NCBI GenBank assembly: GCA_903912525.1
Contig: CAIWHK010000042.1
Span: forward strand, 1 to 64,000
DNA length: 64,000 nt
Direction: 5' to 3'
Source: an uncultured bacterium
GTDB lineage: Bacteria > Krumholzibacteriota > Krumholzibacteriia > LZORAL124-64-63
In this document: piece by piece, positions 1-64,000 of the stretch
Layout of the letters: each line of letters begins with the position of its first letter
Numbering within the stretch: the first letter of the stretch is position 1
The notes under the pieces: model-generated
What the model was told of the DNA's origin: nothing
The model's database searches: none
What the model saw: only the letters and a program-made list of their open reading frames with translations
Translations under genes and position numbers: made by a program

Positions 1-919
1 GGGCAGGCGCCCCGGCGGCGACGGCCGGCGCCCCCGCCTGCGAGCCGCCCTCGGCCGCCCACTGCAGCTGCAGCTTCACGTCGTGCGCGCTCTGCACGCG
101 GTCGGCCGGGTCCTTGGCCAGGCAGGTCGCCACCAGGCGGTCGAACGCCGGCGGGGTCAGCGGCACGAGCTGCGACACCGGCGCCGGCTGCACGGTCATG
201 ATGGCGGAGATCAGCGAGGCCTGGCTGCGCCCCTCGAAGACCCGCTTGCCGGTCGCCATCTCGTACAGCACGCAGCCGAGCGACCAGAGATCGCTGCGCG
301 CGTCGGCTTCGACGCCCTCGAGCTGCTCGGGCGCCATGTACTGGAACGTGCCGAGGATCGTGCCCTCGGCCGTCAGCGGCGCAGCCACCGTGGGGGAATT
401 CGTCATCGTCGCCATCGAGGCGCTGCCCGGCGTCGCGGCCAGCCCGGTCGCCCGCGCCAGGCCGAAGTCCATCAGCTTCGTGCCTGACTTCGTCAGCATC
501 ACGTTGCCGGGCTTCAGGTCGCGGTGGATGATGCCCGCGCGATGCGCGCGGTCCAGCGCGTCGGCGATCTGCGCGCCGATGCGCAGCACCTCGGCGATCG
601 GCAGCGTGCCCTTGGCCAGGCGCTGCGCCAGCGTCTCGCCATCGACCAGTTCCATCACCAGGTAGTCGACCTCGCCCTCGCGGCCGATGTCGTGCAGCGT
701 GCAGATGTGCGGATGGTTGAGCGATGACACGGCGCGGGCCTCGCGCTCGAAGCGCGCGCGCACCTCGGGATTGTCGGAAAGGTGCGACGGAAGGACCTTG
801 ACCGCGACCTCGCGACCCAGTCGCGTGTCCTTCGCGCGGTAGACCTCGCCCATGCCGCCGGCGCCCAGGGGCGCGATGATTTCATAGGGGCCCAGGCGTG
901 TGCCGGCGGTCAGGGTCAT
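1..919 (-). CDS. Ser/Thr protein kinase, propeller type (C-terminus cut by window edge)
   Basis: This is a Hanks-type kinase that should sit in the inner membrane and phosphorylate proteins on Ser/Thr. The visible 306 residues start MTLTAGTRLGPYE and carry the glycine-rich loop GAGGMGEVY, the ATP-binding Lys near residue 41 (VAVKVL), HRDLKPGN, DFGLA and APEQL, so the kinase domain is complete. The membrane segment and C-terminal beta-propeller seen in its three neighbours lie beyond base 1. The ATG at 919 overlaps the TGA of the upstream kinase (ATGA), so it is the last visible member of a translationally coupled array. The kinase part is most like the gene at 3597-6338. The identity is certain; its substrate cannot be told from sequence. 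Confidence 0.9.
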   Translation of the reverse strand, partial: MTLTAGTRLGPYEIIAPLGAGGMGEVYRAKDTRLGREVAVKVLPSHLSDNPEVRARFEREARAVSSLNHPHICTLHDIGREGEVDYLVMELVDGETLAQRLAKGTLPIAEVLRIGAQIADALDRAHRAGIIHRDLKPGNVMLTKSGTKLMDFGLARATGLAATPGSASMATMTNSPTVAAPLTAEGTILGTFQYMAPEQLEGVEADARSDLWSLGCVLYEMATGKRVFEGRSQASLISAIMTVQPAPVSQLVPLTPPAFDRLVATCLAKDPADRVQSAHDVKLQLQWAAEGGSQAGAPAVAAGAPA

Positions 920-3591
920 GGATGCCTGCTTCCGTTCCAGCCGAGTATCAGGTGCAGCGCCGGCTCCTCCGGGCTGTTCGGCTGGACCAGAGCCAGGAAG
1001 CGCCGGTGGTCGGCGGCCGGCGAGAGATCGATCACGTCCGGCGGCAAGGTGAACATCCGGGCGGGATCACCGAGCTTCAGGTCCATGCCGGCCGGCGTGA
1101 CGGCCACGGCCCAGAACGAGATCTCGCCACCGTCGTCGTTCGCGAAGACGAGTTCGCGGTTGTCGTCGCGCCAGTGGGGCCTCAACCCGCCGCCGGTCGA
1201 GACCTGCCACTTGCGATCGAGGTCCGGGAACGAGCGCACGAAGACCTCGGCGCGCCCCGATTCATCCGAGACGTAGGCGAGCCAGCGGCCGTCCGGCGAC
1301 AGGCGCGGAGACGACTGATTGAATTCGCCCGTCAGCAGGGCGCGGGCCGAGCCGGCCTGGAGGTCGGCGACCCAGACCTGGCTGTCGGACCGGCCGGCGC
1401 GAGGCCTCCCGGTGAAGAACAGCAGGCGTCCGTCGGCCGACCATTCGACGTTGTCGGTATCCACCTCGCGGGCGGAGACGACCCGCTCTTTCGGGCGGGT
1501 GCCGGCGGCGAGTTGTGTGTACAAGTCCTCGGTCCCGGTGTCGCGATTGCCGAAAGCGATGTGCCGACCGTCCGGCGACCATGCCGGCGCGTAGGAATCG
1601 TTCTGGTCGCGTGTCAGGCGCGAGACCGTCCCGCGCGCCAGGTCGACCGTCCACAACTGCGACATGCCGGAGGGATCGCCCATCTCGGCCACGACCTGCG
1701 TGCCGTCGGGCGACAGGAGGATGGAATCGAACTTCGTGCGCAGGCCGAGCGGTTCGCCGCGGCGACCGTCCCGGTCGAGCCAGGCCAGGTCGGTCAGCGG
1801 CAGGTCCTCGGCCATGGTGAACGCGATGTCGCCGTCCGCGCCGGCGCTCGCGCGCACGTAGCCGGAATTGGATCCGAAGCCGACCTGCCTGGCGACGGAG
1901 ACCGCCGGGGCGCCGACTGCGAACGACCCGAGGTCGAACGGGACGGCGGTCAGGTCGCCGTTGCGCCGGACCAGGAGGTGTCCCGAGGGCAGCAGCAGGA
2001 AGGCGCCGTCATCCTCGAGCACCCGTTTCGGTGCGCCGCCGTCCACCGAGCCCAGGTAGATGCCGCCGACTTCGGCCAGGACACGGGCGTTGTTGCTCCA
2101 GAGCGTGTACAGGAAGTGCTTGCCGTCGGGCAGCCAGACCGGGAACCGGTGGGACGCGTCCACCAGCGTGGTGTCGACCTGCGTAAGCGCCTGCGGCGTT
2201 CCGCCCGCCGCCGGCACGCGCCACAGGCCGGAGTTGGACCCGGGCGTGTAGATGATCTCGCCGTCCTTCGACCAGTCGCCGCCCCGCGCGGTGGTGACGC
2301 CGGTGACGATGGTCTGGATCGCGCCGTCGTCGATGGACAGGCGGTGCAGGGCGTCGCCCCGCTGGAAGGCGAGGGAGCGCGAGTCGGGCGACCAGAATGG
2401 GGGGCCGGCGCCCTCGGTCCCTTTCAGCGGCTTGAATTCGAAGCTGTCCAGCGAACGGAGCCACAGGCGCGTGGTGCGCGTGGAGTCGGCGGCGACCAGG
2501 ACCAGCAGGCGGCCGTCCGGCGAGATGACCGGGACCGTATTGGCGACGTGGTGCTGCCCGCGGGGGAATTCGATCTCGACGCGGCGTTCTTCCACCGGCG
2601 GCGCGTGCGGTCCGGACAGGAGCCCGCTCCCGAGCCAGGCCGCCGCAAGCACGGCCGCCAGGACCCAGGGCGCCCAGATGGTCACGGGCGACTTCCGGAT
2701 GACCGCGGTCGCGCTCAGGCCCCCCAGGCCCAGCGCGCCGGGTTCCAGGGCGATGCGTGCCTCGCCGATCGCCTGCAGGCGCTGCTTCATGTCCTTGGCC
2801 AGGCAGCGGCGCAACAGTTCGCGCAGTTGCAGCGGCGTTGTGGCCGGGAGGGCATCCCAATCGGGCTCGCGCTCCAGAATCCGTGCCACCATGTCGGACA
2901 CGGTCTCGCCCTCGTAGACACGTCGCGCCGTCAGGCACTCGTAGAGCACACAGCCGAACGACCAGATGTCCGTGCGCCGGTCGACCGCCTTGCCGCGCGC
3001 CTGTTCGGGACTCATGTAGGCCGCGGTCCCGAGGATCACCCCGGCAGCGGTGGCCGCGTAGGACATGGTCGGCGAGGCGGACAGGTGCAGGTCCGAAGAC
3101 GAGCCGTGCGCCGCGGCGCCCTTGGCCAGCCCGAAGTCCAGCACCTTCACCGTGCCGTCGGGCCGGAGCATGACGTTGCCCGGCTTGAGGTCACGGTGGA
3201 CGACGCCGGCGTCGTGTGCGGCCTCGACGGCCGCGGCGACCTGCCGGCAGACGTCCATCGCCTCGTCCAGGGGCAATGGGCCCCTCGCCAGGCGGGCGGC
3301 CAGCGTCTCGCCCTCGACCAGTTCGAGGACGAGGTAGCGGTGCCCTTCGGCCACCTCGAGCCCGTGGATGCCGGCGATGTTGGGGTGCGACAGTGACGCC
3401 AGCAGTTTTGCCTCGCGCTCGAACCGGGCCAGCCTCTCGGGATCGTCGGCGAAAGCGTCGGGCAGGGCCTTGATGGCGACGTCGCGGTCGAGCCGACCGT
3501 CGCGGGCGCGGTAGACCTCGCCCATGCCGCCGGCGCCCAGCGGCGCGACGACTTCGTAGGGGCCCAAGCGGGTTCCGGGTGACAATGCCAT
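916..3591 (-). CDS. Membrane Ser/Thr kinase with C-terminal TolB/WD40-like propeller
   Basis: An 891-residue Hanks-type kinase. Residues 1-270 or so hold the kinase domain: GAGGMGEVY loop, Lys41 in VAIK, HRD at 132-134, DFGLA and the SPEQ activation-segment end. A single hydrophobic segment (WAPWVLAAVLAAAWLGSG) follows. The remaining half or more has repeated SPDG(R/T)-type strands (WSPDSRSLAF, SPDGRHIAFG, SPDGRWLAYV) typical of PD40/TolB-like propellers, presumably periplasmic. The start was taken at the ATG giving MALSPGTRLGPYE, in line with its paralogues; the frame stays open far upstream, but only as antisense to the neighbour. It lies 5 bases after the stop of the next kinase and overlaps the following one by 4 bases. 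It is the most divergent of the four kinase domains. A signal sensed by the propeller is inferred. Confidence 0.92.
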   Translation of the reverse strand: MALSPGTRLGPYEVVAPLGAGGMGEVYRARDGRLDRDVAIKALPDAFADDPERLARFEREAKLLASLSHPNIAGIHGLEVAEGHRYLVLELVEGETLAARLARGPLPLDEAMDVCRQVAAAVEAAHDAGVVHRDLKPGNVMLRPDGTVKVLDFGLAKGAAAHGSSSDLHLSASPTMSYAATAAGVILGTAAYMSPEQARGKAVDRRTDIWSFGCVLYECLTARRVYEGETVSDMVARILEREPDWDALPATTPLQLRELLRRCLAKDMKQRLQAIGEARIALEPGALGLGGLSATAVIRKSPVTIWAPWVLAAVLAAAWLGSGLLSGPHAPPVEERRVEIEFPRGQHHVANTVPVISPDGRLLVLVAADSTRTTRLWLRSLDSFEFKPLKGTEGAGPPFWSPDSRSLAFQRGDALHRLSIDDGAIQTIVTGVTTARGGDWSKDGEIIYTPGSNSGLWRVPAAGGTPQALTQVDTTLVDASHRFPVWLPDGKHFLYTLWSNNARVLAEVGGIYLGSVDGGAPKRVLEDDGAFLLLPSGHLLVRRNGDLTAVPFDLGSFAVGAPAVSVARQVGFGSNSGYVRASAGADGDIAFTMAEDLPLTDLAWLDRDGRRGEPLGLRTKFDSILLSPDGTQVVAEMGDPSGMSQLWTVDLARGTVSRLTRDQNDSYAPAWSPDGRHIAFGNRDTGTEDLYTQLAAGTRPKERVVSAREVDTDNVEWSADGRLLFFTGRPRAGRSDSQVWVADLQAGSARALLTGEFNQSSPRLSPDGRWLAYVSDESGRAEVFVRSFPDLDRKWQVSTGGGLRPHWRDDNRELVFANDDGGEISFWAVAVTPAGMDLKLGDPARMFTLPPDVIDLSPAADHRRFLALVQPNSPEEPALHLILGWNGSRHP

Positions 3592-3596
3592 CGCGC

Positions 3597-6338
3597 CTAC
3601 TTCCCTTCGACCTTGGCGGTCCATCCGGTGATGAGCGTCACCGGCGAGGCCAGGTCTTCCTGCAAGGCCCGCGTGACGAGCATCCGCGAGCCGTCGGCAC
3701 TGACGTCGTAGCGCCAGTGGCCACCGGCGCCGTGGAACTGGAAGAGCTTCGTCGATGACCCGGCCGAGAACGACGGCGCGGCCGGGTCCACCTGGACCGC
3801 GACGATGAAGTTGTCCTTGTCGACGTAGAACAGCTCGCGGCCGTCGCTTCGCCAGCGCGCCTCGGTGCCGCCGTTCTGCGAGACCTGCCACTTGCCGCCA
3901 CCGGCGCGCGCGGCCACGTAGACCTCGCGCCGCCCCGACTCGATCGACTCGTAGGAGTAGTAGCGGCCGTCGGGCGAGAATTGCGCGTTCGACTGGTCGC
4001 TGACGCCCGTTCCCACCAGCACCGTCGGCGCGCCGCCGGACATGGGGATCACGGCGAGGCCCCGGCCCGCGGGCTCCGCGCTCTCCGGGTTGTCGTAGAG
4101 CAGGTCCCGCCCGTCCGGCGAGACGCTGCGAGGCCACAGGAAGCCGGTCTGTGTGAAGGAAATGCTGCGCAGCACCCGCCCGTCGGTCGAGATCTCGTCG
4201 ATCTGCGAATTCGATTCCGCGCCCCGGTTGTTTGAGGCCAGGATGCGGTCGCCGACAGGGTGCCAGATGGCCCCGGGATGGTCGTACTGGTCGACGGTCA
4301 GCCGCGTGCGGCGCCCGCTGCCGAGGTCGACCAGCCAGACGTCGGAGACGCCGCGTTCACGGTTCGCGATCGGCATCACCGACCACTTGTCGTTGGGTGA
4401 CAACTCGGGCGTGCCGCCGTAGGTGTAGTCGGCCGGCTCGCCGACATCGCCCAGTTCGTGACCGCCGCGGTCGAGCCACATCAGCTGGGTGCGCGTCTGG
4501 TTGTGCCCCGTCATGCAGGCCAGCACGCCATTGGTCGACACCGCGAACACGCCGCGGCTGAACCGCTCATCCACGCGCGCATCATCGACCAGGGGCACGG
4601 CCGAACCCGAGACGGCGCCCGAACCCGGGTCGAACCGCTGGGCGACGAGCACACCCTCCCGGATGTAGAGGAGGTGCCTGGAGGCGTAGCAGACGTTCGA
4701 GGCGACTTCCAGGACATGCGTCCGCTTGGTCGACCCGAGCTCGCCCATCAGGATCGCCGGCTCCCGGCCTGCACCGGCGCCGCTGCGCCGCGCCAGGTAG
4801 AGGAAGTGCTTCCCGTCGGGCAGGAACCACGGGTAGCGGTGCGTCGACTCCTCGCGCGCCGCATCGAGCGCGGTGGCCGCCGTGACTTTGCCGCCGTCGT
4901 CCTTCACCTGCCAGATGGGCCCGACGGCCGTGCTGCCGTAGATGATGACGCCCGTGCTGCTCCATGAGGCGCCGCGCGAGTCGATGTCCTCGGCCAGCGT
5001 GATGACGGCGCCGCCGCCTGTGTCCACACGCTTGAGTTTATCGCCGGCGAAGAAGCCGAGGCTGCGGCCGTCGGGCGAGAAGAACGGCCCCTCGGCGTCC
5101 TCGGTGCCGGGAATGGGGCGCGCGTCGTTCGCGTTGATCGAGCGCACCCAGAGCATGTCCGGGCCTTCGCCGTTGCGTGCGCAGAACGCGACCAGCTTCC
5201 CGTCGGGCGACAGGGCCAGCGGCATCGGGCTGTCCGTGCTCGACGAGAACACGACGCCCGTCGGGGGCAGGATGGAGGCGTGCACGCCGCCGCCGGCAGT
5301 GCTGCCGCCGCCGCTGCCGCCGCCGTGCAGCGCGCGCCAGGCGAAGAAGCCGGCCGCCAGCAGGCACACCGCGGCGATTGCCCACGGCACGAACGACGGC
5401 CGCCGCTTCACCGCCTGAGCCTGGAATGTCGGCGCGACCATCGACACGCTGGCCGGGCCGCCCTCGGCCGCCCACCGCAGCTGCAGCTTCACGTCGTGCG
5501 CGGTCTGGATGCGGTCGTCCGGGTCCTTCGCCAGCATCGCGCCCACCAGCCGGTCGAGTGCCGGCGGGCTGACGGGCACCAATTGGCCCAGCGGCTGCGG
5601 CACGTCGCGCATGATCGCGCTGATCAGGCTGGCCTGGCTCTTCCCCTCGAAGGCGCGGCGGCCGGTGGCCATCTCGTACAGCACGCAGCCGAGCGACCAC
5701 AGGTCGCTGCGCGCGTCGGCCTCGCGGCCGTCGAGCTGCTCGGGCGCCATGTACTGGAACGTGCCGACGATGGTGCCCTCGGCCGTCAGCGGCGCGGCGA
5801 TGGTGGGCGACTGCGACAGCGCCGCCATCGTCAGGCTGCTGCCGTCGGCGGGGCCCGCAAGTCCTGTCGCGCGCGCGAGGCCGAAGTCCATCAGCTTCGT
5901 GCCGGACTTCGTCAGCATCACGTTGCCGGGCTTCAGGTCGCGGTGGATGATGCCGGCGCGATGCGCGCGGTCCAGCGCGTCGGCGATCTGCGCGCCGATT
6001 TGCAGCACCTCGGCGATCGGCAGCGTGCCCTTGGCCAGGCGCTGCGCCAGCGTCTCGCCGTCGACCAGCTCCATCACCAGGTAGTCGATGTTCCCCTCGC
6101 GGCCGATGTCGTGCAGCGTGCAGATGTGCGGATGGTTCAGCGACGAGACGGCGCGGGCCTCGCGCTCGAAGCGCGCGCGCACCTCGGGGTTGTCCGACAG
6201 GTGCGAGGGCAACACCTTGACAGCGACCTCGCGGCCGAGGCGCGTGTCCTTCGCGCGGTAGACCTCGCCCATGCCGCCGGCGCCGAGCGGCGCTGTGACT
6301 TCGTAGGGACCCAGGCGTGTTCCGGGGCTGAGCGTCAT
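3597..6338 (-). CDS. Membrane Ser/Thr kinase with C-terminal TolB/WD40-like propeller
   Basis: A 913-residue paralogue of the adjacent kinases. The cytoplasmic N-terminal domain has GAGGMGEVYRAKD, the catalytic Lys in VAVKVL, HRDLKPGN, DFGLARA and APEQLDG. A transmembrane segment (VPWAIAAVCLLAAGFFAW) is followed by a Gly/Ser-rich linker and a long propeller with SPDGK, SPDGR and SPND repeats. The start ATG at 6338 overlaps the TGA of the upstream kinase. The stop is TAG. Its kinase half is very close to the partial kinase at the window edge, which suggests recent duplication. As in such receptors generally, the propeller would face the periplasm; no ligand can be read from the sequence. Confidence 0.92.
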   Translation of the reverse strand: MTLSPGTRLGPYEVTAPLGAGGMGEVYRAKDTRLGREVAVKVLPSHLSDNPEVRARFEREARAVSSLNHPHICTLHDIGREGNIDYLVMELVDGETLAQRLAKGTLPIAEVLQIGAQIADALDRAHRAGIIHRDLKPGNVMLTKSGTKLMDFGLARATGLAGPADGSSLTMAALSQSPTIAAPLTAEGTIVGTFQYMAPEQLDGREADARSDLWSLGCVLYEMATGRRAFEGKSQASLISAIMRDVPQPLGQLVPVSPPALDRLVGAMLAKDPDDRIQTAHDVKLQLRWAAEGGPASVSMVAPTFQAQAVKRRPSFVPWAIAAVCLLAAGFFAWRALHGGGSGGGSTAGGGVHASILPPTGVVFSSSTDSPMPLALSPDGKLVAFCARNGEGPDMLWVRSINANDARPIPGTEDAEGPFFSPDGRSLGFFAGDKLKRVDTGGGAVITLAEDIDSRGASWSSTGVIIYGSTAVGPIWQVKDDGGKVTAATALDAAREESTHRYPWFLPDGKHFLYLARRSGAGAGREPAILMGELGSTKRTHVLEVASNVCYASRHLLYIREGVLVAQRFDPGSGAVSGSAVPLVDDARVDERFSRGVFAVSTNGVLACMTGHNQTRTQLMWLDRGGHELGDVGEPADYTYGGTPELSPNDKWSVMPIANRERGVSDVWLVDLGSGRRTRLTVDQYDHPGAIWHPVGDRILASNNRGAESNSQIDEISTDGRVLRSISFTQTGFLWPRSVSPDGRDLLYDNPESAEPAGRGLAVIPMSGGAPTVLVGTGVSDQSNAQFSPDGRYYSYESIESGRREVYVAARAGGGKWQVSQNGGTEARWRSDGRELFYVDKDNFIVAVQVDPAAPSFSAGSSTKLFQFHGAGGHWRYDVSADGSRMLVTRALQEDLASPVTLITGWTAKVEGK

Positions 6339-9028
6339 TCGTTCTCCGTCTTCCGGTTCCAGTTGAGCAGGATCGACAGCGACGGCGGTTCGGCGTCGCC
6401 GACCGCGATGGAGGCCAGGAAGCGCTGGTGGTCCGGGCTTGGGGCCAGGTAAGCCGTTCCCGGCGGCGCCCGGAACAGCACGCGCGAGGCGCCGATCTGG
6501 AGATCCGGTGCCAGTTGGACGGCAATGGCGCGGACGTTGCCGTCCGGCTCCTGGACCAGGACCTCGGTGCCGTCCTGCGACCAGTGGAATGAACTGGTGG
6601 CCGTGAAGGGCACGACGCCGTTCGTGGTCACCTGCTGGTGGCCGGACGCGACGGGAAAGGCCTGGGCGTAGATCTGGTCCCGACCCGATTCGTCGGAGCG
6701 GTACGCGACCCAGCGTCCATCGGGCGAAATCCAGCCGCCGCCTTCGTTGGCCTGCGAGTGCGCGATCGGGATCGGCCGGCGGTCGCCTTCGAGCGGCACC
6801 ATGCAGACGTCCCAGCCCGTCGCGGGCTCCGGTTGCTCGAACAGGATGTACTTCCCGTCGGGCGTCCAGCCGTGCGTGTTCTTGAAGATGTTGTCGGAAC
6901 CGAAGACAAGCTCCGGCGCCGCGGACGGATCCAGGGACCTGACGAAGATGTCCTGCGGGCCGGTGGGGTTGGAGCCGTAGGCGATCCGCTTTCCGTCCGG
7001 TGACCACACATAGGACAGCAGGTAGTTCGCCGGAGGCGACGGGAGCCGGAGCGACGTGCCGCGATTCAAGTCGATCAGCAGCAGGTCCATCTCGGTCGGG
7101 GAAATCCGCCGTCCCGCCACGGCGCGCTGTCCGTCCGGGGCGATGGCGAACTCCTCGTAGTGCCCGGCCGGCACCGGCAACGTGGACAGGCGGCGGCCGC
7201 CGCGATCGAGCATGACGAGCGTCGTGTTGGACAAGACTCCGTTCGGGTGCATCAGGATGCCGCTCCGCGAGATCGACACGGCGCTGGCTCCGTCGTAGCC
7301 CTTGACCGTGGGCGCCTCGCCCAACGGGATCGGCTTGCCGGAGAGTTTCAGGGTCCGCGGATCGAACGGCTGCGCGATGAGTTGTCCGTTGCGTGAGAGG
7401 AGCAAATGGCCGGGCGCGGCGTAGACGGCCGCGGTTTCCGCGCTGGTCAACACGGTGCGGTCGTCCGAGCCGAGCGTCCCCAACTGGACCTCATAGCCGC
7501 CCTGGCGGTAGGGAAGGGCCACGTACAGGAAATGTCGCCCGTCCGGCAGGAACTCCGGGAAGCGGAAGGCCGTCTCCTTGCGGGCGGCGTCGGGCTTGAG
7601 GATCTCCACCGCTTCGCCGCCGTCGGCGGACACGCGCCAGAGCCCGCCGGCCGTCGTCGGCGCAAACACGATGTCGCCGCCCTGGCCCCAGGTGGCGCCG
7701 CGCGGGTCCGGAGCGGCGCAGATCACCTGGGGCGGGCCGCCCGCGATCGCCACCTTCTTCAGGCGGCCTTCACTGAAGAAGCCGAGCCAGCGGCTGTCGG
7801 GGGACCAGAACGGGATGAGCGCATTCTCGGTGCCGGGCACGGGTTGAAACGTCAGCGCGCTCAGTCCACGCAGCCACAGGCGCGTGGCGCCCGTCGAGTC
7901 GGTTGCCGTGCACGCCAGCCAGCGCCCGTCCGGCGAGATCGCCGAGGCGTTGGCGCTGTCACTGAGCAACAGCCCCGTCGGCGCCGTCACGGCAAAGCGC
8001 ATCGGCGGCGCCGGGAGGTCCTTGCCGCCCAGTCGTGGCACCGCGAACGCCGCCAATGCCGTCGCGACGGCGATGGCTGCGACCAGCCAGGGCCAGCGGC
8101 CGGCGTTGCGGCGCGCCCCCGCCGATTCGCCGCGCTCGCCGGCGTGGGCCTCGCTGCCGGCGGCCGCGAGCCATTTCAGTTCCCGCCCCAGGTCGCCTGC
8201 ATGCTGCCACCGCTCTTCGGGGTCTTTGGCCAGGCACTGCCGGACCACGCGCTCGAGCCCGGGCGGCGTCAGCGGCGCCAGGCTGGGCAGTGGCGCCGGT
8301 TGGGTGGTCATGATGGCCGCGATCAGGCTCGCCTGGCTGGTGCCTTCGAAGGCGCGCTTGCCGGTCGTCATCTCGTAGAGCACGCAGCCGAGCGCCCACA
8401 GGTCCGCGCGCACGTCGCATTCGCGGCCCTCGAGCTGTTCCGGGGCCATGTAAGCCAGCGTGCCGATGATCGCCCCGGCGGTGGTCAGCGGCGTCGTCAT
8501 GGTCGGCATCTGGGTCAGCGGGGGTACAGCGCCGCTGCCGGCCCCCGGCGTGCCCGTCGCCACGGCCAGGCCGAAGTCCATGAGCTTGGCGCCCGTCCTG
8601 GTCAGCATGACGTTGCCCGGCTTCAGGTCGCGATGGACGACGCCGGCGCGGTGGGCGCGGTTCAGCGCGTCGGCGACCTGGGCGCCGATCTGCAGGACAT
8701 CGGCCAGGGGCAGCGCGCCACGGCCGATGCGGTCGGCCAGCGTCTCGCCCTCGACCAGTTCCATCACCAGGTAATCGGTGTCGCCCTCGCGACCGATGTC
8801 GTGGAGCGTGCAGATATGGGGGTGATTGAGCGCAGAGACGGAGCGTGCCTCGCGCTCGAAACGCGCGCGGAGTTCAGCGCTGGCCGAAAGGTGTTGCGGC
8901 AGCACCTTGACGGCCACGTCGCGGCCCAGGCGCGTGTCGCGTGCGCGGTAGACCTCGCCCATGCCGCCGGCGCCCAGCGGCGCGACGATTTCGTAGGGGC
9001 CGAGCCGGGTACCGGCCGCCAGCGCCAT
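6335..9028 (-). CDS. Membrane Ser/Thr kinase with C-terminal TolB/WD40-like propeller; first gene of array
   Basis: An 897-residue kinase and the promoter-proximal member of the four-gene array. It has GAGGMGEVYRARD, Lys in VAVKVL, HRDLKPGN, DFGLAVA and APEQLEG, then a transmembrane stretch (WPWLVAAIAVATALAAFAV) and a propeller with SPDGRWLACT, SPDSRWLGFF and SPDGKRIAYG repeats. The ATG at 9028 gives MALAAGTRLGPYE. The 377-base gap upstream is the only sizeable spacing ahead of the array, so transcription of all four probably starts there. The array plus propellers resembles sensor-kinase expansions in Acidobacteria and related lineages (family knowledge). Substrates are unknown. Confidence 0.92.
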   Translation of the reverse strand: MALAAGTRLGPYEIVAPLGAGGMGEVYRARDTRLGRDVAVKVLPQHLSASAELRARFEREARSVSALNHPHICTLHDIGREGDTDYLVMELVEGETLADRIGRGALPLADVLQIGAQVADALNRAHRAGVVHRDLKPGNVMLTRTGAKLMDFGLAVATGTPGAGSGAVPPLTQMPTMTTPLTTAGAIIGTLAYMAPEQLEGRECDVRADLWALGCVLYEMTTGKRAFEGTSQASLIAAIMTTQPAPLPSLAPLTPPGLERVVRQCLAKDPEERWQHAGDLGRELKWLAAAGSEAHAGERGESAGARRNAGRWPWLVAAIAVATALAAFAVPRLGGKDLPAPPMRFAVTAPTGLLLSDSANASAISPDGRWLACTATDSTGATRLWLRGLSALTFQPVPGTENALIPFWSPDSRWLGFFSEGRLKKVAIAGGPPQVICAAPDPRGATWGQGGDIVFAPTTAGGLWRVSADGGEAVEILKPDAARKETAFRFPEFLPDGRHFLYVALPYRQGGYEVQLGTLGSDDRTVLTSAETAAVYAAPGHLLLSRNGQLIAQPFDPRTLKLSGKPIPLGEAPTVKGYDGASAVSISRSGILMHPNGVLSNTTLVMLDRGGRRLSTLPVPAGHYEEFAIAPDGQRAVAGRRISPTEMDLLLIDLNRGTSLRLPSPPANYLLSYVWSPDGKRIAYGSNPTGPQDIFVRSLDPSAAPELVFGSDNIFKNTHGWTPDGKYILFEQPEPATGWDVCMVPLEGDRRPIPIAHSQANEGGGWISPDGRWVAYRSDESGRDQIYAQAFPVASGHQQVTTNGVVPFTATSSFHWSQDGTEVLVQEPDGNVRAIAVQLAPDLQIGASRVLFRAPPGTAYLAPSPDHQRFLASIAVGDAEPPSLSILLNWNRKTENE

Positions 9029-9405
9029 GTCACGCCTCCATCGCCAGGGACGCCTGCTGCCGTCGGGTCAGGGGTTGGCCTTACCGGGGGCGCTGCGTTT
9101 TCCTGCGGCGCCGTTTCAGCATCGAAACATGATAGAATTATTCCGATTTTGTGACCATAAGAATCAGTCTCAATTCCTGGGAATTAGCCCGCCACGGGCC
9201 TGACCCTCAAAGGATGGCCGCAGTCGCATAAGTGTTTATTGGAAAACAGCTTATAAATTTTGTGCGATCCACTCCCTTTTTCTCCCTCACGGGGAACTTT
9301 CCCGCCCACCGATTCCGTTGTCCCCCCGCAAGCGTCGTGGCGCGTGCGCATCGGTTGCCGCATCCGCCACCGCTGATGTCCAGACCGCATCCGGAGGTAA
9401 GTTGC
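9029..9405. promoter_or_regulatory. AT-rich divergent intergenic region between kinase array and secreted-protein pair
   Basis: This 377-base gap separates the leftward kinase array from the rightward secreted proteins. Two stretches are strikingly AT-rich for this genome (about 9120-9185 and 9228-9262, the latter with TATAAA at 9252-9257), as expected for promoters. No confident -35/-10 pair could be assigned. A Fur-box-like 15-mer lies at 9158-9172. I see no gene in it; open frames on the plus strand run into the secreted protein without a ribosome-binding site. Confidence 0.5.
9158..9172. promoter_or_regulatory. Possible Fur-type operator (weak)
   Basis: The 15-mer TAAGAATCAGTCTCA agrees at 13 of 15 positions with the Fur-box core TGAGAATCATTCTCA. 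It lies between divergent genes, 130 bases from the kinase start. One partial site is weak evidence, and no fur gene or iron-uptake gene is visible in the window. Confidence 0.2.
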
Positions 9406-10077
9406 ATGAAGTTGGTAAAGTTCACGGCCGGCTCGCTGCTGGCCCTGCTGCTGTCGACGCTGTCGCCCAGCGCCGCCAGCGCCGGCATCGCCATCGTCGA
9501 CTATGTGGGTTTCGGCTGGGAGACGGACGGCCTGGCGGCCAGCCTGCCCGGCGATGTCTTCTCGGTGGCTAACGTCGTCACCCAGATCGACCCGCGCTTC
9601 GGGGTCAACCTCGGCAGCGCCGAGGCCACGCTCTACATCACCGGGCTGACCAGCCAGGGCGCCGTGACCGACCCGGGCACGGGCGTCACCACCATCACCT
9701 ACACCGGCGGTACGCTGGCCATCTACGGTGATGCGTCGCGCAACCACGACTGGGGCACGAACCCGGCCAACGGCACCGTGCCTTCGACGTTCACCGACGG
9801 CAGCCTGGTCTTCTCGGGCACGTTCACGAGCTTCACCCTCAGCCTGCTGCCCTCGGGCGCCGGCATCTACGAGGGCCTGCTGAACGGCACCGGCGGCTCG
9901 GCGCTGGCGTACCCCTGCAGCGGCTGTGCCTACACCTTCGCCGGCACCTTCGGCGCGCCGACCAGCGCGCAGATTCCCGCGGGCTACGACGTGCAGGTCG
10001 ACGGCACGCTCGAGCTCGAGGGCGCCGTGCCTGCCGAGACGATGAACTGGGGCTCGCTCAAGCAGCTCTACAACTAG
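9406..10077 (+). CDS. Secreted protein with W-x-x-LK-x-x-Y C-terminal motif
   Basis: A 223-residue exported protein of unknown function. It starts at the ATG 8 bases after GGAGG (9393-9397). Residues 1-26 form a clear signal peptide ending SAASA. The mature part is rich in Gly, Thr and Ser with beta-like alternation, and has one CSGC pair. It ends AETMNWGSLKQLYN. The gene directly downstream encodes a paralogue with the same end (EQLSWSELKAGYR), and both share a central pattern Y-x-G/T-x-S...AIY-D-S/A...W. The conserved tail could be an export, anchoring or assembly signal (inference). I do not recognise a named family. Confidence 0.75.
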   Translation: MKLVKFTAGSLLALLLSTLSPSAASAGIAIVDYVGFGWETDGLAASLPGDVFSVANVVTQIDPRFGVNLGSAEATLYITGLTSQGAVTDPGTGVTTITYTGGTLAIYGDASRNHDWGTNPANGTVPSTFTDGSLVFSGTFTSFTLSLLPSGAGIYEGLLNGTGGSALAYPCSGCAYTFAGTFGAPTSAQIPAGYDVQVDGTLELEGAVPAETMNWGSLKQLYN

Positions 10078-10139
10078 ATCCGGCCGGCAAGAGCGCCTTT
10101 CGCGCCGCCGACCACCACGCCTGAAGCAAAGGACGAGGG

Positions 10140-10757
10140 ATGATGAAGAAGACCTTGATCACACTGATGCTGCTCGGCCAGGCCGCCCTGGCGACCAGCG
10201 CGTTCGCGGTGCAGATGTTCGATTTCGACGCGCAGGCGACCATGCCCGCCGGCGTCGGCGGCGCGGCGGCGGCCTACGGGCGCATCGTGAACGGCCAGGC
10301 CGTCGCGACCCCGATCCCGCTGGACTTCGCCAACTACGAGTACACGATCGTCGTCACGGGCCTGACCCTCGATGTCTACGGCACCACCAGCTTCTTCAGC
10401 GGCGGCGTCGTGGCCATCTACCAGGACAGCGCGACGTCGTCGGACTGGGCCTCGCCCGCCACGTTCAGCGACGGCACGGCCATCCTGACGGGCACGCTGG
10501 CGACGTTCCAGCGGTCGATGTTCACCAGCACTCTGGGCAGCGGCACGGGCTTCGTGGACTGGACGGGCGGCAGCCTGCTGGGCCAGCTCGCGCTCGAGGA
10601 CCGCACCGGTTGGCCCTTCCTGACCTCGGTGTCGCGCACGGCGTCGCAGGTGCAGGCCGGGTACACCGAGCGCTGGGACGGCAAGGTCGAGCCGCAGCAG
10701 GAAGTGGTCGCGACGGAGCAGCTGAGCTGGTCGGAGCTGAAGGCCGGGTACCGCTAG
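10140..10757 (+). CDS. Secreted protein, paralogue of the upstream gene
   Basis: A 205-residue exported protein of unknown function. The signal peptide MMKKTLITLMLLGQAALATSAFA is cleaved after about residue 24. The mature part contains a variant of the neighbour's core (VVAIYQDSATSSDW here, LAIYGDASRNHDW there) and ends EQLSWSELKAGYR. It sits 62 bases after the upstream stop and is probably co-transcribed. Start: the ATG at 10140 has AAGG 7 bases upstream; a second ATG at 10143 is equally possible. The similar order of motifs shows a tandem duplication. The function is not known to me. Confidence 0.75.
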   Translation: MMKKTLITLMLLGQAALATSAFAVQMFDFDAQATMPAGVGGAAAAYGRIVNGQAVATPIPLDFANYEYTIVVTGLTLDVYGTTSFFSGGVVAIYQDSATSSDWASPATFSDGTAILTGTLATFQRSMFTSTLGSGTGFVDWTGGSLLGQLALEDRTGWPFLTSVSRTASQVQAGYTERWDGKVEPQQEVVATEQLSWSELKAGYR

Positions 10758-10782
10758 GCGGTCCGGCGGCAGACGCCGGTAA

Positions 10783-10844
10783 GGGCCGGGATCAACTGCG
10801 CAGGCAGGAGTCGATCCTCCCGGGACATCATCGGATCCCGGCCC
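10783..10844 (+). other. Long-stem inverted repeat ahead of the sigma factor gene
   Basis: An 11-base perfect inverted repeat, GGGCCGGGATC (10783-10793) with GATCCCGGCCC (10834-10844), encloses 40 bases. Inside is a second short hairpin (GGAG/CTCC around 10817-10829). No T-run follows, so it is not a classical terminator. It could be a folded 3' end of the upstream transcript or a structured leader 90 bases ahead of the sigma factor. Confidence 0.4.
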
Positions 10845-10933
10845 GATCACCGGAAATGCCCGCGACAGGGTGAGGGGGAGTGGGGTAAGATGGTGGTCGG
10901 CCGTTCAACCACAAGCAGCGAGGACCCGTCCCT

Positions 10934-11521
10934 TTGTCGCCCATCCAGTCGCCCCTCCTGTCGCCAGCCGAGAAGCGTCGTTTCGATGCGGAGATCGTTC
11001 CGCACCTCGACGTGCTCTATCGCATGGCGCGCAGCGTGTGCGGCAACTGCGACCAGGCCGACGACGTCGCGCAGGAGGCCTTCCTGCGGGCGATCAAGGG
11101 ATTCGGCGGGTTGAAGCCGGGCACCAACAGCCGCAGTTGGCTGGCCCGCATTGTCCAGAACACGTGCCGCGACCAGTGGCGCACGAAGGCCCGGAAGGGC
11201 GAGCACGGCTGGGACGACGACCTGCAGGAAGAAGCGGAGACGAGCGGGGCGCAGCCCGACTGGCAGCCCGGCATCATCCGCGACGCCTTTGACGACGAGA
11301 TCGCCGCGGCGCTGCAGGCGCTGCCGCCGCGCTGGCGGGCCTCGGTCCTGCTGGTGGATGTCGAGGGCTGGAGTTACGAAGAAGCGGCCGAGAGCCTGGA
11401 GATCGCTCCGGGCACCCTGCGGTCGGGGCTGCACCGGGCGCGCAAGGCGCTCTACGCGAGCCTGCAGAAGGCGGCGGTGGCCGGTGGCCACGCGCCGGGG
11501 GAAACGGAAAGGGCGACGTGA
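10934..11521 (+). CDS. ECF-type RNA polymerase sigma factor
   Basis: A 195-residue sigma-70 family protein of the extracytoplasmic-function type. Region 2 lies at about residues 18-85 (DVLYRMARSVCGNCDQADDVAQEAFLRA pattern, then SWLARIVQNTCRDQWR). Region 4 lies at about 120-180 (ALPPRWRASVLLVDVEGWSYEEAAESL then GTLRSGLHRARKAL), the helix-turn-helix for the -35 element. The start is a TTG, chosen because no ATG or GTG in frame is suitably placed and GAGGA lies about 10 bases upstream. Its TGA overlaps the GTG of the anti-sigma gene (GTGA), so the two are translationally coupled. Target promoters cannot be inferred. Confidence 0.9.
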   Translation: MSPIQSPLLSPAEKRRFDAEIVPHLDVLYRMARSVCGNCDQADDVAQEAFLRAIKGFGGLKPGTNSRSWLARIVQNTCRDQWRTKARKGEHGWDDDLQEEAETSGAQPDWQPGIIRDAFDDEIAAALQALPPRWRASVLLVDVEGWSYEEAAESLEIAPGTLRSGLHRARKALYASLQKAAVAGGHAPGETERAT

Positions 11522-12333
11522 CCAACCACGAGCAGCATTGCCGCCACGTGCACGACGAGCCCCGGGGACAGACCTGGGACGCCGCGACGCGCGCGCATGC
11601 CGCCGAGTGCCCGTCCTGTGTGGCGTTCCTGGAGGGCGCGGCGGAACTGGGCCGGCGCCTGCGCGCCCACGAGCCGCTGAACGCGCCCATGCCCGAAGCG
11701 TTGCGGGCCCGGCTGCTCGCGCAGCTGGACGAGGCCGCGACGCCGCCCGCGCGCAGCAACGTGTTCCTGCTGCCCGCGCGCGCGCGCCGCGCGCTTTACC
11801 CGATGACGCTGGCGGCGACGCTGGCGGTCGGCATGCTGATCGGCGATCGCGTCCACTTCGGGGGCCCGGCGCCCTCGGCCGAGGTCCGGCGCGACATCGG
11901 CAACTACATCCAGGACGTCACGCACGACCACTACCTGTTCTCGCGCATCGGCCGGCCGCTCGAGATCGCGAGTTCCGACAACAGCAACCTGTCCGCCTGG
12001 CTGAGCGAGTCGCTCAGCTTCGACGTGCATGTGCCGGCGTCCAACAGCGCCTTCCACCTCGAGGGCGGCCGCGTCTGGCACACGGTCGGCCGGCTGTCGG
12101 CGCTGGCGGCCTACGACGTGGGTGGCGGCCGGCGGGCGCTGCTGTTCGCCGTGCCGTCGACGAACATCGACCTCAAGGGCGCCGAGTCGACGATGATCGA
12201 CGGTCGCCGCGTCTTCATCGGCCGGGCCTGGGACTGTGATGCGCGCGTGTGGATCGACGGCGACCTGGCGATGGCGCTGGTGGCGCCCGAAGGGACGCTG
12301 CCCGAGTCGTGGGCGGAGGAGTTCCTGCGCTGA
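11518..12333 (+). CDS. Anti-sigma factor, zinc-finger type, single membrane span
   Basis: A 271-residue protein coupled to the ECF sigma gene by a 4-base overlap. The N-terminus has the H-x3-C-x2-C signature of the zinc anti-sigma domain (His27, Cys31, Cys34, with Cys8/His7 upstream). A hydrophobic span (PMTLAATLAVGMLIG, around residues 95-110) divides the short cytoplasmic part from an extracytoplasmic sensor of about 160 residues that I do not recognise. It should hold the sigma factor inactive until a signal outside is sensed. The family role is established; the signal is unknown. It starts with GTG. Confidence 0.85.
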   Translation: MTNHEQHCRHVHDEPRGQTWDAATRAHAAECPSCVAFLEGAAELGRRLRAHEPLNAPMPEALRARLLAQLDEAATPPARSNVFLLPARARRALYPMTLAATLAVGMLIGDRVHFGGPAPSAEVRRDIGNYIQDVTHDHYLFSRIGRPLEIASSDNSNLSAWLSESLSFDVHVPASNSAFHLEGGRVWHTVGRLSALAAYDVGGGRRALLFAVPSTNIDLKGAESTMIDGRRVFIGRAWDCDARVWIDGDLAMALVAPEGTLPESWAEEFLR

Positions 12334-12357
12334 CGGTGATCCAATGCGGATGATGCG

Positions 12358-12384
12358 AAGGCGCGCCCCGGTGGGCGCGCCTTT
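12358..12384. terminator. Intrinsic terminator between convergent genes
   Basis: A perfect 10-base stem, AAGGCGCGCC with GGCGCGCCTT, surrounds a 6-base loop and is followed by TTTG on the plus strand. It lies between the anti-sigma gene and the convergent RDD gene and could serve both. Confidence 0.8.
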
Positions 12385-12411
12385 GTCGATCCCGGCGTTG
12401 CCAATCGGCGG

Positions 12412-13068
12412 CTATTCGTCGAGCGTCATGCCCCAGCCGATCAGGGCGCAGATGGCGACCACGACGCAGATGATGGCGATGACGCGGCCCGGCCCCAACC
12501 GCCGGTGGACCACCGTGAAGCCGCCGTCGCGATCCCACGACGTGACGCCCCGGTTGGTCAGGTGCTCGTGCGCGGCGATCATCGTGCCCAGGTTGACGAG
12601 CGGCACGCCCACGGCCAGCCCTCGCCACCAGACGCGGAAGCTGCGCATGAGCGCGTCCTCGTAGGTCGGTCGCCGCCCGTCCGTCGTGATGACGCGCGTC
12701 TTGAACAGCCACTTGCCGGGCGTCGTCCCGCTGCTTGTCAGGTGCAACGGCTCGATCAGGACCCAGCCGGCCATGCAGACGAAGCCGAAGAGGTTGCCGA
12801 GGATCTTACCGTCGAGCGCGCCGGGGGCGAAGATCTCCAGGATGATGCCGGCGACGATGCCCAGCAGCGAGAGGTCGAACATCCGCGCCCAGTAACGCAG
12901 CCAGGGCCGGACCTCGCCGACCAGGTCAGGGTCCAGTTGGCGCGCCGTGAACGGCCCGAAGTCCCCGCCGGCCGTCGGCGGTTCGACGCGCACCTTCCGC
13001 ACGCCCCCGCAATGGCTGCAGTACCGCGCGTCGTCGTTCATCGTCCCGCCGCAATGTTCGCAATACAT
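12412..13068 (-). CDS. RDD-family membrane protein with N-terminal zinc ribbon
   Basis: A 218-residue inner-membrane protein. The first 25 residues are a zinc ribbon (CEHCGG...CSHCGG, two CxxC pairs). The rest is an RDD domain: WLRYWARMFDLSLLG, then hydrophobic helices (LLGIVAGIILEIFA, NLFGFVCMAGWVLIEPL), the conserved TPGKWLFKTRV stretch, and a C-terminal helix (VIAIICVVVAICALIGWGM). The ATG at 13068 is preferred over a GTG 6 bases upstream, because GAGGGGG sits 7 bases before the ATG but abuts the GTG. The RDD function is unsettled; some members are ion transporters. It follows the APC permease closely and is probably co-transcribed. Confidence 0.85.
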   Translation of the reverse strand: MYCEHCGGTMNDDARYCSHCGGVRKVRVEPPTAGGDFGPFTARQLDPDLVGEVRPWLRYWARMFDLSLLGIVAGIILEIFAPGALDGKILGNLFGFVCMAGWVLIEPLHLTSSGTTPGKWLFKTRVITTDGRRPTYEDALMRSFRVWWRGLAVGVPLVNLGTMIAAHEHLTNRGVTSWDRDGGFTVVHRRLGPGRVIAIICVVVAICALIGWGMTLDE

Positions 13069-13080
13069 GGTCACGCCCCC

Positions 13081-14430
13081 TCACGCCGCCCGCTTGCGCC
13101 CGCGCCAGAACAGGTAGTACACCGGCACGCCGAGCGCGGCGATCAGCACGCCGGCCGCCGCGCGCCAGCCCTGGTCGTGCAGGTCGCTGGCGATCAGCGC
13201 GACGGTCACCAGGATGAACAGCACGGGCGTCACCGGGTACAGCCACGTGCGGTAGTCCGAAAGCGACCGGCCATCGCGCTTCTCGCGCCGCCGCTGGACG
13301 AACACCGCCGCGATGGTCAGTGCGTAGAACAGCCACGACGTGGTGACGAACCAGCCGGAAACGTCCTCGAAGGAGCCGGCGGCCCACAGCCACACGCAGG
13401 AGAGCACGGCCTGCACCCACAGCGCCAGCGCGGGCGTGGCGCGCCGCTTGTCGAGCGCCGCCAGCGGCTTCCACAGCAGCCCGTCGGCGGCCATCGCCTG
13501 CGTCACGCGCGGGCCGGTCAGCACCGAGCCGTTCGTCGTGCCGAACGTCGAGACGGCCACCAGTACGGCCAGGGCGCGCAGGCCCCAGTCGCCCAGGATG
13601 CGCCCGATGGTCTCGGAGCCGACGGTCGGGATGACCGCGACCTCGCGCGGCGAGAGCACGGCGTAATACGCCATGTTCGTCAGCACGTAAACGCCGATGA
13701 CCAGGATCGTGCCGCCCAGGATGCCGATCGGCAGCGCGCGGCGCGGGTCCTTGATCTCGCCGGCCACGTAGGTGGAGTCGGTCCAGCCGTCGTAGGCGAA
13801 GAGGATCGGGATCATCGCCAGGACCAGCCCCAGCAGCAGCGGCGGCGGCGTGGCGGCGGCGCCCGCATCGGCCAGCGCCTGCGTCGCCTCGGGGCCCGGC
13901 CCGGTGTGCGGCAGCGTGAACGCGCACACGCACAGCGCGGCGATGCCGATGACCTTCAGCGTCGTGAAGATGGTCTGCGTGCGCACACCCTCGCGCACGC
14001 CCAGCCAGTTGACGAAGGTCAGCAGCAGGATGGCGGCGATGCCCACCGGCAGGCGCGTCGCCTCGCCCAGGCCCACCGCCTTGCAGAAGTACTCGGCGAA
14101 GACACTGGTCACCGAGGCGATCAGCGTCGGCTTGATCACCCACAGGTTGGCCCAGCCGAAGGCGAAGCCCAGCGCGTCGCCGAAGCTCTCGCGGATGAAG
14201 ACGTAAAGGCCGCCGGTCTTCGGCTGCGCCACCGCCAGTTCGGCCAGCACCAGCGAACCGCACAGCGACAGCGCCCCGCCGATCACCCAGGCCAGGATGA
14301 CCAGCGGCAGCGAGTCGAGGTACTGGCCCACGGTGTGCGGGCTGCGGAAGATGCCAGAGCCGATGATGTTGCCCACGGTGATGCACGTGGCCGCGTAGAG
14401 GCCGATGCGGCGCAGGGGCAGGTCGGTCAT
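13081..14430 (-). CDS. APC-family amino acid permease
   Basis: A 449-residue polytopic membrane protein of about 12 helices. The first helix carries the family signature GNIIGSGIF. Other typical parts are the TGGLYVFIRE loop, FAYDGWTDSTYVAGEIKDPRRALP in helix 6/loop (the LAT/YfnA-like group) and NGSVLTGPRV. It should import or exchange amino acids using ion or antiport coupling; the substrate is not readable. The ATG at 14430 was chosen over 14436 because GAGGGGA lies 8 bases before it and directly abuts the other. An RDD gene follows 12 bases downstream. Confidence 0.9.
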   Translation of the reverse strand: MTDLPLRRIGLYAATCITVGNIIGSGIFRSPHTVGQYLDSLPLVILAWVIGGALSLCGSLVLAELAVAQPKTGGLYVFIRESFGDALGFAFGWANLWVIKPTLIASVTSVFAEYFCKAVGLGEATRLPVGIAAILLLTFVNWLGVREGVRTQTIFTTLKVIGIAALCVCAFTLPHTGPGPEATQALADAGAAATPPPLLLGLVLAMIPILFAYDGWTDSTYVAGEIKDPRRALPIGILGGTILVIGVYVLTNMAYYAVLSPREVAVIPTVGSETIGRILGDWGLRALAVLVAVSTFGTTNGSVLTGPRVTQAMAADGLLWKPLAALDKRRATPALALWVQAVLSCVWLWAAGSFEDVSGWFVTTSWLFYALTIAAVFVQRRREKRDGRSLSDYRTWLYPVTPVLFILVTVALIASDLHDQGWRAAAGVLIAALGVPVYYLFWRGRKRAA

Positions 14431-14612
14431 CAGCATTCCCCTCGGCGGCCGGGGTGTGGAACGGGAGCGGGCGGTCCGTGGGGGCCGCCCGTCGGCGTGT
14501 CGCGCAGCATAGGGGAGATTGGGGTGGCGATCAACGGCGGAGCGGGCGCCCGGGCGGGCAATCACCAATGCCGGTCGGCCCTGGTCGCACATTCACCATT
14601 GGTCGTGGAGTC

Positions 14613-15830
14613 TCAGCCTTCGATCCAGTGGGCCACCGGCTGCTTCAGGAATTCTTCCACAGGCAGGTGCGCATCCCCGACCACCATCGTGGATCGGGGC
14701 CGGAACAGCCGTTCGAAGGCCAGCAGGCCGGGCTGTTCGGCGGGCGATCGTCCACTCTTGACCTCGATGGCGGTGACCTCGCGGCCACGGCGCACGATGA
14801 AGTCCACCTCGCGCGAGCCTTCCCTCCAGTAGAACAGCTCGCACTCGCCGGCCGCGGCGGCGTTGGCCAGGTGCGCACCCACCGCTGATTCGACCAGGCG
14901 GCCGCGGAATTCCCGGTCCGCCAGCGCTGCTTCCGGCGTCAGGCCCGACGTCGCCGTCATCAGCGCCGTGTTCATCACCTGCAGCTTGGGGCTCGAGCCG
15001 CGCCGACGCACAGCTTCTCCGGCAAACTTCTCCAGCCCGCGCACCATGCCGACAGCCGCCAGCAGGTCCAGGTAGTGGGCCAGGGTCGTGGTGTTGCCTG
15101 CATCCTGCAGCTGTCCGATCATCTTGTTGTAGGACAGGATCTGTCCCGAGTACCGGCAGCTGAGGTCGAACAGCCGCCGCAGCAGCGCCGGCTTGTCGAC
15201 GCGCGTGAGCAACAGGACGTCGCGGGAAATCGTCGTCTCGATGAGTGCGTCGAGCACATACAGGCGCCAGCGCGCCGCGTCGTGGCGTAGTGACATGGCG
15301 CCGGGATAAGCGCCGAAATAGAGGAATTCCTCCAGGGTCAACCCGAACGCCGCGCGCATCTCGTCATAGGACCAGTGCTGGACGTGCAGCGTCTCGAAAC
15401 GGCCGGCAAGGCTCTCCGTCAGTCCGCGCTGGACCAGCAGCGGCGCCGACCCCAGAAGCACGACATGCAGGCGCGTTGCCGTTCGCGAATCCTCGTCCCA
15501 CAGGCGCTTGGTGACTTCGGCCCAGCCGTCCACCTTCTGGATTTCGTCGACGATCAGGACCGCGCCGTCAGGTTCGTTGCTGCGCGCGAGCCGGCGCGCC
15601 TCATCCCACTGCGTGTGCAGCCAGGCCGCGCCCCGCAAGGTTGGTTCGTCCGCCGAGGCGTAGATGCCGGGGCGTCCCAGCGTGTCGAGGACCTGGCCCA
15701 CCATCGTCGTCTTGCCGACCTGGCGGGCACCGGAGACGACCTGGATGAAGTGCCGGGGTTCGCGCAGGCGACCGGCGAGGTCGTCGGCGCACTGGCGGCG
15801 GAAGGGGGTGTCTTTTGATTTACTCATCAT
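14613..15830 (-). CDS. AAA+ ATPase with C-terminal DUF4143 (nuclease-like) domain
   Basis: A 405-residue member of the AAA_14/DUF4143 family. Walker A GARQVGKTT is at residues 34-42 and Walker B VLIVDEIQK near 90-98. The C-terminal DUF4143 part includes FLYFGAYPGA and the PD-(D/E)xK-like run REVDFIVRRG...AIEVKSG. Such genes are patchily distributed and often move between genomes; their role is unclear. The start is ATG ATG at 15830/15827 with a poor ribosome-binding site, and the first codons lie inside an AT-rich inverted repeat that also covers the promoter region, so the protein or its mRNA may be autoregulated (inference). Confidence 0.88.
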   Translation of the reverse strand: MMSKSKDTPFRRQCADDLAGRLREPRHFIQVVSGARQVGKTTMVGQVLDTLGRPGIYASADEPTLRGAAWLHTQWDEARRLARSNEPDGAVLIVDEIQKVDGWAEVTKRLWDEDSRTATRLHVVLLGSAPLLVQRGLTESLAGRFETLHVQHWSYDEMRAAFGLTLEEFLYFGAYPGAMSLRHDAARWRLYVLDALIETTISRDVLLLTRVDKPALLRRLFDLSCRYSGQILSYNKMIGQLQDAGNTTTLAHYLDLLAAVGMVRGLEKFAGEAVRRRGSSPKLQVMNTALMTATSGLTPEAALADREFRGRLVESAVGAHLANAAAAGECELFYWREGSREVDFIVRRGREVTAIEVKSGRSPAEQPGLLAFERLFRPRSTMVVGDAHLPVEEFLKQPVAHWIEG

Positions 15831-15866
15831 GGTGAGATATATTACTCAACACATTGAGTAAATCAA
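15815..15866. promoter_or_regulatory. Nested inverted-repeat operator at the ATPase gene start
   Basis: TTGATTTACTCA (15815-15826, inside the first codons) is matched perfectly by TGAGTAAATCAA (15855-15866). Nested within, TTACTCAA (15842-15849) and TTGAGTAA (15854-15861) form a second perfect palindrome with a 4-base spacer. The heptamer TTACTCA thus occurs three times, two direct copies 22 bases (about two helical turns) apart and one inverted. The stretch is very AT-rich for this genome. It looks like a multi-site operator for the ATPase promoter. Confidence 0.6.
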
Positions 15867-15947
15867 CATGAAACTTTCAATGTGCTGTCGGGCAATTGGT
15901 TACAAGAGGGATCCCGCTGCTTCGACGGCGCCCAGGCGTCGCGCCGG

Positions 15948-16952
15948 TCAGTCGCCGGCCTGCATCGCCGCCTTCGGCGTCCGGTCGGCGCGCCACAGCC
16001 CCCAGTGCTTCTCGACTTCCTCGGGGTGGTCGCCGCCCTTCCAGTTCTCGTCGAAGGCCTCGAAGAAGAACACGGTGACCTTGGCGTTGTCAGCCCAGGC
16101 GCGGGCCTGCTCGTGGAAGGCCTTCTGCTCGGCCTCGCCCACGACGCCCTTCATCAGGCGGCCCTGGTCGCCCTCATTGATGCGCTGCGTGGCCCAGCCC
16201 GTCTCGCCGATGACCACCTTGCGTTCGGGGTGCAGCGTCGCCACCTCGACCAGCCGCTCCTGCAGCCAGGGCAGCGACTCGGCCAGCTGGCGACCGTTCC
16301 ACAGCGGGTGGGCGTGCAGGGTGATGAAGTCGACCTCGGCGGCGATGGCGATGCTCTCGGGCTTGTTCCAGAAGTTGAAGTCGTCGGCCGTCGTGACCGG
16401 CTGCGTGACGCGCGCCCGCACCTCGCGCACGGCGGCCACCAGCACTTCGGGCGCGCAGCGGTGCGCGGCCCAGAACACCTGCGTCTCGTTGCCGACGCAC
16501 ACGCAGTCGATGAGCTCGGGATAGGCGTTGGCCAGGCGGACGGCGGCCTCGATCTCGGCGCGGTTGGCCGCGCTGTCGTCGGGGGAGATCCAGACACCGA
16601 GCATCACCTGCATGTCGAGGCCGTCCTCGCGCAGGATCGCCAGCAGCGTCTCGGTCATGCCCACCGAGCCGTAGACGCGCAGCTGCCGCCAGTGGCCGCG
16701 CAGCAGGCGCAGGTCCTCGCGCATCTCGGCGGCCGACGGGTCGGTGCCGCCGGGCCGCTGGCCGTCGCGATGGGGGCCGTAGCAGATGGCGTTGTACGAC
16801 GGGTTCCCGGTGTTCGCGTGCGGGTAGCCGCGCACGGCGAACGGCTCCTGGCGCGCGAACGTCGTGGCGTAGGCGCCGCCGTCACTGGTCAGGGCGGCGG
16901 CGATGGTCAGCGCCGAAAGCAGCGGCAACCCGTGGTCGCGTGGGCGCATCAT
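15948..16952 (-). CDS. GH17-type beta-1,3-glucanase, exported
   Basis: A 334-residue glycoside hydrolase with a signal peptide of about 30 residues (LLSALTIAAALTSDGGAYA). The fold is a TIM barrel of GH17: YGPHRDGQ at the first strand, proton donor Glu156 in VCVGNET, nucleophile Glu250 in VVIGETGWA. GH17 enzymes cleave or transglycosylate beta-1,3-glucans. AGGAG lies 6 bases before the ATG at 16952. It follows the sugar symporter by 58 bases with no terminator between, so both are probably driven by the operator-controlled promoter at 18574-18603. The exact bond specificity is not certain. Confidence 0.85.
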   Translation of the reverse strand: MMRPRDHGLPLLSALTIAAALTSDGGAYATTFARQEPFAVRGYPHANTGNPSYNAICYGPHRDGQRPGGTDPSAAEMREDLRLLRGHWRQLRVYGSVGMTETLLAILREDGLDMQVMLGVWISPDDSAANRAEIEAAVRLANAYPELIDCVCVGNETQVFWAAHRCAPEVLVAAVREVRARVTQPVTTADDFNFWNKPESIAIAAEVDFITLHAHPLWNGRQLAESLPWLQERLVEVATLHPERKVVIGETGWATQRINEGDQGRLMKGVVGEAEQKAFHEQARAWADNAKVTVFFFEAFDENWKGGDHPEEVEKHWGLWRADRTPKAAMQAGD

Positions 16953-17010
16953 GTCGGGCTCCTGACTCGTCCGGTGTTGCCGCCGCGGCCGAATAGCAAT
17001 CAGGCCGCGG

Positions 17011-18489
17011 TCAATTCGTGGCGTCGCTCACGCCGGTCTTGCCGCGACGACGTTCCAGTTCGGCGCGGACCTCGTAGGCCTTCTGTTCGGTGATGGGGAA
17101 CTTGGCCACGGCCCAGATCGCCACCGCCGAGGTGATGAACGGGAAGAACGTGTCGAACAGGCGCATCATCGTGATCGAGGAGGCGGCCTGCGCGCCGCCC
17201 TTGTCGACGTCGAAACCGGTCGCGTTCAGCAGGTAGCCGCTGCCGGCCAGGGCGGCGGTCAGCCCCAGCTTGACTGTGAACCAGAAGACCGAGCTGAACA
17301 TGCCCTCGCGGCGCTGGTGCGACGTCAGTTCGTCGGCGTCGACGACATCGGCGATCATCGCCGGCATCAGCGTGAACAGGCCGCCGAGGCCGAAGGCCAG
17401 CAGCGGGGCCGGCAGCACGACCATCCACGGGGCGCCCGGGTTGTAGCAGACCCACTTCAGCGCGTAGCCGATCATCGAGATGCCGGTCGACACGAAGAAC
17501 GCCCGCCGCTTGCCGATGCGCGTGGCCAGCCAGGTCACCAGCGCCACGGCGGCGAAGCTGCCGACCGCGCCCACGGTGCCCGAGATGCCGATCCACCGCG
17601 AACCCAGCGCCTGGTCGCCCTGCGCCACGTAGTAGATGATCACGTAGCTGGAGAACGCCGAGATCAGGATGAAGCCGTTGAAGACCAGGAAGGTGGCCGC
17701 GCACAGCTTGAGGAACGGGCGCGTCGCCATCGTCGAGGCAAACCCGGTGAAGAACTCCGAGACGTTGCGCTTGAGCGCACTCCCTTTACGGGCGACCGCC
17801 TCGGCCTTGCGGGCCGTCGTCTCCGAAACGGCCAGCACCGCCATGCGCTCGCGCAGGAAGATCGCCGGCAGCACGCCAAGGATGATCGTGCACAGCGCCA
17901 CGGCGATGCCCAGCCACCGGGCGCCGCTCAGCTGGTCGCCGAACCGGCCGCCGTTCATGATCCACAGGAACCAGGGCGAGACGACGTAGGCGAACTGGCC
18001 GACGAAGTTCTGCGTGCCCATCAGCCGGGTGCGCTCGTGGTAGTCGGGGGTCAGCTCGTAGCCCAGCGCGACCCACGGCGCGACGAAGATGGTGTAGCAG
18101 ATGTAGAAGACGACCGAGCCGACCAGGAACCACACGAAGTAGAAGTTCTGGCTCATGTCGCGCGGCAGCTGCCACAGCAGGGCGAAGACCACGGCGGTCA
18201 GGATGGCGCCGACGAAGATGTACGGGCGGCGACGGCCCCAGCGCGAGCGGGTGTTGTCCGAGACGTAGCCCATGATGGGGTCGATGATCGTGTCGACCAG
18301 GCGGGGCAGCGCGCTGACCCAGCCGACCAGCCGCGGGTCCATGTGCAGGCCCAGGTTCAGGATGATCATCATGCCGCCGATGGCGGCCGACAGCAGGTTG
18401 TTGACGAACGCCCCGGCGCCGTAGGCGATCCGCTGCGGGAAACTGATGCGGTCCTCGGGGGCCGTTTGCGCGCGCTCGGGGGCATTCAT
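17011..18489 (-). CDS. GPH-family sugar:cation symporter (MelB-like MFS)
   Basis: A 492-residue inner-membrane transporter with about 12 helices. The GPH signature is plain: DTIIDPIMGYVSDNTRSRWGRRRPYI region after helix 2, and GGLFTLMPAMIADVVDADEL after helix 10, with EGMFSSVFWF. The family imports oligosaccharides or glycosides with Na+ or H+. Position between glucanase genes suggests uptake of gluco-oligosaccharides (inference). GGGAG lies 8 bases before the ATG. The promoter has operator A overlapping its -10. The GH17 gene follows. Confidence 0.9.
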   Translation of the reverse strand: MNAPERAQTAPEDRISFPQRIAYGAGAFVNNLLSAAIGGMMIILNLGLHMDPRLVGWVSALPRLVDTIIDPIMGYVSDNTRSRWGRRRPYIFVGAILTAVVFALLWQLPRDMSQNFYFVWFLVGSVVFYICYTIFVAPWVALGYELTPDYHERTRLMGTQNFVGQFAYVVSPWFLWIMNGGRFGDQLSGARWLGIAVALCTIILGVLPAIFLRERMAVLAVSETTARKAEAVARKGSALKRNVSEFFTGFASTMATRPFLKLCAATFLVFNGFILISAFSSYVIIYYVAQGDQALGSRWIGISGTVGAVGSFAAVALVTWLATRIGKRRAFFVSTGISMIGYALKWVCYNPGAPWMVVLPAPLLAFGLGGLFTLMPAMIADVVDADELTSHQRREGMFSSVFWFTVKLGLTAALAGSGYLLNATGFDVDKGGAQAASSITMMRLFDTFFPFITSAVAIWAVAKFPITEQKAYEVRAELERRRGKTGVSDATN

Positions 18490-18554
18490 TCAGTCGTCTC
18501 CCTGGCTGGGTGCCGTCCGGCGGACGGCGATCCGATCCGGTGGTCCGTGACTGA

Positions 18555-18577
18555 CTTTGTACGAACTCCGAACAAAG
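18555..18577. promoter_or_regulatory. Operator A of the putative glucan regulon
   Basis: A 23-bp odd-length palindrome; read toward the symporter gene it is CTTTGTTCGG-N4-CGTACAAAG. Copies with the same spacing occur at 25086-25108 and 43078-43100. It overlaps the -10 hexamer of the symporter promoter, and its centre is 77 bases from the start codon (78 for operator C). That arrangement fits a repressor site. A short extra hairpin, CCCGTA-AG-TACGGG, lies just upstream at 18586-18599. Confidence 0.75.
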
Positions 18578-18603
18578 TACCCGGGCCCGTAAGTACGGGT
18601 CAA
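18574..18603 (-). promoter_or_regulatory. Sigma-70 promoter of the symporter-GH17 operon
   Basis: On the minus strand TTGACC (18598-18603) is 18 bases from TACTTT (18574-18579). The same -35/N18/TACTTT arrangement is found at operator C. The -10 lies inside the operator half-site. Confidence 0.6.
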
Positions 18604-18652
18604 GAGTATTCTTGTGAGCCGCCCGGGAAGGACAAGGCCTGCCCGCAGCCGA

Positions 18653-20266
18653 CTAGCGCAGCAACGTGGCCGGCCGGCTTTCGGTGAAGTTGCTGCCGCG
18701 CAACTGCATCAGGTAGACGCCCGAGGCCACGCTGCGGCCGGCGTCGTCGCGCCCGTCCCACTCGGCCTCGTGCGCGCCGGCCGCGAAGGCCCCGTCCACC
18801 ACGGTCCGCACCCGGCGCCCGGCCGCATCGAACACCTCGAGCCGCACCACATCGGCGCGGTCGAGCGTGAAGCGCAGCGTCGTGCGCGGATTGAACGGGT
18901 TCGGGGCGGCGTCGTCCAGGCGCCCGATCGGCGCCGAGGGCAGGCCGTGCACGGGATCATCGCCGACCGACGCCACGGCGCCCAGCGGATAGTACCGGAA
19001 ACTGCGGAACACGACTTCCTGGTTCGCGGCCGGCGTGCCGTCCAGCTTCCAGAAGTTCAGGTGCATGCGCGGGGCTTCGGACCGCGGGACGTGCGGGCCG
19101 GTGTAGGTCCACGAATGGATCATGTTCGCGACCGATTCGTCGCCGGGCCCGCCGCGCCAGACGCGGTACTCGACCTTGTTCGCCTGCCAGCGCATGGCGT
19201 GGCTGGTGACCTCTCCGTCTGCGAACGTGGGGTCGAAGCGCTGGATGTTGCCGGCGTACCAGTAGGGCTGCGCCACGAACTGCGCGATGCCGGCGGCCGG
19301 GTCGGTCCAGCGGCTGTACTCGATGTCGATCTCGTTGTACGGATTCCACCACAGGTAGCCGTCGCTGTAGCAGGGTCCGTATTCCCAGAGGAAGATGCCC
19401 AGCACCGCCTGCGGGTCGATCAGGTCGAGCCGGCCCTCGGTCGTCAGGATGTAGTCGCCGTAACCGAGCGCCTCGGTCGCGGTCACTTCCGTGGCGTTCC
19501 AGGTGCCGTTGACGTTCTTCAGCGTGATGTGCAGGTAGCCGTTGGCGTCCACCCACGAGCTGCTGGCCGAGGGCGTGAAGTAGTTGACGCCCGGGCCATA
19601 CCAGCCGCCGCCCTTGACGCGCCAGTCGCGGCCGCTGAACGAGATGGTGCGGCCGCTGGGGAAGTCCAGCCACTGCTCGGTCTCGAGCGTGGGCGGCGTC
19701 AGGCTGTTGAACGTCACCTGGTCGAAGTAGGCGTCGGGGATGGTCGCGCCGGGGGCCTGCAGCACGCCGATCACCAGGCGCGCGGTGGCCGTGTTCGCGG
19801 GGGCCGCGGTGCTGGTCAGCGAGAACTCCTGGTACTGGTCCAGCGGGGTCGCCGCCGTGGCGACGGTGAACGAATCGTAGCTGATCAGCGTGCCCGCGGC
19901 GTCGCGCCACTCGACGTTCACCAGCGCCGTGCTCTGGCCGGTCAGGGGCTTGAGCGACGGAATGCGCACGTGGCCGGTGATCGCCCACTGCTCGCCTGCC
20001 GTGCTCGCCTGCGCCTGCCAGAACCCCGACAGGTCCCAGCCGCCGAGGTTCTGCCCGATCACGCGCGCGGCGCGGTTGCCGTGCGAGGTGATGATCGTCG
20101 ACCCGACCGAGCCGAACTGGTTCCAGCCCCGGAACACGGCGCCGCCGGTGCCCAGCATCTCGAAGCTGGGGTTGGCCAGGATGCACTGGGCGTTCGCACG
20201 CGGCGCTGCTGCAGCGCCGAAAGCCAGCAGCAGCGCGCCGGCCGCGATCAGTTTGCGCAGGGACAT
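18653..20266 (-). CDS. Secreted GH16-like glucanase with N-terminal binding domain and FlgD-like sorting domain
   Basis: A 537-residue exported protein. Residues 1-27 are a signal peptide (ending PRANA). About 28-190 form a jelly-roll resembling CBM4_9-type carbohydrate-binding modules (NPSFE start). About 195-430 are GH16-like, with the catalytic run NEIDIEYS (Glu312, Asp314, Glu316), the E-x-D-x-E form known from lichenase-type enzymes. The last 75 residues are an FlgD/Ig-like domain with PNPFNPRT and ASGVYLMQLR, as in type IX-like surface-sorted proteins. It lies 20 bases after the phosphorylase stop, so the two share a message. The role inferred is extracellular cleavage of mixed or beta-1,3-glucan. 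Confidence 0.85.
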   Translation of the reverse strand: MSLRKLIAAGALLLAFGAAAAPRANAQCILANPSFEMLGTGGAVFRGWNQFGSVGSTIITSHGNRAARVIGQNLGGWDLSGFWQAQASTAGEQWAITGHVRIPSLKPLTGQSTALVNVEWRDAAGTLISYDSFTVATAATPLDQYQEFSLTSTAAPANTATARLVIGVLQAPGATIPDAYFDQVTFNSLTPPTLETEQWLDFPSGRTISFSGRDWRVKGGGWYGPGVNYFTPSASSSWVDANGYLHITLKNVNGTWNATEVTATEALGYGDYILTTEGRLDLIDPQAVLGIFLWEYGPCYSDGYLWWNPYNEIDIEYSRWTDPAAGIAQFVAQPYWYAGNIQRFDPTFADGEVTSHAMRWQANKVEYRVWRGGPGDESVANMIHSWTYTGPHVPRSEAPRMHLNFWKLDGTPAANQEVVFRSFRYYPLGAVASVGDDPVHGLPSAPIGRLDDAAPNPFNPRTTLRFTLDRADVVRLEVFDAAGRRVRTVVDGAFAAGAHEAEWDGRDDAGRSVASGVYLMQLRGSNFTESRPATLLR

Positions 20267-20286
20267 CCTTCTCTCCGATCCGTGGT

Positions 20287-23200
20287 CTACCGATCGCCCT
20301 TGCGACGCGGGCTGCCGCCCGCCGCCAGCAGCGTGTGCTCAGGGATGCCGATCTCCAGTTGCCGCACGCGACCGTTGCGGGCCAGCACGTCGGCGCCCGC
20401 GCGCGCGTCGAGCGCGTCGCCCGCCTGCTCGAGGGACGTGCCGTCGGCGTAGTGGACGGTGATGCGCGCCGGGCCGTCCAGGCGTCGGTAGACAACCGGC
20501 ACCTGACAGTACGTGAACGCGAGGCTGCCCGCCGGCAGGTCCCATTCATGGGCCTGGCCCTGGTCGTCAAAGCAGCGGAACACGGCCGGCGCTTCCAGGA
20601 ATTCGTCCGCGCGCAGCAGCACCGGGCGGAAGCGGATGACGCCGTCACGCACGCGCACGCCCAGCTCGCCGAACCGGGTGAGGATCTCTTCCTTCACCTG
20701 GCCGGTCATGCCGGGCTGGCGGGCGCCGCCGTCGGGCGGGGTGTGCGAATACGGGTCGGCCGGGAAGGCGCCGTACTCGGAGACCGACTTCTCGTAGCCC
20801 AGCCCGGCGCGGATGCGGAAGTACATCGCCGCCAGGTCGGCCTGCAGCGGTGCGCGCACGCCTTCCTGCTCGGCGCGCAGCAACACTTCCTGCGTGGCCA
20901 GCAGCAGCTTGGCCACCATGTGCCAGTAGATGCAGCCGAGGCCCTCGTAGCCGTACATGGCGCCCGAGCGCCCGGTGTAGGCCTTGTGGTTGAAGACGTC
21001 CTCGAACAGTTCGAGCACGTCGGCCCGGTCCCTGGTCGCCGCCTCGGCCCAGCGCGGGCGGGTCGCCAGGGCGTCCAGCGCCGCAGCGAGGTCGCGGCCG
21101 TTCCGCAGCTCACCGTGGAAACGGACGATGCCGTCGACATCCAGCGCGACGATGGTCGTCTCGCCGGCGTCCAGCAGGTCGCGCAGCAGCGGCACTTCGG
21201 CCGCCTTTGTCGCAGGCAGCGAGTTCTTCGCCAGGAAGCCCGGCAGTTCGCGCGCGGGGTACAGCAGGAAGCTGTGCTGGTCGGCGCGGTACAGGTCGCT
21301 GGCGAACAGGCGGTCGAGGATCTCGAGGCTCGCGTGCGGGTCCAGCACGCCGGAACTCAGCACCGCGACCTGGCCCTCGAGCATCTCGGGCAGGTGCCCC
21401 ACGTGGGCGGCGGCGCCATCGACGCTGATCTCCAGCAGGTTGTAGGCATGGTAGAGGCCGTCGTCGCGCCGGTTGGCGGCGATGCCGTGGTCGACCCAGG
21501 CCAGGGCGACGCGGCACATCGCCACGACGTCGGTGGTCGCCACCTCGTCGCGGCCGGTGAAGCCGCCGTCGTACACCGCAGCGCGGTAATCGGAGAAGGC
21601 GCCGCCGAGGCGGTCCATCAGGCGCTTGCGGTCGCGCGTAGACACATCGCGGTTGACCAGCACGGCGATCTCGTCGGCCAGCACGTCGTGCACGCTACGG
21701 AACCACGTGGCCACCTCGTGCGAGATGAGCAGCGTGGCGGCCTGGGCCCGGGGCTGCGGGCGCACCAGGTTCTCCTCAAGCAGGTCGCCCAGGAAGGACA
21801 GGTAGCGGCGCAGGTAACACAGCGTGACCATCGAGACGCCGCCGCCGCCCAGCGCGTTGTTCGCGTCGTTCCACTCGGGGCGCTGCGTGTTCATCCAGAT
21901 GCCGGCGTCCGGCACCAGGTTCGACAGCTTCGACAGCACCGGCACCAGCAGCTTCTCGGCCAGGCTCGCATGGTGCACGCCGCCGGCCGCATCCTGCAGC
22001 AGGCGCCCGTCGGTGCCCATCGCGGCCACGCGTTCGTCGATGCGCGCCTGGCGGTCGGTGTCGAAGATGATCGTGTCGCGCGGGTCGGCCAGGATCTCCT
22101 CGTACGGCCGGATGCGGTAGGGCACCTCGGCGTAGCTGAAGATGTCGGCCGTGAGCATCGAACCCAGGACATCGGGGTCATGCTGGCGCAGGCCTTCGAG
22201 CAGCTTCAGCAGGTAGATGACCTGGTGGTCGCCCCAGTAGCCGATGTTGCTCCAGGGATCGTGCGCGGAGACCTTCTCCCAATCCACGCCATCGCGCGTC
22301 AGGCGGTAGGGGTTGAAGCCGTCGACGGTCGACGCGTTGACGAACTTCGCGACCAGGCTGGGCAAAAAGCCGGGGAACGCGGCGCCGAGCGCCTCCCAGT
22401 TCTGGAAGATGTCGCGCCAGTTGCCCTCGTAGTTCAGTTCGCGCTCGCCGTCCTGGCCGCGCATGCGGATCGAGAACCGGTTCCACGGACGGCTGGGGTC
22501 GCCGTGGCGGCGGCCGAAATGCAGCGGCAGGTACTCGTGGCACAGGCGCGCGAAATCGGCGTCGCCCGAAGCGAGCGCCGCCTCGCGCAGCGCCTGCACC
22601 GTCAGCGTGGTCGGCAGCGACGCCAGCAGGGCCTGCTGCCGGTCGGCCACCGCGGCGTTGCGCACGCGCAGGAAGCGGACGAAGTCGTCGACCGGCACGT
22701 CGTGGTTCCGCCAGAAGACGCCGCCGCGCATGTTGTTGAACAGGACGTTGGCGAAGTGGTGTGTCCAGGCCTCGCGGCGCGCCGTCAACTGGATGCCGTC
22801 GGAACTGCCGACGTTGCGGCGCAGGTTCTCGCCGGCCAGGCCCAGTTCGGCGTCCAGGTGCGACGACAGCTCGCCCTCGCGCCGCAGTTCGTCGCGCAGG
22901 GCAGCCACCTGCACGTGGTCGCGACCGGTGTCGCCGACCAGGCGCCAGGTCGTGGACGCGCCCGCGTCCAGTTCGGCGCCGAAGCTGACCAGGTAGTTGC
23001 CGCGGGCGCCGCACAGCACGGCGTCCTCGGCCAGCACGCGGCCCTGGCGGAACGCGGCGATCGCGCCGGCGGCCAGGTGCACGCGGAACGACTCGGGCCC
23101 GCAGCAGAAGACGGTGTTGGCGCGCAGCACTTCCAGCGCCTCGGCGCGGTCGGTGATGCCCGCGGTCAGCGAGAAGATGCCCAGGCCGGTCTCGGGGTCG

Positions 23201-23835
23201 GCTTCGGTGCGCTTGTACGCATCGACAAGGTTGCTGAAGCCCTGGTACATGCCCAGCGGCGCGCCGAACGGCAGGATGTTGCGCAGGCCGTCCAGCAACG
23301 CGACGCGCGCGGCGCCCGTGCCGACGTTTTCGAGCACGGCGGTGCGCACCCAGCCGAAGGCGTCGGCGGGCGCCCAGCTGTAGCGGAAGGCCAGGCCCAG
23401 GTCGCGACGGATTTCCTCGAATTCGACGCGATGGCCGGTGGCGCTCTTGTAGAGGTTGCGCTCGACGGCGGGGTCGTCGTTGCCCGCGGCGCCGAACGGC
23501 TCCCACATCACGGCGGGGCCCTGGCCGCGCACGACGCGGACGAGGGTGATCGGCCCGGTGTGGGTGTGCGCATCGTGCAACTGGTCGACCGTCAGGTACG
23601 GGAACAGGGCGCCGTCGGCGTCGACGCGCCCGGCGGTCAGGCCGCCACCCGCGGTCACGAACATCCACAGGTCGGTGTCGCTGGCCAGGCTCATCAGGAA
23701 GGCGGGCATCCGGTGGTAGCCGGAGATCCGGTGGCAGACCTCGCCGTCGCGCACGACGGTGTCGCCCACGGGCAGGCCCAGGCCGCCGGTTTCCTTGGCT
23801 ATGGCAGGGGAGGAAGTCGCCAGTCTGGCTTTCAT
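20287..23835 (-). CDS. Large GH94/GH149-type beta-glucan oligosaccharide phosphorylase
   Basis: A 1182-residue cytoplasmic enzyme without a signal peptide. It belongs to the inverting phosphorylase clan: an N-terminal beta-sandwich (HRISGYHRMPAFLMSLAS, then long beta-rich stretch), a helical linker and an (alpha/alpha)6 barrel with NYEGNWRDIFQNWEAL, WSNIGYWGDHQ and RPEWNDANNAL, in which Asp657 matches the general acid of GH94 (WND). Length well above GH94 (roughly 800) fits GH149 beta-1,3-oligoglucan phosphorylases. It would convert imported oligoglucan plus phosphate to glucose 1-phosphate. The subfamily is my inference. GGAG precedes the ATG by 7 bases. It lies downstream of the binding-protein gene and upstream of the GH16-like gene. 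Confidence 0.82.
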   Translation of the reverse strand: MKARLATSSPAIAKETGGLGLPVGDTVVRDGEVCHRISGYHRMPAFLMSLASDTDLWMFVTAGGGLTAGRVDADGALFPYLTVDQLHDAHTHTGPITLVRVVRGQGPAVMWEPFGAAGNDDPAVERNLYKSATGHRVEFEEIRRDLGLAFRYSWAPADAFGWVRTAVLENVGTGAARVALLDGLRNILPFGAPLGMYQGFSNLVDAYKRTEADPETGLGIFSLTAGITDRAEALEVLRANTVFCCGPESFRVHLAAGAIAAFRQGRVLAEDAVLCGARGNYLVSFGAELDAGASTTWRLVGDTGRDHVQVAALRDELRREGELSSHLDAELGLAGENLRRNVGSSDGIQLTARREAWTHHFANVLFNNMRGGVFWRNHDVPVDDFVRFLRVRNAAVADRQQALLASLPTTLTVQALREAALASGDADFARLCHEYLPLHFGRRHGDPSRPWNRFSIRMRGQDGERELNYEGNWRDIFQNWEALGAAFPGFLPSLVAKFVNASTVDGFNPYRLTRDGVDWEKVSAHDPWSNIGYWGDHQVIYLLKLLEGLRQHDPDVLGSMLTADIFSYAEVPYRIRPYEEILADPRDTIIFDTDRQARIDERVAAMGTDGRLLQDAAGGVHHASLAEKLLVPVLSKLSNLVPDAGIWMNTQRPEWNDANNALGGGGVSMVTLCYLRRYLSFLGDLLEENLVRPQPRAQAATLLISHEVATWFRSVHDVLADEIAVLVNRDVSTRDRKRLMDRLGGAFSDYRAAVYDGGFTGRDEVATTDVVAMCRVALAWVDHGIAANRRDDGLYHAYNLLEISVDGAAAHVGHLPEMLEGQVAVLSSGVLDPHASLEILDRLFASDLYRADQHSFLLYPARELPGFLAKNSLPATKAAEVPLLRDLLDAGETTIVALDVDGIVRFHGELRNGRDLAAALDALATRPRWAEAATRDRADVLELFEDVFNHKAYTGRSGAMYGYEGLGCIYWHMVAKLLLATQEVLLRAEQEGVRAPLQADLAAMYFRIRAGLGYEKSVSEYGAFPADPYSHTPPDGGARQPGMTGQVKEEILTRFGELGVRVRDGVIRFRPVLLRADEFLEAPAVFRCFDDQGQAHEWDLPAGSLAFTYCQVPVVYRRLDGPARITVHYADGTSLEQAGDALDARAGADVLARNGRVRQLEIGIPEHTLLAAGGSPRRKGDR

Positions 23836-24005
23836 CGATAGACTCCGGCCTCGTCAGATGACGGGCAGCATTCGGATGGCGTCAGGGGTCGAAATCCGTT
23901 TCGACGGCTCGATCGGATCGCTCGCGTCGGATCGCTGGTGCAGGCCCATTCTCAAACGCCACGCCGGGACCCGGGCCCTGCCGGGCCCCGGCGCGCGGAG
24001 AGGTC

Positions 24006-24983
24006 CTACTTGACGAGCATCATGCTGCGGGAGACCCGACCGGCGTCGGTCGTCAGCACGTAGCGGTACTGGCCCGCGGCAGCCGGGCTGCCCGCGTCCG
24101 TGTTGCCGTCCCACACCACGGCGTGGTCGCCGGCGGCCAGCGAACCGTGCTGCAGCGTCGCCACGTGGCGCCCGGCCAGGTCGAACACCGCGACGTCCAC
24201 GTTCGACGCGCGCTCGAGCACGAACGCGATCTTCGTCGACGGGTTGAACGGGTTCGGGTAGTTCTGGCGCAGCTCGGCGCCGGCCATGACGGCCGTCGGC
24301 ACGCCCGAGCTCACGAACTGGCGGAAGTCCACGTTGTCGTAGTAGATGCCCGACGATTCGTAGAACGTCGCCGTATTCGAGAAGCCGATCTGCAGCAGCT
24401 GCCCGGTCATGCCCGCAGCGATCGTGATCTGGAGCGAGTAGTTCGCCCAGGTGTCGGGAATCGCCGTCGTCTGCACCGTGATGTTGTTGGTCAAGGCGTA
24501 GCCGGCAGCGGGATTCAGCGTCTTGATGAACGCCTGGGCCGTCGAGGCGCCGGCGATGTTGCCGCGCTTGGCGTCGAAGGCGAAGGTGTAGGTCTTGCCG
24601 ATGTCGCTCGCGCCGATGACCATCTCGCGGTACACGTTCGACTCGACGATGTTGCCGTTGCCGTGGTCGGCGTTGTTGTAGTCGCTGTAGACGACCAGCT
24701 GCTGCAGGCCCTGGTCGATGCCACCCTGGTTGGCGTCGAGGTCGCAGAACGACGAGCCGCCGTTGGGCGCGGGGTACGGGCCGTAGCCGTACATGTAGGC
24801 GAGGGTGCCTCCGTTGAAGACGTTGCCGTAGACGATCCAGCCGTCGGCCGACAAGGCGGTGGGGCTCAGCTGGTTCAGCGTCTCGAAGTTCTGGCTGTAC
24901 GTGGCGACCGGCGCGGCCTGGACGGCGAAGGCCAGGCAGGCCAGCGCAACGACAGCAATGATGGCGGTGGCGGAACGACGCAT
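24006..24983 (-). CDS. Secreted carbohydrate-binding-like protein with FlgD-like sorting domain
   Basis: A 325-residue exported protein. A signal peptide ends at QAAP near residue 24. About 25-235 form a beta-sandwich with the outline of a CBM4_9-type module (YSQNFETLN..., GKTYTFAFDAKRGN, GIYYDNVDF), without catalytic residues that I can see. The C-terminal 75 residues are FlgD/Ig-like with NYPNPFNPSTKIAF. The ATG at 24983 follows AGAGAGGT. The gene is divergent from the GH1 gene and shares operator B with it, so co-regulation is likely. Function inferred: glucan binding at the cell surface or free in the medium. Confidence 0.75.
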   Translation of the reverse strand: MRRSATAIIAVVALACLAFAVQAAPVATYSQNFETLNQLSPTALSADGWIVYGNVFNGGTLAYMYGYGPYPAPNGGSSFCDLDANQGGIDQGLQQLVVYSDYNNADHGNGNIVESNVYREMVIGASDIGKTYTFAFDAKRGNIAGASTAQAFIKTLNPAAGYALTNNITVQTTAIPDTWANYSLQITIAAGMTGQLLQIGFSNTATFYESSGIYYDNVDFRQFVSSGVPTAVMAGAELRQNYPNPFNPSTKIAFVLERASNVDVAVFDLAGRHVATLQHGSLAAGDHAVVWDGNTDAGSPAAAGQYRYVLTTDAGRVSRSMMLVK

Positions 24984-25060
24984 GGTGTTGACCTCTCTCT
25001 GTGCTCTCAAGGCTCTCTTGCGACCATGTCCACGCCGGATGAACGAGGCGGAGACAACTC

Positions 25061-25089
25061 TTGACAGGGCCACGAAGATCATACACTAT
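25061..25089 (+). promoter_or_regulatory. Sigma-70 promoter of the GH1 operon
   Basis: A perfect TTGACA (25061-25066) is followed after 17 bases by CACTAT (25084-25089); TACACT at 25082 is an alternative. The -10 runs into operator B. On the other strand TTGTTC (25101-25106), a 17-base spacer and TATGAT (25078-25083) make a divergent promoter for the binding-protein gene, also covered by the operator. Confidence 0.65.
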
Positions 25090-25108
25090 GTTCGGCGTCC
25101 GAACAAAG
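25086..25108. promoter_or_regulatory. Operator B of the putative glucan regulon
   Basis: A 23-bp palindrome, CTATGTTCGG-N4-CGAACAAAG, with perfect inner arms GTTCGG and CCGAAC. It sits in the middle of a divergent promoter pair, so one bound repressor could silence both the GH1 and the binding-protein transcription units. Confidence 0.78.
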
Positions 25109-25150
25109 GTTATTTTTGAGGATCGGACGGAAAAGACAGGGGCCCTCCGG

Positions 25151-26521
25151 ATGCGCCAAAACACCTTTCCCGAAGGGTTCCTCTGGGGCGTTGCCACCTC
25201 CAGCCAGCAGATCGAGGGCGGCCGTTTCGAGGGCGGGCGGGGCGAGTCCATCTGGGATCGCTTCGCCACGGTGCCCGGCAAGATCGCCGACGGCAGCAAC
25301 GCCGACGTCACCTGCGACCATTACCACTTGTGGCCCAACGACATAGCCATCATGAAGGACCTCAATCTTGGGGCCTACAGGTTCTCCATCGCCTGGCCCC
25401 GCATCCAGCCCACCGGGCGGGGGGCGGCCAACCTGGCCGGCCTGGACTTCTATGACAAGCTGGTCGACGGCCTGCTCGCGGCCGGCCTGGAGCCCTTCCC
25501 GACCCTGTACCACTGGGACCTGCCGCAGACCCTGCAGGACACCGGCGGCTGGGCGGCCCGGGACACCGCCGAGGCCTTCGCCGAGTATGCCGCCATCGTG
25601 GCCCGCCGCCTGGGCGACCGGGTCAGGCGCTGGACCACGCACAACGAGCCGTGGTGCGCCGCCACCCTGGGCTATGAAGAGGGCCACCACGCGCCGGGCC
25701 ACCTGAGCCCCGCCGAGGGCCTGGCCGCCGCGCACCACCTCATGCTGTCCCACGGCTGGGCCTGCGAGGCCGTCCGCCGCGAAGTGCCGGGCGCCGAGCT
25801 GGGCATCGTGCTCATCCACAGCCCCGCGCACCCGGCCACCGGCAGCGCCGGCGACATCGACGCGGCGCGCTGGTTCGACGGCTTCTTCAACCGCTGGTAC
25901 CTGGACCCGATCTTCCGCGGCGCCTACCCGGCCGACGCGATCGCCGACCGCACGGCCAACGGCCAGCTGGACGGCGGGGCCATGCCCTTCGTGAAGGACG
26001 GCGACCTGAAGGCCATCTCGACGCCGCTCGAGTTCCTGGGCGTCAACTACTACAGCCGCGTGGTGATGCGGGCGGGCGCGAACGGCAAGCCCGAGGCCGT
26101 GCCGCCCCCGAAGGTTCCGTCGCTGACGGACATGGGCTGGGAGGTGTATCCTGCGGGCCTGGAGGAGACGCTGCTGCGCATCCACCGGGAGTACGCGCCG
26201 CCCGTGATGTACGTCACCGAGAACGGCGCCGCGTACGACGAGCCGATGGATGCCGACGGGCTCATCCACGACCAGCGGCGCATCGACTACCTGCGCGGGC
26301 ACCTGGCGTCGTGCGCGCGCGCCGCGGCGCAGGGTGTGCCGCTGCGGGGCTATTTCCAGTGGTCGCTGCTGGACAATTTCGAGTGGGGCTTCGGCTTCAC
26401 CAAGAAGTTCGGCCTGTACGCGGTGGACCCGCGCGACGGCCGGCGGATTCCCAAACAGAGCGCGGCCTGGTATCGCGATGTGGTGGCGGCCAACGCCGTC
26501 ACGGACGACCAGGGCGCCTGA
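25151..26521 (+). CDS. GH1 family beta-glucosidase
   Basis: A 456-residue cytoplasmic enzyme of standard GH1 length. Signatures are FPEGFLWGVATSSQQIEGG at the N-terminus, acid/base Glu166 in TTHNEPW, nucleophile Glu357 in YVTENGA, and NFEWGFGFTKKFGLYAVD near the C-terminus. It hydrolyses terminal beta-glucosyl residues, here most likely from imported glucan oligosaccharides. The start was placed at ATG 25151 because the conserved FPEGFLWG block follows directly and GGGG lies about 9 bases upstream; the open frame upstream covers the promoter. The barrel-glycosidase gene follows 84 bases downstream. Confidence 0.95.
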   Translation: MRQNTFPEGFLWGVATSSQQIEGGRFEGGRGESIWDRFATVPGKIADGSNADVTCDHYHLWPNDIAIMKDLNLGAYRFSIAWPRIQPTGRGAANLAGLDFYDKLVDGLLAAGLEPFPTLYHWDLPQTLQDTGGWAARDTAEAFAEYAAIVARRLGDRVRRWTTHNEPWCAATLGYEEGHHAPGHLSPAEGLAAAHHLMLSHGWACEAVRREVPGAELGIVLIHSPAHPATGSAGDIDAARWFDGFFNRWYLDPIFRGAYPADAIADRTANGQLDGGAMPFVKDGDLKAISTPLEFLGVNYYSRVVMRAGANGKPEAVPPPKVPSLTDMGWEVYPAGLEETLLRIHREYAPPVMYVTENGAAYDEPMDADGLIHDQRRIDYLRGHLASCARAAAQGVPLRGYFQWSLLDNFEWGFGFTKKFGLYAVDPRDGRRIPKQSAAWYRDVVAANAVTDDQGA

Positions 26522-26605
26522 CGGTCCCCAAGGCCACATGGCCGACAGGGCCAAACGACCGCCACGGCGACAGCGCCCGGCGGCCACCATGCTAAGGAGA
26601 GTCCC

Positions 26606-29600
26606 GTGCGTTCGATGCTCGACGGCTTCGCCCGCTATCGCGTGACCGCCCTGGTCGCGGCGCTGCTGCTGTCCCTGCCCATGGCCGCGCTGGCGGCCGG
26701 CGGCGCGCTGCCCCGCCTGGGGGTCCTGGCCGACGACAGCGGCTCGCGCCTGCAGGTCGATGGACGGGACTTCATGGTGCTGGGCATGAACTGGGACTAT
26801 GTGCCCATCGGCACCAACTACGGCTACAGCCTCTGGGTGCAGCCCGACGACTTCATCAAGTCGGTGCTCGACCGCGAGATGCCGCTGCTGCAGGCGATGC
26901 ACGTCAACTCGATCCGCCTGTACACGGGCATCCAGCCGAAGTGGATCCAGTACATCTACGAGCGGTACGGCATCTTCACGGTGCTCAACCATACCGTGGG
27001 CCGTTACGGCCTGACCATCGACGGCGCCTGGGTGCCGGTGACCGACTACAGCGACCCGCGCGTGCGCACGATGCTGAAGACCGAACTGGCCGCGCTGGTC
27101 GACCAGTACAAGGACACGCCGGGCCTCCTGATGTGGCTCTTGGGCAACGAGAACAACTACGGCCTGTCGTGGGCGTCGTTCGAGATCGAGGCGCTGCCGA
27201 AGGGCGAGCAGAACACGGCCCGCGCGCGCTTCCTGTACTCGCTGTTCGGCGAGATCATCAACGACATCAAGCAGCGCGATGCCAACCACCTGGTCTGCAT
27301 CGCCAACGGCGACCTGCAGTACATCGACCTGGTGGCCGAGTACTGCGGCAAGATGGATGTGATGGGCTCGAACGTGTACCGCGGCATCTCGGCGCGCGAC
27401 TTCTACCAGGTCGTGAAGGACAAGCTGGGCAAGCCGGTCATCTTCACCGAGTTCGGCTCGGACGCCTTCAACGCGCGGACGATGCGCGAGGACCAGGCGA
27501 TGCAGGCGCGCTTCCTGGTCGGCCAGTGGCAGGAGATCTACGAGCAGTCGGCGGGCAAGGGCCGGGTGGGCAACGCGGCCGGCGGCCTGGTCTTCCAGTG
27601 GAGCGACGGCTGGTGGAAGTTCATGCAGGAAACCCGCCTGAACATGCACGACACGAACGCCTCGTGGCCCAACGCAGGCTATCCCGACGACTACCGCGAG
27701 GGCGACAACAACATGAACGAGGAGTGGTGGGGCATCACCGCCAAGGGCTTCCCCGACGCGGCCGGCTACTATGACCTGTACCCGCGCGCGGCCTACTACG
27801 CCCTGCGCGACGCCTGGAGCCTGGACCCCTACGCGCCCGGCGTCGACAAGGCGCGGGTCGTGGAGCATTTCGCGGGTGTCCGCCCGGCGATTTCGGTCCT
27901 CGAGGCCCGCGGCGACGCGGCGGCCCTGAAGGCCGACGGGCTGAGCAAGGTGCGCCTGGCCGGCGTGCGCATGGAGTTCGAGACCTACTCCACCGGCGCG
28001 AAGAACACGAGCACGCCCGAGGCCGCCGTGCCCGGCGGCGGCTACCCCGCCTTCCGCGGCTTCGACCACATGCAGTCGTTCTGGACCGAGTTCGAGGCCA
28101 TGCCCAGCGACCAGGTCACCGGCCGGCTGTCGCTGAACGTCCTGGGCCGCGTGCCCTTGAACCCGATCGACGAGATCTTCTACGAGAACCGCGGCCGCCC
28201 GGTCACGGCGCGGGGCAACGACGGCACCCCGCTGCGCCTGGAGTCGAACGAGCGCGTGAAGGTGTACCAGTCGAGCATCACCTGGGACGACCGCTGGTTC
28301 ACGCTGGACGGCTTCTACCGCACCGGCCACCTGCACTGGCAGTACGAGGGTGACTTCTTCGGCCTCTACCGCGACGCCTACTACGGCGAGAACATCGACA
28401 TCTACAACGGCGAGGCGCCGATCGGCTTCGAGATCGCCGGCAAGCGCCAGCTGGGCGGCCTGAAGCTGGCCTTCGGCCCGCAGCTGTGGTGGGGCGCCAA
28501 CCCGGCGATCTTCGCCAAGTACGGCCGCGACTTCGCGGGCTCGCGCTGGACGGCCATCTACCAGGAGGACTTCGCCGAACAGTCGCAGGTCACCACCTCG
28601 GCGGCCATCCCCACGCGCACCACGCGCAAGGCGGCCCTGACGATGACCCGGCGCGTCGGCCCGTTCAACTTCGAGGGCGGCGCCCTGTGGTCGGGCCAGC
28701 CGCGCGTGGGCGAGTCGTTCCAGATCGTCGACGAGGACCTGGTCGACGCGAACGTGAACCTCACCCAGGACGACATCCGCACCGACACGATCAGGAACAA
28801 GGACACCTGGGGCCTGAAGGGCAAGCTGACCTGGCAGAAGGGCAAGTACAACTGGTACGGGCAGGGCGCGTACATGGGCCTGGCCGCCGAGGCCGGCCCC
28901 ACCGCGATCCCGACCTTCACCGGCTGGGAACTGAAGGACAGCGGCTCGGGCAACCAGGTGCACGCCCTGACCGGCCTGGCCGTCACCAGGGGCTTGTGGC
29001 AGATCGGCCCGAACTTCCTGTGGCAGAAGCCGCTGGTGGGCCCCATGCCCAACGCGATGTACATGGAGCACCTGCAGGGCCGGGCGCGCAATGTGATCGA
29101 CGACCCCTTTGCTGTCAGGGGCAACCGCGAGACGACCGCCGGCGAGCTCATGGTCACCTACGACCCGACGCCCGCCACCTGGATGTGGCAGTGGGACAAC
29201 GACACGCGTGAGGACGCCGACCTGGCCGCGAGCATGGGCCTGTCGGTGCGGCGCCACCACACCACCGCCGACGCCGGCCTGTTCGTGGCGGCCGACGGCA
29301 ACGTGTACGCCTTCCCCGGCGCCACGCCTGAACGCGACCTGTGGACGCTGCGCTGCCGCGTCGTCAAGCGGGTCGGCACGTCGGCGCGCATGATCACGCA
29401 CCTGGCGGTGGGCACGGCCGAGCCCAACAGCGACGACCAGCGCCTGGTGCACATGTTCTCGGTCGACTCGCGCATCGCCTGGCCGGCGGTGGTCGTCAGC
29501 GGCGCCTTGAAGCTGAACGACTACGGCCCGTACGACTACCAGCGCGACTTCAACCTGACGTACCCGCTGCAGACCTGGCTGGACGTCTCGACCACGCTGG

Positions 29601-29791
29601 GCTCGCCGCGCTGGTTCGACCTGCCGCAGACGCGCCTGGGCGTGCGCGCGACGTACCGCACGCTGGACCGCTGGTCGCCGCGCTACATGCCCGAGGGCGA
29701 GCCCGAGCCGATCGTGAACGAGAAGTACCCGGACGGACTGGCGGGCGGGAACGAGTGGGAGATCAGGACGTATTTGCATCTGGCGATCTGA
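26606..29791 (+). CDS. Exported clan GH-A glycosidase fused to a probable outer-membrane beta-barrel
   Basis: A 1061-residue protein starting with GTG 6 bases after AAGGAG. Residues 1-30 are a signal peptide (ALLLSLPMAALA). About 40-430 are a TIM barrel of the GH2/GH5 type: GMNWDYVPIG, acid/base Glu182 in WLLGNENNYG, nucleophile Glu282 in IFTEFGSD, and WSDGWWKF. About 460-1061 have no catalytic motif but a long series of amphipathic strands rich in Trp, Tyr and Gly alternating with polar residues (for example KLTWQKGKYNWYGQGAYMGL), ending in a strand EWEIRTYLHLAI. This is what an outer-membrane barrel looks like. If so, the enzyme is anchored through its own barrel at the cell surface or its periplasmic side. 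The barrel assignment is inference. It follows the GH1 gene. Confidence 0.75.
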   Translation: MRSMLDGFARYRVTALVAALLLSLPMAALAAGGALPRLGVLADDSGSRLQVDGRDFMVLGMNWDYVPIGTNYGYSLWVQPDDFIKSVLDREMPLLQAMHVNSIRLYTGIQPKWIQYIYERYGIFTVLNHTVGRYGLTIDGAWVPVTDYSDPRVRTMLKTELAALVDQYKDTPGLLMWLLGNENNYGLSWASFEIEALPKGEQNTARARFLYSLFGEIINDIKQRDANHLVCIANGDLQYIDLVAEYCGKMDVMGSNVYRGISARDFYQVVKDKLGKPVIFTEFGSDAFNARTMREDQAMQARFLVGQWQEIYEQSAGKGRVGNAAGGLVFQWSDGWWKFMQETRLNMHDTNASWPNAGYPDDYREGDNNMNEEWWGITAKGFPDAAGYYDLYPRAAYYALRDAWSLDPYAPGVDKARVVEHFAGVRPAISVLEARGDAAALKADGLSKVRLAGVRMEFETYSTGAKNTSTPEAAVPGGGYPAFRGFDHMQSFWTEFEAMPSDQVTGRLSLNVLGRVPLNPIDEIFYENRGRPVTARGNDGTPLRLESNERVKVYQSSITWDDRWFTLDGFYRTGHLHWQYEGDFFGLYRDAYYGENIDIYNGEAPIGFEIAGKRQLGGLKLAFGPQLWWGANPAIFAKYGRDFAGSRWTAIYQEDFAEQSQVTTSAAIPTRTTRKAALTMTRRVGPFNFEGGALWSGQPRVGESFQIVDEDLVDANVNLTQDDIRTDTIRNKDTWGLKGKLTWQKGKYNWYGQGAYMGLAAEAGPTAIPTFTGWELKDSGSGNQVHALTGLAVTRGLWQIGPNFLWQKPLVGPMPNAMYMEHLQGRARNVIDDPFAVRGNRETTAGELMVTYDPTPATWMWQWDNDTREDADLAASMGLSVRRHHTTADAGLFVAADGNVYAFPGATPERDLWTLRCRVVKRVGTSARMITHLAVGTAEPNSDDQRLVHMFSVDSRIAWPAVVVSGALKLNDYGPYDYQRDFNLTYPLQTWLDVSTTLGSPRWFDLPQTRLGVRATYRTLDRWSPRYMPEGEPEPIVNEKYPDGLAGGNEWEIRTYLHLAI

Positions 29792-29813
29792 TCGTCGGCG
29801 CAGAGATGAAGCG

Positions 29814-29847
29814 AGCCCCGCTGCCCGGGAGGGTGGCGGGGCTCTTT
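29814..29847 (+). terminator. Intrinsic terminator after the GH1-barrel operon
   Basis: AGCCCCGC at 29814-29821 pairs with GCGGGGCT at 29836-29843 and CTTT follows. It lies 23 bases after the stop codon. Confidence 0.75.
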
Positions 29848-29890
29848 CGTTTGGGCGGGTTCCGTGCCGGCGCTCGAGGATCGTCAGGGG

Positions 29891-29908
29891 ACTTGCGCCG
29901 GCGCAAGT
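29891..29908. repeat. 18-bp dispersed palindrome, copy 1
   Basis: ACTTGCGCCGGCGCAAGT, a perfect palindrome, lies between the barrel-glycosidase and the nucleotidyltransferase genes. Identical copies are at 38173-38190 and 39436-39453, and a one-mismatch copy at 45229-45246. Confidence 0.8.
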
Positions 29909-30019
29909 CGCATGGTGGCGATAGGGGTGTCACGGGCCGGTGGACTGCGGTGGGCTTCACGTGTATCATTTCCCGGCACGCGGGACAACAATGCACGCCC
30001 TCGTTTTGCGGAGCAACGC

Positions 30020-30565
30020 TTGAAAGATCAGCTGGAATTCCTGCATCAGGTCGTCAGCCGGTTGGAGTCGGCCGGCATTCCGTACATGTTGACCGGTTCG
30101 GTGGCCATGTCTCTCTACTCACAGCCGCGGATGACCCGCGACATCGACCTGGTCGTCGAGTGTACGGACACGCGGGCCGAAGACTGGGTGCGACTGTTCG
30201 GAGACGATTGCTATGTGAGTCCGGAAGCCGTGTCGGAAGCGATTGCCCATGGTGGGATGTTCAACATCATCCACACCGAAGGCGTGGCCAAGGCTGATTT
30301 CATCGTGCGCCGCAGCGAGGAATACCGTCAGGTGGAGTTCACGCGACGGCAGCGCCGGCGGATCGGGGACCTGGATGTGATGGTCGTGGCGCGCGAAGAC
30401 CTGGTGCTGTCGAAGCTCCTGTGGTGGAAGGAGGGCGAATCGGCGATCCAGCTCCAGGACCTGCAGTGGCTGCTGGAGTCGACCGCCGCGATGGACATGG
30501 CCTATCTCGAGGACTGGGCCGCGCGTCTTGGCGTCGGTCCGAAGCTCCAGGAGCTGCTGCGATGA
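30020..30565 (+). CDS. Nucleotidyltransferase (AbiEii/DUF6036-like)
   Basis: A 181-residue protein of the polymerase-beta nucleotidyltransferase fold. YMLTGSVAMSLYSQPRMTRDIDLVVE contains the G-S helix turn and the D-x-D metal site (RDIDLV). Downstream LDVMVVAREDLVLSKLLWWKEGE matches the AbiEii-type pattern. Such proteins are often toxins or partners in two-gene modules. The likely start is a TTG 8 bases after GGAG, giving MKDQLEFLHQVV. Its TGA overlaps the ATG of the next small gene (ATGA), so the two form a unit. Whether this is a toxin-antitoxin pair is inference. Confidence 0.75.
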   Translation: MKDQLEFLHQVVSRLESAGIPYMLTGSVAMSLYSQPRMTRDIDLVVECTDTRAEDWVRLFGDDCYVSPEAVSEAIAHGGMFNIIHTEGVAKADFIVRRSEEYRQVEFTRRQRRRIGDLDVMVVAREDLVLSKLLWWKEGESAIQLQDLQWLLESTAAMDMAYLEDWAARLGVGPKLQELLR

Positions 30566-30846
30566 GCCGCGACACCTCCGACGAGATGAGCCGCCGCTAC
30601 CGGGACCTGGTCATGGCCCTGTCCCCGGAAGAGCGCCTGGTCATGTGCACGCGGATGTTCAGCGATGCCCGCGCGCTCGTCATTGCCGGCCTTGCCGATG
30701 AGGCCAATCCCGAGGGCCACTCGTTGCGCGCCCGGATCTTCCTGCGCATGTACGGACGTGACTTCGAGCCGATGGAGCGCATGCGCATCGTGGCCGCGCT
30801 TGATCGTGGCGAACAGGCGCATCCCGGCTTCCCCGACGCATGCTGA
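30562..30846 (+). CDS. Small conserved-type partner of the nucleotidyltransferase
   Basis: A 94-residue soluble protein translated in overlap with the nucleotidyltransferase gene. It has a helical first half (MSRRYRDLVMALSPEERLVMCTRMFSDARALVIAGL) and a basic second half (LRARIFLRMYGRDF). I do not recognise a named domain. Small proteins with an ERL-x-M...MF-x-x-AR pattern are known to me beside DUF6036-type genes. The overlap implies a stoichiometric partner, possibly antitoxin or regulator. Confidence 0.65.
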   Translation: MSRDTSDEMSRRYRDLVMALSPEERLVMCTRMFSDARALVIAGLADEANPEGHSLRARIFLRMYGRDFEPMERMRIVAALDRGEQAHPGFPDAC

Positions 30847-30861
30847 AGCCCCGCCGCCCGC

Positions 30862-33660
30862 CTACCGCACGATCGTCAGCCTCTTCGCCCCCAGGCGCTG
30901 CCCGCCCAGTTCCAGGCTGACGAAGTACACGCCCGCCGCGACGTTGCGTCCGCCGTCGTCGCGGGTGTCCCAGCGCGCCTCGAACCGACCGGCCGACAGC
31001 CGCCCCAGGTCCACCCGGCGCACCAGGCGCCCGCGCAGGTCGAACACGGAATAGCGGACTTCGGCGTCCACGGCCAGCGAGAAGGAGAGCGTCGACTCGC
31101 CGCCGCTCGGGTTGGGCCCGATCGAATGGAAGATGCTGACGCGCGCCTCGGACGAGGTGCCCGAAGTCGCCTCCACGGCCAGCGTTCCGGCGGCGCTCGT
31201 GACGCTGCCGCAGCCGTTGGTCACGACAAGCCGGTACGCGCCCGCGTCGGACGGGCGGACATTGGTGATCTTCAACACCGGCGTCGCGGCGCCGCTGACG
31301 GTCGAACCGTCGGGGCCGGGCCCGTTGAACATCAGCACGTCGTCGTGCGTCCAGCGGTAGTTCCAGGCCGGGTTGCCGTCGCCAACCGATGCCGAGAAGG
31401 TCACCGTCGCGCCCGCGCTCACCGTCTGCAGGAACGGGTAGGGGTTCACGGAGATCATGGGCAGGCCCGTCTCGGAATAACGGGCCCAGCGCAGGCTGGG
31501 CGTCACGCCGGCCTTCACGGCCGTGAATTCGCCGCCGGCGTGGATCTCGTCGTAGAAGCTGCCGAGCGCCCAGACGACGCCGTTGGCGCCGCCGGAAGCG
31601 GCGTGCCAGGCCGTCCCGTCCCACCAGGCGATGTTCTCGGCGCTGACGCCGCCGATGCTGGTGAAGACACCGCCGGCATACAGTCGGATTCCGTTCGTCT
31701 TCAGCGAGCGCACGCCGACCGAGTTCGTGCCGCCGGTGCCGAGGTTGAAATAGTTCACCCCGTCATAGCGGGCGATGTTCGCGCCGTTCGCCAGGCCGGC
31801 GAACTGGCCGCCGATGATGAGGCTGCCGTTGTAGACCTCGAGCGTATGCACCTGGCCGAGGAAATTGCCGCCGACCTGGGCCCAGCCGGTGCCTGTCCAG
31901 CGGGCCAGGCCGCCGGTGGCGACGCCGCCTGCCGTCGTGAAGGATCCTCCGGCATAGAGCGAACCGTTGAACTCCTTCAGCGCGCGGACCGTGCCGTTCA
32001 TGCCGCCGGCCATGCTCTCCCAGGTGTCCGTCGTCTCGTTCCAGCGCGCGATGCGGGAGACCGGGGTGGTCCCCGAGGACGTGAAGTTGCCTCCCGCGTA
32101 CGTCGCGCCGCCCATGCGCTCGATCGCGTAGACGTTGAAGTTGAACCCGGCGCCCATCGGCTCCCAGGCCGGGGGCGGGTAGGCGCTGATCGGTTGTTCC
32201 CGCCAGCGCGCGATGCGCAGGGCGCCGACGCCGCCGGCCGTCGTGAACACGCCGCCGGCGATCAGCTCGTTCGAGCCGTTGATGCCGGTATACTTGAATG
32301 TTTCCAGCGCGTAGACCGCGTTGTTCAGGCCCAGGCCGAAGGCCGACAACTCGCCGCCGTTCCAGCTGGCGATGTTGTTGGCCGTGCCCAGCATGAGCGC
32401 GGGCTGGGTGAACGATCCGCCCGCGACCATGCGCCCGGCAAAGGGCGTCATGGCCAGCACGTAGGAGGCGCTGCCGCCTCCGAACGGCGCCCAGGCAGCG
32501 CCGTTCCAGTGTGCGATGTTGCTGGCGGGGCCGCCCGCATTGGCGAACCAGCCGCCGGCGACCACCTCGTTGCGGTACGTGCAGACCTCATAGACCCGTT
32601 CGTCGATGCCGCCGGCCAGGGCCTGCCAGGCCGAGCCGCCGGCAGGCCAATGGGCGACGCGGTTGACGTTCGTCCCGCCCGCCGTGAGGAAGTCGCCCCC
32701 GATGACGATGCCGTCGTGGATGGCCACGCTCCAGACCGTGGCAGTGATGCCCGGGGTGCTGACGCCGCCCTGGAAATCGTGAAAGGTGCTGCCGTTCCAG
32801 CCGGCGAGGCTGCGGCAGGTGACGCCGTTGAGTTCCGTAAAGGTGCCGGCGACCAGCAGTTCGCCGCCGTACACCTTCATGTCGCGGATGGTGCCCGGAT
32901 CAGTGCCGTCGGTCATGGCCGTCCAGGATCCGCCGGGGTAGCCGTGCGTGATGTGGACGGCATTGCCGGTCGTGCTGCCCGCGCTCACCTTGTTGCCGGC
33001 GGCGACCAGCTTGCCGTCGTAGACCGCGAGCGAGTGAACGACGGAGCCCTTCTGGGACCCGAAGTCGGCCTCTTCGACGTCCTCCCAGGTGTGGAGCGCG
33101 TCATCCCAGCGCGCGATGAAATGCGCCGTGTTGCTCGTCGGCGTCACGTATTCCGTGTAGAAGGCGCCGGCGATGTAGAGGGAGCCGTCATAGACGATCA
33201 TGTCTTCCACGCTGCCTGAACTGGTCGCGGACATCATGGCCCACATGGTTCCCGTCCAGAACTGCACGGTCCGGTCGAAGGCGGCATCCGGATAGCCGCC
33301 ATCACAGCCGGCGACGATGCGGCCGTTGTACACAGCGAGGCAGAACACCGTCAATGGGATCCCCGCGCCGAAGGGGGACCACTGCGCCGTCGACGGGTCG
33401 TACTGCGCGATATTCAGGGCAGCCACGCCGCCGATCGACGTGAAGGCGCCGGCCGCCACCAGCCGTTCCAGGAGCGGACCATCGCCATCGGGATCCCAGG
33501 CAATGAATTCATTGATGGGGCCGTTGGCGCCGTTGGTCAGGGCGCCGTCGCTCAGGGGGCCCTGGAGCCAGTCCTCGCACTGGGCATGTGCCGCTGCGGG
33601 CAGCAAGAGCAGCGAGACCAGCGAGACCAGCGCCAGAACGGCATTCCATCGTGTATTCAC
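30862..33660 (-). CDS. Large secreted Kelch-like repeat protein with Ig and FlgD-like domains
   Basis: A 932-residue exported protein. The signal peptide (VLALVSLVSLLLLPAAAHA) ends near residue 27. From about 30 to 720 it consists of repeats of about 50 residues with the plan AGGxF-x-x-AGG-x-x-x-x-x-IARW-x-G-x-x-W-x-x-x-GGG...V-x-AL-x-x-Y-x-G, a Kelch/delta-60-like propeller series. An Ig-like segment follows (VNPYPFLQTVSAGATVTFSA...AGAYRLVVTNGCGSV), then a FlgD/Ig-like sorting domain (IGPNPSGGESTLSFSL...AAGVYFVSLELGG). The start is GTG at 33660, 6 bases after GAGGAG; an ATG at 33678 lacks such a site. It lies 14 bases after the DUF4242 gene. A surface adhesin or structural role is inferred. 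Confidence 0.78.
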   Translation of the reverse strand: MNTRWNAVLALVSLVSLLLLPAAAHAQCEDWLQGPLSDGALTNGANGPINEFIAWDPDGDGPLLERLVAAGAFTSIGGVAALNIAQYDPSTAQWSPFGAGIPLTVFCLAVYNGRIVAGCDGGYPDAAFDRTVQFWTGTMWAMMSATSSGSVEDMIVYDGSLYIAGAFYTEYVTPTSNTAHFIARWDDALHTWEDVEEADFGSQKGSVVHSLAVYDGKLVAAGNKVSAGSTTGNAVHITHGYPGGSWTAMTDGTDPGTIRDMKVYGGELLVAGTFTELNGVTCRSLAGWNGSTFHDFQGGVSTPGITATVWSVAIHDGIVIGGDFLTAGGTNVNRVAHWPAGGSAWQALAGGIDERVYEVCTYRNEVVAGGWFANAGGPASNIAHWNGAAWAPFGGGSASYVLAMTPFAGRMVAGGSFTQPALMLGTANNIASWNGGELSAFGLGLNNAVYALETFKYTGINGSNELIAGGVFTTAGGVGALRIARWREQPISAYPPPAWEPMGAGFNFNVYAIERMGGATYAGGNFTSSGTTPVSRIARWNETTDTWESMAGGMNGTVRALKEFNGSLYAGGSFTTAGGVATGGLARWTGTGWAQVGGNFLGQVHTLEVYNGSLIIGGQFAGLANGANIARYDGVNYFNLGTGGTNSVGVRSLKTNGIRLYAGGVFTSIGGVSAENIAWWDGTAWHAASGGANGVVWALGSFYDEIHAGGEFTAVKAGVTPSLRWARYSETGLPMISVNPYPFLQTVSAGATVTFSASVGDGNPAWNYRWTHDDVLMFNGPGPDGSTVSGAATPVLKITNVRPSDAGAYRLVVTNGCGSVTSAAGTLAVEATSGTSSEARVSIFHSIGPNPSGGESTLSFSLAVDAEVRYSVFDLRGRLVRRVDLGRLSAGRFEARWDTRDDGGRNVAAGVYFVSLELGGQRLGAKRLTIVR

Positions 33661-33674
33661 AAAGAACTCCTCGT

Positions 33675-33947
33675 TCATTCGGCAGTCGTCGGGTCGATCA
33701 TCGTCAGCACGCGCGCAACGACGTTGGCCGGGAAGCCGCCCTGGCGCGCATGTTCGCGCACGACGTCCTCGTTCGGCGCGAGGTAGACGCAATAGACCTT
33801 GTTGTCGGTGACGAAGCTCTGGACCCACTGCAGCCCGGGGCCGAGATCGCGGATGACCCCGCAGGATTTCTGCGAGATGGCCTGCAGGTCGGCCGGCGAC
33901 AGGTTCCCGGCGCCGGGGATCTCACGTTCGATGATGTACCTGGGCAT
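33675..33947 (-). CDS. DUF4242-like small protein
   Basis: A 90-residue soluble protein beginning MPRYIIEREIPGAGNL and containing LQWVQSFVTDNKVYCVYLAPNEDVVREHARQGGFPA. This matches the outline of DUF4242 (ferredoxin-like fold, function not settled). The start is the ATG at 33947; the open frame upstream reads through non-coding sequence. The stop lies 14 bases before the GTG of the Kelch-like gene, suggesting one transcript. Confidence 0.75.
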   Translation of the reverse strand: MPRYIIEREIPGAGNLSPADLQAISQKSCGVIRDLGPGLQWVQSFVTDNKVYCVYLAPNEDVVREHARQGGFPANVVARVLTMIDPTTAE

Positions 33948-34098
33948 GTGCTGGACGCTCCCTGGTTCGTGGCTTCCGCCGTGAAAAGGCCGGCCGGTGG
34001 GCAAAGGCCCGCACCGGCGCATGGATCCCATACGTCCGGAGCGGGCCGTGCGAACACAGGATGTCGGAGATTCTGCAGTATCCCTGCCGGGCGCCGGA

Positions 34099-36108
34099 TC
34101 AGCGCACCAGGAGCAACCGCTGCGTCTGCACCCGGTCCGCCGTCCGCAGGCGCGCCACATAGGCGCCGGTGGCCACGTCGCGCCCGTTCTGGTCGCGCCC
34201 GTCCCACTGGACCTCACCGGGCCCGGCGGCCACCGTGCCGGACAGGAGCGACCGCACGCGGGTGCCGTCCATCGCGAACACCTCGAGCGTACCGTCGACC
34301 GCAGCCGGCAGGTCCCAGGCGATGGTCACGCGCGGGTTGAACGGATTCGGCCAGGCCGTCAAGGGCGCCGGCGTGAGCCGGGCGGTGCCGTCGACGGCGC
34401 TCGCCGCCATCACCTGCGCGGCCGGTCCCCGGTTCCCGGCGAAGTCGGTCGCCGTGACGTACCAGTAGGGGGCCGCCGCGCCGCCGGTCACCGCTGTGGT
34501 CGCCGTGGTGTGCGTGGCCAGCACGGCCGTCCCGTCGAAGACGGGCGAGGTCGAGCGGTACACGCTGAAGTAGTCGAAGTCGGCGGCTGCCGACGGGGCC
34601 CAGGTCAGCACGCCGGCGGCCAGCGCCAGGCCGGCCGGGGCGCCGGGGGCCAGGTTGTCGACCGACCAGCCGGAATCGGCCGGCGAATCGAAGAACACGT
34701 ACGGCGAGGCCGTGGCCGCCCGCACCAGGAACACCGACCAGTGCTGCCCGGCGGCGATCGTCGAGTCGGCCAGCGTCGGCACGACCAGGCTGTAGGCCGA
34801 TTCGCCGTGCGCGGGCGCGCTGCCGACGTAGTCCCAGCCGTCGAGGAGGGCCGAGGTGCGGCCGGCATCGTCCGCGGGCCGGGCGCCCTTCAGGGGGTCG
34901 ACGCGGCGGTAGATTTCATAGGCCGTGATCGGCGTCGCGGCGCCGGCCGCGTCCTGGTTCGAGCGCGCGAAGCGGACGCGCACGCTGCGGCCCTGGTCAC
35001 GCGCGATGTCGGCCACCGAGATGATATCCGGCGCGCCGGGACCAGGCCCCGCCGGGCCCATCACCGCGCGGATGATCCAGTCCCCGGTCACCCCGAGGGC
35101 GGCCGCGTCGATCCAGCCGGAGCCCATCATGCTGATGAAATTGCGGCCGGGCGTGATCCCGTCGTTGTCGCGCGCGATCGAGGGCGTGCCGCTGTGCTGG
35201 AATTCGATGCCGACCCGGAAGGGCCCCGAGACGCTGATGCTCGCCGCCGACAGGTCCAGTTCCTGGAGCGCGTTGTCCGCAGCCGTGACCTGGAAGTCGC
35301 CCGTGTAGAGTTCGGTGCCCGGCGTCGCCGCCCCGGTCGGATCATCCCAGACGTGGAGCGTGACCGTGCGCGTGCCGGCGGCGCCGCCGAACAGGAAGCG
35401 CACCGCGCTCACCTGCTGCGGGAACGCGCCGGACGGCAGCAACCGCGCGGCGCCCATCTCACCCGCCACGAAGCCACCCTGGAAGCCGGCCGACTGCCCC
35501 GGCAGGAAGGAGTCGTTCTGCACGACCCCGCCGCCGCCGCCCGACGGCGTCGTCACGCCCGCGCGGATGATCCAGTCGCCGGTCAGGCCGAGCGCTGCCG
35601 AGTCCAACCAGCCGAGCCCCACGGCGTTGACGAAGTTGCGCCCGGCTGCGATGCCGTCGTTGTCGCGCGCGATCGAGGGTGTCCCACTGTGCTGGAATTC
35701 GATCCCCACACGGAAGGCGCCGGAGACCTGCACGCCGGCCCCCGTCAGGTCGATCTCCTGCAGGGCCGTGTCCGAGCCGGTCAGTGAGTAGTCGTTCGTG
35801 TAGAGCTCGACGCCGGGGGCCGCGGCGCCGGCGCTGTCATCCCAGATGTGCAGCGTGACGACCTGCGTCGTCGTGGCGCCGCCAAAGAGCAGCTGCACCC
35901 GCGTGACGTTGAGCGGGAAGGGTCCGGTCGGCACCAGGCGGACCGCCCCCATCTCGCCGGCCGTGAACCCGGCCTGGAAGCCCGCCGACCCGCCGGCAGT
36001 GAAGCTGTCGTTCTGGAGCATCGTCTCGGCGGCCGTGGCGGGCAGCACACAAACGAGCAGGATCAGGGCCAGGGCGCCCGCGAGGTGGAGGCGACGCAGC
36101 GTGGACAT
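34099..36108 (-). CDS. Secreted protein with internal tandem duplication and FlgD-like sorting domain
   Basis: A 669-residue exported protein; GGAGG lies 6 bases before the ATG at 36108. The signal peptide (LHLAGALALILLVCVLPATA) ends near residue 27. Two beta-rich copies of about 160 residues follow, each with QNDSF, GFxAGEMGAxRL, VTLHxWDD and the nearly identical FRVGIEFQHSGTPSIARDND. They are joined by a Gly-run linker. Then come a fibronectin-III-like segment (YSLVVPTLADSTIAAG, YWYVTATDFAGNRGPAA) and a FlgD/Ig-like end (AWPNPFNPRVTIAW...ATGAYVARLR). No catalytic motif is visible. A surface or matrix protein is inferred. Confidence 0.75.
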   Translation of the reverse strand: MSTLRRLHLAGALALILLVCVLPATAAETMLQNDSFTAGGSAGFQAGFTAGEMGAVRLVPTGPFPLNVTRVQLLFGGATTTQVVTLHIWDDSAGAAAPGVELYTNDYSLTGSDTALQEIDLTGAGVQVSGAFRVGIEFQHSGTPSIARDNDGIAAGRNFVNAVGLGWLDSAALGLTGDWIIRAGVTTPSGGGGGVVQNDSFLPGQSAGFQGGFVAGEMGAARLLPSGAFPQQVSAVRFLFGGAAGTRTVTLHVWDDPTGAATPGTELYTGDFQVTAADNALQELDLSAASISVSGPFRVGIEFQHSGTPSIARDNDGITPGRNFISMMGSGWIDAAALGVTGDWIIRAVMGPAGPGPGAPDIISVADIARDQGRSVRVRFARSNQDAAGAATPITAYEIYRRVDPLKGARPADDAGRTSALLDGWDYVGSAPAHGESAYSLVVPTLADSTIAAGQHWSVFLVRAATASPYVFFDSPADSGWSVDNLAPGAPAGLALAAGVLTWAPSAAADFDYFSVYRSTSPVFDGTAVLATHTTATTAVTGGAAAPYWYVTATDFAGNRGPAAQVMAASAVDGTARLTPAPLTAWPNPFNPRVTIAWDLPAAVDGTLEVFAMDGTRVRSLLSGTVAAGPGEVQWDGRDQNGRDVATGAYVARLRTADRVQTQRLLLVR

Positions 36109-36230
36109 GGGGAACCTCCGGGACCAGGACCTTGTCGGCGTGGGCAAACAAAGACAACAACAGTCCTGATTATACCCGATCCGCATGCCGGGGGTCAATC
36201 CGTCCAGCGAGGGCCGCCAACCGGTCCTGC

Positions 36231-36263
36231 AAAAGGGCGGGGGCCCGGTCGTCCCGGGCCCCC
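36231..36263 (-). terminator. Intrinsic terminator, leftward
   Basis: GGGGGCCCGG (36239-36248) and CCGGGCCCCC (36254-36263) form a perfect 10-base stem. On the minus strand CGCCCTTTT follows. It lies about 70 bases after the stop of the broken lipoprotein gene. Confidence 0.65.
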
Positions 36264-36335
36264 GGCCGTCGGCGTTCCCCCCAGCACGCCGCCCGTCAGG
36301 CCCTCGAGCCCGGGGATCGGCATCGCCGGCAGCAG

Positions 36336-37268
36336 CTACCGCGTCACCTGGTCCACGCAGTCGCCCCCACAGTAGGGCTGTGTCAGGCTGCGCCAGGTCG
36401 AGCGCATCGTGGCCGTGCCGTCCTCGTTCAGCGTGAGCGTGCCGCGTTCGCGGAAATCCGATCCGGTGTACTCGAAGCGGAACATGTTGCCGCAGACGAC
36501 GCCGGCGAAGGCATCGCCGCCGTCATCGACGAAGCTCGCGTCGGTGCCGTTCTGGACCACGGTCATCTGCTGATAGCCGCCGTACGGCTGCAGGCACCAG
36601 TTGCCGCACTCGAAGGTGCCGGTCCAGGTGCCGGCAAAGTCGGCGGGCGCGGCGCAGCGCCCCTCGCGGATGTCCATCGCCACGGCGTCGACACTGAGCG
36701 TGCAGTCGAAGTTGGCCGTGATCGTCACGCACAGTGTCATCATGCCCAGGTTGATGATGTCCAGCGTGGCGCCGTCGGCCGTCGCCGTCGCCGGCTCGAC
36801 CACCAGCGTCGACGCGAGGGTGGCGGAGAACGGCCCGTAGAGGACGCCCGACTCGCACACCGTGTCCGGGTTGCTGCCGACGCGGATCGTGGCCGTGGCG
36901 CCCGGGTCGACGGCCTTGCCCGCCAGGTGCGCCAGCTTGCGCGCGACCAGCTTCCACAGCGGGAGGTTGTTGAGCGTCACGTGGTCCAGCGTGCCGGCGA
37001 CGTCGATCACGGCCGACTCGACCTTCCCGATGTCCGGCGGCAGCTGCAGGGTCAGGTTGATCGTGGTCGGCTGGTTCGCCACCAGGTGCACGTCGACCAC
37101 GGCATTCTACAGCGGGGCGACCAGGTGGATGGGCTCGTCGGGCCCGGGACCGGAGCCGCCACCGCCGCCGCAGCCGGCGACAAGGAGCAGGGCCAGCGCG
37201 CCGACGATGGCCGCGACCCCGGCGCGGGGGCGGCGACGGCTGACGGGGGTGCGGGGTGCGCGCGGCAT
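36336..37268 (-). pseudogene. Lipoprotein gene interrupted by an in-frame TAG codon
   Basis: A start with AGGAGG 5 bases before ATG 37268 opens a lipoprotein signal (IVGALALLLVAGC, lipid-modified Cys33) and a Gly-rich linker. After 53 codons, at 37107-37109, there is a TAG. The same frame then continues open for 256 more codons to TAG at 36336. The join reads HLVAPL-stop-NAVVDVHLVANQ; a TAC tyrosine codon there would restore one 310-residue lipoprotein. The second part has many cysteines (CVTITANFDCTLS, ECGNWC, CGGDC) and no sorting domain. TAG ends other genes here, so recoding is unlikely. Causes could be a point mutation, a sequencing error or a population variant. Function unknown. Confidence 0.7.
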
Positions 37269-37449
37269 GGCTTCCTCCTGGGTGGTGGTGCGGTCCCGCG
37301 TCCGTGAGGGCGGCCTGGCGCGGGGTCGGGTAAGCGACCGCCTGACGATATCATACGGAGATGGTGTGAGACAACGGGGTGGGGCCCGTGGCCGCCAGCG
37401 GGCGTGGATTTCCTTGCCGTGGTTGAACTTGGCCGCCTGGACGTTTACG

Positions 37450-38157
37450 ATGCACACCATGAACCGCAGGCACACAGGATCCCATCGCCACCCCCTCAAG
37501 GGCCTCCAGATCCTGCACGAGGACCAGGACCTCCTCGTGGTCTGCAAGGAACCCGGCCTGCTCACGGTGAGCTGGGACGGCGACCGGAACCCCACTGCCG
37601 AGCGCCTGCTCACCAGCTACCTGCGCAAGGGCAGCAACCGCTCGTGGATCCGCGCCTACACCGTCCACCGGCTCGATCGTGAGACGTCAGGCCTGCTCAT
37701 CTTCGCGAAGAGCGGGTTCATCCAGCAGCAACTGAAGGACAACTGGGAGGCCGTCGAGAAGCACTACACCGCGGTCGTGCACGGCAGCCTGGCCGAGAAG
37801 AGCGGGACGTTCGCCAGCTACCTGGCGGAGAACGCGGACCAGTTCGTCTATTCCACGCCCGACGCCGCCAAGGGCAAGTGGTCCGAGACGCTCTATCGCG
37901 TGGTCAGGGAGACGCCCCGCTTCAGCCTGCTGGACATCACGCTGCTGACCGGACGGAAGAACCAGATCCGCGTCCACCTCGCCGAGGCCGGGCATCCGGT
38001 TGTCGGCGATGCGAAGTACGGGAAGAAGGGGGATCGGAGCGCGCGGATGGCGCTGCATGCGCGGACGCTTTCGTTCCCGCATCCGCATGATGGGCGATTG
38101 ATGGCGTTCGAGGCGCCGGTGCCGGCGGTGATCATGGGGCTGGTGGATCGGGGTTAG
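37450..38157 (+). CDS. RluA-type pseudouridine synthase
   Basis: A 235-residue RNA-modifying enzyme of the RluA group without an S4 domain. The catalytic Asp76 lies in TVHRLDRETSGLLIFAK. Other family blocks are ILHEDQDLLVVCKEPGLLTV at the N-terminus and ITLLTGRKNQIRVHLAEAGHPVVGDAKYG near the C-terminus, ending with LHARTLSFPHP. It isomerises uridine in rRNA or tRNA; the site cannot be told. The start ATG at 37450 has only a weak upstream site; ATG 37459 is an alternative. The gene stands alone and converges on the NHL-type lipoprotein gene. Confidence 0.9.
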   Translation: MHTMNRRHTGSHRHPLKGLQILHEDQDLLVVCKEPGLLTVSWDGDRNPTAERLLTSYLRKGSNRSWIRAYTVHRLDRETSGLLIFAKSGFIQQQLKDNWEAVEKHYTAVVHGSLAEKSGTFASYLAENADQFVYSTPDAAKGKWSETLYRVVRETPRFSLLDITLLTGRKNQIRVHLAEAGHPVVGDAKYGKKGDRSARMALHARTLSFPHPHDGRLMAFEAPVPAVIMGLVDRG

Positions 38158-38172
38158 CGGGATCAGGCCGCG

Positions 38173-38190
38173 ACTTGCGCCGGCGCAAGT
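38173..38190. repeat. 18-bp dispersed palindrome, copy 2
   Basis: A perfect copy of ACTTGCGCCGGCGCAAGT, 16 bases after the pseudouridine synthase stop and between convergent genes. Confidence 0.8.
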
Positions 38191-38225
38191 GGGACCATCC
38201 TGCAGTGGCAACGTCTTGCGCCGCG

Positions 38226-39401
38226 CTACCTCGCCGCGCCCACGAACACCTGGTAGTTGCTGCAGCCCGCGTCGGTGCCCGGGGTCCCGTTGCCCCAGTT
38301 TGTCACCCAGACGTTTCCCGAGCGGTCGATGGCGATGCCGTAGGGGTAGCTGCCCTCGCCGTAGGTGGCGATCGTGGCCCCTGATGCATCCAGCTCCGTG
38401 ACCTTGCTGTCCAGAGGCCCGGTCCCCGCGGTCCCGTTGCCCTTGTTCGAGATCCAGGCGTGCCCGGCGGCGTCCATGGTGATGATCTCGGGCAGGCTGC
38501 CCGCGACATAGGTGCCGACGGTGGCGCCGGACGCGCCGAGCTTCGTGACGTTGCTCTCCATCAGGCCCAGGCCCGGGGCGCCGTTGCCGTGGTTGACCAC
38601 CCAGGCCTTGCCCGTGGGCGAGATGGCGATGCCCTCGGGATGGCTGCCGGCGACATAGGTGCCGAGCACGGCGCCGGCCGGGCTCAGCTTCGTGACGTTG
38701 CTCTCCATCAATCCCAGTCCCGGGATCCCGTTGCCCTTGTTCGCCACCCAGACGTTTCCCTCGGCATCGATGGCGATGCCGCCGGGCGAACTTCCCGCGA
38801 CGTATGTGCCGACGACGTCACCAGCGGGATTCAACTTCGTGACGTTGGCGTCGGTTGGTCCGGTGCCGGGGACGCCCGGCGTTCCGGAGGGTGCGCCCCA
38901 GTTCGTCACCCACACGTTGCCGGCCGCGTCGATGACGATGCCGCCGGCCGGGTAGCTGCCGACGACGTACGTGCCGATGACGGCGCCGGCGGGGCTCAGC
39001 TTCGTGACGTTGCTCTCGAGCGGGCCCGTGCCCGGCGTCCCGTTGCCGTAGTTCTCCACCCAGGCGTTGCCGTCGTCATCGATGGCCACGCCCATGGGCA
39101 GGCGGCCCGCGACATACGTGCCGATCACTTCACCGGCGGGACTCAGCTTCGTGACGTTGCTGTTCGTTGCTTCCGTCCCCGGTATCCCGTTGCCCCCGTT
39201 CGTCACCCAGATGTTGCCGTCGGCATCGATGGCGTTGCCGAAGGGACGACTGCCCGCGACGATGGTGCGGATCGTGACGTTGCGGATTTCGGGGGCGTTG
39301 TCGCCGCCGCAGCCGGGAAGGGCCAGGGCGGCGAGCATCAGCAGGAGGGAGGGGGCAATGAGAAGGCCGCGGCGGTCGGAGCGAGTATGAGTTGGCTTCA
39401 T
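38226..39401 (-). CDS. Lipoprotein with NHL/Vgb-like beta-propeller repeats
   Basis: A 391-residue lipoprotein; GGAGG stands 3 bases from ATG 39401. The signal ends in LALPGC (Cys near residue 31). The rest is seven repeats of about 48-52 residues with the plan GTYVAGS-x-P-x-GIAIDA-x-GN-x-WV-x-N-x-GNG-x-PG-x-x-x-x-x-SNVTKLSPAGAVI, one propeller blade each, close to NHL/virginiamycin-B-lyase-like propellers. The repeats are also alike at DNA level. A binding or scaffold role at the membrane is inferred. A palindrome copy lies on each side of the gene. Confidence 0.8.
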   Translation of the reverse strand: MKPTHTRSDRRGLLIAPSLLLMLAALALPGCGGDNAPEIRNVTIRTIVAGSRPFGNAIDADGNIWVTNGGNGIPGTEATNSNVTKLSPAGEVIGTYVAGRLPMGVAIDDDGNAWVENYGNGTPGTGPLESNVTKLSPAGAVIGTYVVGSYPAGGIVIDAAGNVWVTNWGAPSGTPGVPGTGPTDANVTKLNPAGDVVGTYVAGSSPGGIAIDAEGNVWVANKGNGIPGLGLMESNVTKLSPAGAVLGTYVAGSHPEGIAISPTGKAWVVNHGNGAPGLGLMESNVTKLGASGATVGTYVAGSLPEIITMDAAGHAWISNKGNGTAGTGPLDSKVTELDASGATIATYGEGSYPYGIAIDRSGNVWVTNWGNGTPGTDAGCSNYQVFVGAAR

Positions 39402-39435
39402 GGGCCTCCGGCTTCGCCCCGGGCGTGGATCAGCC

Positions 39436-39453
39436 ACTTGCGCCGGCGCAAGT
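39436..39453. repeat. 18-bp dispersed palindrome, copy 3
   Basis: A perfect copy of ACTTGCGCCGGCGCAAGT between the GH16 lipoprotein stop and the NHL-type gene start. Confidence 0.8.
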
Positions 39454-39466
39454 CGGGAGCTTCGCG

Positions 39467-40279
39467 CTATTCCGCCGCGTCCGCGAACACCCGCACGTAA
39501 TCCACGAGCATCACCTGCGGGAACACCGTCGCCGCGTTCGGCGCGCCCACCCAGTTTCCGCCCACCGCCACGTTCAGGATGATGAAGAACGGATGGTCGA
39601 ACACCCACTGCGTGCCGCCGGGGATGCTGGCGGGCGTGGCGCGGTGGTAGTTGATGCCGTCGATCGACCACTTGATCTCGCTGGCGTCCCACTCGATGGC
39701 GTAGACGTGGAAGGCCTGGTCCAAGCCCGTGGCCGCCTGGTAGTCCTGCGTGATGGGATTGCCGCCCGAGTAGCCGGGGCCGTGGATGGTGCCGACCAGC
39801 GTGCGCGGGTACTGCCCGCGGTACTCCATGATGTCGATCTCGCCGCACGTGGGCCAGCCGACCTGGTCGATGTTCGATCCCAGCAGCCAGAACGCGGGCC
39901 AGATGCCCTGGCCCACCGGCAGCTTGATGCGCGCCTCGAAGCGGCCGTGCGTGCGCTCGAACAGGCCCTTGGTCTTGACGCGGGCCGAGGTGTAGGACTG
40001 GCCGGCGTAGTCCTCGCGGCGGGCGGTGATGGCCAGGTTGCCCGCGCCGTCCAGCGAGGCGTTCGACGCGAGGCTGGTGTCGTACTCGAGCTGGTTGTTG
40101 CCCCAGCCGGTGCCGACGTCGTAGCGCCATTTCGTGTTGTCCAGGCGGGTGCCGGCCGTGCCGTCGAATTCGTCGGACCACACCTGGTTCCAGACGACGG
40201 GCTTGGCTTCCTCGCTGCAGCCGGGAGAGGCCGCGAGCGCGAGCAGCGCAAACAGTGCGGTCAGGCGCGTGTACTTCAT
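39467..40279 (-). CDS. GH16 family endo-beta-1,3-glucanase lipoprotein
   Basis: A 270-residue lipoprotein (signal ending AASPGC, Cys21) carrying a single GH16 domain: VWSDEFDGT start, GRFEARIKLPVGQGIWPAFWLLG, and the catalytic GEIDIMEYRG with Glu147, Asp149 and Glu152 in the E-x-D-x-x-E form of laminarinases. It should cleave internal beta-1,3-linkages at the cell surface or in the periplasm. Its ATG overlaps the TGA of the ROK regulator gene. It ends the operon that begins with the binding lipoprotein under operator C. Confidence 0.92.
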   Translation of the reverse strand: MKYTRLTALFALLALAASPGCSEEAKPVVWNQVWSDEFDGTAGTRLDNTKWRYDVGTGWGNNQLEYDTSLASNASLDGAGNLAITARREDYAGQSYTSARVKTKGLFERTHGRFEARIKLPVGQGIWPAFWLLGSNIDQVGWPTCGEIDIMEYRGQYPRTLVGTIHGPGYSGGNPITQDYQAATGLDQAFHVYAIEWDASEIKWSIDGINYHRATPASIPGGTQWVFDHPFFIILNVAVGGNWVGAPNAATVFPQVMLVDYVRVFADAAE

Positions 40280-41538
40280 GACGTCGCCACTCCGTTGGCG
40301 CCGGCGTCGACGCGCGGGAACAGGCGCGAGTCGGCCAGCGCGGCCTTCAGCACCATTGTCGAGGCGCCCACCGCGATGCCCAGGTCGCCCAGGCCGCCGG
40401 CGCGGATCTCGGCCGCGGCCACCGAGCTGACCAGCGTGCGGCTGACGATCGTCTCGCGCAGCGGCACCAGCAGCAGGTCGCCCAGGCGCGCGAGCATGCC
40501 GCCGATGATGACCATCGACGGGTTCATGATGTTCAACAGGCCGGCCACGGCGCGGCCCAGGTGCGCCGCGGCTTCCTGGGCCACCTGCAGCGCGAGGGGG
40601 TCGCCGGCCAGGGCGGCGTTCTCCAGCTCGACGATCGTAATGATACGCCCGGCCAGGGGGCTGTCGGGGAACGAGGGGGCCAATTCGGCGGCGCGCTCGA
40701 CCAGGGCCGGTGCGCCCACCAGCGTGACCAGGCAGCCGCGCAGGCCGCACAGGCAGGGCTTGCCCTGCGAGTCGATGGACAGGTGGCCGATCTCGCCCGC
40801 CACGCCCGTGGCGCCGCGGTAGATCTCGCCGGCGATGACGTGGCCCGAGCCGATGCCCATCGCCAGCTTGATGAAGGCGAGGTCGTCGACGCCCTGGCCC
40901 GCGCCCCACCAGTGTTCGGCCAGCGCGCCCAGGTTGGCGTCGTTGTCGACCATCAGGGGCACGCCGAATTTCCGCGCCACGACGTCCAGGCCCAGCCGGC
41001 CTTCCCAGGCGGGCAGGACAACGGTCGACGCGCGGTCGGGATGCGAGGGGTCCACGGGACTGGCGACGGCCACGCCGATGCCCACCAGGGGGCGGTCGCC
41101 CGCAGCGGGGGCGGCCAGGCAGATGGCGCAGAGTTCCTCGATCAGCGCGCGGGTGCCGACCGGGTCGGTGCGCACGTCGTGGTCGCGCGAGATCCACATC
41201 AGCACGCGGCCGCGCAGGTCGGTCAGGGCGACCACGACGTGCGTGGCGCCCATCTCGACGCCGAGGATCACGCAGGCATCGTCCTGGAACTCGAGCACGA
41301 TGGGGCGGCGCCCGCCGCGCGAGGGGCCTTCGCCGACCTCGGCGACGATGCCCATGGGCAGGATCTCGCCCACGATCTCCGAGACCGTGGAGCGCGAGAG
41401 CCCGGCCAGGCCGGCGATCTCGGCGCGCGAGATGCGCTTTTTCTGCCAGATCAGGCGCAGGACGGCATCCGCGAGGGGACGCGGGCGGTCAGGGTCCGTG
41501 CGGCGCAGGCCCTTCCAGCTGAGATCCTCGTTGTACAT
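40276..41538 (-). CDS. ROK-family transcriptional regulator
   Basis: A 420-residue protein. About residues 20-75 hold a winged helix (LADAVLRLIWQKKRISRAEIAGLAGLSRSTVSEIV). The ROK part has a sugar/phosphate fold (GVEMGATHVVVALTDLRG, GIGVAVASPV, VDNDANLGALAEHWWG) and the zinc motif GHLSIDSQGKPCLCGLRGC. ROK repressors bind 20-25-bp palindromes and release them on sugar binding. Placed between a glucan-binding lipoprotein and a GH16 gene, it is the best candidate to bind operators A-C (inference). It lies 42 bases after the lipoprotein stop and overlaps the GH16 gene by 4 bases. With its own operon under operator C it would be autoregulated. Confidence 0.9.
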   Translation of the reverse strand: MYNEDLSWKGLRRTDPDRPRPLADAVLRLIWQKKRISRAEIAGLAGLSRSTVSEIVGEILPMGIVAEVGEGPSRGGRRPIVLEFQDDACVILGVEMGATHVVVALTDLRGRVLMWISRDHDVRTDPVGTRALIEELCAICLAAPAAGDRPLVGIGVAVASPVDPSHPDRASTVVLPAWEGRLGLDVVARKFGVPLMVDNDANLGALAEHWWGAGQGVDDLAFIKLAMGIGSGHVIAGEIYRGATGVAGEIGHLSIDSQGKPCLCGLRGCLVTLVGAPALVERAAELAPSFPDSPLAGRIITIVELENAALAGDPLALQVAQEAAAHLGRAVAGLLNIMNPSMVIIGGMLARLGDLLLVPLRETIVSRTLVSSVAAAEIRAGGLGDLGIAVGASTMVLKAALADSRLFPRVDAGANGVATS

Positions 41539-41580
41539 CCGGCCTTCGACCCTCCCAGGTCACGTCACCCGCGGCCGAAT

Positions 41581-43011
41581 CTACTTGTGCCAGTAGATAT
41601 TGTCCACCAGCACAAGCGGCGCGTCGGTCGTGCTGAGCACCAGCTGGCCAATATGGTTCTTCACCAGGCTGACGTTGAACGGGAAGCTGGACAGCGGGAT
41701 GTCCAGCGACGACCAGCCGCCGGGGTTGAACGCCGGCGTCGAGGCGGCGTCCAGCGTGACCTCGGCCTGCCCGTTCATCGTGCCGTTGTTGGTGGCGTAG
41801 TTGACCAGCTTCACCTTGAACGTGGTGCCCACCGGCGCGAAGACGTCCAGGTGCAGGTGCGTCATCTGCGAGATGTCGACGGTCTGCGTCTGGAAGACGA
41901 TGCCGACGAAGTTCAGCGTCGAGTACATGATCGAGACATCGTTGCCGACGGCATAGTTCTCGTTCTGGGTCGTCGAGAACTGCCAGTGCGGGTTCCAGCT
42001 GGTGACCGGCCAGTTGCCGTAGGTGTCGCTGTACAGCGAGATCACGCTGGTGTCCGGCAGGGTCGGCGCGGGCGCCGCCTCGCTGGGCGGCGTGTAGGCG
42101 TTCAGCGCGACGGCGCCGACGACGTCCACCGTCTTGAGGATGCCGTCCGGCTGGGTCGTCTGCATCGTGCCGGTGATGCTGGCCGTGCCCGAGCCGACGA
42201 CGCGCACGTTCCGGCCCTGCACGACGGCGACCGCCGGGTCGGACGACACGAAGTCGAAGTAGCCGGGCATGTGGTTGACGGTCACATCCGCGCCGCCCAC
42301 CTTGAACACCGTCGAAATGCCGTCGATCGTGGCCGTCCCGCCCACGAAATACTGCTTCGTGGCCGCGGTGATCGTCGGGTGCACCTCGGTGATCGTCGAC
42401 AGGTTCTCGAAGTGGATGTCGTCGAACCAGAGCGAGTGGCCGTTCTGCAGCTGGGCCTCGTAGCCCTCGGCGATGGTGAACATGCCGCGCTCGGCGATCA
42501 TCTTCTGCGGCGCCGGGATGGGGATCACGACCTGCTGCCAGGCATTGTTGACGATCACGGACGCACGGCCGGCCGACAGCAGCGAGGTGCCGGTGTTGTC
42601 GTTGCCGAAGCCGACCTCGTTGAGCTGCGTGTTGGCGCTCGAGCGCACCCAGAACACCAGCGCGTTGTAGTCGGCCAGGTCGCGCGGCGCACCGGACGTC
42701 AGCACGCCGCCCGCGTAGCCGCCCAGCGCCGAGCCGTTGGGCGGCACGACGACCTTCCACGAGTAGCGGCTGTTGTACGCGTACAGCGAGTCGATGCTGG
42801 CCGCATAGACGTCGGTGGCGGAGAACGCCTGGAAATAGACGTCGTCGTCGAAGGCCTCGTCGAAGACCACCGGCTCGATGCGCGCGCGCGCGACATCCAG
42901 GCCGGCGACATCGCGGGCGCCGCAACCGGACAGGAAGGCCAGGGCGGCGGCCAGGGCCACCAGCAGCAGGGGCAGCAGCATCGCGACGGTCCGGCGACGG
43001 GTCGTATTCAC
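41581..43011 (-). CDS. Surface glycan-binding-like lipoprotein
   Basis: A 476-residue lipoprotein. The GTG at 43011 was chosen because GGAGGA lies 4 bases upstream; the open frame upstream crosses the promoter. The signal ends LAFLSGC. The mature part begins with a jelly-roll (about 45-215, ending HSLWFDDIHFENL), then a bacterial Ig-like segment (VHPTITAATKQYFVGG...), and a C-terminal module (ISLYSDTYGNWPVTSW...NISQ-type ...DISQMTHLHLDVFAPVG...LVLVDNIYWHK). A module of that kind is common beside GH16 laminarinases in Bacteroidota. No catalytic residues are evident. It likely captures glucan at the surface. It is the first gene of the operon with the ROK regulator and GH16. Confidence 0.75.
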   Translation of the reverse strand: MNTTRRRTVAMLLPLLLVALAAALAFLSGCGARDVAGLDVARARIEPVVFDEAFDDDVYFQAFSATDVYAASIDSLYAYNSRYSWKVVVPPNGSALGGYAGGVLTSGAPRDLADYNALVFWVRSSANTQLNEVGFGNDNTGTSLLSAGRASVIVNNAWQQVVIPIPAPQKMIAERGMFTIAEGYEAQLQNGHSLWFDDIHFENLSTITEVHPTITAATKQYFVGGTATIDGISTVFKVGGADVTVNHMPGYFDFVSSDPAVAVVQGRNVRVVGSGTASITGTMQTTQPDGILKTVDVVGAVALNAYTPPSEAAPAPTLPDTSVISLYSDTYGNWPVTSWNPHWQFSTTQNENYAVGNDVSIMYSTLNFVGIVFQTQTVDISQMTHLHLDVFAPVGTTFKVKLVNYATNNGTMNGQAEVTLDAASTPAFNPGGWSSLDIPLSSFPFNVSLVKNHIGQLVLSTTDAPLVLVDNIYWHK

Positions 43012-43077
43012 GGGGTCCTCCACGCGGGAAGGGGTGCCGCCCCACGCCGGGACTTTGTTCGGCGGGGGTGATGTGGC

Positions 43078-43100
43078 CTTTGTACGGTGGCCGATCAAAG
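43078..43100. promoter_or_regulatory. Operator C of the putative glucan regulon
   Basis: A 23-bp palindrome; read toward the lipoprotein gene it is CTTTGATCGG-N4-CGTACAAAG. It overlaps the -10 of the operon promoter, with its centre 78 bases before the start codon. An additional half-site CTTTGTTCG is at 43053-43061, between operator and gene. Confidence 0.75.
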
Positions 43101-43126
43101 TATGCTTCAGGGGGTGGGGGTGTCAA
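43097..43126 (-). promoter_or_regulatory. Sigma-70 promoter of the lipoprotein-ROK-GH16 operon
   Basis: On the minus strand TTGACA (43121-43126) is 18 bases from TACTTT (43097-43102). This is the same arrangement as at operator A. Confidence 0.65.
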
Positions 43127-43308
43127 GCGGTCAGGAGCGGCGGCCATCGATATTCGGCGCGCCGCCCGCCGGCCGGCAGATTGGGGCTGGCAGCCCGCCA
43201 TTGATCAGCTATGGTCAACAGGATGCCAGTGCTTCCGGACCCCGGGGCCCCGGCTGCGGATCGGTTTCCGCGGCACACACATAATAGATGACAGGGGAGG
43301 ATATCCCA

Positions 43309-43608
43309 ATGACCCGTCGCGACCCCATCGTGGTGATCCTGCTGACGATCGTGACCCTCGGCTTCTACGCCGTGTTCTGGTTCTACTGGACCAAGAACGA
43401 GATGCGCGCGCGCGGCGCCGACATCCCCACCTTCCTGCTCTATTTCCTCCCGCTGGTGAACTACTACTGGCTGTGGAAGTGGTGCGAGGGCGCCGAGATG
43501 GTCACCGCCCGCCGCATGAGCAGCGGGACGGCGTTCCTGCTCATCTTCTTCCTGGGCATCATCGGCGGGGCCATCGTCCAGAACTCGTTCAACCAGCCCG
43601 CGGCCTGA
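43309..43608 (+). CDS. Small DUF4234-like membrane protein
   Basis: A 99-residue membrane protein with hydrophobic stretches PIVVILLTIVTLGFYAVFWFYW, LLYFLPLVNYYWLWKW and FLLIFFLGIIGGAIV. The order GFYAVFWFYWTKNEM...NYYWLWKWCEG matches DUF4234-type proteins, whose function is unknown. ATG 43309 is preferred over ATG 43288 because GGGGAGG lies about 8 bases before it. It stands alone and converges on the amidohydrolase gene, with only 6 bases between the stops. Confidence 0.75.
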   Translation: MTRRDPIVVILLTIVTLGFYAVFWFYWTKNEMRARGADIPTFLLYFLPLVNYYWLWKWCEGAEMVTARRMSSGTAFLLIFFLGIIGGAIVQNSFNQPAA

Positions 43609-43614
43609 GCGCCG

Positions 43615-45312
43615 TTATTGCGGACCGACGGCGTCACCTGACACGAAGGTGCGGGTGACGCCGGTCCGCAGCAGCTGCGCCGGCGGACAGCTGACCGGGT
43701 CATCGCCCAGCACCACGAGATCAGCCCGATACCCCACCGCAATCACCCCAAGCTCCTTCTCCTGAAACCCCGCCCAGGCCCCTCCTGCCGTGTACAGCCA
43801 CAACGCCGTCCGTCCATCCACGGCCTCTTCCGCCCGCCAACCGCCGACCGGCGTCCCGTCCGGATGCATCCTGGTCCGCGCCGCATACAGCCCTTCCAGG
43901 GGCTCCACCTTCTCGACGGGGAAGTCGGTGCCGTAGCACATGTGCGCCCCGCTCTTCAGCAGCGACTGCCACGCATACGCGCCCGCCAGCCGCTCGTCGC
44001 CCAGCCGCTCATCCGCCCAGTCCATGTCGCTGGTGCAGTGCGTCGGCTGCATCGCGGCGATCACGCCCAGCTTGCCGAAGCGGGGGATGTCGGCGGGAGC
44101 CAGGATCTGCGCGTGCTCCACGCGCCAGCGCGCATCCTTCAGCTTCAGTTCGCCCAGCACCTGTTCGTACAAGTCCAAGACCAGCCGATTGCCTGCATCC
44201 CCGATCGCATGCGTGCAGACCTGGAACCCGGCCGCGCCCATCGAGCGCATGATCGCGCGCATCTCGTCGGGCGTCGTGACCGGCAGCCCGCGATGGCCCG
44301 GCTTGTCGCTGTAGTCCTGCAGCAGCAGCGCGCCGCGGCTGCCCAGCGCGCCGTCGGCATACAGCTTCACCGCGCGCAGCGTCAGCATGCCGTCGGGCGA
44401 CGCGTAGGGCCCTTCCTTCAACGCGGCCGCCAGCGTCGCCGGGTCGTCCGCGTACATCCCGTACACGCGCACCCCGAGTTTGCCCTCGGCCGCCATCTTG
44501 CGCATCACCTGCGCGTGCGACCACGAAATGCCGGCGTCGTGCACGCAGGTCACGCCCAGCTTCAGGCAGTGCGCGGCGGCCAGCTGGAGGCGGCGGCGGA
44601 TCTCGGCCTCGTCCGGCCCCGGGATGGCGCCCGTGGCCAGGCTGACGGCGTTGTCGATGAGGATGCCCGTGGGCTCGCCGTGCTCGTCGCGCACGATCTC
44701 GCCGCCGACCGGGTCCTTCGTCGCCGCCGTGATGCCGGCCGCTTCGAGCGCCGCCGTGTTGGCCCACGCCGCATGGCCGTCGACGCGCCGCAGCAGCACC
44801 GGCCGCGTGTCGCACACGGCGTCGAGCACGGCGCGGGTCGGCCACTCCTTGACGGCCCAGTCGTTCTGGTCCCAGCTGCGGCCCTCGAGCCAGCCCGTGC
44901 CCGGCGCTGCTGCTGCGGCGTCCGCCACCATCTGCGCGATCTGCGTCGGCGACGTCGTGTCGCGCAGGTCCACCTGCGCGAGCGCCTTGCCCAGCCCCTC
45001 GAAGTGGGCGTGGCTGTCGATGAAGCCGGGGATGACGGTGCCGCCCTCAAGATCGATGACGCGCGCGCCATCCCGGGCCAGCGCCAGCGCACCCGCATCA
45101 TCACCCACGTAGAGGATGCGACCGGCGGCCACCGCGACCGCCGTGGGGGCGGGCACGGGCTCGGGATCGAGCATCGTCAGCACGTGGCCGTGGTGCAGGA
45201 CCAGGTCGGCGCGGGGCGCGGCAAACTCACTTGCGCCGGCGCAACTCGCATCCGCGGCGCAAAGCAGGCAGGCCAGACCGACGGGGGCCAGGGCGCGGGG
45301 CAGCAGGGACAT
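43615..45312 (-). CDS. Exported amidohydrolase, YtcJ-like (amidohydrolase family 3)
   Basis: A 565-residue metal-dependent hydrolase of the YtcJ type. The signal peptide (APVGLACLLCAADASC) may end in a lipobox. Family landmarks are VIDLEGGTVIPGFIDSHAHFEGLG (metal His pair), GWLEGRSWDQNDW, THAIGDAGNRLVLDLYE, WRVEHAQIL, CYGTDFPVEKVEPLEGLYAA, and the late YRADLVVLGDDP beta-sandwich return. It cleaves amide or related bonds in an unidentified substrate. AAAGGA precedes the ATG by 6 bases. An imperfect copy of the 18-bp palindrome lies in the codons just after the signal region. It is divergent from the uracil-DNA glycosylase gene. Confidence 0.88.
   Translation of the reverse strand: MSLLPRALAPVGLACLLCAADASCAGASEFAAPRADLVLHHGHVLTMLDPEPVPAPTAVAVAAGRILYVGDDAGALALARDGARVIDLEGGTVIPGFIDSHAHFEGLGKALAQVDLRDTTSPTQIAQMVADAAAAAPGTGWLEGRSWDQNDWAVKEWPTRAVLDAVCDTRPVLLRRVDGHAAWANTAALEAAGITAATKDPVGGEIVRDEHGEPTGILIDNAVSLATGAIPGPDEAEIRRRLQLAAAHCLKLGVTCVHDAGISWSHAQVMRKMAAEGKLGVRVYGMYADDPATLAAALKEGPYASPDGMLTLRAVKLYADGALGSRGALLLQDYSDKPGHRGLPVTTPDEMRAIMRSMGAAGFQVCTHAIGDAGNRLVLDLYEQVLGELKLKDARWRVEHAQILAPADIPRFGKLGVIAAMQPTHCTSDMDWADERLGDERLAGAYAWQSLLKSGAHMCYGTDFPVEKVEPLEGLYAARTRMHPDGTPVGGWRAEEAVDGRTALWLYTAGGAWAGFQEKELGVIAVGYRADLVVLGDDPVSCPPAQLLRTGVTRTFVSGDAVGPQ
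45229..45246. repeat. 18-bp dispersed palindrome, imperfect copy inside a gene
   Basis: ACTTGCGCCGGCGCAACT differs at one base from the three intergenic copies. It lies within codons around the signal-peptide end of the amidohydrolase gene. Confidence 0.55.
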
Positions 45313-45457
45313 CGGGGATCCTTTCGGATGAGGTTCAAGCCGCCAGCATAACGACGACCGGGCCCGATGTCTCGCGCGGTTGTGCCGCCCCGGCCACCCG
45401 GTGTACAGTGCGCGGCGACAGCCGCACCGCGACCGCCAGCCGAAGGAACCTGACCCC

Positions 45458-46213
45458 ATGCCGCGCAAGCCCGCGAACATCGCCCCCGCCGTCGTGGCCG
45501 CCACCGTCGACCTGCGCGACGCCGTGAACAAGTGCCGCTTTCCCGAGCCGGTGGCCCATGTCTACAACCCGCTCGACTACGCCTGGGCCCTGCACGAGCA
45601 GTACCTCACCCGGTGGGGCGCCACGCCCCGGCGCGTGCTGTTCCTGGGCATGAACCCGGGGCCGTGGGGGATGGCGCAGACCGGCGTGCCGTTCGGCGAG
45701 GTGGCCGCGGTGAAGGACATCCTCCACCTGGACGGCGTGGTCGGCAGGCCGAAGCAGGAGCATCCCAAGCGCATCGTCGAGGGGCTGGCCTGCACGCGCT
45801 CGGAAGTCAGCGGCCGGCGCCTGTGGGGCTTCTTCGACCAGCAGTGCGGCGGCGCCGAAGGCTTCTTCCGCGAGCACATCGTCCTGAACTACTGCCCGCT
45901 GGTGTTCATGGAAGAATCCGCGCGCAACCTGACGCCCGACAAGCTGCCGGCCGCGTCGGCGGCGCCGCTGTTCAAGGCGTGCGATGCGTGGCTGCGCCGG
46001 GTCATCGACCTCTATCAACCGGAGTTCGCCGTGGGCGTGGGCGCATTCGCGCGCAAGAAGCTCGAGGCGCTGTATGCCGCCGGCGTGCCGGTCGCACACA
46101 CGCCCGCCGCCTTCGGCACCCTGCTGCACCCGAGCCCGGCCAGTCCCGCCGCCAACCGGGGCTGGGAAGCTGCCGCGCTGGTCCAACTGAAAGATCAGGG
46201 AATCTGGCTCTGA
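45458..46213 (+). CDS. SMUG1-type uracil-DNA glycosylase
   Basis: A 251-residue DNA repair enzyme of the SMUG1 family. The water-activating loop GMNPGPWGMAQTGVPFGEV spans about residues 64-82, HIVLNYCPLVFME lies in the core, and HPSPASPAANRGW near residue 225 is the intercalating/His motif. It removes uracil, and in the family also 5-hydroxymethyluracil, from DNA. AAGGAA lies 10 bases before the ATG. The gene is alone; two structured RNA candidates follow it on the same strand. Confidence 0.92.
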   Translation: MPRKPANIAPAVVAATVDLRDAVNKCRFPEPVAHVYNPLDYAWALHEQYLTRWGATPRRVLFLGMNPGPWGMAQTGVPFGEVAAVKDILHLDGVVGRPKQEHPKRIVEGLACTRSEVSGRRLWGFFDQQCGGAEGFFREHIVLNYCPLVFMEESARNLTPDKLPAASAAPLFKACDAWLRRVIDLYQPEFAVGVGAFARKKLEALYAAGVPVAHTPAAFGTLLHPSPASPAANRGWEAAALVQLKDQGIWL

Positions 46214-46328
46214 GCCCTTGCCAGCGGGACGCTTTGAACGTACATAATCATTAAGTAACATTTCGCCACTAGGTGCGACATCCTGTGGCAAGCGCGGTGG
46301 GGGTCCCTGGAGGGGCATCGTCGGCGAG

Positions 46329-46430
46329 GCCTGCAAACCCTCCCGGCGAGGTAAATCGGGTCCGATCGGGACGAGAATGCGTGTTGGGCGAGCATGCACC
46401 TCAAAACGATCGGACCCGTATTTCTTTATT
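46329..46430 (+). ncRNA. Structured RNA candidate, tandem copy 1
   Basis: An 11-base perfect outer stem pairs CGGGTCCGATC (46357-46367) with GATCGGACCCG (46408-46418). Inside, GAG/CTC and TGCGTG/CATGCA stack under a 9-base apical loop TTGGGCGAG (46384-46392). GGGAC follows the 5' arm and AAAAC precedes the 3' arm. A T-rich stretch (TATTTCTTTATTT) follows the 3' arm. Copy 2 at 46611-46697 has the same loops with compensatory stem changes. An AT-rich, promoter-like patch lies upstream at 46241-46263. The match to any named family is not known to me. Confidence 0.6.
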
Positions 46431-46532
46431 TCATAATGAGTTGCCGGGCAGGCGCGAGGTTCATGCGGATTCAGGCCGGGAAGCCAAAGAATCTTCAGAA
46501 ACTTTTGCCGGTTCTCTTACGGATTCCCGCAA

Positions 46533-46538
46533 TATACT
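46533..46538 (+). promoter_or_regulatory. Possible -10 element for structured RNA copy 2
   Basis: TATACT stands in a locally AT-rich patch about 95 bases before the outer stem of copy 2. No well-spaced -35 is evident. Confidence 0.25.
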
Positions 46539-46610
46539 TCTAGGAACAGCATTAGTGGGGGATGGGGGGACCCGCTCCGCCGATGCGCAGCGGATGACGA
46601 GCTTCCGGAG

Positions 46611-46697
46611 CCTGCAAGCCCGGAATCGATGGGATCCGGCCGGGACGGCAATGCGTGTTGGGCGAGCACGCATGCCAGAACGGCCGGGTCTTTTTTT
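46611..46697 (+). ncRNA. Structured RNA candidate, tandem copy 2
   Basis: The outer stem pairs GATCCGGCC (46633-46641) with GGCCGGGTC (46682-46690), with one G-T pair. The inner stem GGC/GCC plus ATGCGTG/CACGCAT carries the same apical loop TTGGGCGAG (46658-46666). The flanking GGGAC and AGAAC correspond to GGGAC and AAAAC of copy 1, and GCCTGCAA lies upstream in both. A run of seven T follows directly, so the element ends in or acts as an intrinsic terminator. It lies between convergent genes and points away from SMUG1 toward the end of carB. Confidence 0.6.
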
Positions 46698-46725
46698 GCC
46701 CGGCGGCGAACGCTGATCCGGTGAA

Positions 46726-49972
<3,247 letters not shown>

Positions 49973-49989
<17 letters not shown>

Positions 49990-51103
49990 GGCTCTTCCTT
50001 CCCGTGGCGGACTGCATACGGCGCGCGCGCATCATCGCGTCGAACGCATGGAACAGGTGCAGGCTGTCGCTCGGGCCGGGCGCCGCTTCGGGGTGGAACT
50101 GGACCGAGAAGACGTCGCGACCGACGGCGCGCAGGCCCTCGATGGAGCGGTCGTTCAGGCTGATGTGCGTGATGTGGACCAGGTCGGGATTCAGGCTCCC
50201 GTCGGGCACGGCGTAGTTGTGGTTCTGGCTGGTGATCTCGACGCGGCCGGTGGCCAGGTTGTGCACCGGGTGGTTGGCGCCGTGGTGGCCGAAGGGCAGC
50301 TTCACGGTGGTGGCGCCCAGCGCGCGGGCCAGCAGCTGGTGGCCCAGGCAGATGCCGAAGATGGGCACGTTCGCGGCGAGCAGGTCCTCGACCGTCTGCA
50401 CCAGATGCGGCAGCGAAGCCGGGTCGCCCGGGCCGTTGCTCAGGAACACGCCCTCGGTGCCGGCCGCCAGCAGTTCGGCCGCGGGGGTGCGCGCCGGGAA
50501 GACGCGCACGCGGCAGCCGGCGTCGACCAGGCAGTCGAGGATGCTCTTCTTGACGCCGCAGTCCAGCACGGCCACTTCACAGGGATCGGCCACCGAAGGC
50601 TGGCGCTCGTACAGCGCGGCCGTGGCGCAGGTGACGCGGCCCACCCAGTCGACCGCGGCGATGTCCGGCAGGGCGCGGGCGCGCTCGATCAGCTCCTGCG
50701 GGTCGCCGGCGCCGACGAAGCCGCGGCAGGTGCCGCCGTCCCGGATGGCGATCGTCAGCGCGCGCGTGTCGATATCCGACACGGCGGGTACGCCGGCGCG
50801 CCGCAGCAGGTGGTCGAGGTTGTGTTCGCTGCCGCGGTGGTAGTTGCGGCGGCAGAAGTCGCGCACGACGACGGCGCGCGGGTGCACCCGCGCCGACTCG
50901 CTGTCGCCCGCGTGCACGCCGTAGTTGCCGATGTGCGCGGCGGTGAACACCACGACCTGGCCGGCATAGCTGGGGTCGGTCAGGATCTCCTGGTAGCCGG
51001 TCATCCCGGTGTGGAAAACCACTTCGCCGCCGGCGGCCAGCGGTGCGCCCAGGAGCCGGCCGGTGAAGATCCGGCCGTCTTCGAGCACGATATGTCCGCG
51101 CAT
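49973..51103 (-). CDS. carA: Carbamoyl-phosphate synthase small (glutaminase) subunit
   Basis: A 376-residue protein. The N-terminal CPSase domain has [20 protein letters not shown]. The class I glutamine amidotransferase domain has the nucleophile Cys252 in [11 protein letters not shown] and the dyad His337/Glu339 in SVQFHPEA. It releases ammonia from glutamine and channels it to CarB. The ATG at 51103 shares one base with the TGA of the aaRS-like gene, and the end overlaps carB. The three genes are therefore translationally linked. Confidence 0.97.
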
Positions 51104-52005
51104 CAGCCCTGCCCCGCGGCCGCGCGCAAGCCGGTGCCGTGCGGCACCTCGTGCATCACCAGGGCGATGCGGTCCATCGGGTCGATCAGCGTGTCGGTGA
51201 CCTTTTCCAGGCCCATCAGGTACTGCAGCAGGCGCCCGAGGTCGAGGCTGAGGTGGGCGCGGCCTTCCAGAACCTCGCCTTCCATCGTCACCCCGGCGTA
51301 GGGCAGGATGTACTCGATGCCCTCGCGGATCGACGGCGCCGGCGCCGCGGCCGTGCCCTCGAGCATGTGCGGGCGCGGCTGGTGCCGGACCTGGATCGGA
51401 AGATTACCGCAATGCCGCAGCAGCGTGGCCTTGGCCGCCATGTGGAGGGGCTCGCCCAGCCGCAGGTCCCAGCCCTTGGTGCGCAGCACGGCCAGGGCCT
51501 CGTCGTATTCGAGGCAGGCGTGCTCGCAGCGCAGCATGCGGTCCAGGCGCGTCACGTCGCGGCCGCCCAGCAGGTCGGCGCCGAGGTCGGCGGCCACGAA
51601 CCGCAGCAGGTCGCGCTGCACGGCAGCCAGTTCGTCCAGGGTGATGCCGGAGCGGGCGGCTTCCATCTGCTTGAAGCCGCGCATGTGCTTGGGCTCCATC
51701 CGGCCGCCGGGGGGCAGGATCTCCGATTCGCACCACACGGCGTCGAAGCCCAGCTCGAGCATGCCCGACAGCTGCACGTGCGCCGGGTGGTCGGCCAGGG
51801 CCGTGACCGGCATCTCGTGGTAGCCCTCGTCCAGGAAGAACTCGCGGATGCGGCGGACGACGCGGTTGTGGATGGCAAGCCGACGGGCCAGGGGGCGTGG
51901 GCGCCCGGGCGCTTCGAACATGACGGATGTGCGGGGAGTGGGCGCGCTGGGCTGATTGGGCGCGCTGGGATCTGGCCCCGGCGAGGGGCTCGCGGCGGTC
52001 ATCAT
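51103..52005 (-). CDS. Class II aminoacyl-tRNA synthetase-like protein lacking an anticodon-binding domain
   Basis: A 300-residue protein related to the catalytic core of AsnRS/AspRS. After a Pro/Ala-rich N-terminal 40 residues come a motif-1-like helix (LAIHNRVVRRIREFFLDEGYHEM), a motif-2-like region (CESEILPPGGRMEPKHMRGFKQMEAA) and a motif-3-like end (LSLDLGRLLQYLMGLEKVTDTLIDP). There is no OB-fold anticodon domain. Such stand-alone paralogues often aminoacylate something other than tRNA or make amides. A link to carbamoyl phosphate, arginine or asparagine metabolism is suggested by the overlap with carA. AAGGAG precedes the ATG by 7 bases. A full AsnRS is encoded 3 kb away. Confidence 0.78.
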   Translation of the reverse strand: MMTAASPSPGPDPSAPNQPSAPTPRTSVMFEAPGRPRPLARRLAIHNRVVRRIREFFLDEGYHEMPVTALADHPAHVQLSGMLELGFDAVWCESEILPPGGRMEPKHMRGFKQMEAARSGITLDELAAVQRDLLRFVAADLGADLLGGRDVTRLDRMLRCEHACLEYDEALAVLRTKGWDLRLGEPLHMAAKATLLRHCGNLPIQVRHQPRPHMLEGTAAAPAPSIREGIEYILPYAGVTMEGEVLEGRAHLSLDLGRLLQYLMGLEKVTDTLIDPMDRIALVMHEVPHGTGLRAAAGQG

Positions 52006-52053
52006 GGCGGGTCTCCTTTTGACGCTCTCAGACGTCAGTTAAAGGGCGGCCGC

Positions 52054-52082
52054 AGGATAACCGGAGGACCGCAGCCTGTCAA
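52054..52082 (-). promoter_or_regulatory. Sigma-70 promoter of the aaRS-like/carAB operon
   Basis: On the minus strand a perfect TTGACA (52077-52082) is 17 bases from TATCCT (52054-52059). The start codon of the first gene is about 50 bases downstream. Confidence 0.65.
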
Positions 52083-52124
52083 GCGCGCCGGCGGCAGCGG
52101 AAAGGGCGCAGACAAGCACGGATA

Positions 52125-52153
52125 TTGCTTTGTTGCTCTCAAGCCGTTGTAAA
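52125..52153 (+). promoter_or_regulatory. Possible promoter of the glycosyltransferase gene
   Basis: TTGCTT (52125-52130), a 17-base spacer and TGTAAA (52148-52153) lie 65 bases before the start codon in a locally AT-rich patch. Confidence 0.4.
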
Positions 52154-52217
52154 CGCAAGTCTTGCGTACAGCGGGCGGCCCAGCGCTGCCCGGAATCCGG
52201 CCAGAGGGGGATCGCAG

Positions 52218-54296
52218 ATGTCCAGTTTTGTCCCGAACGACCACGCCGGCGCCGCGACACCTGATGTTTCGATCATCATCCCGGTCTTCAACAAACTGTC
52301 CCTGACCCGCGCCTGCCTGGAGTCGATCCGGCGGGAGGGGGCCACCGTTTCGGTCGAAATCGTGGTCGTGGACAACGGTTCGTCCGACGGCAGCCGCGAG
52401 TGGCTTGCCAGGCAGGAGTCCGAAGGCCGCCTGCGCGCGGTGATCAGCCCCGAGAACCTGGGCTTTGCGCGCGGGTGCAACCTAGGGGCGTCCCAGGCTC
52501 GCGGACGGTACCTGCTGTTCCTGAACAACGACATGGAAGTGACCCCCGGCTGGCTGGAGCCCCTGGTCGCCACGCTGGACTGCGATCCGGACGCGGCTGT
52601 CGTCGGCGCGCGCCTGCTGTTCGCCGACGAAACCATCCAGCACGGCGGCGTGGCGCTGGTCCGCGTCACGAAGGATGGCTCGACGCATATCGGTGGACTG
52701 CACATGTCCTACCAGAAGCCGGCCGACCACCATGGCGCGTGCAACGCACAGCTGATGCAGATCGTCACCGGCGCCTGCCTGCTCATCAGGCCAGGGGTGT
52801 TCGCGGAGGTCGGCGGCTTCGACGACCGCTACTGGAACGGCAACGAGGATGTCGACCTCTGCCTGAAGGTGCGCGAACTGGGCTGGGACGTTGTCTACCG
52901 CGGCGAGTCGGTGGTCTACCACTACGAATCGCAGAGCGGCCCGGAGCGCTTCAGCCAGGTCGAACACAACATCAAGCTGTTCAACGACATCTGGTTCGAC
53001 CGGGCCCAACCCGACTTTGAGCAGTCCGAGGACAACCGCTTCACGCCTACGCAGCACAACCACATCCGGCCGTATGCCGCGCCGCGGCTTCTGTACCACG
53101 ACCGGCGGCGCGTGGGCCACGGGGCCACGACCGTGACGGACCCGCGCGTGTCGATCATCGTCGTGACCTTCAACGCCCTTGAGCACACGCAGCGTTGCGT
53201 GGACTCGCTGTTGCGCCATACCGATGCCCGGCACGAGCTCATCTTCGTCGACAACGGCTCGACCGACGGCACCGTGCCGTGGCTGGAGGAGTTCGGGCGC
53301 CGCGAGCCTCGCGCACAGGTGATCATCAACGGCGCCAACCTGGGCTTCGCCGGCGGCAACAATGTGGGCCTGGCGGCTGCGGGCGGCGACTTCATGCTGC
53401 TTCTCAACAGCGACACCGTCGTGACCGACGGCTGGCTGGACCGCCTGTTGCGCCCCACCGTGGCCGACGAGCGGGTGGGCCTGGTCGGGCCGGTGACCAA
53501 CAACATCACCGGCACGCAGCGACTGGCCGCGGTAGGCTACGACACGGCGACCCTCGAGGGCCTGGACGCGTTCGCGGCAGAGCACGCGCGCATACACGAG
53601 GGCCGCGCCGAACAGGCGATGTGGATTGTCGGCTTCTGCCTGCTGATTCGTCGCGAAGTGGTCGAACGCATGGGCGGCCTGGACGAGATCTTCGGGCAGG
53701 GCAACTACGAGGACACCGACTACTGCCTGCGCGCTTTCCTCGCAGGCTACCGTGCCGTGGTGGCGCATGACTGCTTCATCCACCACGTGGGCAGCGCCAG
53801 CTTCGACGCCGCGGGCGTGGACTATGCGGCGCAGATCGCGGACAAGTACGAGATCTTCCGCCGTAAGTGGAACGTCGACGATACGAAGCTGGGCGCCGAC
53901 CAGTTCAATCTGGCCGGCATCATCGGCAGCGGCATGATCGCCCCGGTGCAGTTCCGCCCGCTGCCTCCTTCGACGCACTATGCGCAGGTGCGCCTGCCCG
54001 AGTGGGAAGCGCAGGCCTGGCTGGGCCGGGCCGAGTCGGCTTTCGCGCGCGGGGCGCTGGGCGAGGCCGAGCTGCTGCTGCGGGCGGTGCTGGGCCTGCG
54101 GCCGGACTGGTCGCGGGCGGCCAACGACCTGGCCTGCGTGCTGTGGCAGCGCGACCCGCGCGGCGACGGCGGCCGCGAGGCCGCACGCCTGCTCGAAGCC
54201 GCCCTGGCGCTCGACCCCGACGACGAGGATGCGCGCTGGAACCTGGCGGAGATGGCGGGCCGGCATGAAGAGGCCGCCCTGGCTGCGCACCCCTAG
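52218..54296 (+). CDS. Two-domain GT2 glycosyltransferase with C-terminal TPR-like region
   Basis: A 692-residue cytoplasmic protein with two GT-A modules in tandem. The first (about 15-260) has VSIIIPVFNKLSLTRACLESI, VVDNGSSDG, the D-x-D-like FLNNDME and YWNGNEDVDLCLKV. The second (about 310-555) has VSIIVVTFNALEHTQRCVDSL, FVDNGSTDGT, LLNSDTV and QGNYEDTDYCLRA. The last 90 residues (WLGRAESAFARGALGEAELLLRAVLGLRP...) look like TPR helices. Such double enzymes build O-antigen or other surface glycans; acceptor and sugar are unknown. GAGGGGG lies 8 bases before the ATG. The gene stands alone. Confidence 0.88.
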   Translation: MSSFVPNDHAGAATPDVSIIIPVFNKLSLTRACLESIRREGATVSVEIVVVDNGSSDGSREWLARQESEGRLRAVISPENLGFARGCNLGASQARGRYLLFLNNDMEVTPGWLEPLVATLDCDPDAAVVGARLLFADETIQHGGVALVRVTKDGSTHIGGLHMSYQKPADHHGACNAQLMQIVTGACLLIRPGVFAEVGGFDDRYWNGNEDVDLCLKVRELGWDVVYRGESVVYHYESQSGPERFSQVEHNIKLFNDIWFDRAQPDFEQSEDNRFTPTQHNHIRPYAAPRLLYHDRRRVGHGATTVTDPRVSIIVVTFNALEHTQRCVDSLLRHTDARHELIFVDNGSTDGTVPWLEEFGRREPRAQVIINGANLGFAGGNNVGLAAAGGDFMLLLNSDTVVTDGWLDRLLRPTVADERVGLVGPVTNNITGTQRLAAVGYDTATLEGLDAFAAEHARIHEGRAEQAMWIVGFCLLIRREVVERMGGLDEIFGQGNYEDTDYCLRAFLAGYRAVVAHDCFIHHVGSASFDAAGVDYAAQIADKYEIFRRKWNVDDTKLGADQFNLAGIIGSGMIAPVQFRPLPPSTHYAQVRLPEWEAQAWLGRAESAFARGALGEAELLLRAVLGLRPDWSRAANDLACVLWQRDPRGDGGREAARLLEAALALDPDDEDARWNLAEMAGRHEEAALAAHP

Positions 54297-54330
54297 GGTC
54301 GCGGCGAAGGCGGCCGGGAAACGGACGACG

Positions 54331-54350
54331 GGGGCGCCTGCGGGCGCCCT
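54331..54350. terminator. Hairpin between convergent genes
   Basis: GGGCGCC and GGCGCCC form a 7-base stem around TGCG. It separates the glycosyltransferase gene from the convergent small gene. There is no clear T-run, so activity is uncertain. Confidence 0.5.
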
Positions 54351-54363
54351 CGCGCGTCGGGGA

Positions 54364-54750
54364 TCAGACCAGCACGGTCTCCACGTGGTGGGCGAACTCG
54401 CGCCGGTTCTTCTGCAGGACGCTTTTCTTGACCACGCCCATCTCGGTCAGGACCTCGCACAGGCCCGGACGCACGCTGCGCTGGTCTTCCAGCACCTGTT
54501 CCATGTCGCGGCGCTCGAGGTAGCCCATGAAGACGGCCTGCTCGCCGAAGCGCAGTCCGGTCTCCGGCTGCTCGGCCAGGATCGCGAACACCTGCTTCAT
54601 GTTCAGCAGGCCCTTCTTGAGGGCGAGGCGGCCGAACGGCGGCGTCCGGCGGCGCTGCTCGTCCAGCGCGTAGAGGGCGTCCTCGGCGGAGATGACGTTG
54701 GTATCGACCAGGAACTGGGCGAAGGCTTCGCTGAATCGCAGGTCATCCAT
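54364..54750 (-). CDS. Small soluble protein of MshEN-like outline
   Basis: A 128-residue helical protein ([42 protein letters not shown]; then a second similar unit [25 protein letters not shown]). The repeated plan, helix-FG-x-L-A-x-x-x-G-L/Y-helix, resembles the N-terminal MshEN/GspE regulatory domain, some of which bind c-di-GMP; this is a resemblance only. The start is ATG 54750 or GTG 54756; GGGAG is 10 or 4 bases away, so it stays open. It is divergent from asnS. Confidence 0.65.
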
Positions 54751-54986
54751 CAGCACGATACTCCCGGGTTGCCGGCCGCGAAGGGGCGGCCGGGCGCCAC
54801 AAGTCAGTTGACGAAAAGATTATCGGCACCCTGCGACGCCACTTGACCGGCAGGTTTCACGCCCCCGGACCGGGGCCCCGGGGGGCGCCGGCCGCTTGTC
54901 GGCCCAGCCCGGTTGCGCTATCTTCGGCGGTCAGGGCGCTTGCCGGCGCGGCGGCGCCCTCATCCCGGTATCCCCAAGGAGCGGCC

Positions 54987-56387
<1,401 letters not shown>

Positions 56388-56405
56388 TCGACACTGCTGA
56401 GCGAG

Positions 56406-56437
56406 ACGGCGGGGCCTGCGGGCCCCGCCGCCGTTTT
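56406..56437 (+). terminator. asnS: Intrinsic terminator after asnS
   Basis: GGCGGGGCC and GGCCCCGCC form a perfect 9-base stem with loop TGCG; GCCGTTTT follows. Confidence 0.85.
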
Positions 56438-56482
56438 CAACCAAGGCGCCGCCCGCGGCGCGCAACCTGACCGGGAGACCGC

Positions 56483-57856
<1,374 letters not shown>

Positions 57857-57887
57857 CTGCCGTTGCGCGGCCGGTTTAGCGATTATT

Positions 57888-57925
57888 GCAGGCCCTGGGC
57901 CCGGCCCGGGGCCTGCGTCTTTTCC
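57888..57925 (+). terminator. Intrinsic terminator after the peptide transporter
   Basis: GCAGGCCC (57888-57895) pairs with GGGCCTGC (57909-57916), and GTCTTTTCCTT follows. Confidence 0.8.
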
Positions 57926-58005
57926 TTATTGCCCCTCAAACGGGTGGGATTCGGGCCGATCCCATGGCACTGGCGAATTGTGATCGACGCTGAAGGGGGA
58001 TCGGC

Positions 58006-59226
58006 GTGATGCCGCATGGTGCCCGTCGTGCTCTGGTCCTGAGCTCCATCCATGACCTGCCGCCGCTCAACCAGGTGGCGCGCCATCTCATCGGCATGCT
58101 CGGCAACGACCGCACGTCGGCCCTCGACCTCGACCATGTCATCCGCAACGACCAGGCACTGACGGCGCGCGTGCTGAAGCACGCGAACGGTTCGATGTAC
58201 GGGAAATCGCGGCGCATCGCCTCGCTGGCCGAGGCCGTGGTGCTGATGGGCGAAAACCAACTGCAGGAACTCGTGCTCGGCGTGAGCGTGCTCGAATCGA
58301 TGGGCCAGGTGCTGCTGCCCGGGTTCGAGGAAGTGGCCTGGGACCATTCGGTGGATTGTGCGGCGGCGGCGCGTGCATTGGCGCGCCTGGACCGGAAGGT
58401 GGATCCCGAGGTGGCCTTCGTGGCGGGGCTGCTGCACGACATCGGCCTGCTTGTCATGGCGCGCGCGGCGCCGGCCGAGATGGCCGACGTGATGGCGCTG
58501 GCTCCCGACGACCCGTTGGCCTCCGAGCGCCGGCATCTGGGCGTGAATCACGCGCAGGTGGGGCAGCGCCTGCTGGAGATGTGGAACCTGCCGCCAGTGC
58601 TGGCCGAGGCGGTGCGTCTGCACCATGCGCCGCACCGCAAGTACGCCGTCATCAACCCGCTGGTGAACGTCGTGGCGCTGGCCGATGTGCTGGCGACGAT
58701 CGGCGGCAACACGCTCTATCCGGCGGCTGCGCGGCCCGACCCGTTCGCCCTGCTGAAGATGTGCGGGGTGAGCGTCGATCGCCTGCCCGCGCTGTTCGAC
58801 GAACTGGCGCAGAGCCGCGACGAGGCGCGACGACTACTGGCGACGGTGCGCGGCCCCGGGCACCGTCCGCAGGACACGGATGAAAGCCCAGCCGCGCCGC
58901 GCGTGTTCTCGGTGTTCGCGGTTGATGCGCTGCGCCGCGGGTGGTACGAGCACTCGTTGCGGCACCTTGGGCATTCCGTGGTTTCGCCCGAGGGCCACGA
59001 CGGGTTCGAGGCGCCGGAGTGGATCATCGCTGACCTGCACGGCGCGTCGCCGGACTCGCGTGCGCGGATCGAGCGCGCCGCAGGGACCTGCGGCGCCCGG
59101 TTGGCCCTCGTGACCACCACGGTCGTGAGCAGCGGGCCGTGGCGCGAGGCGCCGCGCCTGACGCCCGTCCTGGACACCCGTGTGATCGGGCAACTGCTTG
59201 CGCAGGACAGCCTCGCCTACGCCTGA
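58006..59226 (+). CDS. HDOD-domain signalling protein
   Basis: A 406-residue protein. Residues about 12-215 are an HDOD domain (LVLSSIHDLPPLNQVARHLIGML, IRNDQALTARVLKHANGSMYG, LGVSVLESMG, AFVAGLLHDIGLLVMAR, then WNLPPVLAEAVRLHHAPH). The last 110 residues (APRVFSVFAVDALRRGWYEHSLRHLGHSVVSPE...) have a weak alpha/beta outline I cannot assign. HDOD proteins act in regulation; most lack phosphodiesterase activity. The start is GTG 58006 or ATG 58009, with AAGGGGG just upstream. The end overlaps the convergent MFS gene by 10 bases. Confidence 0.85.
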   Translation: MMPHGARRALVLSSIHDLPPLNQVARHLIGMLGNDRTSALDLDHVIRNDQALTARVLKHANGSMYGKSRRIASLAEAVVLMGENQLQELVLGVSVLESMGQVLLPGFEEVAWDHSVDCAAAARALARLDRKVDPEVAFVAGLLHDIGLLVMARAAPAEMADVMALAPDDPLASERRHLGVNHAQVGQRLLEMWNLPPVLAEAVRLHHAPHRKYAVINPLVNVVALADVLATIGGNTLYPAAARPDPFALLKMCGVSVDRLPALFDELAQSRDEARRLLATVRGPGHRPQDTDESPAAPRVFSVFAVDALRRGWYEHSLRHLGHSVVSPEGHDGFEAPEWIIADLHGASPDSRARIERAAGTCGARLALVTTTVVSSGPWREAPRLTPVLDTRVIGQLLAQDSLAYA

Positions 59227-60419
59227 GCCGGCGCGCGCGGCGACGGCACCGCGAGCCACAACAGCAGCGCCGAGGCGCCCGCCAACGCCGCGCCCAACCC
59301 GAAGGCCCACAGCGGCCCGGCTCCCTGCCACAAGGCCCCGAAGATGACGCTCGCCGGCAGCGCGCCTGCGCCCAGCGCGAAGGCGTGCCACCCGAAGGCG
59401 CCCGCGCGCGCGTGGGCCGGGGCCAGGTCGGCCAGCAACGCCTTCTCGACGCCCTCGGTCAGCCCGTAGAACAGTCCGTAGGCCGCGAACAGCGCCCAGG
59501 CATGCCAGGCCTCGGTGGCGCGCGCGAACCCCAGGTAGACCAGCGCGTACACGGCCCAACCGGCGATGATCAGCCGGCGGCGGTCCATGCGGTCAGACAG
59601 CGCGCCCAGCGGCAGCGTCGAACCGGCCTTCACGAGGTGGAACCAGGCCCACAGCAGGGGCAGGTGCGCCGCGCGCACGCCCAGGTCGCTGGCGCGCAAG
59701 AGCAGGAACGCGTCGCTGGAATTGCCCAGCGTGAACAGCAGCAGGATGATCAGGTAGCGCCGCAGCGGACCGCGGGGGATGGCGTCGAGCGTGCGCGCGG
59801 GCGCTTTCGGCGCGGCATCGGCGGCGGCGACCGAGCCGGCCTCGCGCACCTTCCACACTACCAGCGCCGCGCCGGCCAGGCCCGGGATGGCCGCCAGCAG
59901 GAACACCGTGCGCAGCGGCAGGTGGGCGCCGGCGAGCAACGCCGTGGCCAGCAGCGGTCCCAGCAGCGCGCCGGTGTGGTCCATCGAGCGCTGCAGGCCG
60001 AAGGCGCGGCCGCGCTGGTCGGGCGCCGTCGAGTCGGCGATGAGCGCGTCGCGCGGCGCGCCGCGCAGGCCCTTGCCCACGCGGTCGGTGAAGCGGATCA
60101 GCAGTACGTAGCCGGGGGTCGAGGCGATGGCGACCAGGGGGCGCGCCAGCGCCGCCAGTCCATAGCCGAAGACGATGAGGGGTTTGCGTCGCTTGACGCG
60201 GTCGCTGCGCAGGCCGGCGGCCAGCTTGACCAGCGCCGCGGTCGACTCGGCGACGCCTTCGATGGCGCCCAGCGTGGCGGGCCCGGCCATCAGCACGGTC
60301 GTCAGGAACAGCGGCAGCAGCGGGTAGATCATCTCGCTGGCCACGTCGGTCAGCAGCGAGACCGCGCCCAGCGTGACGACATTGGCTCCGAGCCCGCGCA
60401 GGATCCGCGGTGTCCTCAC
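59217..60419 (-). CDS. MFS transporter
   Basis: A 400-residue major-facilitator transporter of about 12 helices (VVTLGAVSLLTDVASEMIYPLLPLFL start; VLLIRFTDRVGKGLRGAPRDALIAD is the conserved loop of a drug/nickel-type MFS group; AAYGLFYGLTEGVEKALLADL later). The substrate is unknown. It starts with GTG overlapping the TGA of the STAS gene (GTGA), making it the third gene of an operon after an acyl-CoA synthetase and a STAS protein. Confidence 0.88.
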   Translation of the reverse strand: MRTPRILRGLGANVVTLGAVSLLTDVASEMIYPLLPLFLTTVLMAGPATLGAIEGVAESTAALVKLAAGLRSDRVKRRKPLIVFGYGLAALARPLVAIASTPGYVLLIRFTDRVGKGLRGAPRDALIADSTAPDQRGRAFGLQRSMDHTGALLGPLLATALLAGAHLPLRTVFLLAAIPGLAGAALVVWKVREAGSVAAADAAPKAPARTLDAIPRGPLRRYLIILLLFTLGNSSDAFLLLRASDLGVRAAHLPLLWAWFHLVKAGSTLPLGALSDRMDRRRLIIAGWAVYALVYLGFARATEAWHAWALFAAYGLFYGLTEGVEKALLADLAPAHARAGAFGWHAFALGAGALPASVIFGALWQGAGPLWAFGLGAALAGASALLLWLAVPSPRAPAQA

Positions 60420-60754
60420 GCGCGTCCGGCCAGGGCCTTGTCGCGGTCGGGGTACACGTCGAACACGCGCTCGAGGCGGGAGACCTGGAAGATGCTCAGC
60501 ACGCGCTCGCTCAGGCCGCAGATGCGCAGCGTGCCGTCGGCCGCCTTCAGCGAGTGGTGGATCGTGATGAGGATGCCGAGCCCCGTCGAGTTGACCCAGG
60601 GCACGCCGGCCAGGTCCAGCACCACATGGGGGCTGCCCGCGTCGATGACGGTCTTGACCTCCTCCTTGAGGATGTCCAGGTCATAGTTGCTCATGACCTT
60701 GCCCGAGACCTCGAGCACCGTCGCGGCCCCGTGGGGGATGCGGTTGACCTTCAT
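60416..60754 (-). CDS. STAS-domain anti-sigma factor antagonist-like protein
   Basis: A 112-residue single STAS domain: TVLEVSGKVMSNYDLDILKEEVKTVID, VVLDLAGVPWVNSTGLGILITIHHSLK (the phosphorylatable Ser/Thr loop, with Asn in place of the usual Asp) and LRICGLSERVLSIFQVSRLERVFDVYPDRDKAL. Such proteins bind anti-sigma kinases and are switched by phosphorylation. No matching kinase or phosphatase gene is adjacent. AAGGAG is 5 bases before the ATG. It lies between the acyl-CoA synthetase (26-base gap) and the MFS gene (overlap). Confidence 0.9.
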   Translation of the reverse strand: MKVNRIPHGAATVLEVSGKVMSNYDLDILKEEVKTVIDAGSPHVVLDLAGVPWVNSTGLGILITIHHSLKAADGTLRICGLSERVLSIFQVSRLERVFDVYPDRDKALAGRA

Positions 60755-60780
60755 CGTGGCTCCTTGGCGGTGTTCACCGG

Positions 60781-62457
60781 TCAGCCGGCGAAGGCGTCGT
60801 AGACGCGCCGCTTGATCTTCTTCGTGGGGGTCTTCTCGAATTCCTCGTAGAGGACCTTCAACCGGGCAATCTGGGCATAACCCGGCAGCTTCTGGTTCAG
60901 TTCCTGCCGGTTGGCCTCCATGCGGGTCTCGACCTGGCCGCCCTTGAGGCAGGCGCGATCGACCGACTCGAGGTCGGGGTAGACCAGCGCCAGCAGCTTG
61001 CCGTCGCGCTCGATCACCAGCGACTCCTCGACGCACGGCATGTTGTTCAGCTGGCTCTCGATCTCCTCGGGGTAGATGTTCTGTCCCGAGGCCGACAGGA
61101 TCATGTTCTTCGAGCGCCCCGTCAGGTACAGGAAACCGTCGGCGTCGAAGCGGCCCAGGTCGCCCGTGTGCAGCCAGCCGTCCTTGTCGATGCACGCGGC
61201 CGTGGCCTCGTCGTCGTTGTAGTAGCCCAGCATGCGGTTCTCGCCGCGCACCAGCACCTCGCCGATGTCGCCCGGCTTCTGCGCGCCGTCGATGCGGCAT
61301 TCCATGTAGGGGATGACCTTGCCCACGCTGCCGATGGGCGGGTTTTCCGACCACGCCGAATAGCTGATGAGCGGTCCGCACTCGGTCATGCCGTAGCCGC
61401 AGGTCAGGTTGAAGCCGATCTTGCGGAAGAACTGCTCGACGTCGCGGTTCAGCGCCGCGCCGCCCACGACCAGTTCGCGGTAGTTGCCGCCGAAGGCCTC
61501 GTAGAGCGCGTCGCGGATCTTCTTCTGCACGAAGGCGCGCAGGCCCGGCAGCTTCATCATGAACTGCACGTTGGCCGATTCCAGCTGCGGCTTGACGCGG
61601 TTGCGGTAGATCTTCTCGATGATCAGCGGCACCGACATCACCACGACGGGCTTCAGTTCGGCGAACGCCGCCAGCAGCACCTTGGGCGTGGGGATCTTCT
61701 CGACGAACGTCACGTGGCAACCCGCGAAGTAGGGCGCCAGGAAGTCGAAGGCGCAGCCGAAGGCGTGTGCCAGCGGCAGGAACGAGACGATGTTGTCGCC
61801 CGGCTGCAGCGAGACGTGGTCCAGGAAGAAGCGCACGTTCACCATCAGGGCGCGGTGCGTCAGCATGACGCCCTTCGAGAAGCCGGTGGTGCCCGAGGTG
61901 TAGACGATGGTCGCCAGCTGGTCGCCGCCCACCATGGGCAGCTTCAATTCGGCCGCCGAACGGGGGGTGTCCGAGGCGCTGAACGGCGCGGCCAGCGCGG
62001 CCATGGCCGCCGTCGTGTGCTTGTCCTCGCCCCACAGGGCGCTGAAGTCGCGCAGGCGGACCGCGGCCTCGACCGACGGCATCTTGTCGCTGTCGACGGC
62101 GTCTGCGGCCGCATCGGCCAGGAAGAGCAGCTTGCAGCCGCTGTGGCGGACGATGTGCTCGATCTCCGAGCCGGTGAAATCCGGCAGGATGGGTACGATG
62201 ACCGCCCCGCGCGTCACCGCCGCCAGGTAGACCACCGCCCAGTGGATGCAGTTGCGCCCGACCAGGCCGACGCGGTCGCCCGCGCGGAGTTCCAGCGCGT
62301 CGAACAGGCGGTGCAGGCGTATGACACGGCGCGCGACATCGCCGTAGGTCAGGGTGCCGCCGCCCAGGTCACTGAAACAGGGCACATCCCAGTTGTGGCG
62401 CAGGGATTGGCCGATGCCGTCGGCGAAGTTCTCGCTGATCGTTCGGTGGGCGGTCAT
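60781..62457 (-). CDS. Long-chain acyl-CoA synthetase (AMP-forming ligase)
   Basis: A 558-residue ANL-superfamily enzyme. The phosphate loop is IVYTSGTTGFSKGVMLTH, followed by SFLPLAHAFGCAFDF, CGYGMTECGPLISY, DGWLHTGDLGRFDADGFLYLTGRSKNMI and the C-terminal KTPTKKIKRRVY with the catalytic Lys. It activates fatty acids to acyl-AMP and then acyl-CoA; the chain-length preference is unknown. AAGGAG precedes the ATG. A 390-base leader with a small ORF and terminator lies upstream, so expression is probably controlled after initiation. It heads the operon with the STAS and MFS genes. Confidence 0.93.
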   Translation of the reverse strand: MTAHRTISENFADGIGQSLRHNWDVPCFSDLGGGTLTYGDVARRVIRLHRLFDALELRAGDRVGLVGRNCIHWAVVYLAAVTRGAVIVPILPDFTGSEIEHIVRHSGCKLLFLADAAADAVDSDKMPSVEAAVRLRDFSALWGEDKHTTAAMAALAAPFSASDTPRSAAELKLPMVGGDQLATIVYTSGTTGFSKGVMLTHRALMVNVRFFLDHVSLQPGDNIVSFLPLAHAFGCAFDFLAPYFAGCHVTFVEKIPTPKVLLAAFAELKPVVVMSVPLIIEKIYRNRVKPQLESANVQFMMKLPGLRAFVQKKIRDALYEAFGGNYRELVVGGAALNRDVEQFFRKIGFNLTCGYGMTECGPLISYSAWSENPPIGSVGKVIPYMECRIDGAQKPGDIGEVLVRGENRMLGYYNDDEATAACIDKDGWLHTGDLGRFDADGFLYLTGRSKNMILSASGQNIYPEEIESQLNNMPCVEESLVIERDGKLLALVYPDLESVDRACLKGGQVETRMEANRQELNQKLPGYAQIARLKVLYEEFEKTPTKKIKRRVYDAFAG

Positions 62458-62544
62458 GGGGCTCCTTCGGATGGCGAGGCTTGGTCGGCACTGTACCGTA
62501 TCGCGGGCGCAGGGACAACGACAGGTCTGTCCCGCACCGGTTGC

Positions 62545-62586
62545 CGGAAAACGGAGGGCGCCGGCACTTCGCGCGCCGGCGCCCTC
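62545..62586 (-). terminator. Terminator hairpin in the leader of the acyl-CoA synthetase operon
   Basis: GAGGGCGCCGGC and GCCGGCGCCCTC form a perfect 12-base stem around a 9-base loop (62554-62586). On the minus strand CGTTTTCC follows. It lies about 90 bases before the synthetase start codon, downstream of the promoter and the small ORF, so it would block the operon unless bypassed. Confidence 0.7.
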
Positions 62587-62592
62587 GTAGCT

Positions 62593-62680
62593 TCAGTGCG
62601 GGCGGCGTCGGGTTTCCCCACCGGGGTCACCTCTCAGCCTGTCGCCGCAGTGGCCCCTCAGAGCGGGGACGCCACCTCCA
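62593..62680 (-). other. Structured leader segment
   Basis: On the minus strand GGTGGCGTC (about 62668-62676) can pair with GACGCCGCC (about 62601-62609). This encloses two small hairpins, CCCC-GCTCTGA-GGGG and CCCC-GGT-GGGG. The fold lies between the small ORF and the terminator. I could not match it to a known riboswitch; a CTGAGA hexamer alone is not enough for a TPP element. Confidence 0.35.
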
Positions 62681-62705
62681 CTGAGCCGAGTCTATGACTA
62701 CCCAC
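62658..62705 (-). CDS. Possible 15-residue leader peptide
   Basis: A GTG codon opens MGSHRLGSVEVASPL and a TGA closes it. Eleven bases, GGAGGTGATCC (62707-62717), lie immediately upstream and match the full complement of the 16S rRNA 3' end, an unusually perfect Shine-Dalgarno site with correct spacing. The peptide has no run of one amino acid, so classical starvation attenuation is not evident. Position between promoter and terminator suggests a regulatory leader. Confidence 0.45.
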   Translation of the reverse strand: MGSHRLGSVEVASPL

Positions 62706-62858
62706 TGGATCACCTCCAAACCGGGCGTGACCATCGCGGCGAGACCCACCTCGCCCGGCCCCTCGGACCGCCCAGGCCCTCCGGGGCCGCCGCGCGTTCG
62801 GCGCGGAACGGGCACCCGCGGCGTGAATCCGGTCAGCCCGGGTCCCGCCGCTGGGGAG

Positions 62859-62887
62859 AGTATACGGGAGCGTGGGTCGCCGGTCCA
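62859..62887 (-). promoter_or_regulatory. Promoter of the acyl-CoA synthetase operon leader
   Basis: On the minus strand TGGACC (62882-62887) is 17 bases from TATACT (62859-62864). Transcription from about 62852 would give a leader near 390 bases. Confidence 0.5.
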
Positions 62888-62989
62888 CGGTTCCCGACCA
62901 GTTGCCTCGCCGACGCGGATTTTTGCGCTCCGTTAAATGAAAATAGATATTCACTGGGCCTGCGTCCGTCCATGGGCTGACCCCGGCCG

Positions 62990-63028
62990 GCGGCGAAAGG
63001 GCCCGGCGATGTCCGCCTCGCCGGGCCC
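62990..63028 (-). terminator. Intrinsic terminator after the SDR gene
   Basis: GGGCCCGGCGA (62999-63009) and TCGCCGGGCCC (63018-63028) form a perfect 11-base stem; on the minus strand TTTCG follows. The region from here to the leader promoter, about 62888-62989, includes an AT-rich patch at 62931-62953 and no gene. Confidence 0.8.
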
Positions 63029-63058
63029 TTCGTGTCGTTCCCTGTATCGCGCGAAGCG

Positions 63059-63808
63059 TTACGGCATCTGGATCCCGCCGCTGACCGGGATGTAGGCGCC
63101 GCTGACGAATCCCGTCGCGTCGTCCGCCAGCGCGGCCACGATGCCGGCCACGTCGGCCGCCTCGCCCACGCGACGCATCGGCGTCATGCCGGCGATGGCC
63201 GTGACCTGCGCCTCGGGCATGTGCGCCGTGGCGTCGGTGCGCGTCAGGCCCGGCGCCACCGTGTTGACGCGGATGCCGTAGGGCCCCAGCTCGAACGCCA
63301 GCGACTTCATCAGGCCGTCGACGCCCGACTTGCTGGTCGTGTGCGCGCTGAACCCGTAGGCAGGGTAGCGCGACAGGCCGCTGCTGATGCCGATGATGCA
63401 ACCGCTGCGGCGCGCGATCATCGAGGCCATGGCCGCCTTGGCCGGCAGGAAGAAGCTGCGCATCTCGTCGAGCACCTTCGTCTCGAATTCGGCCTGCGTC
63501 AGCTCGGTGACCGGCTTCCAGGGCACGGCCGGGCCGGCGTTGAGCACCAGGATGTCGATGGGCCCGACCTCGGCCATGGCGGCGGTGAAGAGGCGGTCGA
63601 CCTGCTCGGCGTCGCGCACATCGCCGGGCAGGGCCACGGCGCGCCCGCCGGCGGCGGTGATGTCGGCCACGACCTTCAGCGCCACGTCCTTCGACTGGTG
63701 GTAGTTGACGACCACGGCGGCGCCGCGCTCGGCCAGCAGGCGGGCGCAGGCGGCGCCGATGCCACGGCTGCCGCCGGTCACGAGGGCCGTTTTTCCTGCC
63801 AATTGCAT
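63059..63808 (-). CDS. Short-chain dehydrogenase/reductase, FabG-like, with His at the catalytic Tyr position
   Basis: A 249-residue SDR. The nucleotide loop is TGGSRGIG (11-18), then LVLNAGPA, Ser142-Ser143 and the late RVNTVAPGLTRTDA and GAYIPVSGG. In the catalytic region the expected Tyr-x3-Lys is His156-x3-Lys160 (AHTTSKSG). That would impair the usual reductase chemistry, so the enzyme may be altered or degenerate. AGGAG is 5 bases before the ATG at 63808. A terminator follows. It is otherwise close to 3-oxoacyl-ACP reductases; the substrate is not known. Confidence 0.88.
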   Translation of the reverse strand: MQLAGKTALVTGGSRGIGAACARLLAERGAAVVVNYHQSKDVALKVVADITAAGGRAVALPGDVRDAEQVDRLFTAAMAEVGPIDILVLNAGPAVPWKPVTELTQAEFETKVLDEMRSFFLPAKAAMASMIARRSGCIIGISSGLSRYPAYGFSAHTTSKSGVDGLMKSLAFELGPYGIRVNTVAPGLTRTDATAHMPEAQVTAIAGMTPMRRVGEAADVAGIVAALADDATGFVSGAYIPVSGGIQMP

Positions 63809-64000
63809 GGGATCTCCTATTCGCGAATTCGGGCCGCAGGGGCCGACTCCGGTGGGTGGGCTGTGCCGAATGACGATAGCCGCAAGCCCCCAGGGGCGCA
63901 ACGGGCGGGGGGGTGAGGGGTTGCGCGGGTAATCGCTAAAGCCCATCCGCACCCGGTCGATCTCCTCAACGCGGTGGGCGCGTGGTCCGGGGGCCACGAT
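63809..64000. other. Right-edge intergenic stretch
   Basis: No supported gene. ATTCGCGAAT (63818-63827) is a short palindrome next to the SDR ribosome-binding site. The reading frame of the SDR stays open to the right edge on the minus strand, but with a composition (Pro/Arg runs) that looks non-coding and no start signal. Confidence 0.4.

Follow-up and report, generated by a model that had tools for sequence, protein, structure and literature searches.

What are the two long hairpins that stand in tandem between a pair of convergent genes in this uncultured bacterium? The original prediction, made for the window (the whole 64,000-nucleotide stretch of DNA that was analysed), read them as probably either small RNAs in their own right or an elaborate double terminator. 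This reading is supported: the hairpins are terminator-like and probably belong to independent small RNAs, since similar RNAs lie at unrelated loci with promoter-like sequences of their own and the loop is conserved beyond what stem strength would require. Upstream lies a gene of the uracil-DNA-glycosylase superfamily. The convergent gene is presumably a carB homologue, judging by its own sequence and an adjoining carA-like open reading frame. The features of the interval are as follows.

45452 to 46213, + strand: uracil-DNA-glycosylase superfamily gene, upstream of the hairpins
46218 to 46265, + strand: copy 1, AT-rich stretch, putatively promoter-like, without a recognised consensus promoter
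46297 to 46303, + strand: copy 1, 5' motif GTGGGGG, also present in other members
46357 to 46418, + strand: copy 1, terminal hairpin P3 (outer stem of 12 bp, GGAC/AAAA internal loop, GAG/CTC, apical stem)
46384 to 46392, + strand: copy 1, invariant loop TTGGGCGAG
46419 to 46432, + strand: copy 1, T-rich tail
46504 to 46537, + strand: copy 2, promoter-like block TTTGCCGGTTCT...CGCAATATAC
46555 to 46561, + strand: copy 2, 5' motif GTGGGGG, also present in other members
46631 to 46692, + strand: copy 2, terminal hairpin P3
46658 to 46666, + strand: copy 2, invariant loop TTGGGCGAG
46691 to 46697, + strand: copy 2, seven-T tail
46726 to 49989, - strand: carB-like gene, convergent

The two elements are arranged in tandem as predicted. 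Their spacing had been put at about 280 bases and is 274 nt, both between the two 60-nt hairpins and from start to start of the 59-nt repeat that contains most of each (46355-46413 and 46629-46687, 78% identity). The common apical loop and the T-rich stretch behind each element were both confirmed. With their flanks, the two repeat copies fold on the + strand at -41.5 and -41.9 kcal/mol, and the fold energies of the hairpins are 4.9 and 4.0 SD lower than those of dinucleotide shuffles. The claim that three helices differ by compensatory changes also holds, as all 15 stem differences between copy 1 and copy 2 preserve pairing (six double and three single pair changes, none broken), and none of 200,000 random substitution sets in a simulation preserved it as well. 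A second stem found in other members, P2, appears in the window copies in alternative folds only. The transcript of copy 1 may start at about 46250-46275, an uncertain placement.

By structure, both hairpins are intrinsic terminators, in which a T tract follows a GC-rich hairpin. Among 31 terminator-like hairpins in the 415 kb surveyed from this genome, they ranked first and second by energy and were about twice the usual length, the terminators typical of this genome having 24-32 nt. Only the window pair passed the T-tail filter in a scan for hairpins with this loop over about 1.57 Mb of the genome, taken in stretches. Identity as a terminator leaves the constant loop unexplained.

A third copy stands in a genome of the same genus, G003 (contig JAIFKS010000142.1), where the hairpin is flanked by carB and the same glycosylase gene; an exact 20-mer search of the genome collection matched no contig but this one. 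Across the three carB-site copies, 23 pairs in three sequences give 69 of 69 paired cells, and in seven pairs both bases have changed; when the partner strand is displaced by 1-3 columns, pairing falls to 27-45%. The 21-nt apex TGCGTGTTGGGCGAGCAYGCA is the same in all three save one base. The GGGAC and A-x-AAC strands described in the original prediction are real in both window copies, but the internal loop that they form is missing in the G003 copy, in which the stem is continuous. The promoter-like block before copy 2 has 27 of its 34 bases in common with the stretch that precedes the G003 copy. Copy 2 is therefore probably the orthologue of the G003 copy, and copy 1 would be an extra sibling. 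Elsewhere in the genus, the G001 contig ends within the glycosylase gene, and a search of G002 for the gene ends that flank the site did not find them. In other genera the carB/glycosylase neighbourhood has a different content and the hairpin is absent from it.

The expectation that the elements belong to no known family was borne out. Rfam 15 covariance models gave no match over the whole window and none in 46200-46740 up to an E-value of 10, and on the other family members they gave a single unrelated sub-threshold match. Further homologues with covariation, which the original prediction had proposed to seek, were found in the form of the third copy at the carB site and eight members elsewhere. 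Two covariance models were used, R2, built on the carB-site locus of the window, and R3, built from hairpins of the genera g7 and g12 only. The sole R2 matches in this genome are the two window copies. In genus g7, R2 gave weak matches, the first of which, taken one by one, fell short of significance for the set of genomes searched. One of these, L076 in G032, has an orthologue, L100, in G026 (E 4e-13); both are divergent from an ECF-type sigma gene and share an identical apex, GTGCGATCAGGGCGAGGTCGCAT, while the outer stem has diverged. A pattern search with one mismatch led to L136 in G014 (genus g12), whose orthologue is L145 in G034 (alignment E 2e-43). R3 then added L193 in G017, which adjoins the same ECF-type sigma gene as L076 and L100, L208 and L209 in G026 and G032, and L197 (G003 C54), a second site in the source genome's own genus. 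L197 is also matched by R2, with 25.2 bits (E 7e-4), and so bridges the g7/g12 set and the carB-site set.

The family thus assembled consists of intergenic RNAs and spans three genera: the source genome's own (two sites), g7 (two sets), and g12 (one set). G003, G026, and G032 have two sites each and the window holds a pair, so that several homologous structured RNAs occur per genome or site. Outside the carB site, 91.8% of stem cells pair in the eight members and 15 of 20 pairs are changed on both sides, which none of 500 shuffles reached, in an alignment fitted to the model, four of the eight being its training sequences. The hairpin structure is under selection and presents a constant [A/U]GGGCGAG loop at several unrelated genomic sites. 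That the window pair and the g7 and g12 RNAs are homologous is, from sequence comparison, likely rather than proven; R3 gives window copy 2 just 14.8 bits (E 0.41), and the 5' parts of the window copies gave no significant alignment with those of other members. The pattern TGCG-N4-GGGCGAG-N3-GCA occurs eight times in 80 genomes, five of them within these RNAs, a count that measures background and is no blind test because the pattern was drawn from the RNAs themselves.

Several candidates were rejected. The R3 matches L194, L195, L198, and L204 lie inside long open reading frames, as do most matches of the one-mismatch pattern. The pattern CGTTGCCGA...GGGCGA proved insufficiently specific, and its match in G009 appears to fall within coding sequence. 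Viral matches of GTGTTGGGCGAGCAYGC appear to be chance occurrences within coding sequence.

From 5' to 3', a member consists of GUGGGG(G), the stem P2, and the terminator hairpin P3. All 11 members end in a long P3 with the [A/U]GGGCGAG loop, and the 5' motif is present in 7 of the 11, compared with 3.2% of background 140-nt segments. P2 is found in most members and is clear in the g7 and g12 RNAs and in L197; its sequence changes freely (GGCAACG/CGUUGCC, GGCAGCACCA/UGGUGCUGCC, UCAGUCAG/CUGACUGA, and others). L208 and L209 lie downstream of genes for NtrC-type regulators (Sigma54_activat, E below 1e-59) and are preceded by the sigma54-type sequences AGGCATGGCCCTTGCT and TGGCATGATAACTGCA, each of which fits the sigma54 type at 10 of 11 scored positions and which lie upstream of the loop by 186 and 179 nt; a score this high is reached by 0.2% of background 250-nt segments. 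The copies beside the sigma gene in G026 and G032 share with the g12 copies a GTGMRTCCAAA(A)CC block, placed ahead of TATA-like bases. The window copies carry neither the sigma54-type sequence nor this block, and no recognised promoter type was found before them. The promoter-like sequences that precede family members are likely, if not proven, to be functional.

Four further observations concern related sequences. In G028 (L131, C23, about 560-670), an aminotransferase-like open reading frame is preceded, at a distance of about 140 nt, by a candidate twelfth member, which combines GTGGGG, a 13-bp P2 hairpin with the loop CAGGGCGAAC, and a terminator with a TGGGCGA loop, so that GGGCGA stands in two loops. 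The middle of the g12 RNAs L136 and L145 contains a conserved GGTTTTGCGCCCTGTATTTCGCTTT that includes CGCCCT; this is perfectly complementary to the AGGGCG of the loop, and a pseudoknot within these RNAs is possible. Immediately after a lipoprotein-like gene in G026 (L073, C42, 1501-1568) lies a strong terminator with the apex GTGC-AGGGCGA-GCAC, which has the same loop as the family; a promoter of its own was not in evidence. Also in G026 (L105, C17, 1501-1530), a 30-nt stretch outside any family hairpin is 87% identical to the middle of the G032 RNA.

Could the hairpins be terminators and nothing else? They would then end transcription of the glycosylase gene, perhaps shielding the convergent carB, with no RNA product of their own. 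A hairpin and T tract between convergent genes is what such an arrangement would look like, and the similar AGGGCGA-loop hairpin directly 3' of the lipoprotein-like gene points the same way. However, the loop is kept across loci, which counts against this account because termination needs no fixed loop; moreover, the ordinary terminators of this genome have just 24-32 nt, a conserved block lies 95-130 nt upstream of the copy 2 hairpin, and no T tract was seen after the hairpin on the carB strand. We regard a pure terminator function as unlikely.

An RNA that titrates an RNA-binding protein through its GGGCGA and GUGGGGG elements, in the manner of CsrB/RsmZ or CrcZ, is a still less probable alternative. 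Multiple siblings under different control are typical of such systems, as in CrcZ and CrcY (PMC8871633), and the G028 candidate has GGGCGA in two hairpin loops, but most members leave GGCGA unrepeated and usually have one such loop per RNA. The sponge reading is weakened by the absence of a general upstream enrichment of GGCGA in the RNAs. It is very improbable that the hairpins are an artefact of coding sequence or of a mobile palindromic repeat. A 147-aa open reading frame on the + strand (46273-46716) does stay open across both hairpins, and palindromic repeats can disperse, yet a spacing of 274 is no multiple of 3, so the frame reads the two repeat copies differently (CVLGEH vs MRVGRA), and the changes between copies track base pairing, not codons. 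This frame is probably not a gene. Against a mobile repeat, there are just two R2 copies in the genome and the G003 relative lies at the orthologous site.

We consider it probable that the window hairpins terminate two sibling small RNAs of about 150-180 nt, which stand in tandem and are transcribed separately. They would be members of a dispersed family in which the loop is the contact site and which probably spans three or more genera within a single uncultivated bacterial family. We infer that the RNAs are expressed and act in trans on targets or a partner. Under this small-RNA reading, every member would have a regulator of its own to activate it, such as an ECF-type sigma factor or sigma54 together with an activator of the NtrC type, and each transcript would end at its hairpin. 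Contact with the target would be made by the constant loop, possibly together with the 5' GUGGGGG; with different regulators acting on the members, several signals would thus be fed into one common trans-acting output, either through base pairing or through the binding of a protein. As for the stems, they would serve to display the loop and terminate transcription, and could drift with compensation because they do no more than this. Complements of the loop were not enriched near 201 start codons. More tentatively, the RNAs may form a clade-wide family of unusual design, in which a constant G-rich terminator heptaloop, [A/U]GGGCGA, is kept while stems are rewritten wholesale and copies under different sigma factors (sigma54/NtrC, ECF, and others) act on a protein or RNA partner.

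If true, this would be a structured RNA family new to Rfam, in a lineage represented here only by assembled genomes. The covariation makes its structure safe even before any experiment, and with a constant loop, the question of its contact partner can be put directly to the test. The placing of siblings under different sigma systems suggests that several input signals converge on one regulatory output.

Among known systems, intrinsic terminators share the GC-rich hairpin and T tract, but the window hairpins are twice the usual length and conserve their loop sequence. 6S RNA (RF00013) is likewise hairpin-rich and of similar size; however, the hairpins are not 6S RNA, as the sole match in this genome is a true 6S RNA elsewhere (G000 C28:106359-106534, 74 bits), which was found in 16 of the 18 genomes searched. 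CrcZ, CrcY, and CrcX of Pseudomonas are sibling sRNAs with a sigma54 promoter activated by the NtrC-type CbrB encoded upstream, and CrcZ titrates Hfq/Crc (PMC8871633). L208 and L209 resemble them, by sequence, in a sigma54-type promoter beside an NtrC-type gene, whereas the window copies have no such promoter, and no motif or sequence relation to CrcZ tested positive. LhrC1-5 of Listeria are sibling sRNAs whose CU-rich contact regions, terminator loop included, pair with Shine-Dalgarno sequences (PMC5880928). They share with the window RNAs a multi-copy organization and, for the contact site proposed here, the use of a terminator loop, but differ in the CU-rich nature of those contacts and in lineage. 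NmsRA and NmsRB of Neisseria are likewise tandem siblings in one intergenic region, with near-identical structures and about 70% identity (PMC5362039); their UC-rich anti-Shine-Dalgarno regions have no conserved counterpart in the window RNAs. In place of the C/U-rich loop complementary to Shine-Dalgarno sequences seen in LhrC and NmsR, the loop here is the G-rich GGGCGA. Given the differences in lineage, sequence, and loop, and the lack of an Rfam match, we do not claim membership in LhrC, NmsR, or CrcZ; the best comparison is with the way such sibling sRNAs work, which the window RNAs would appear to resemble most.
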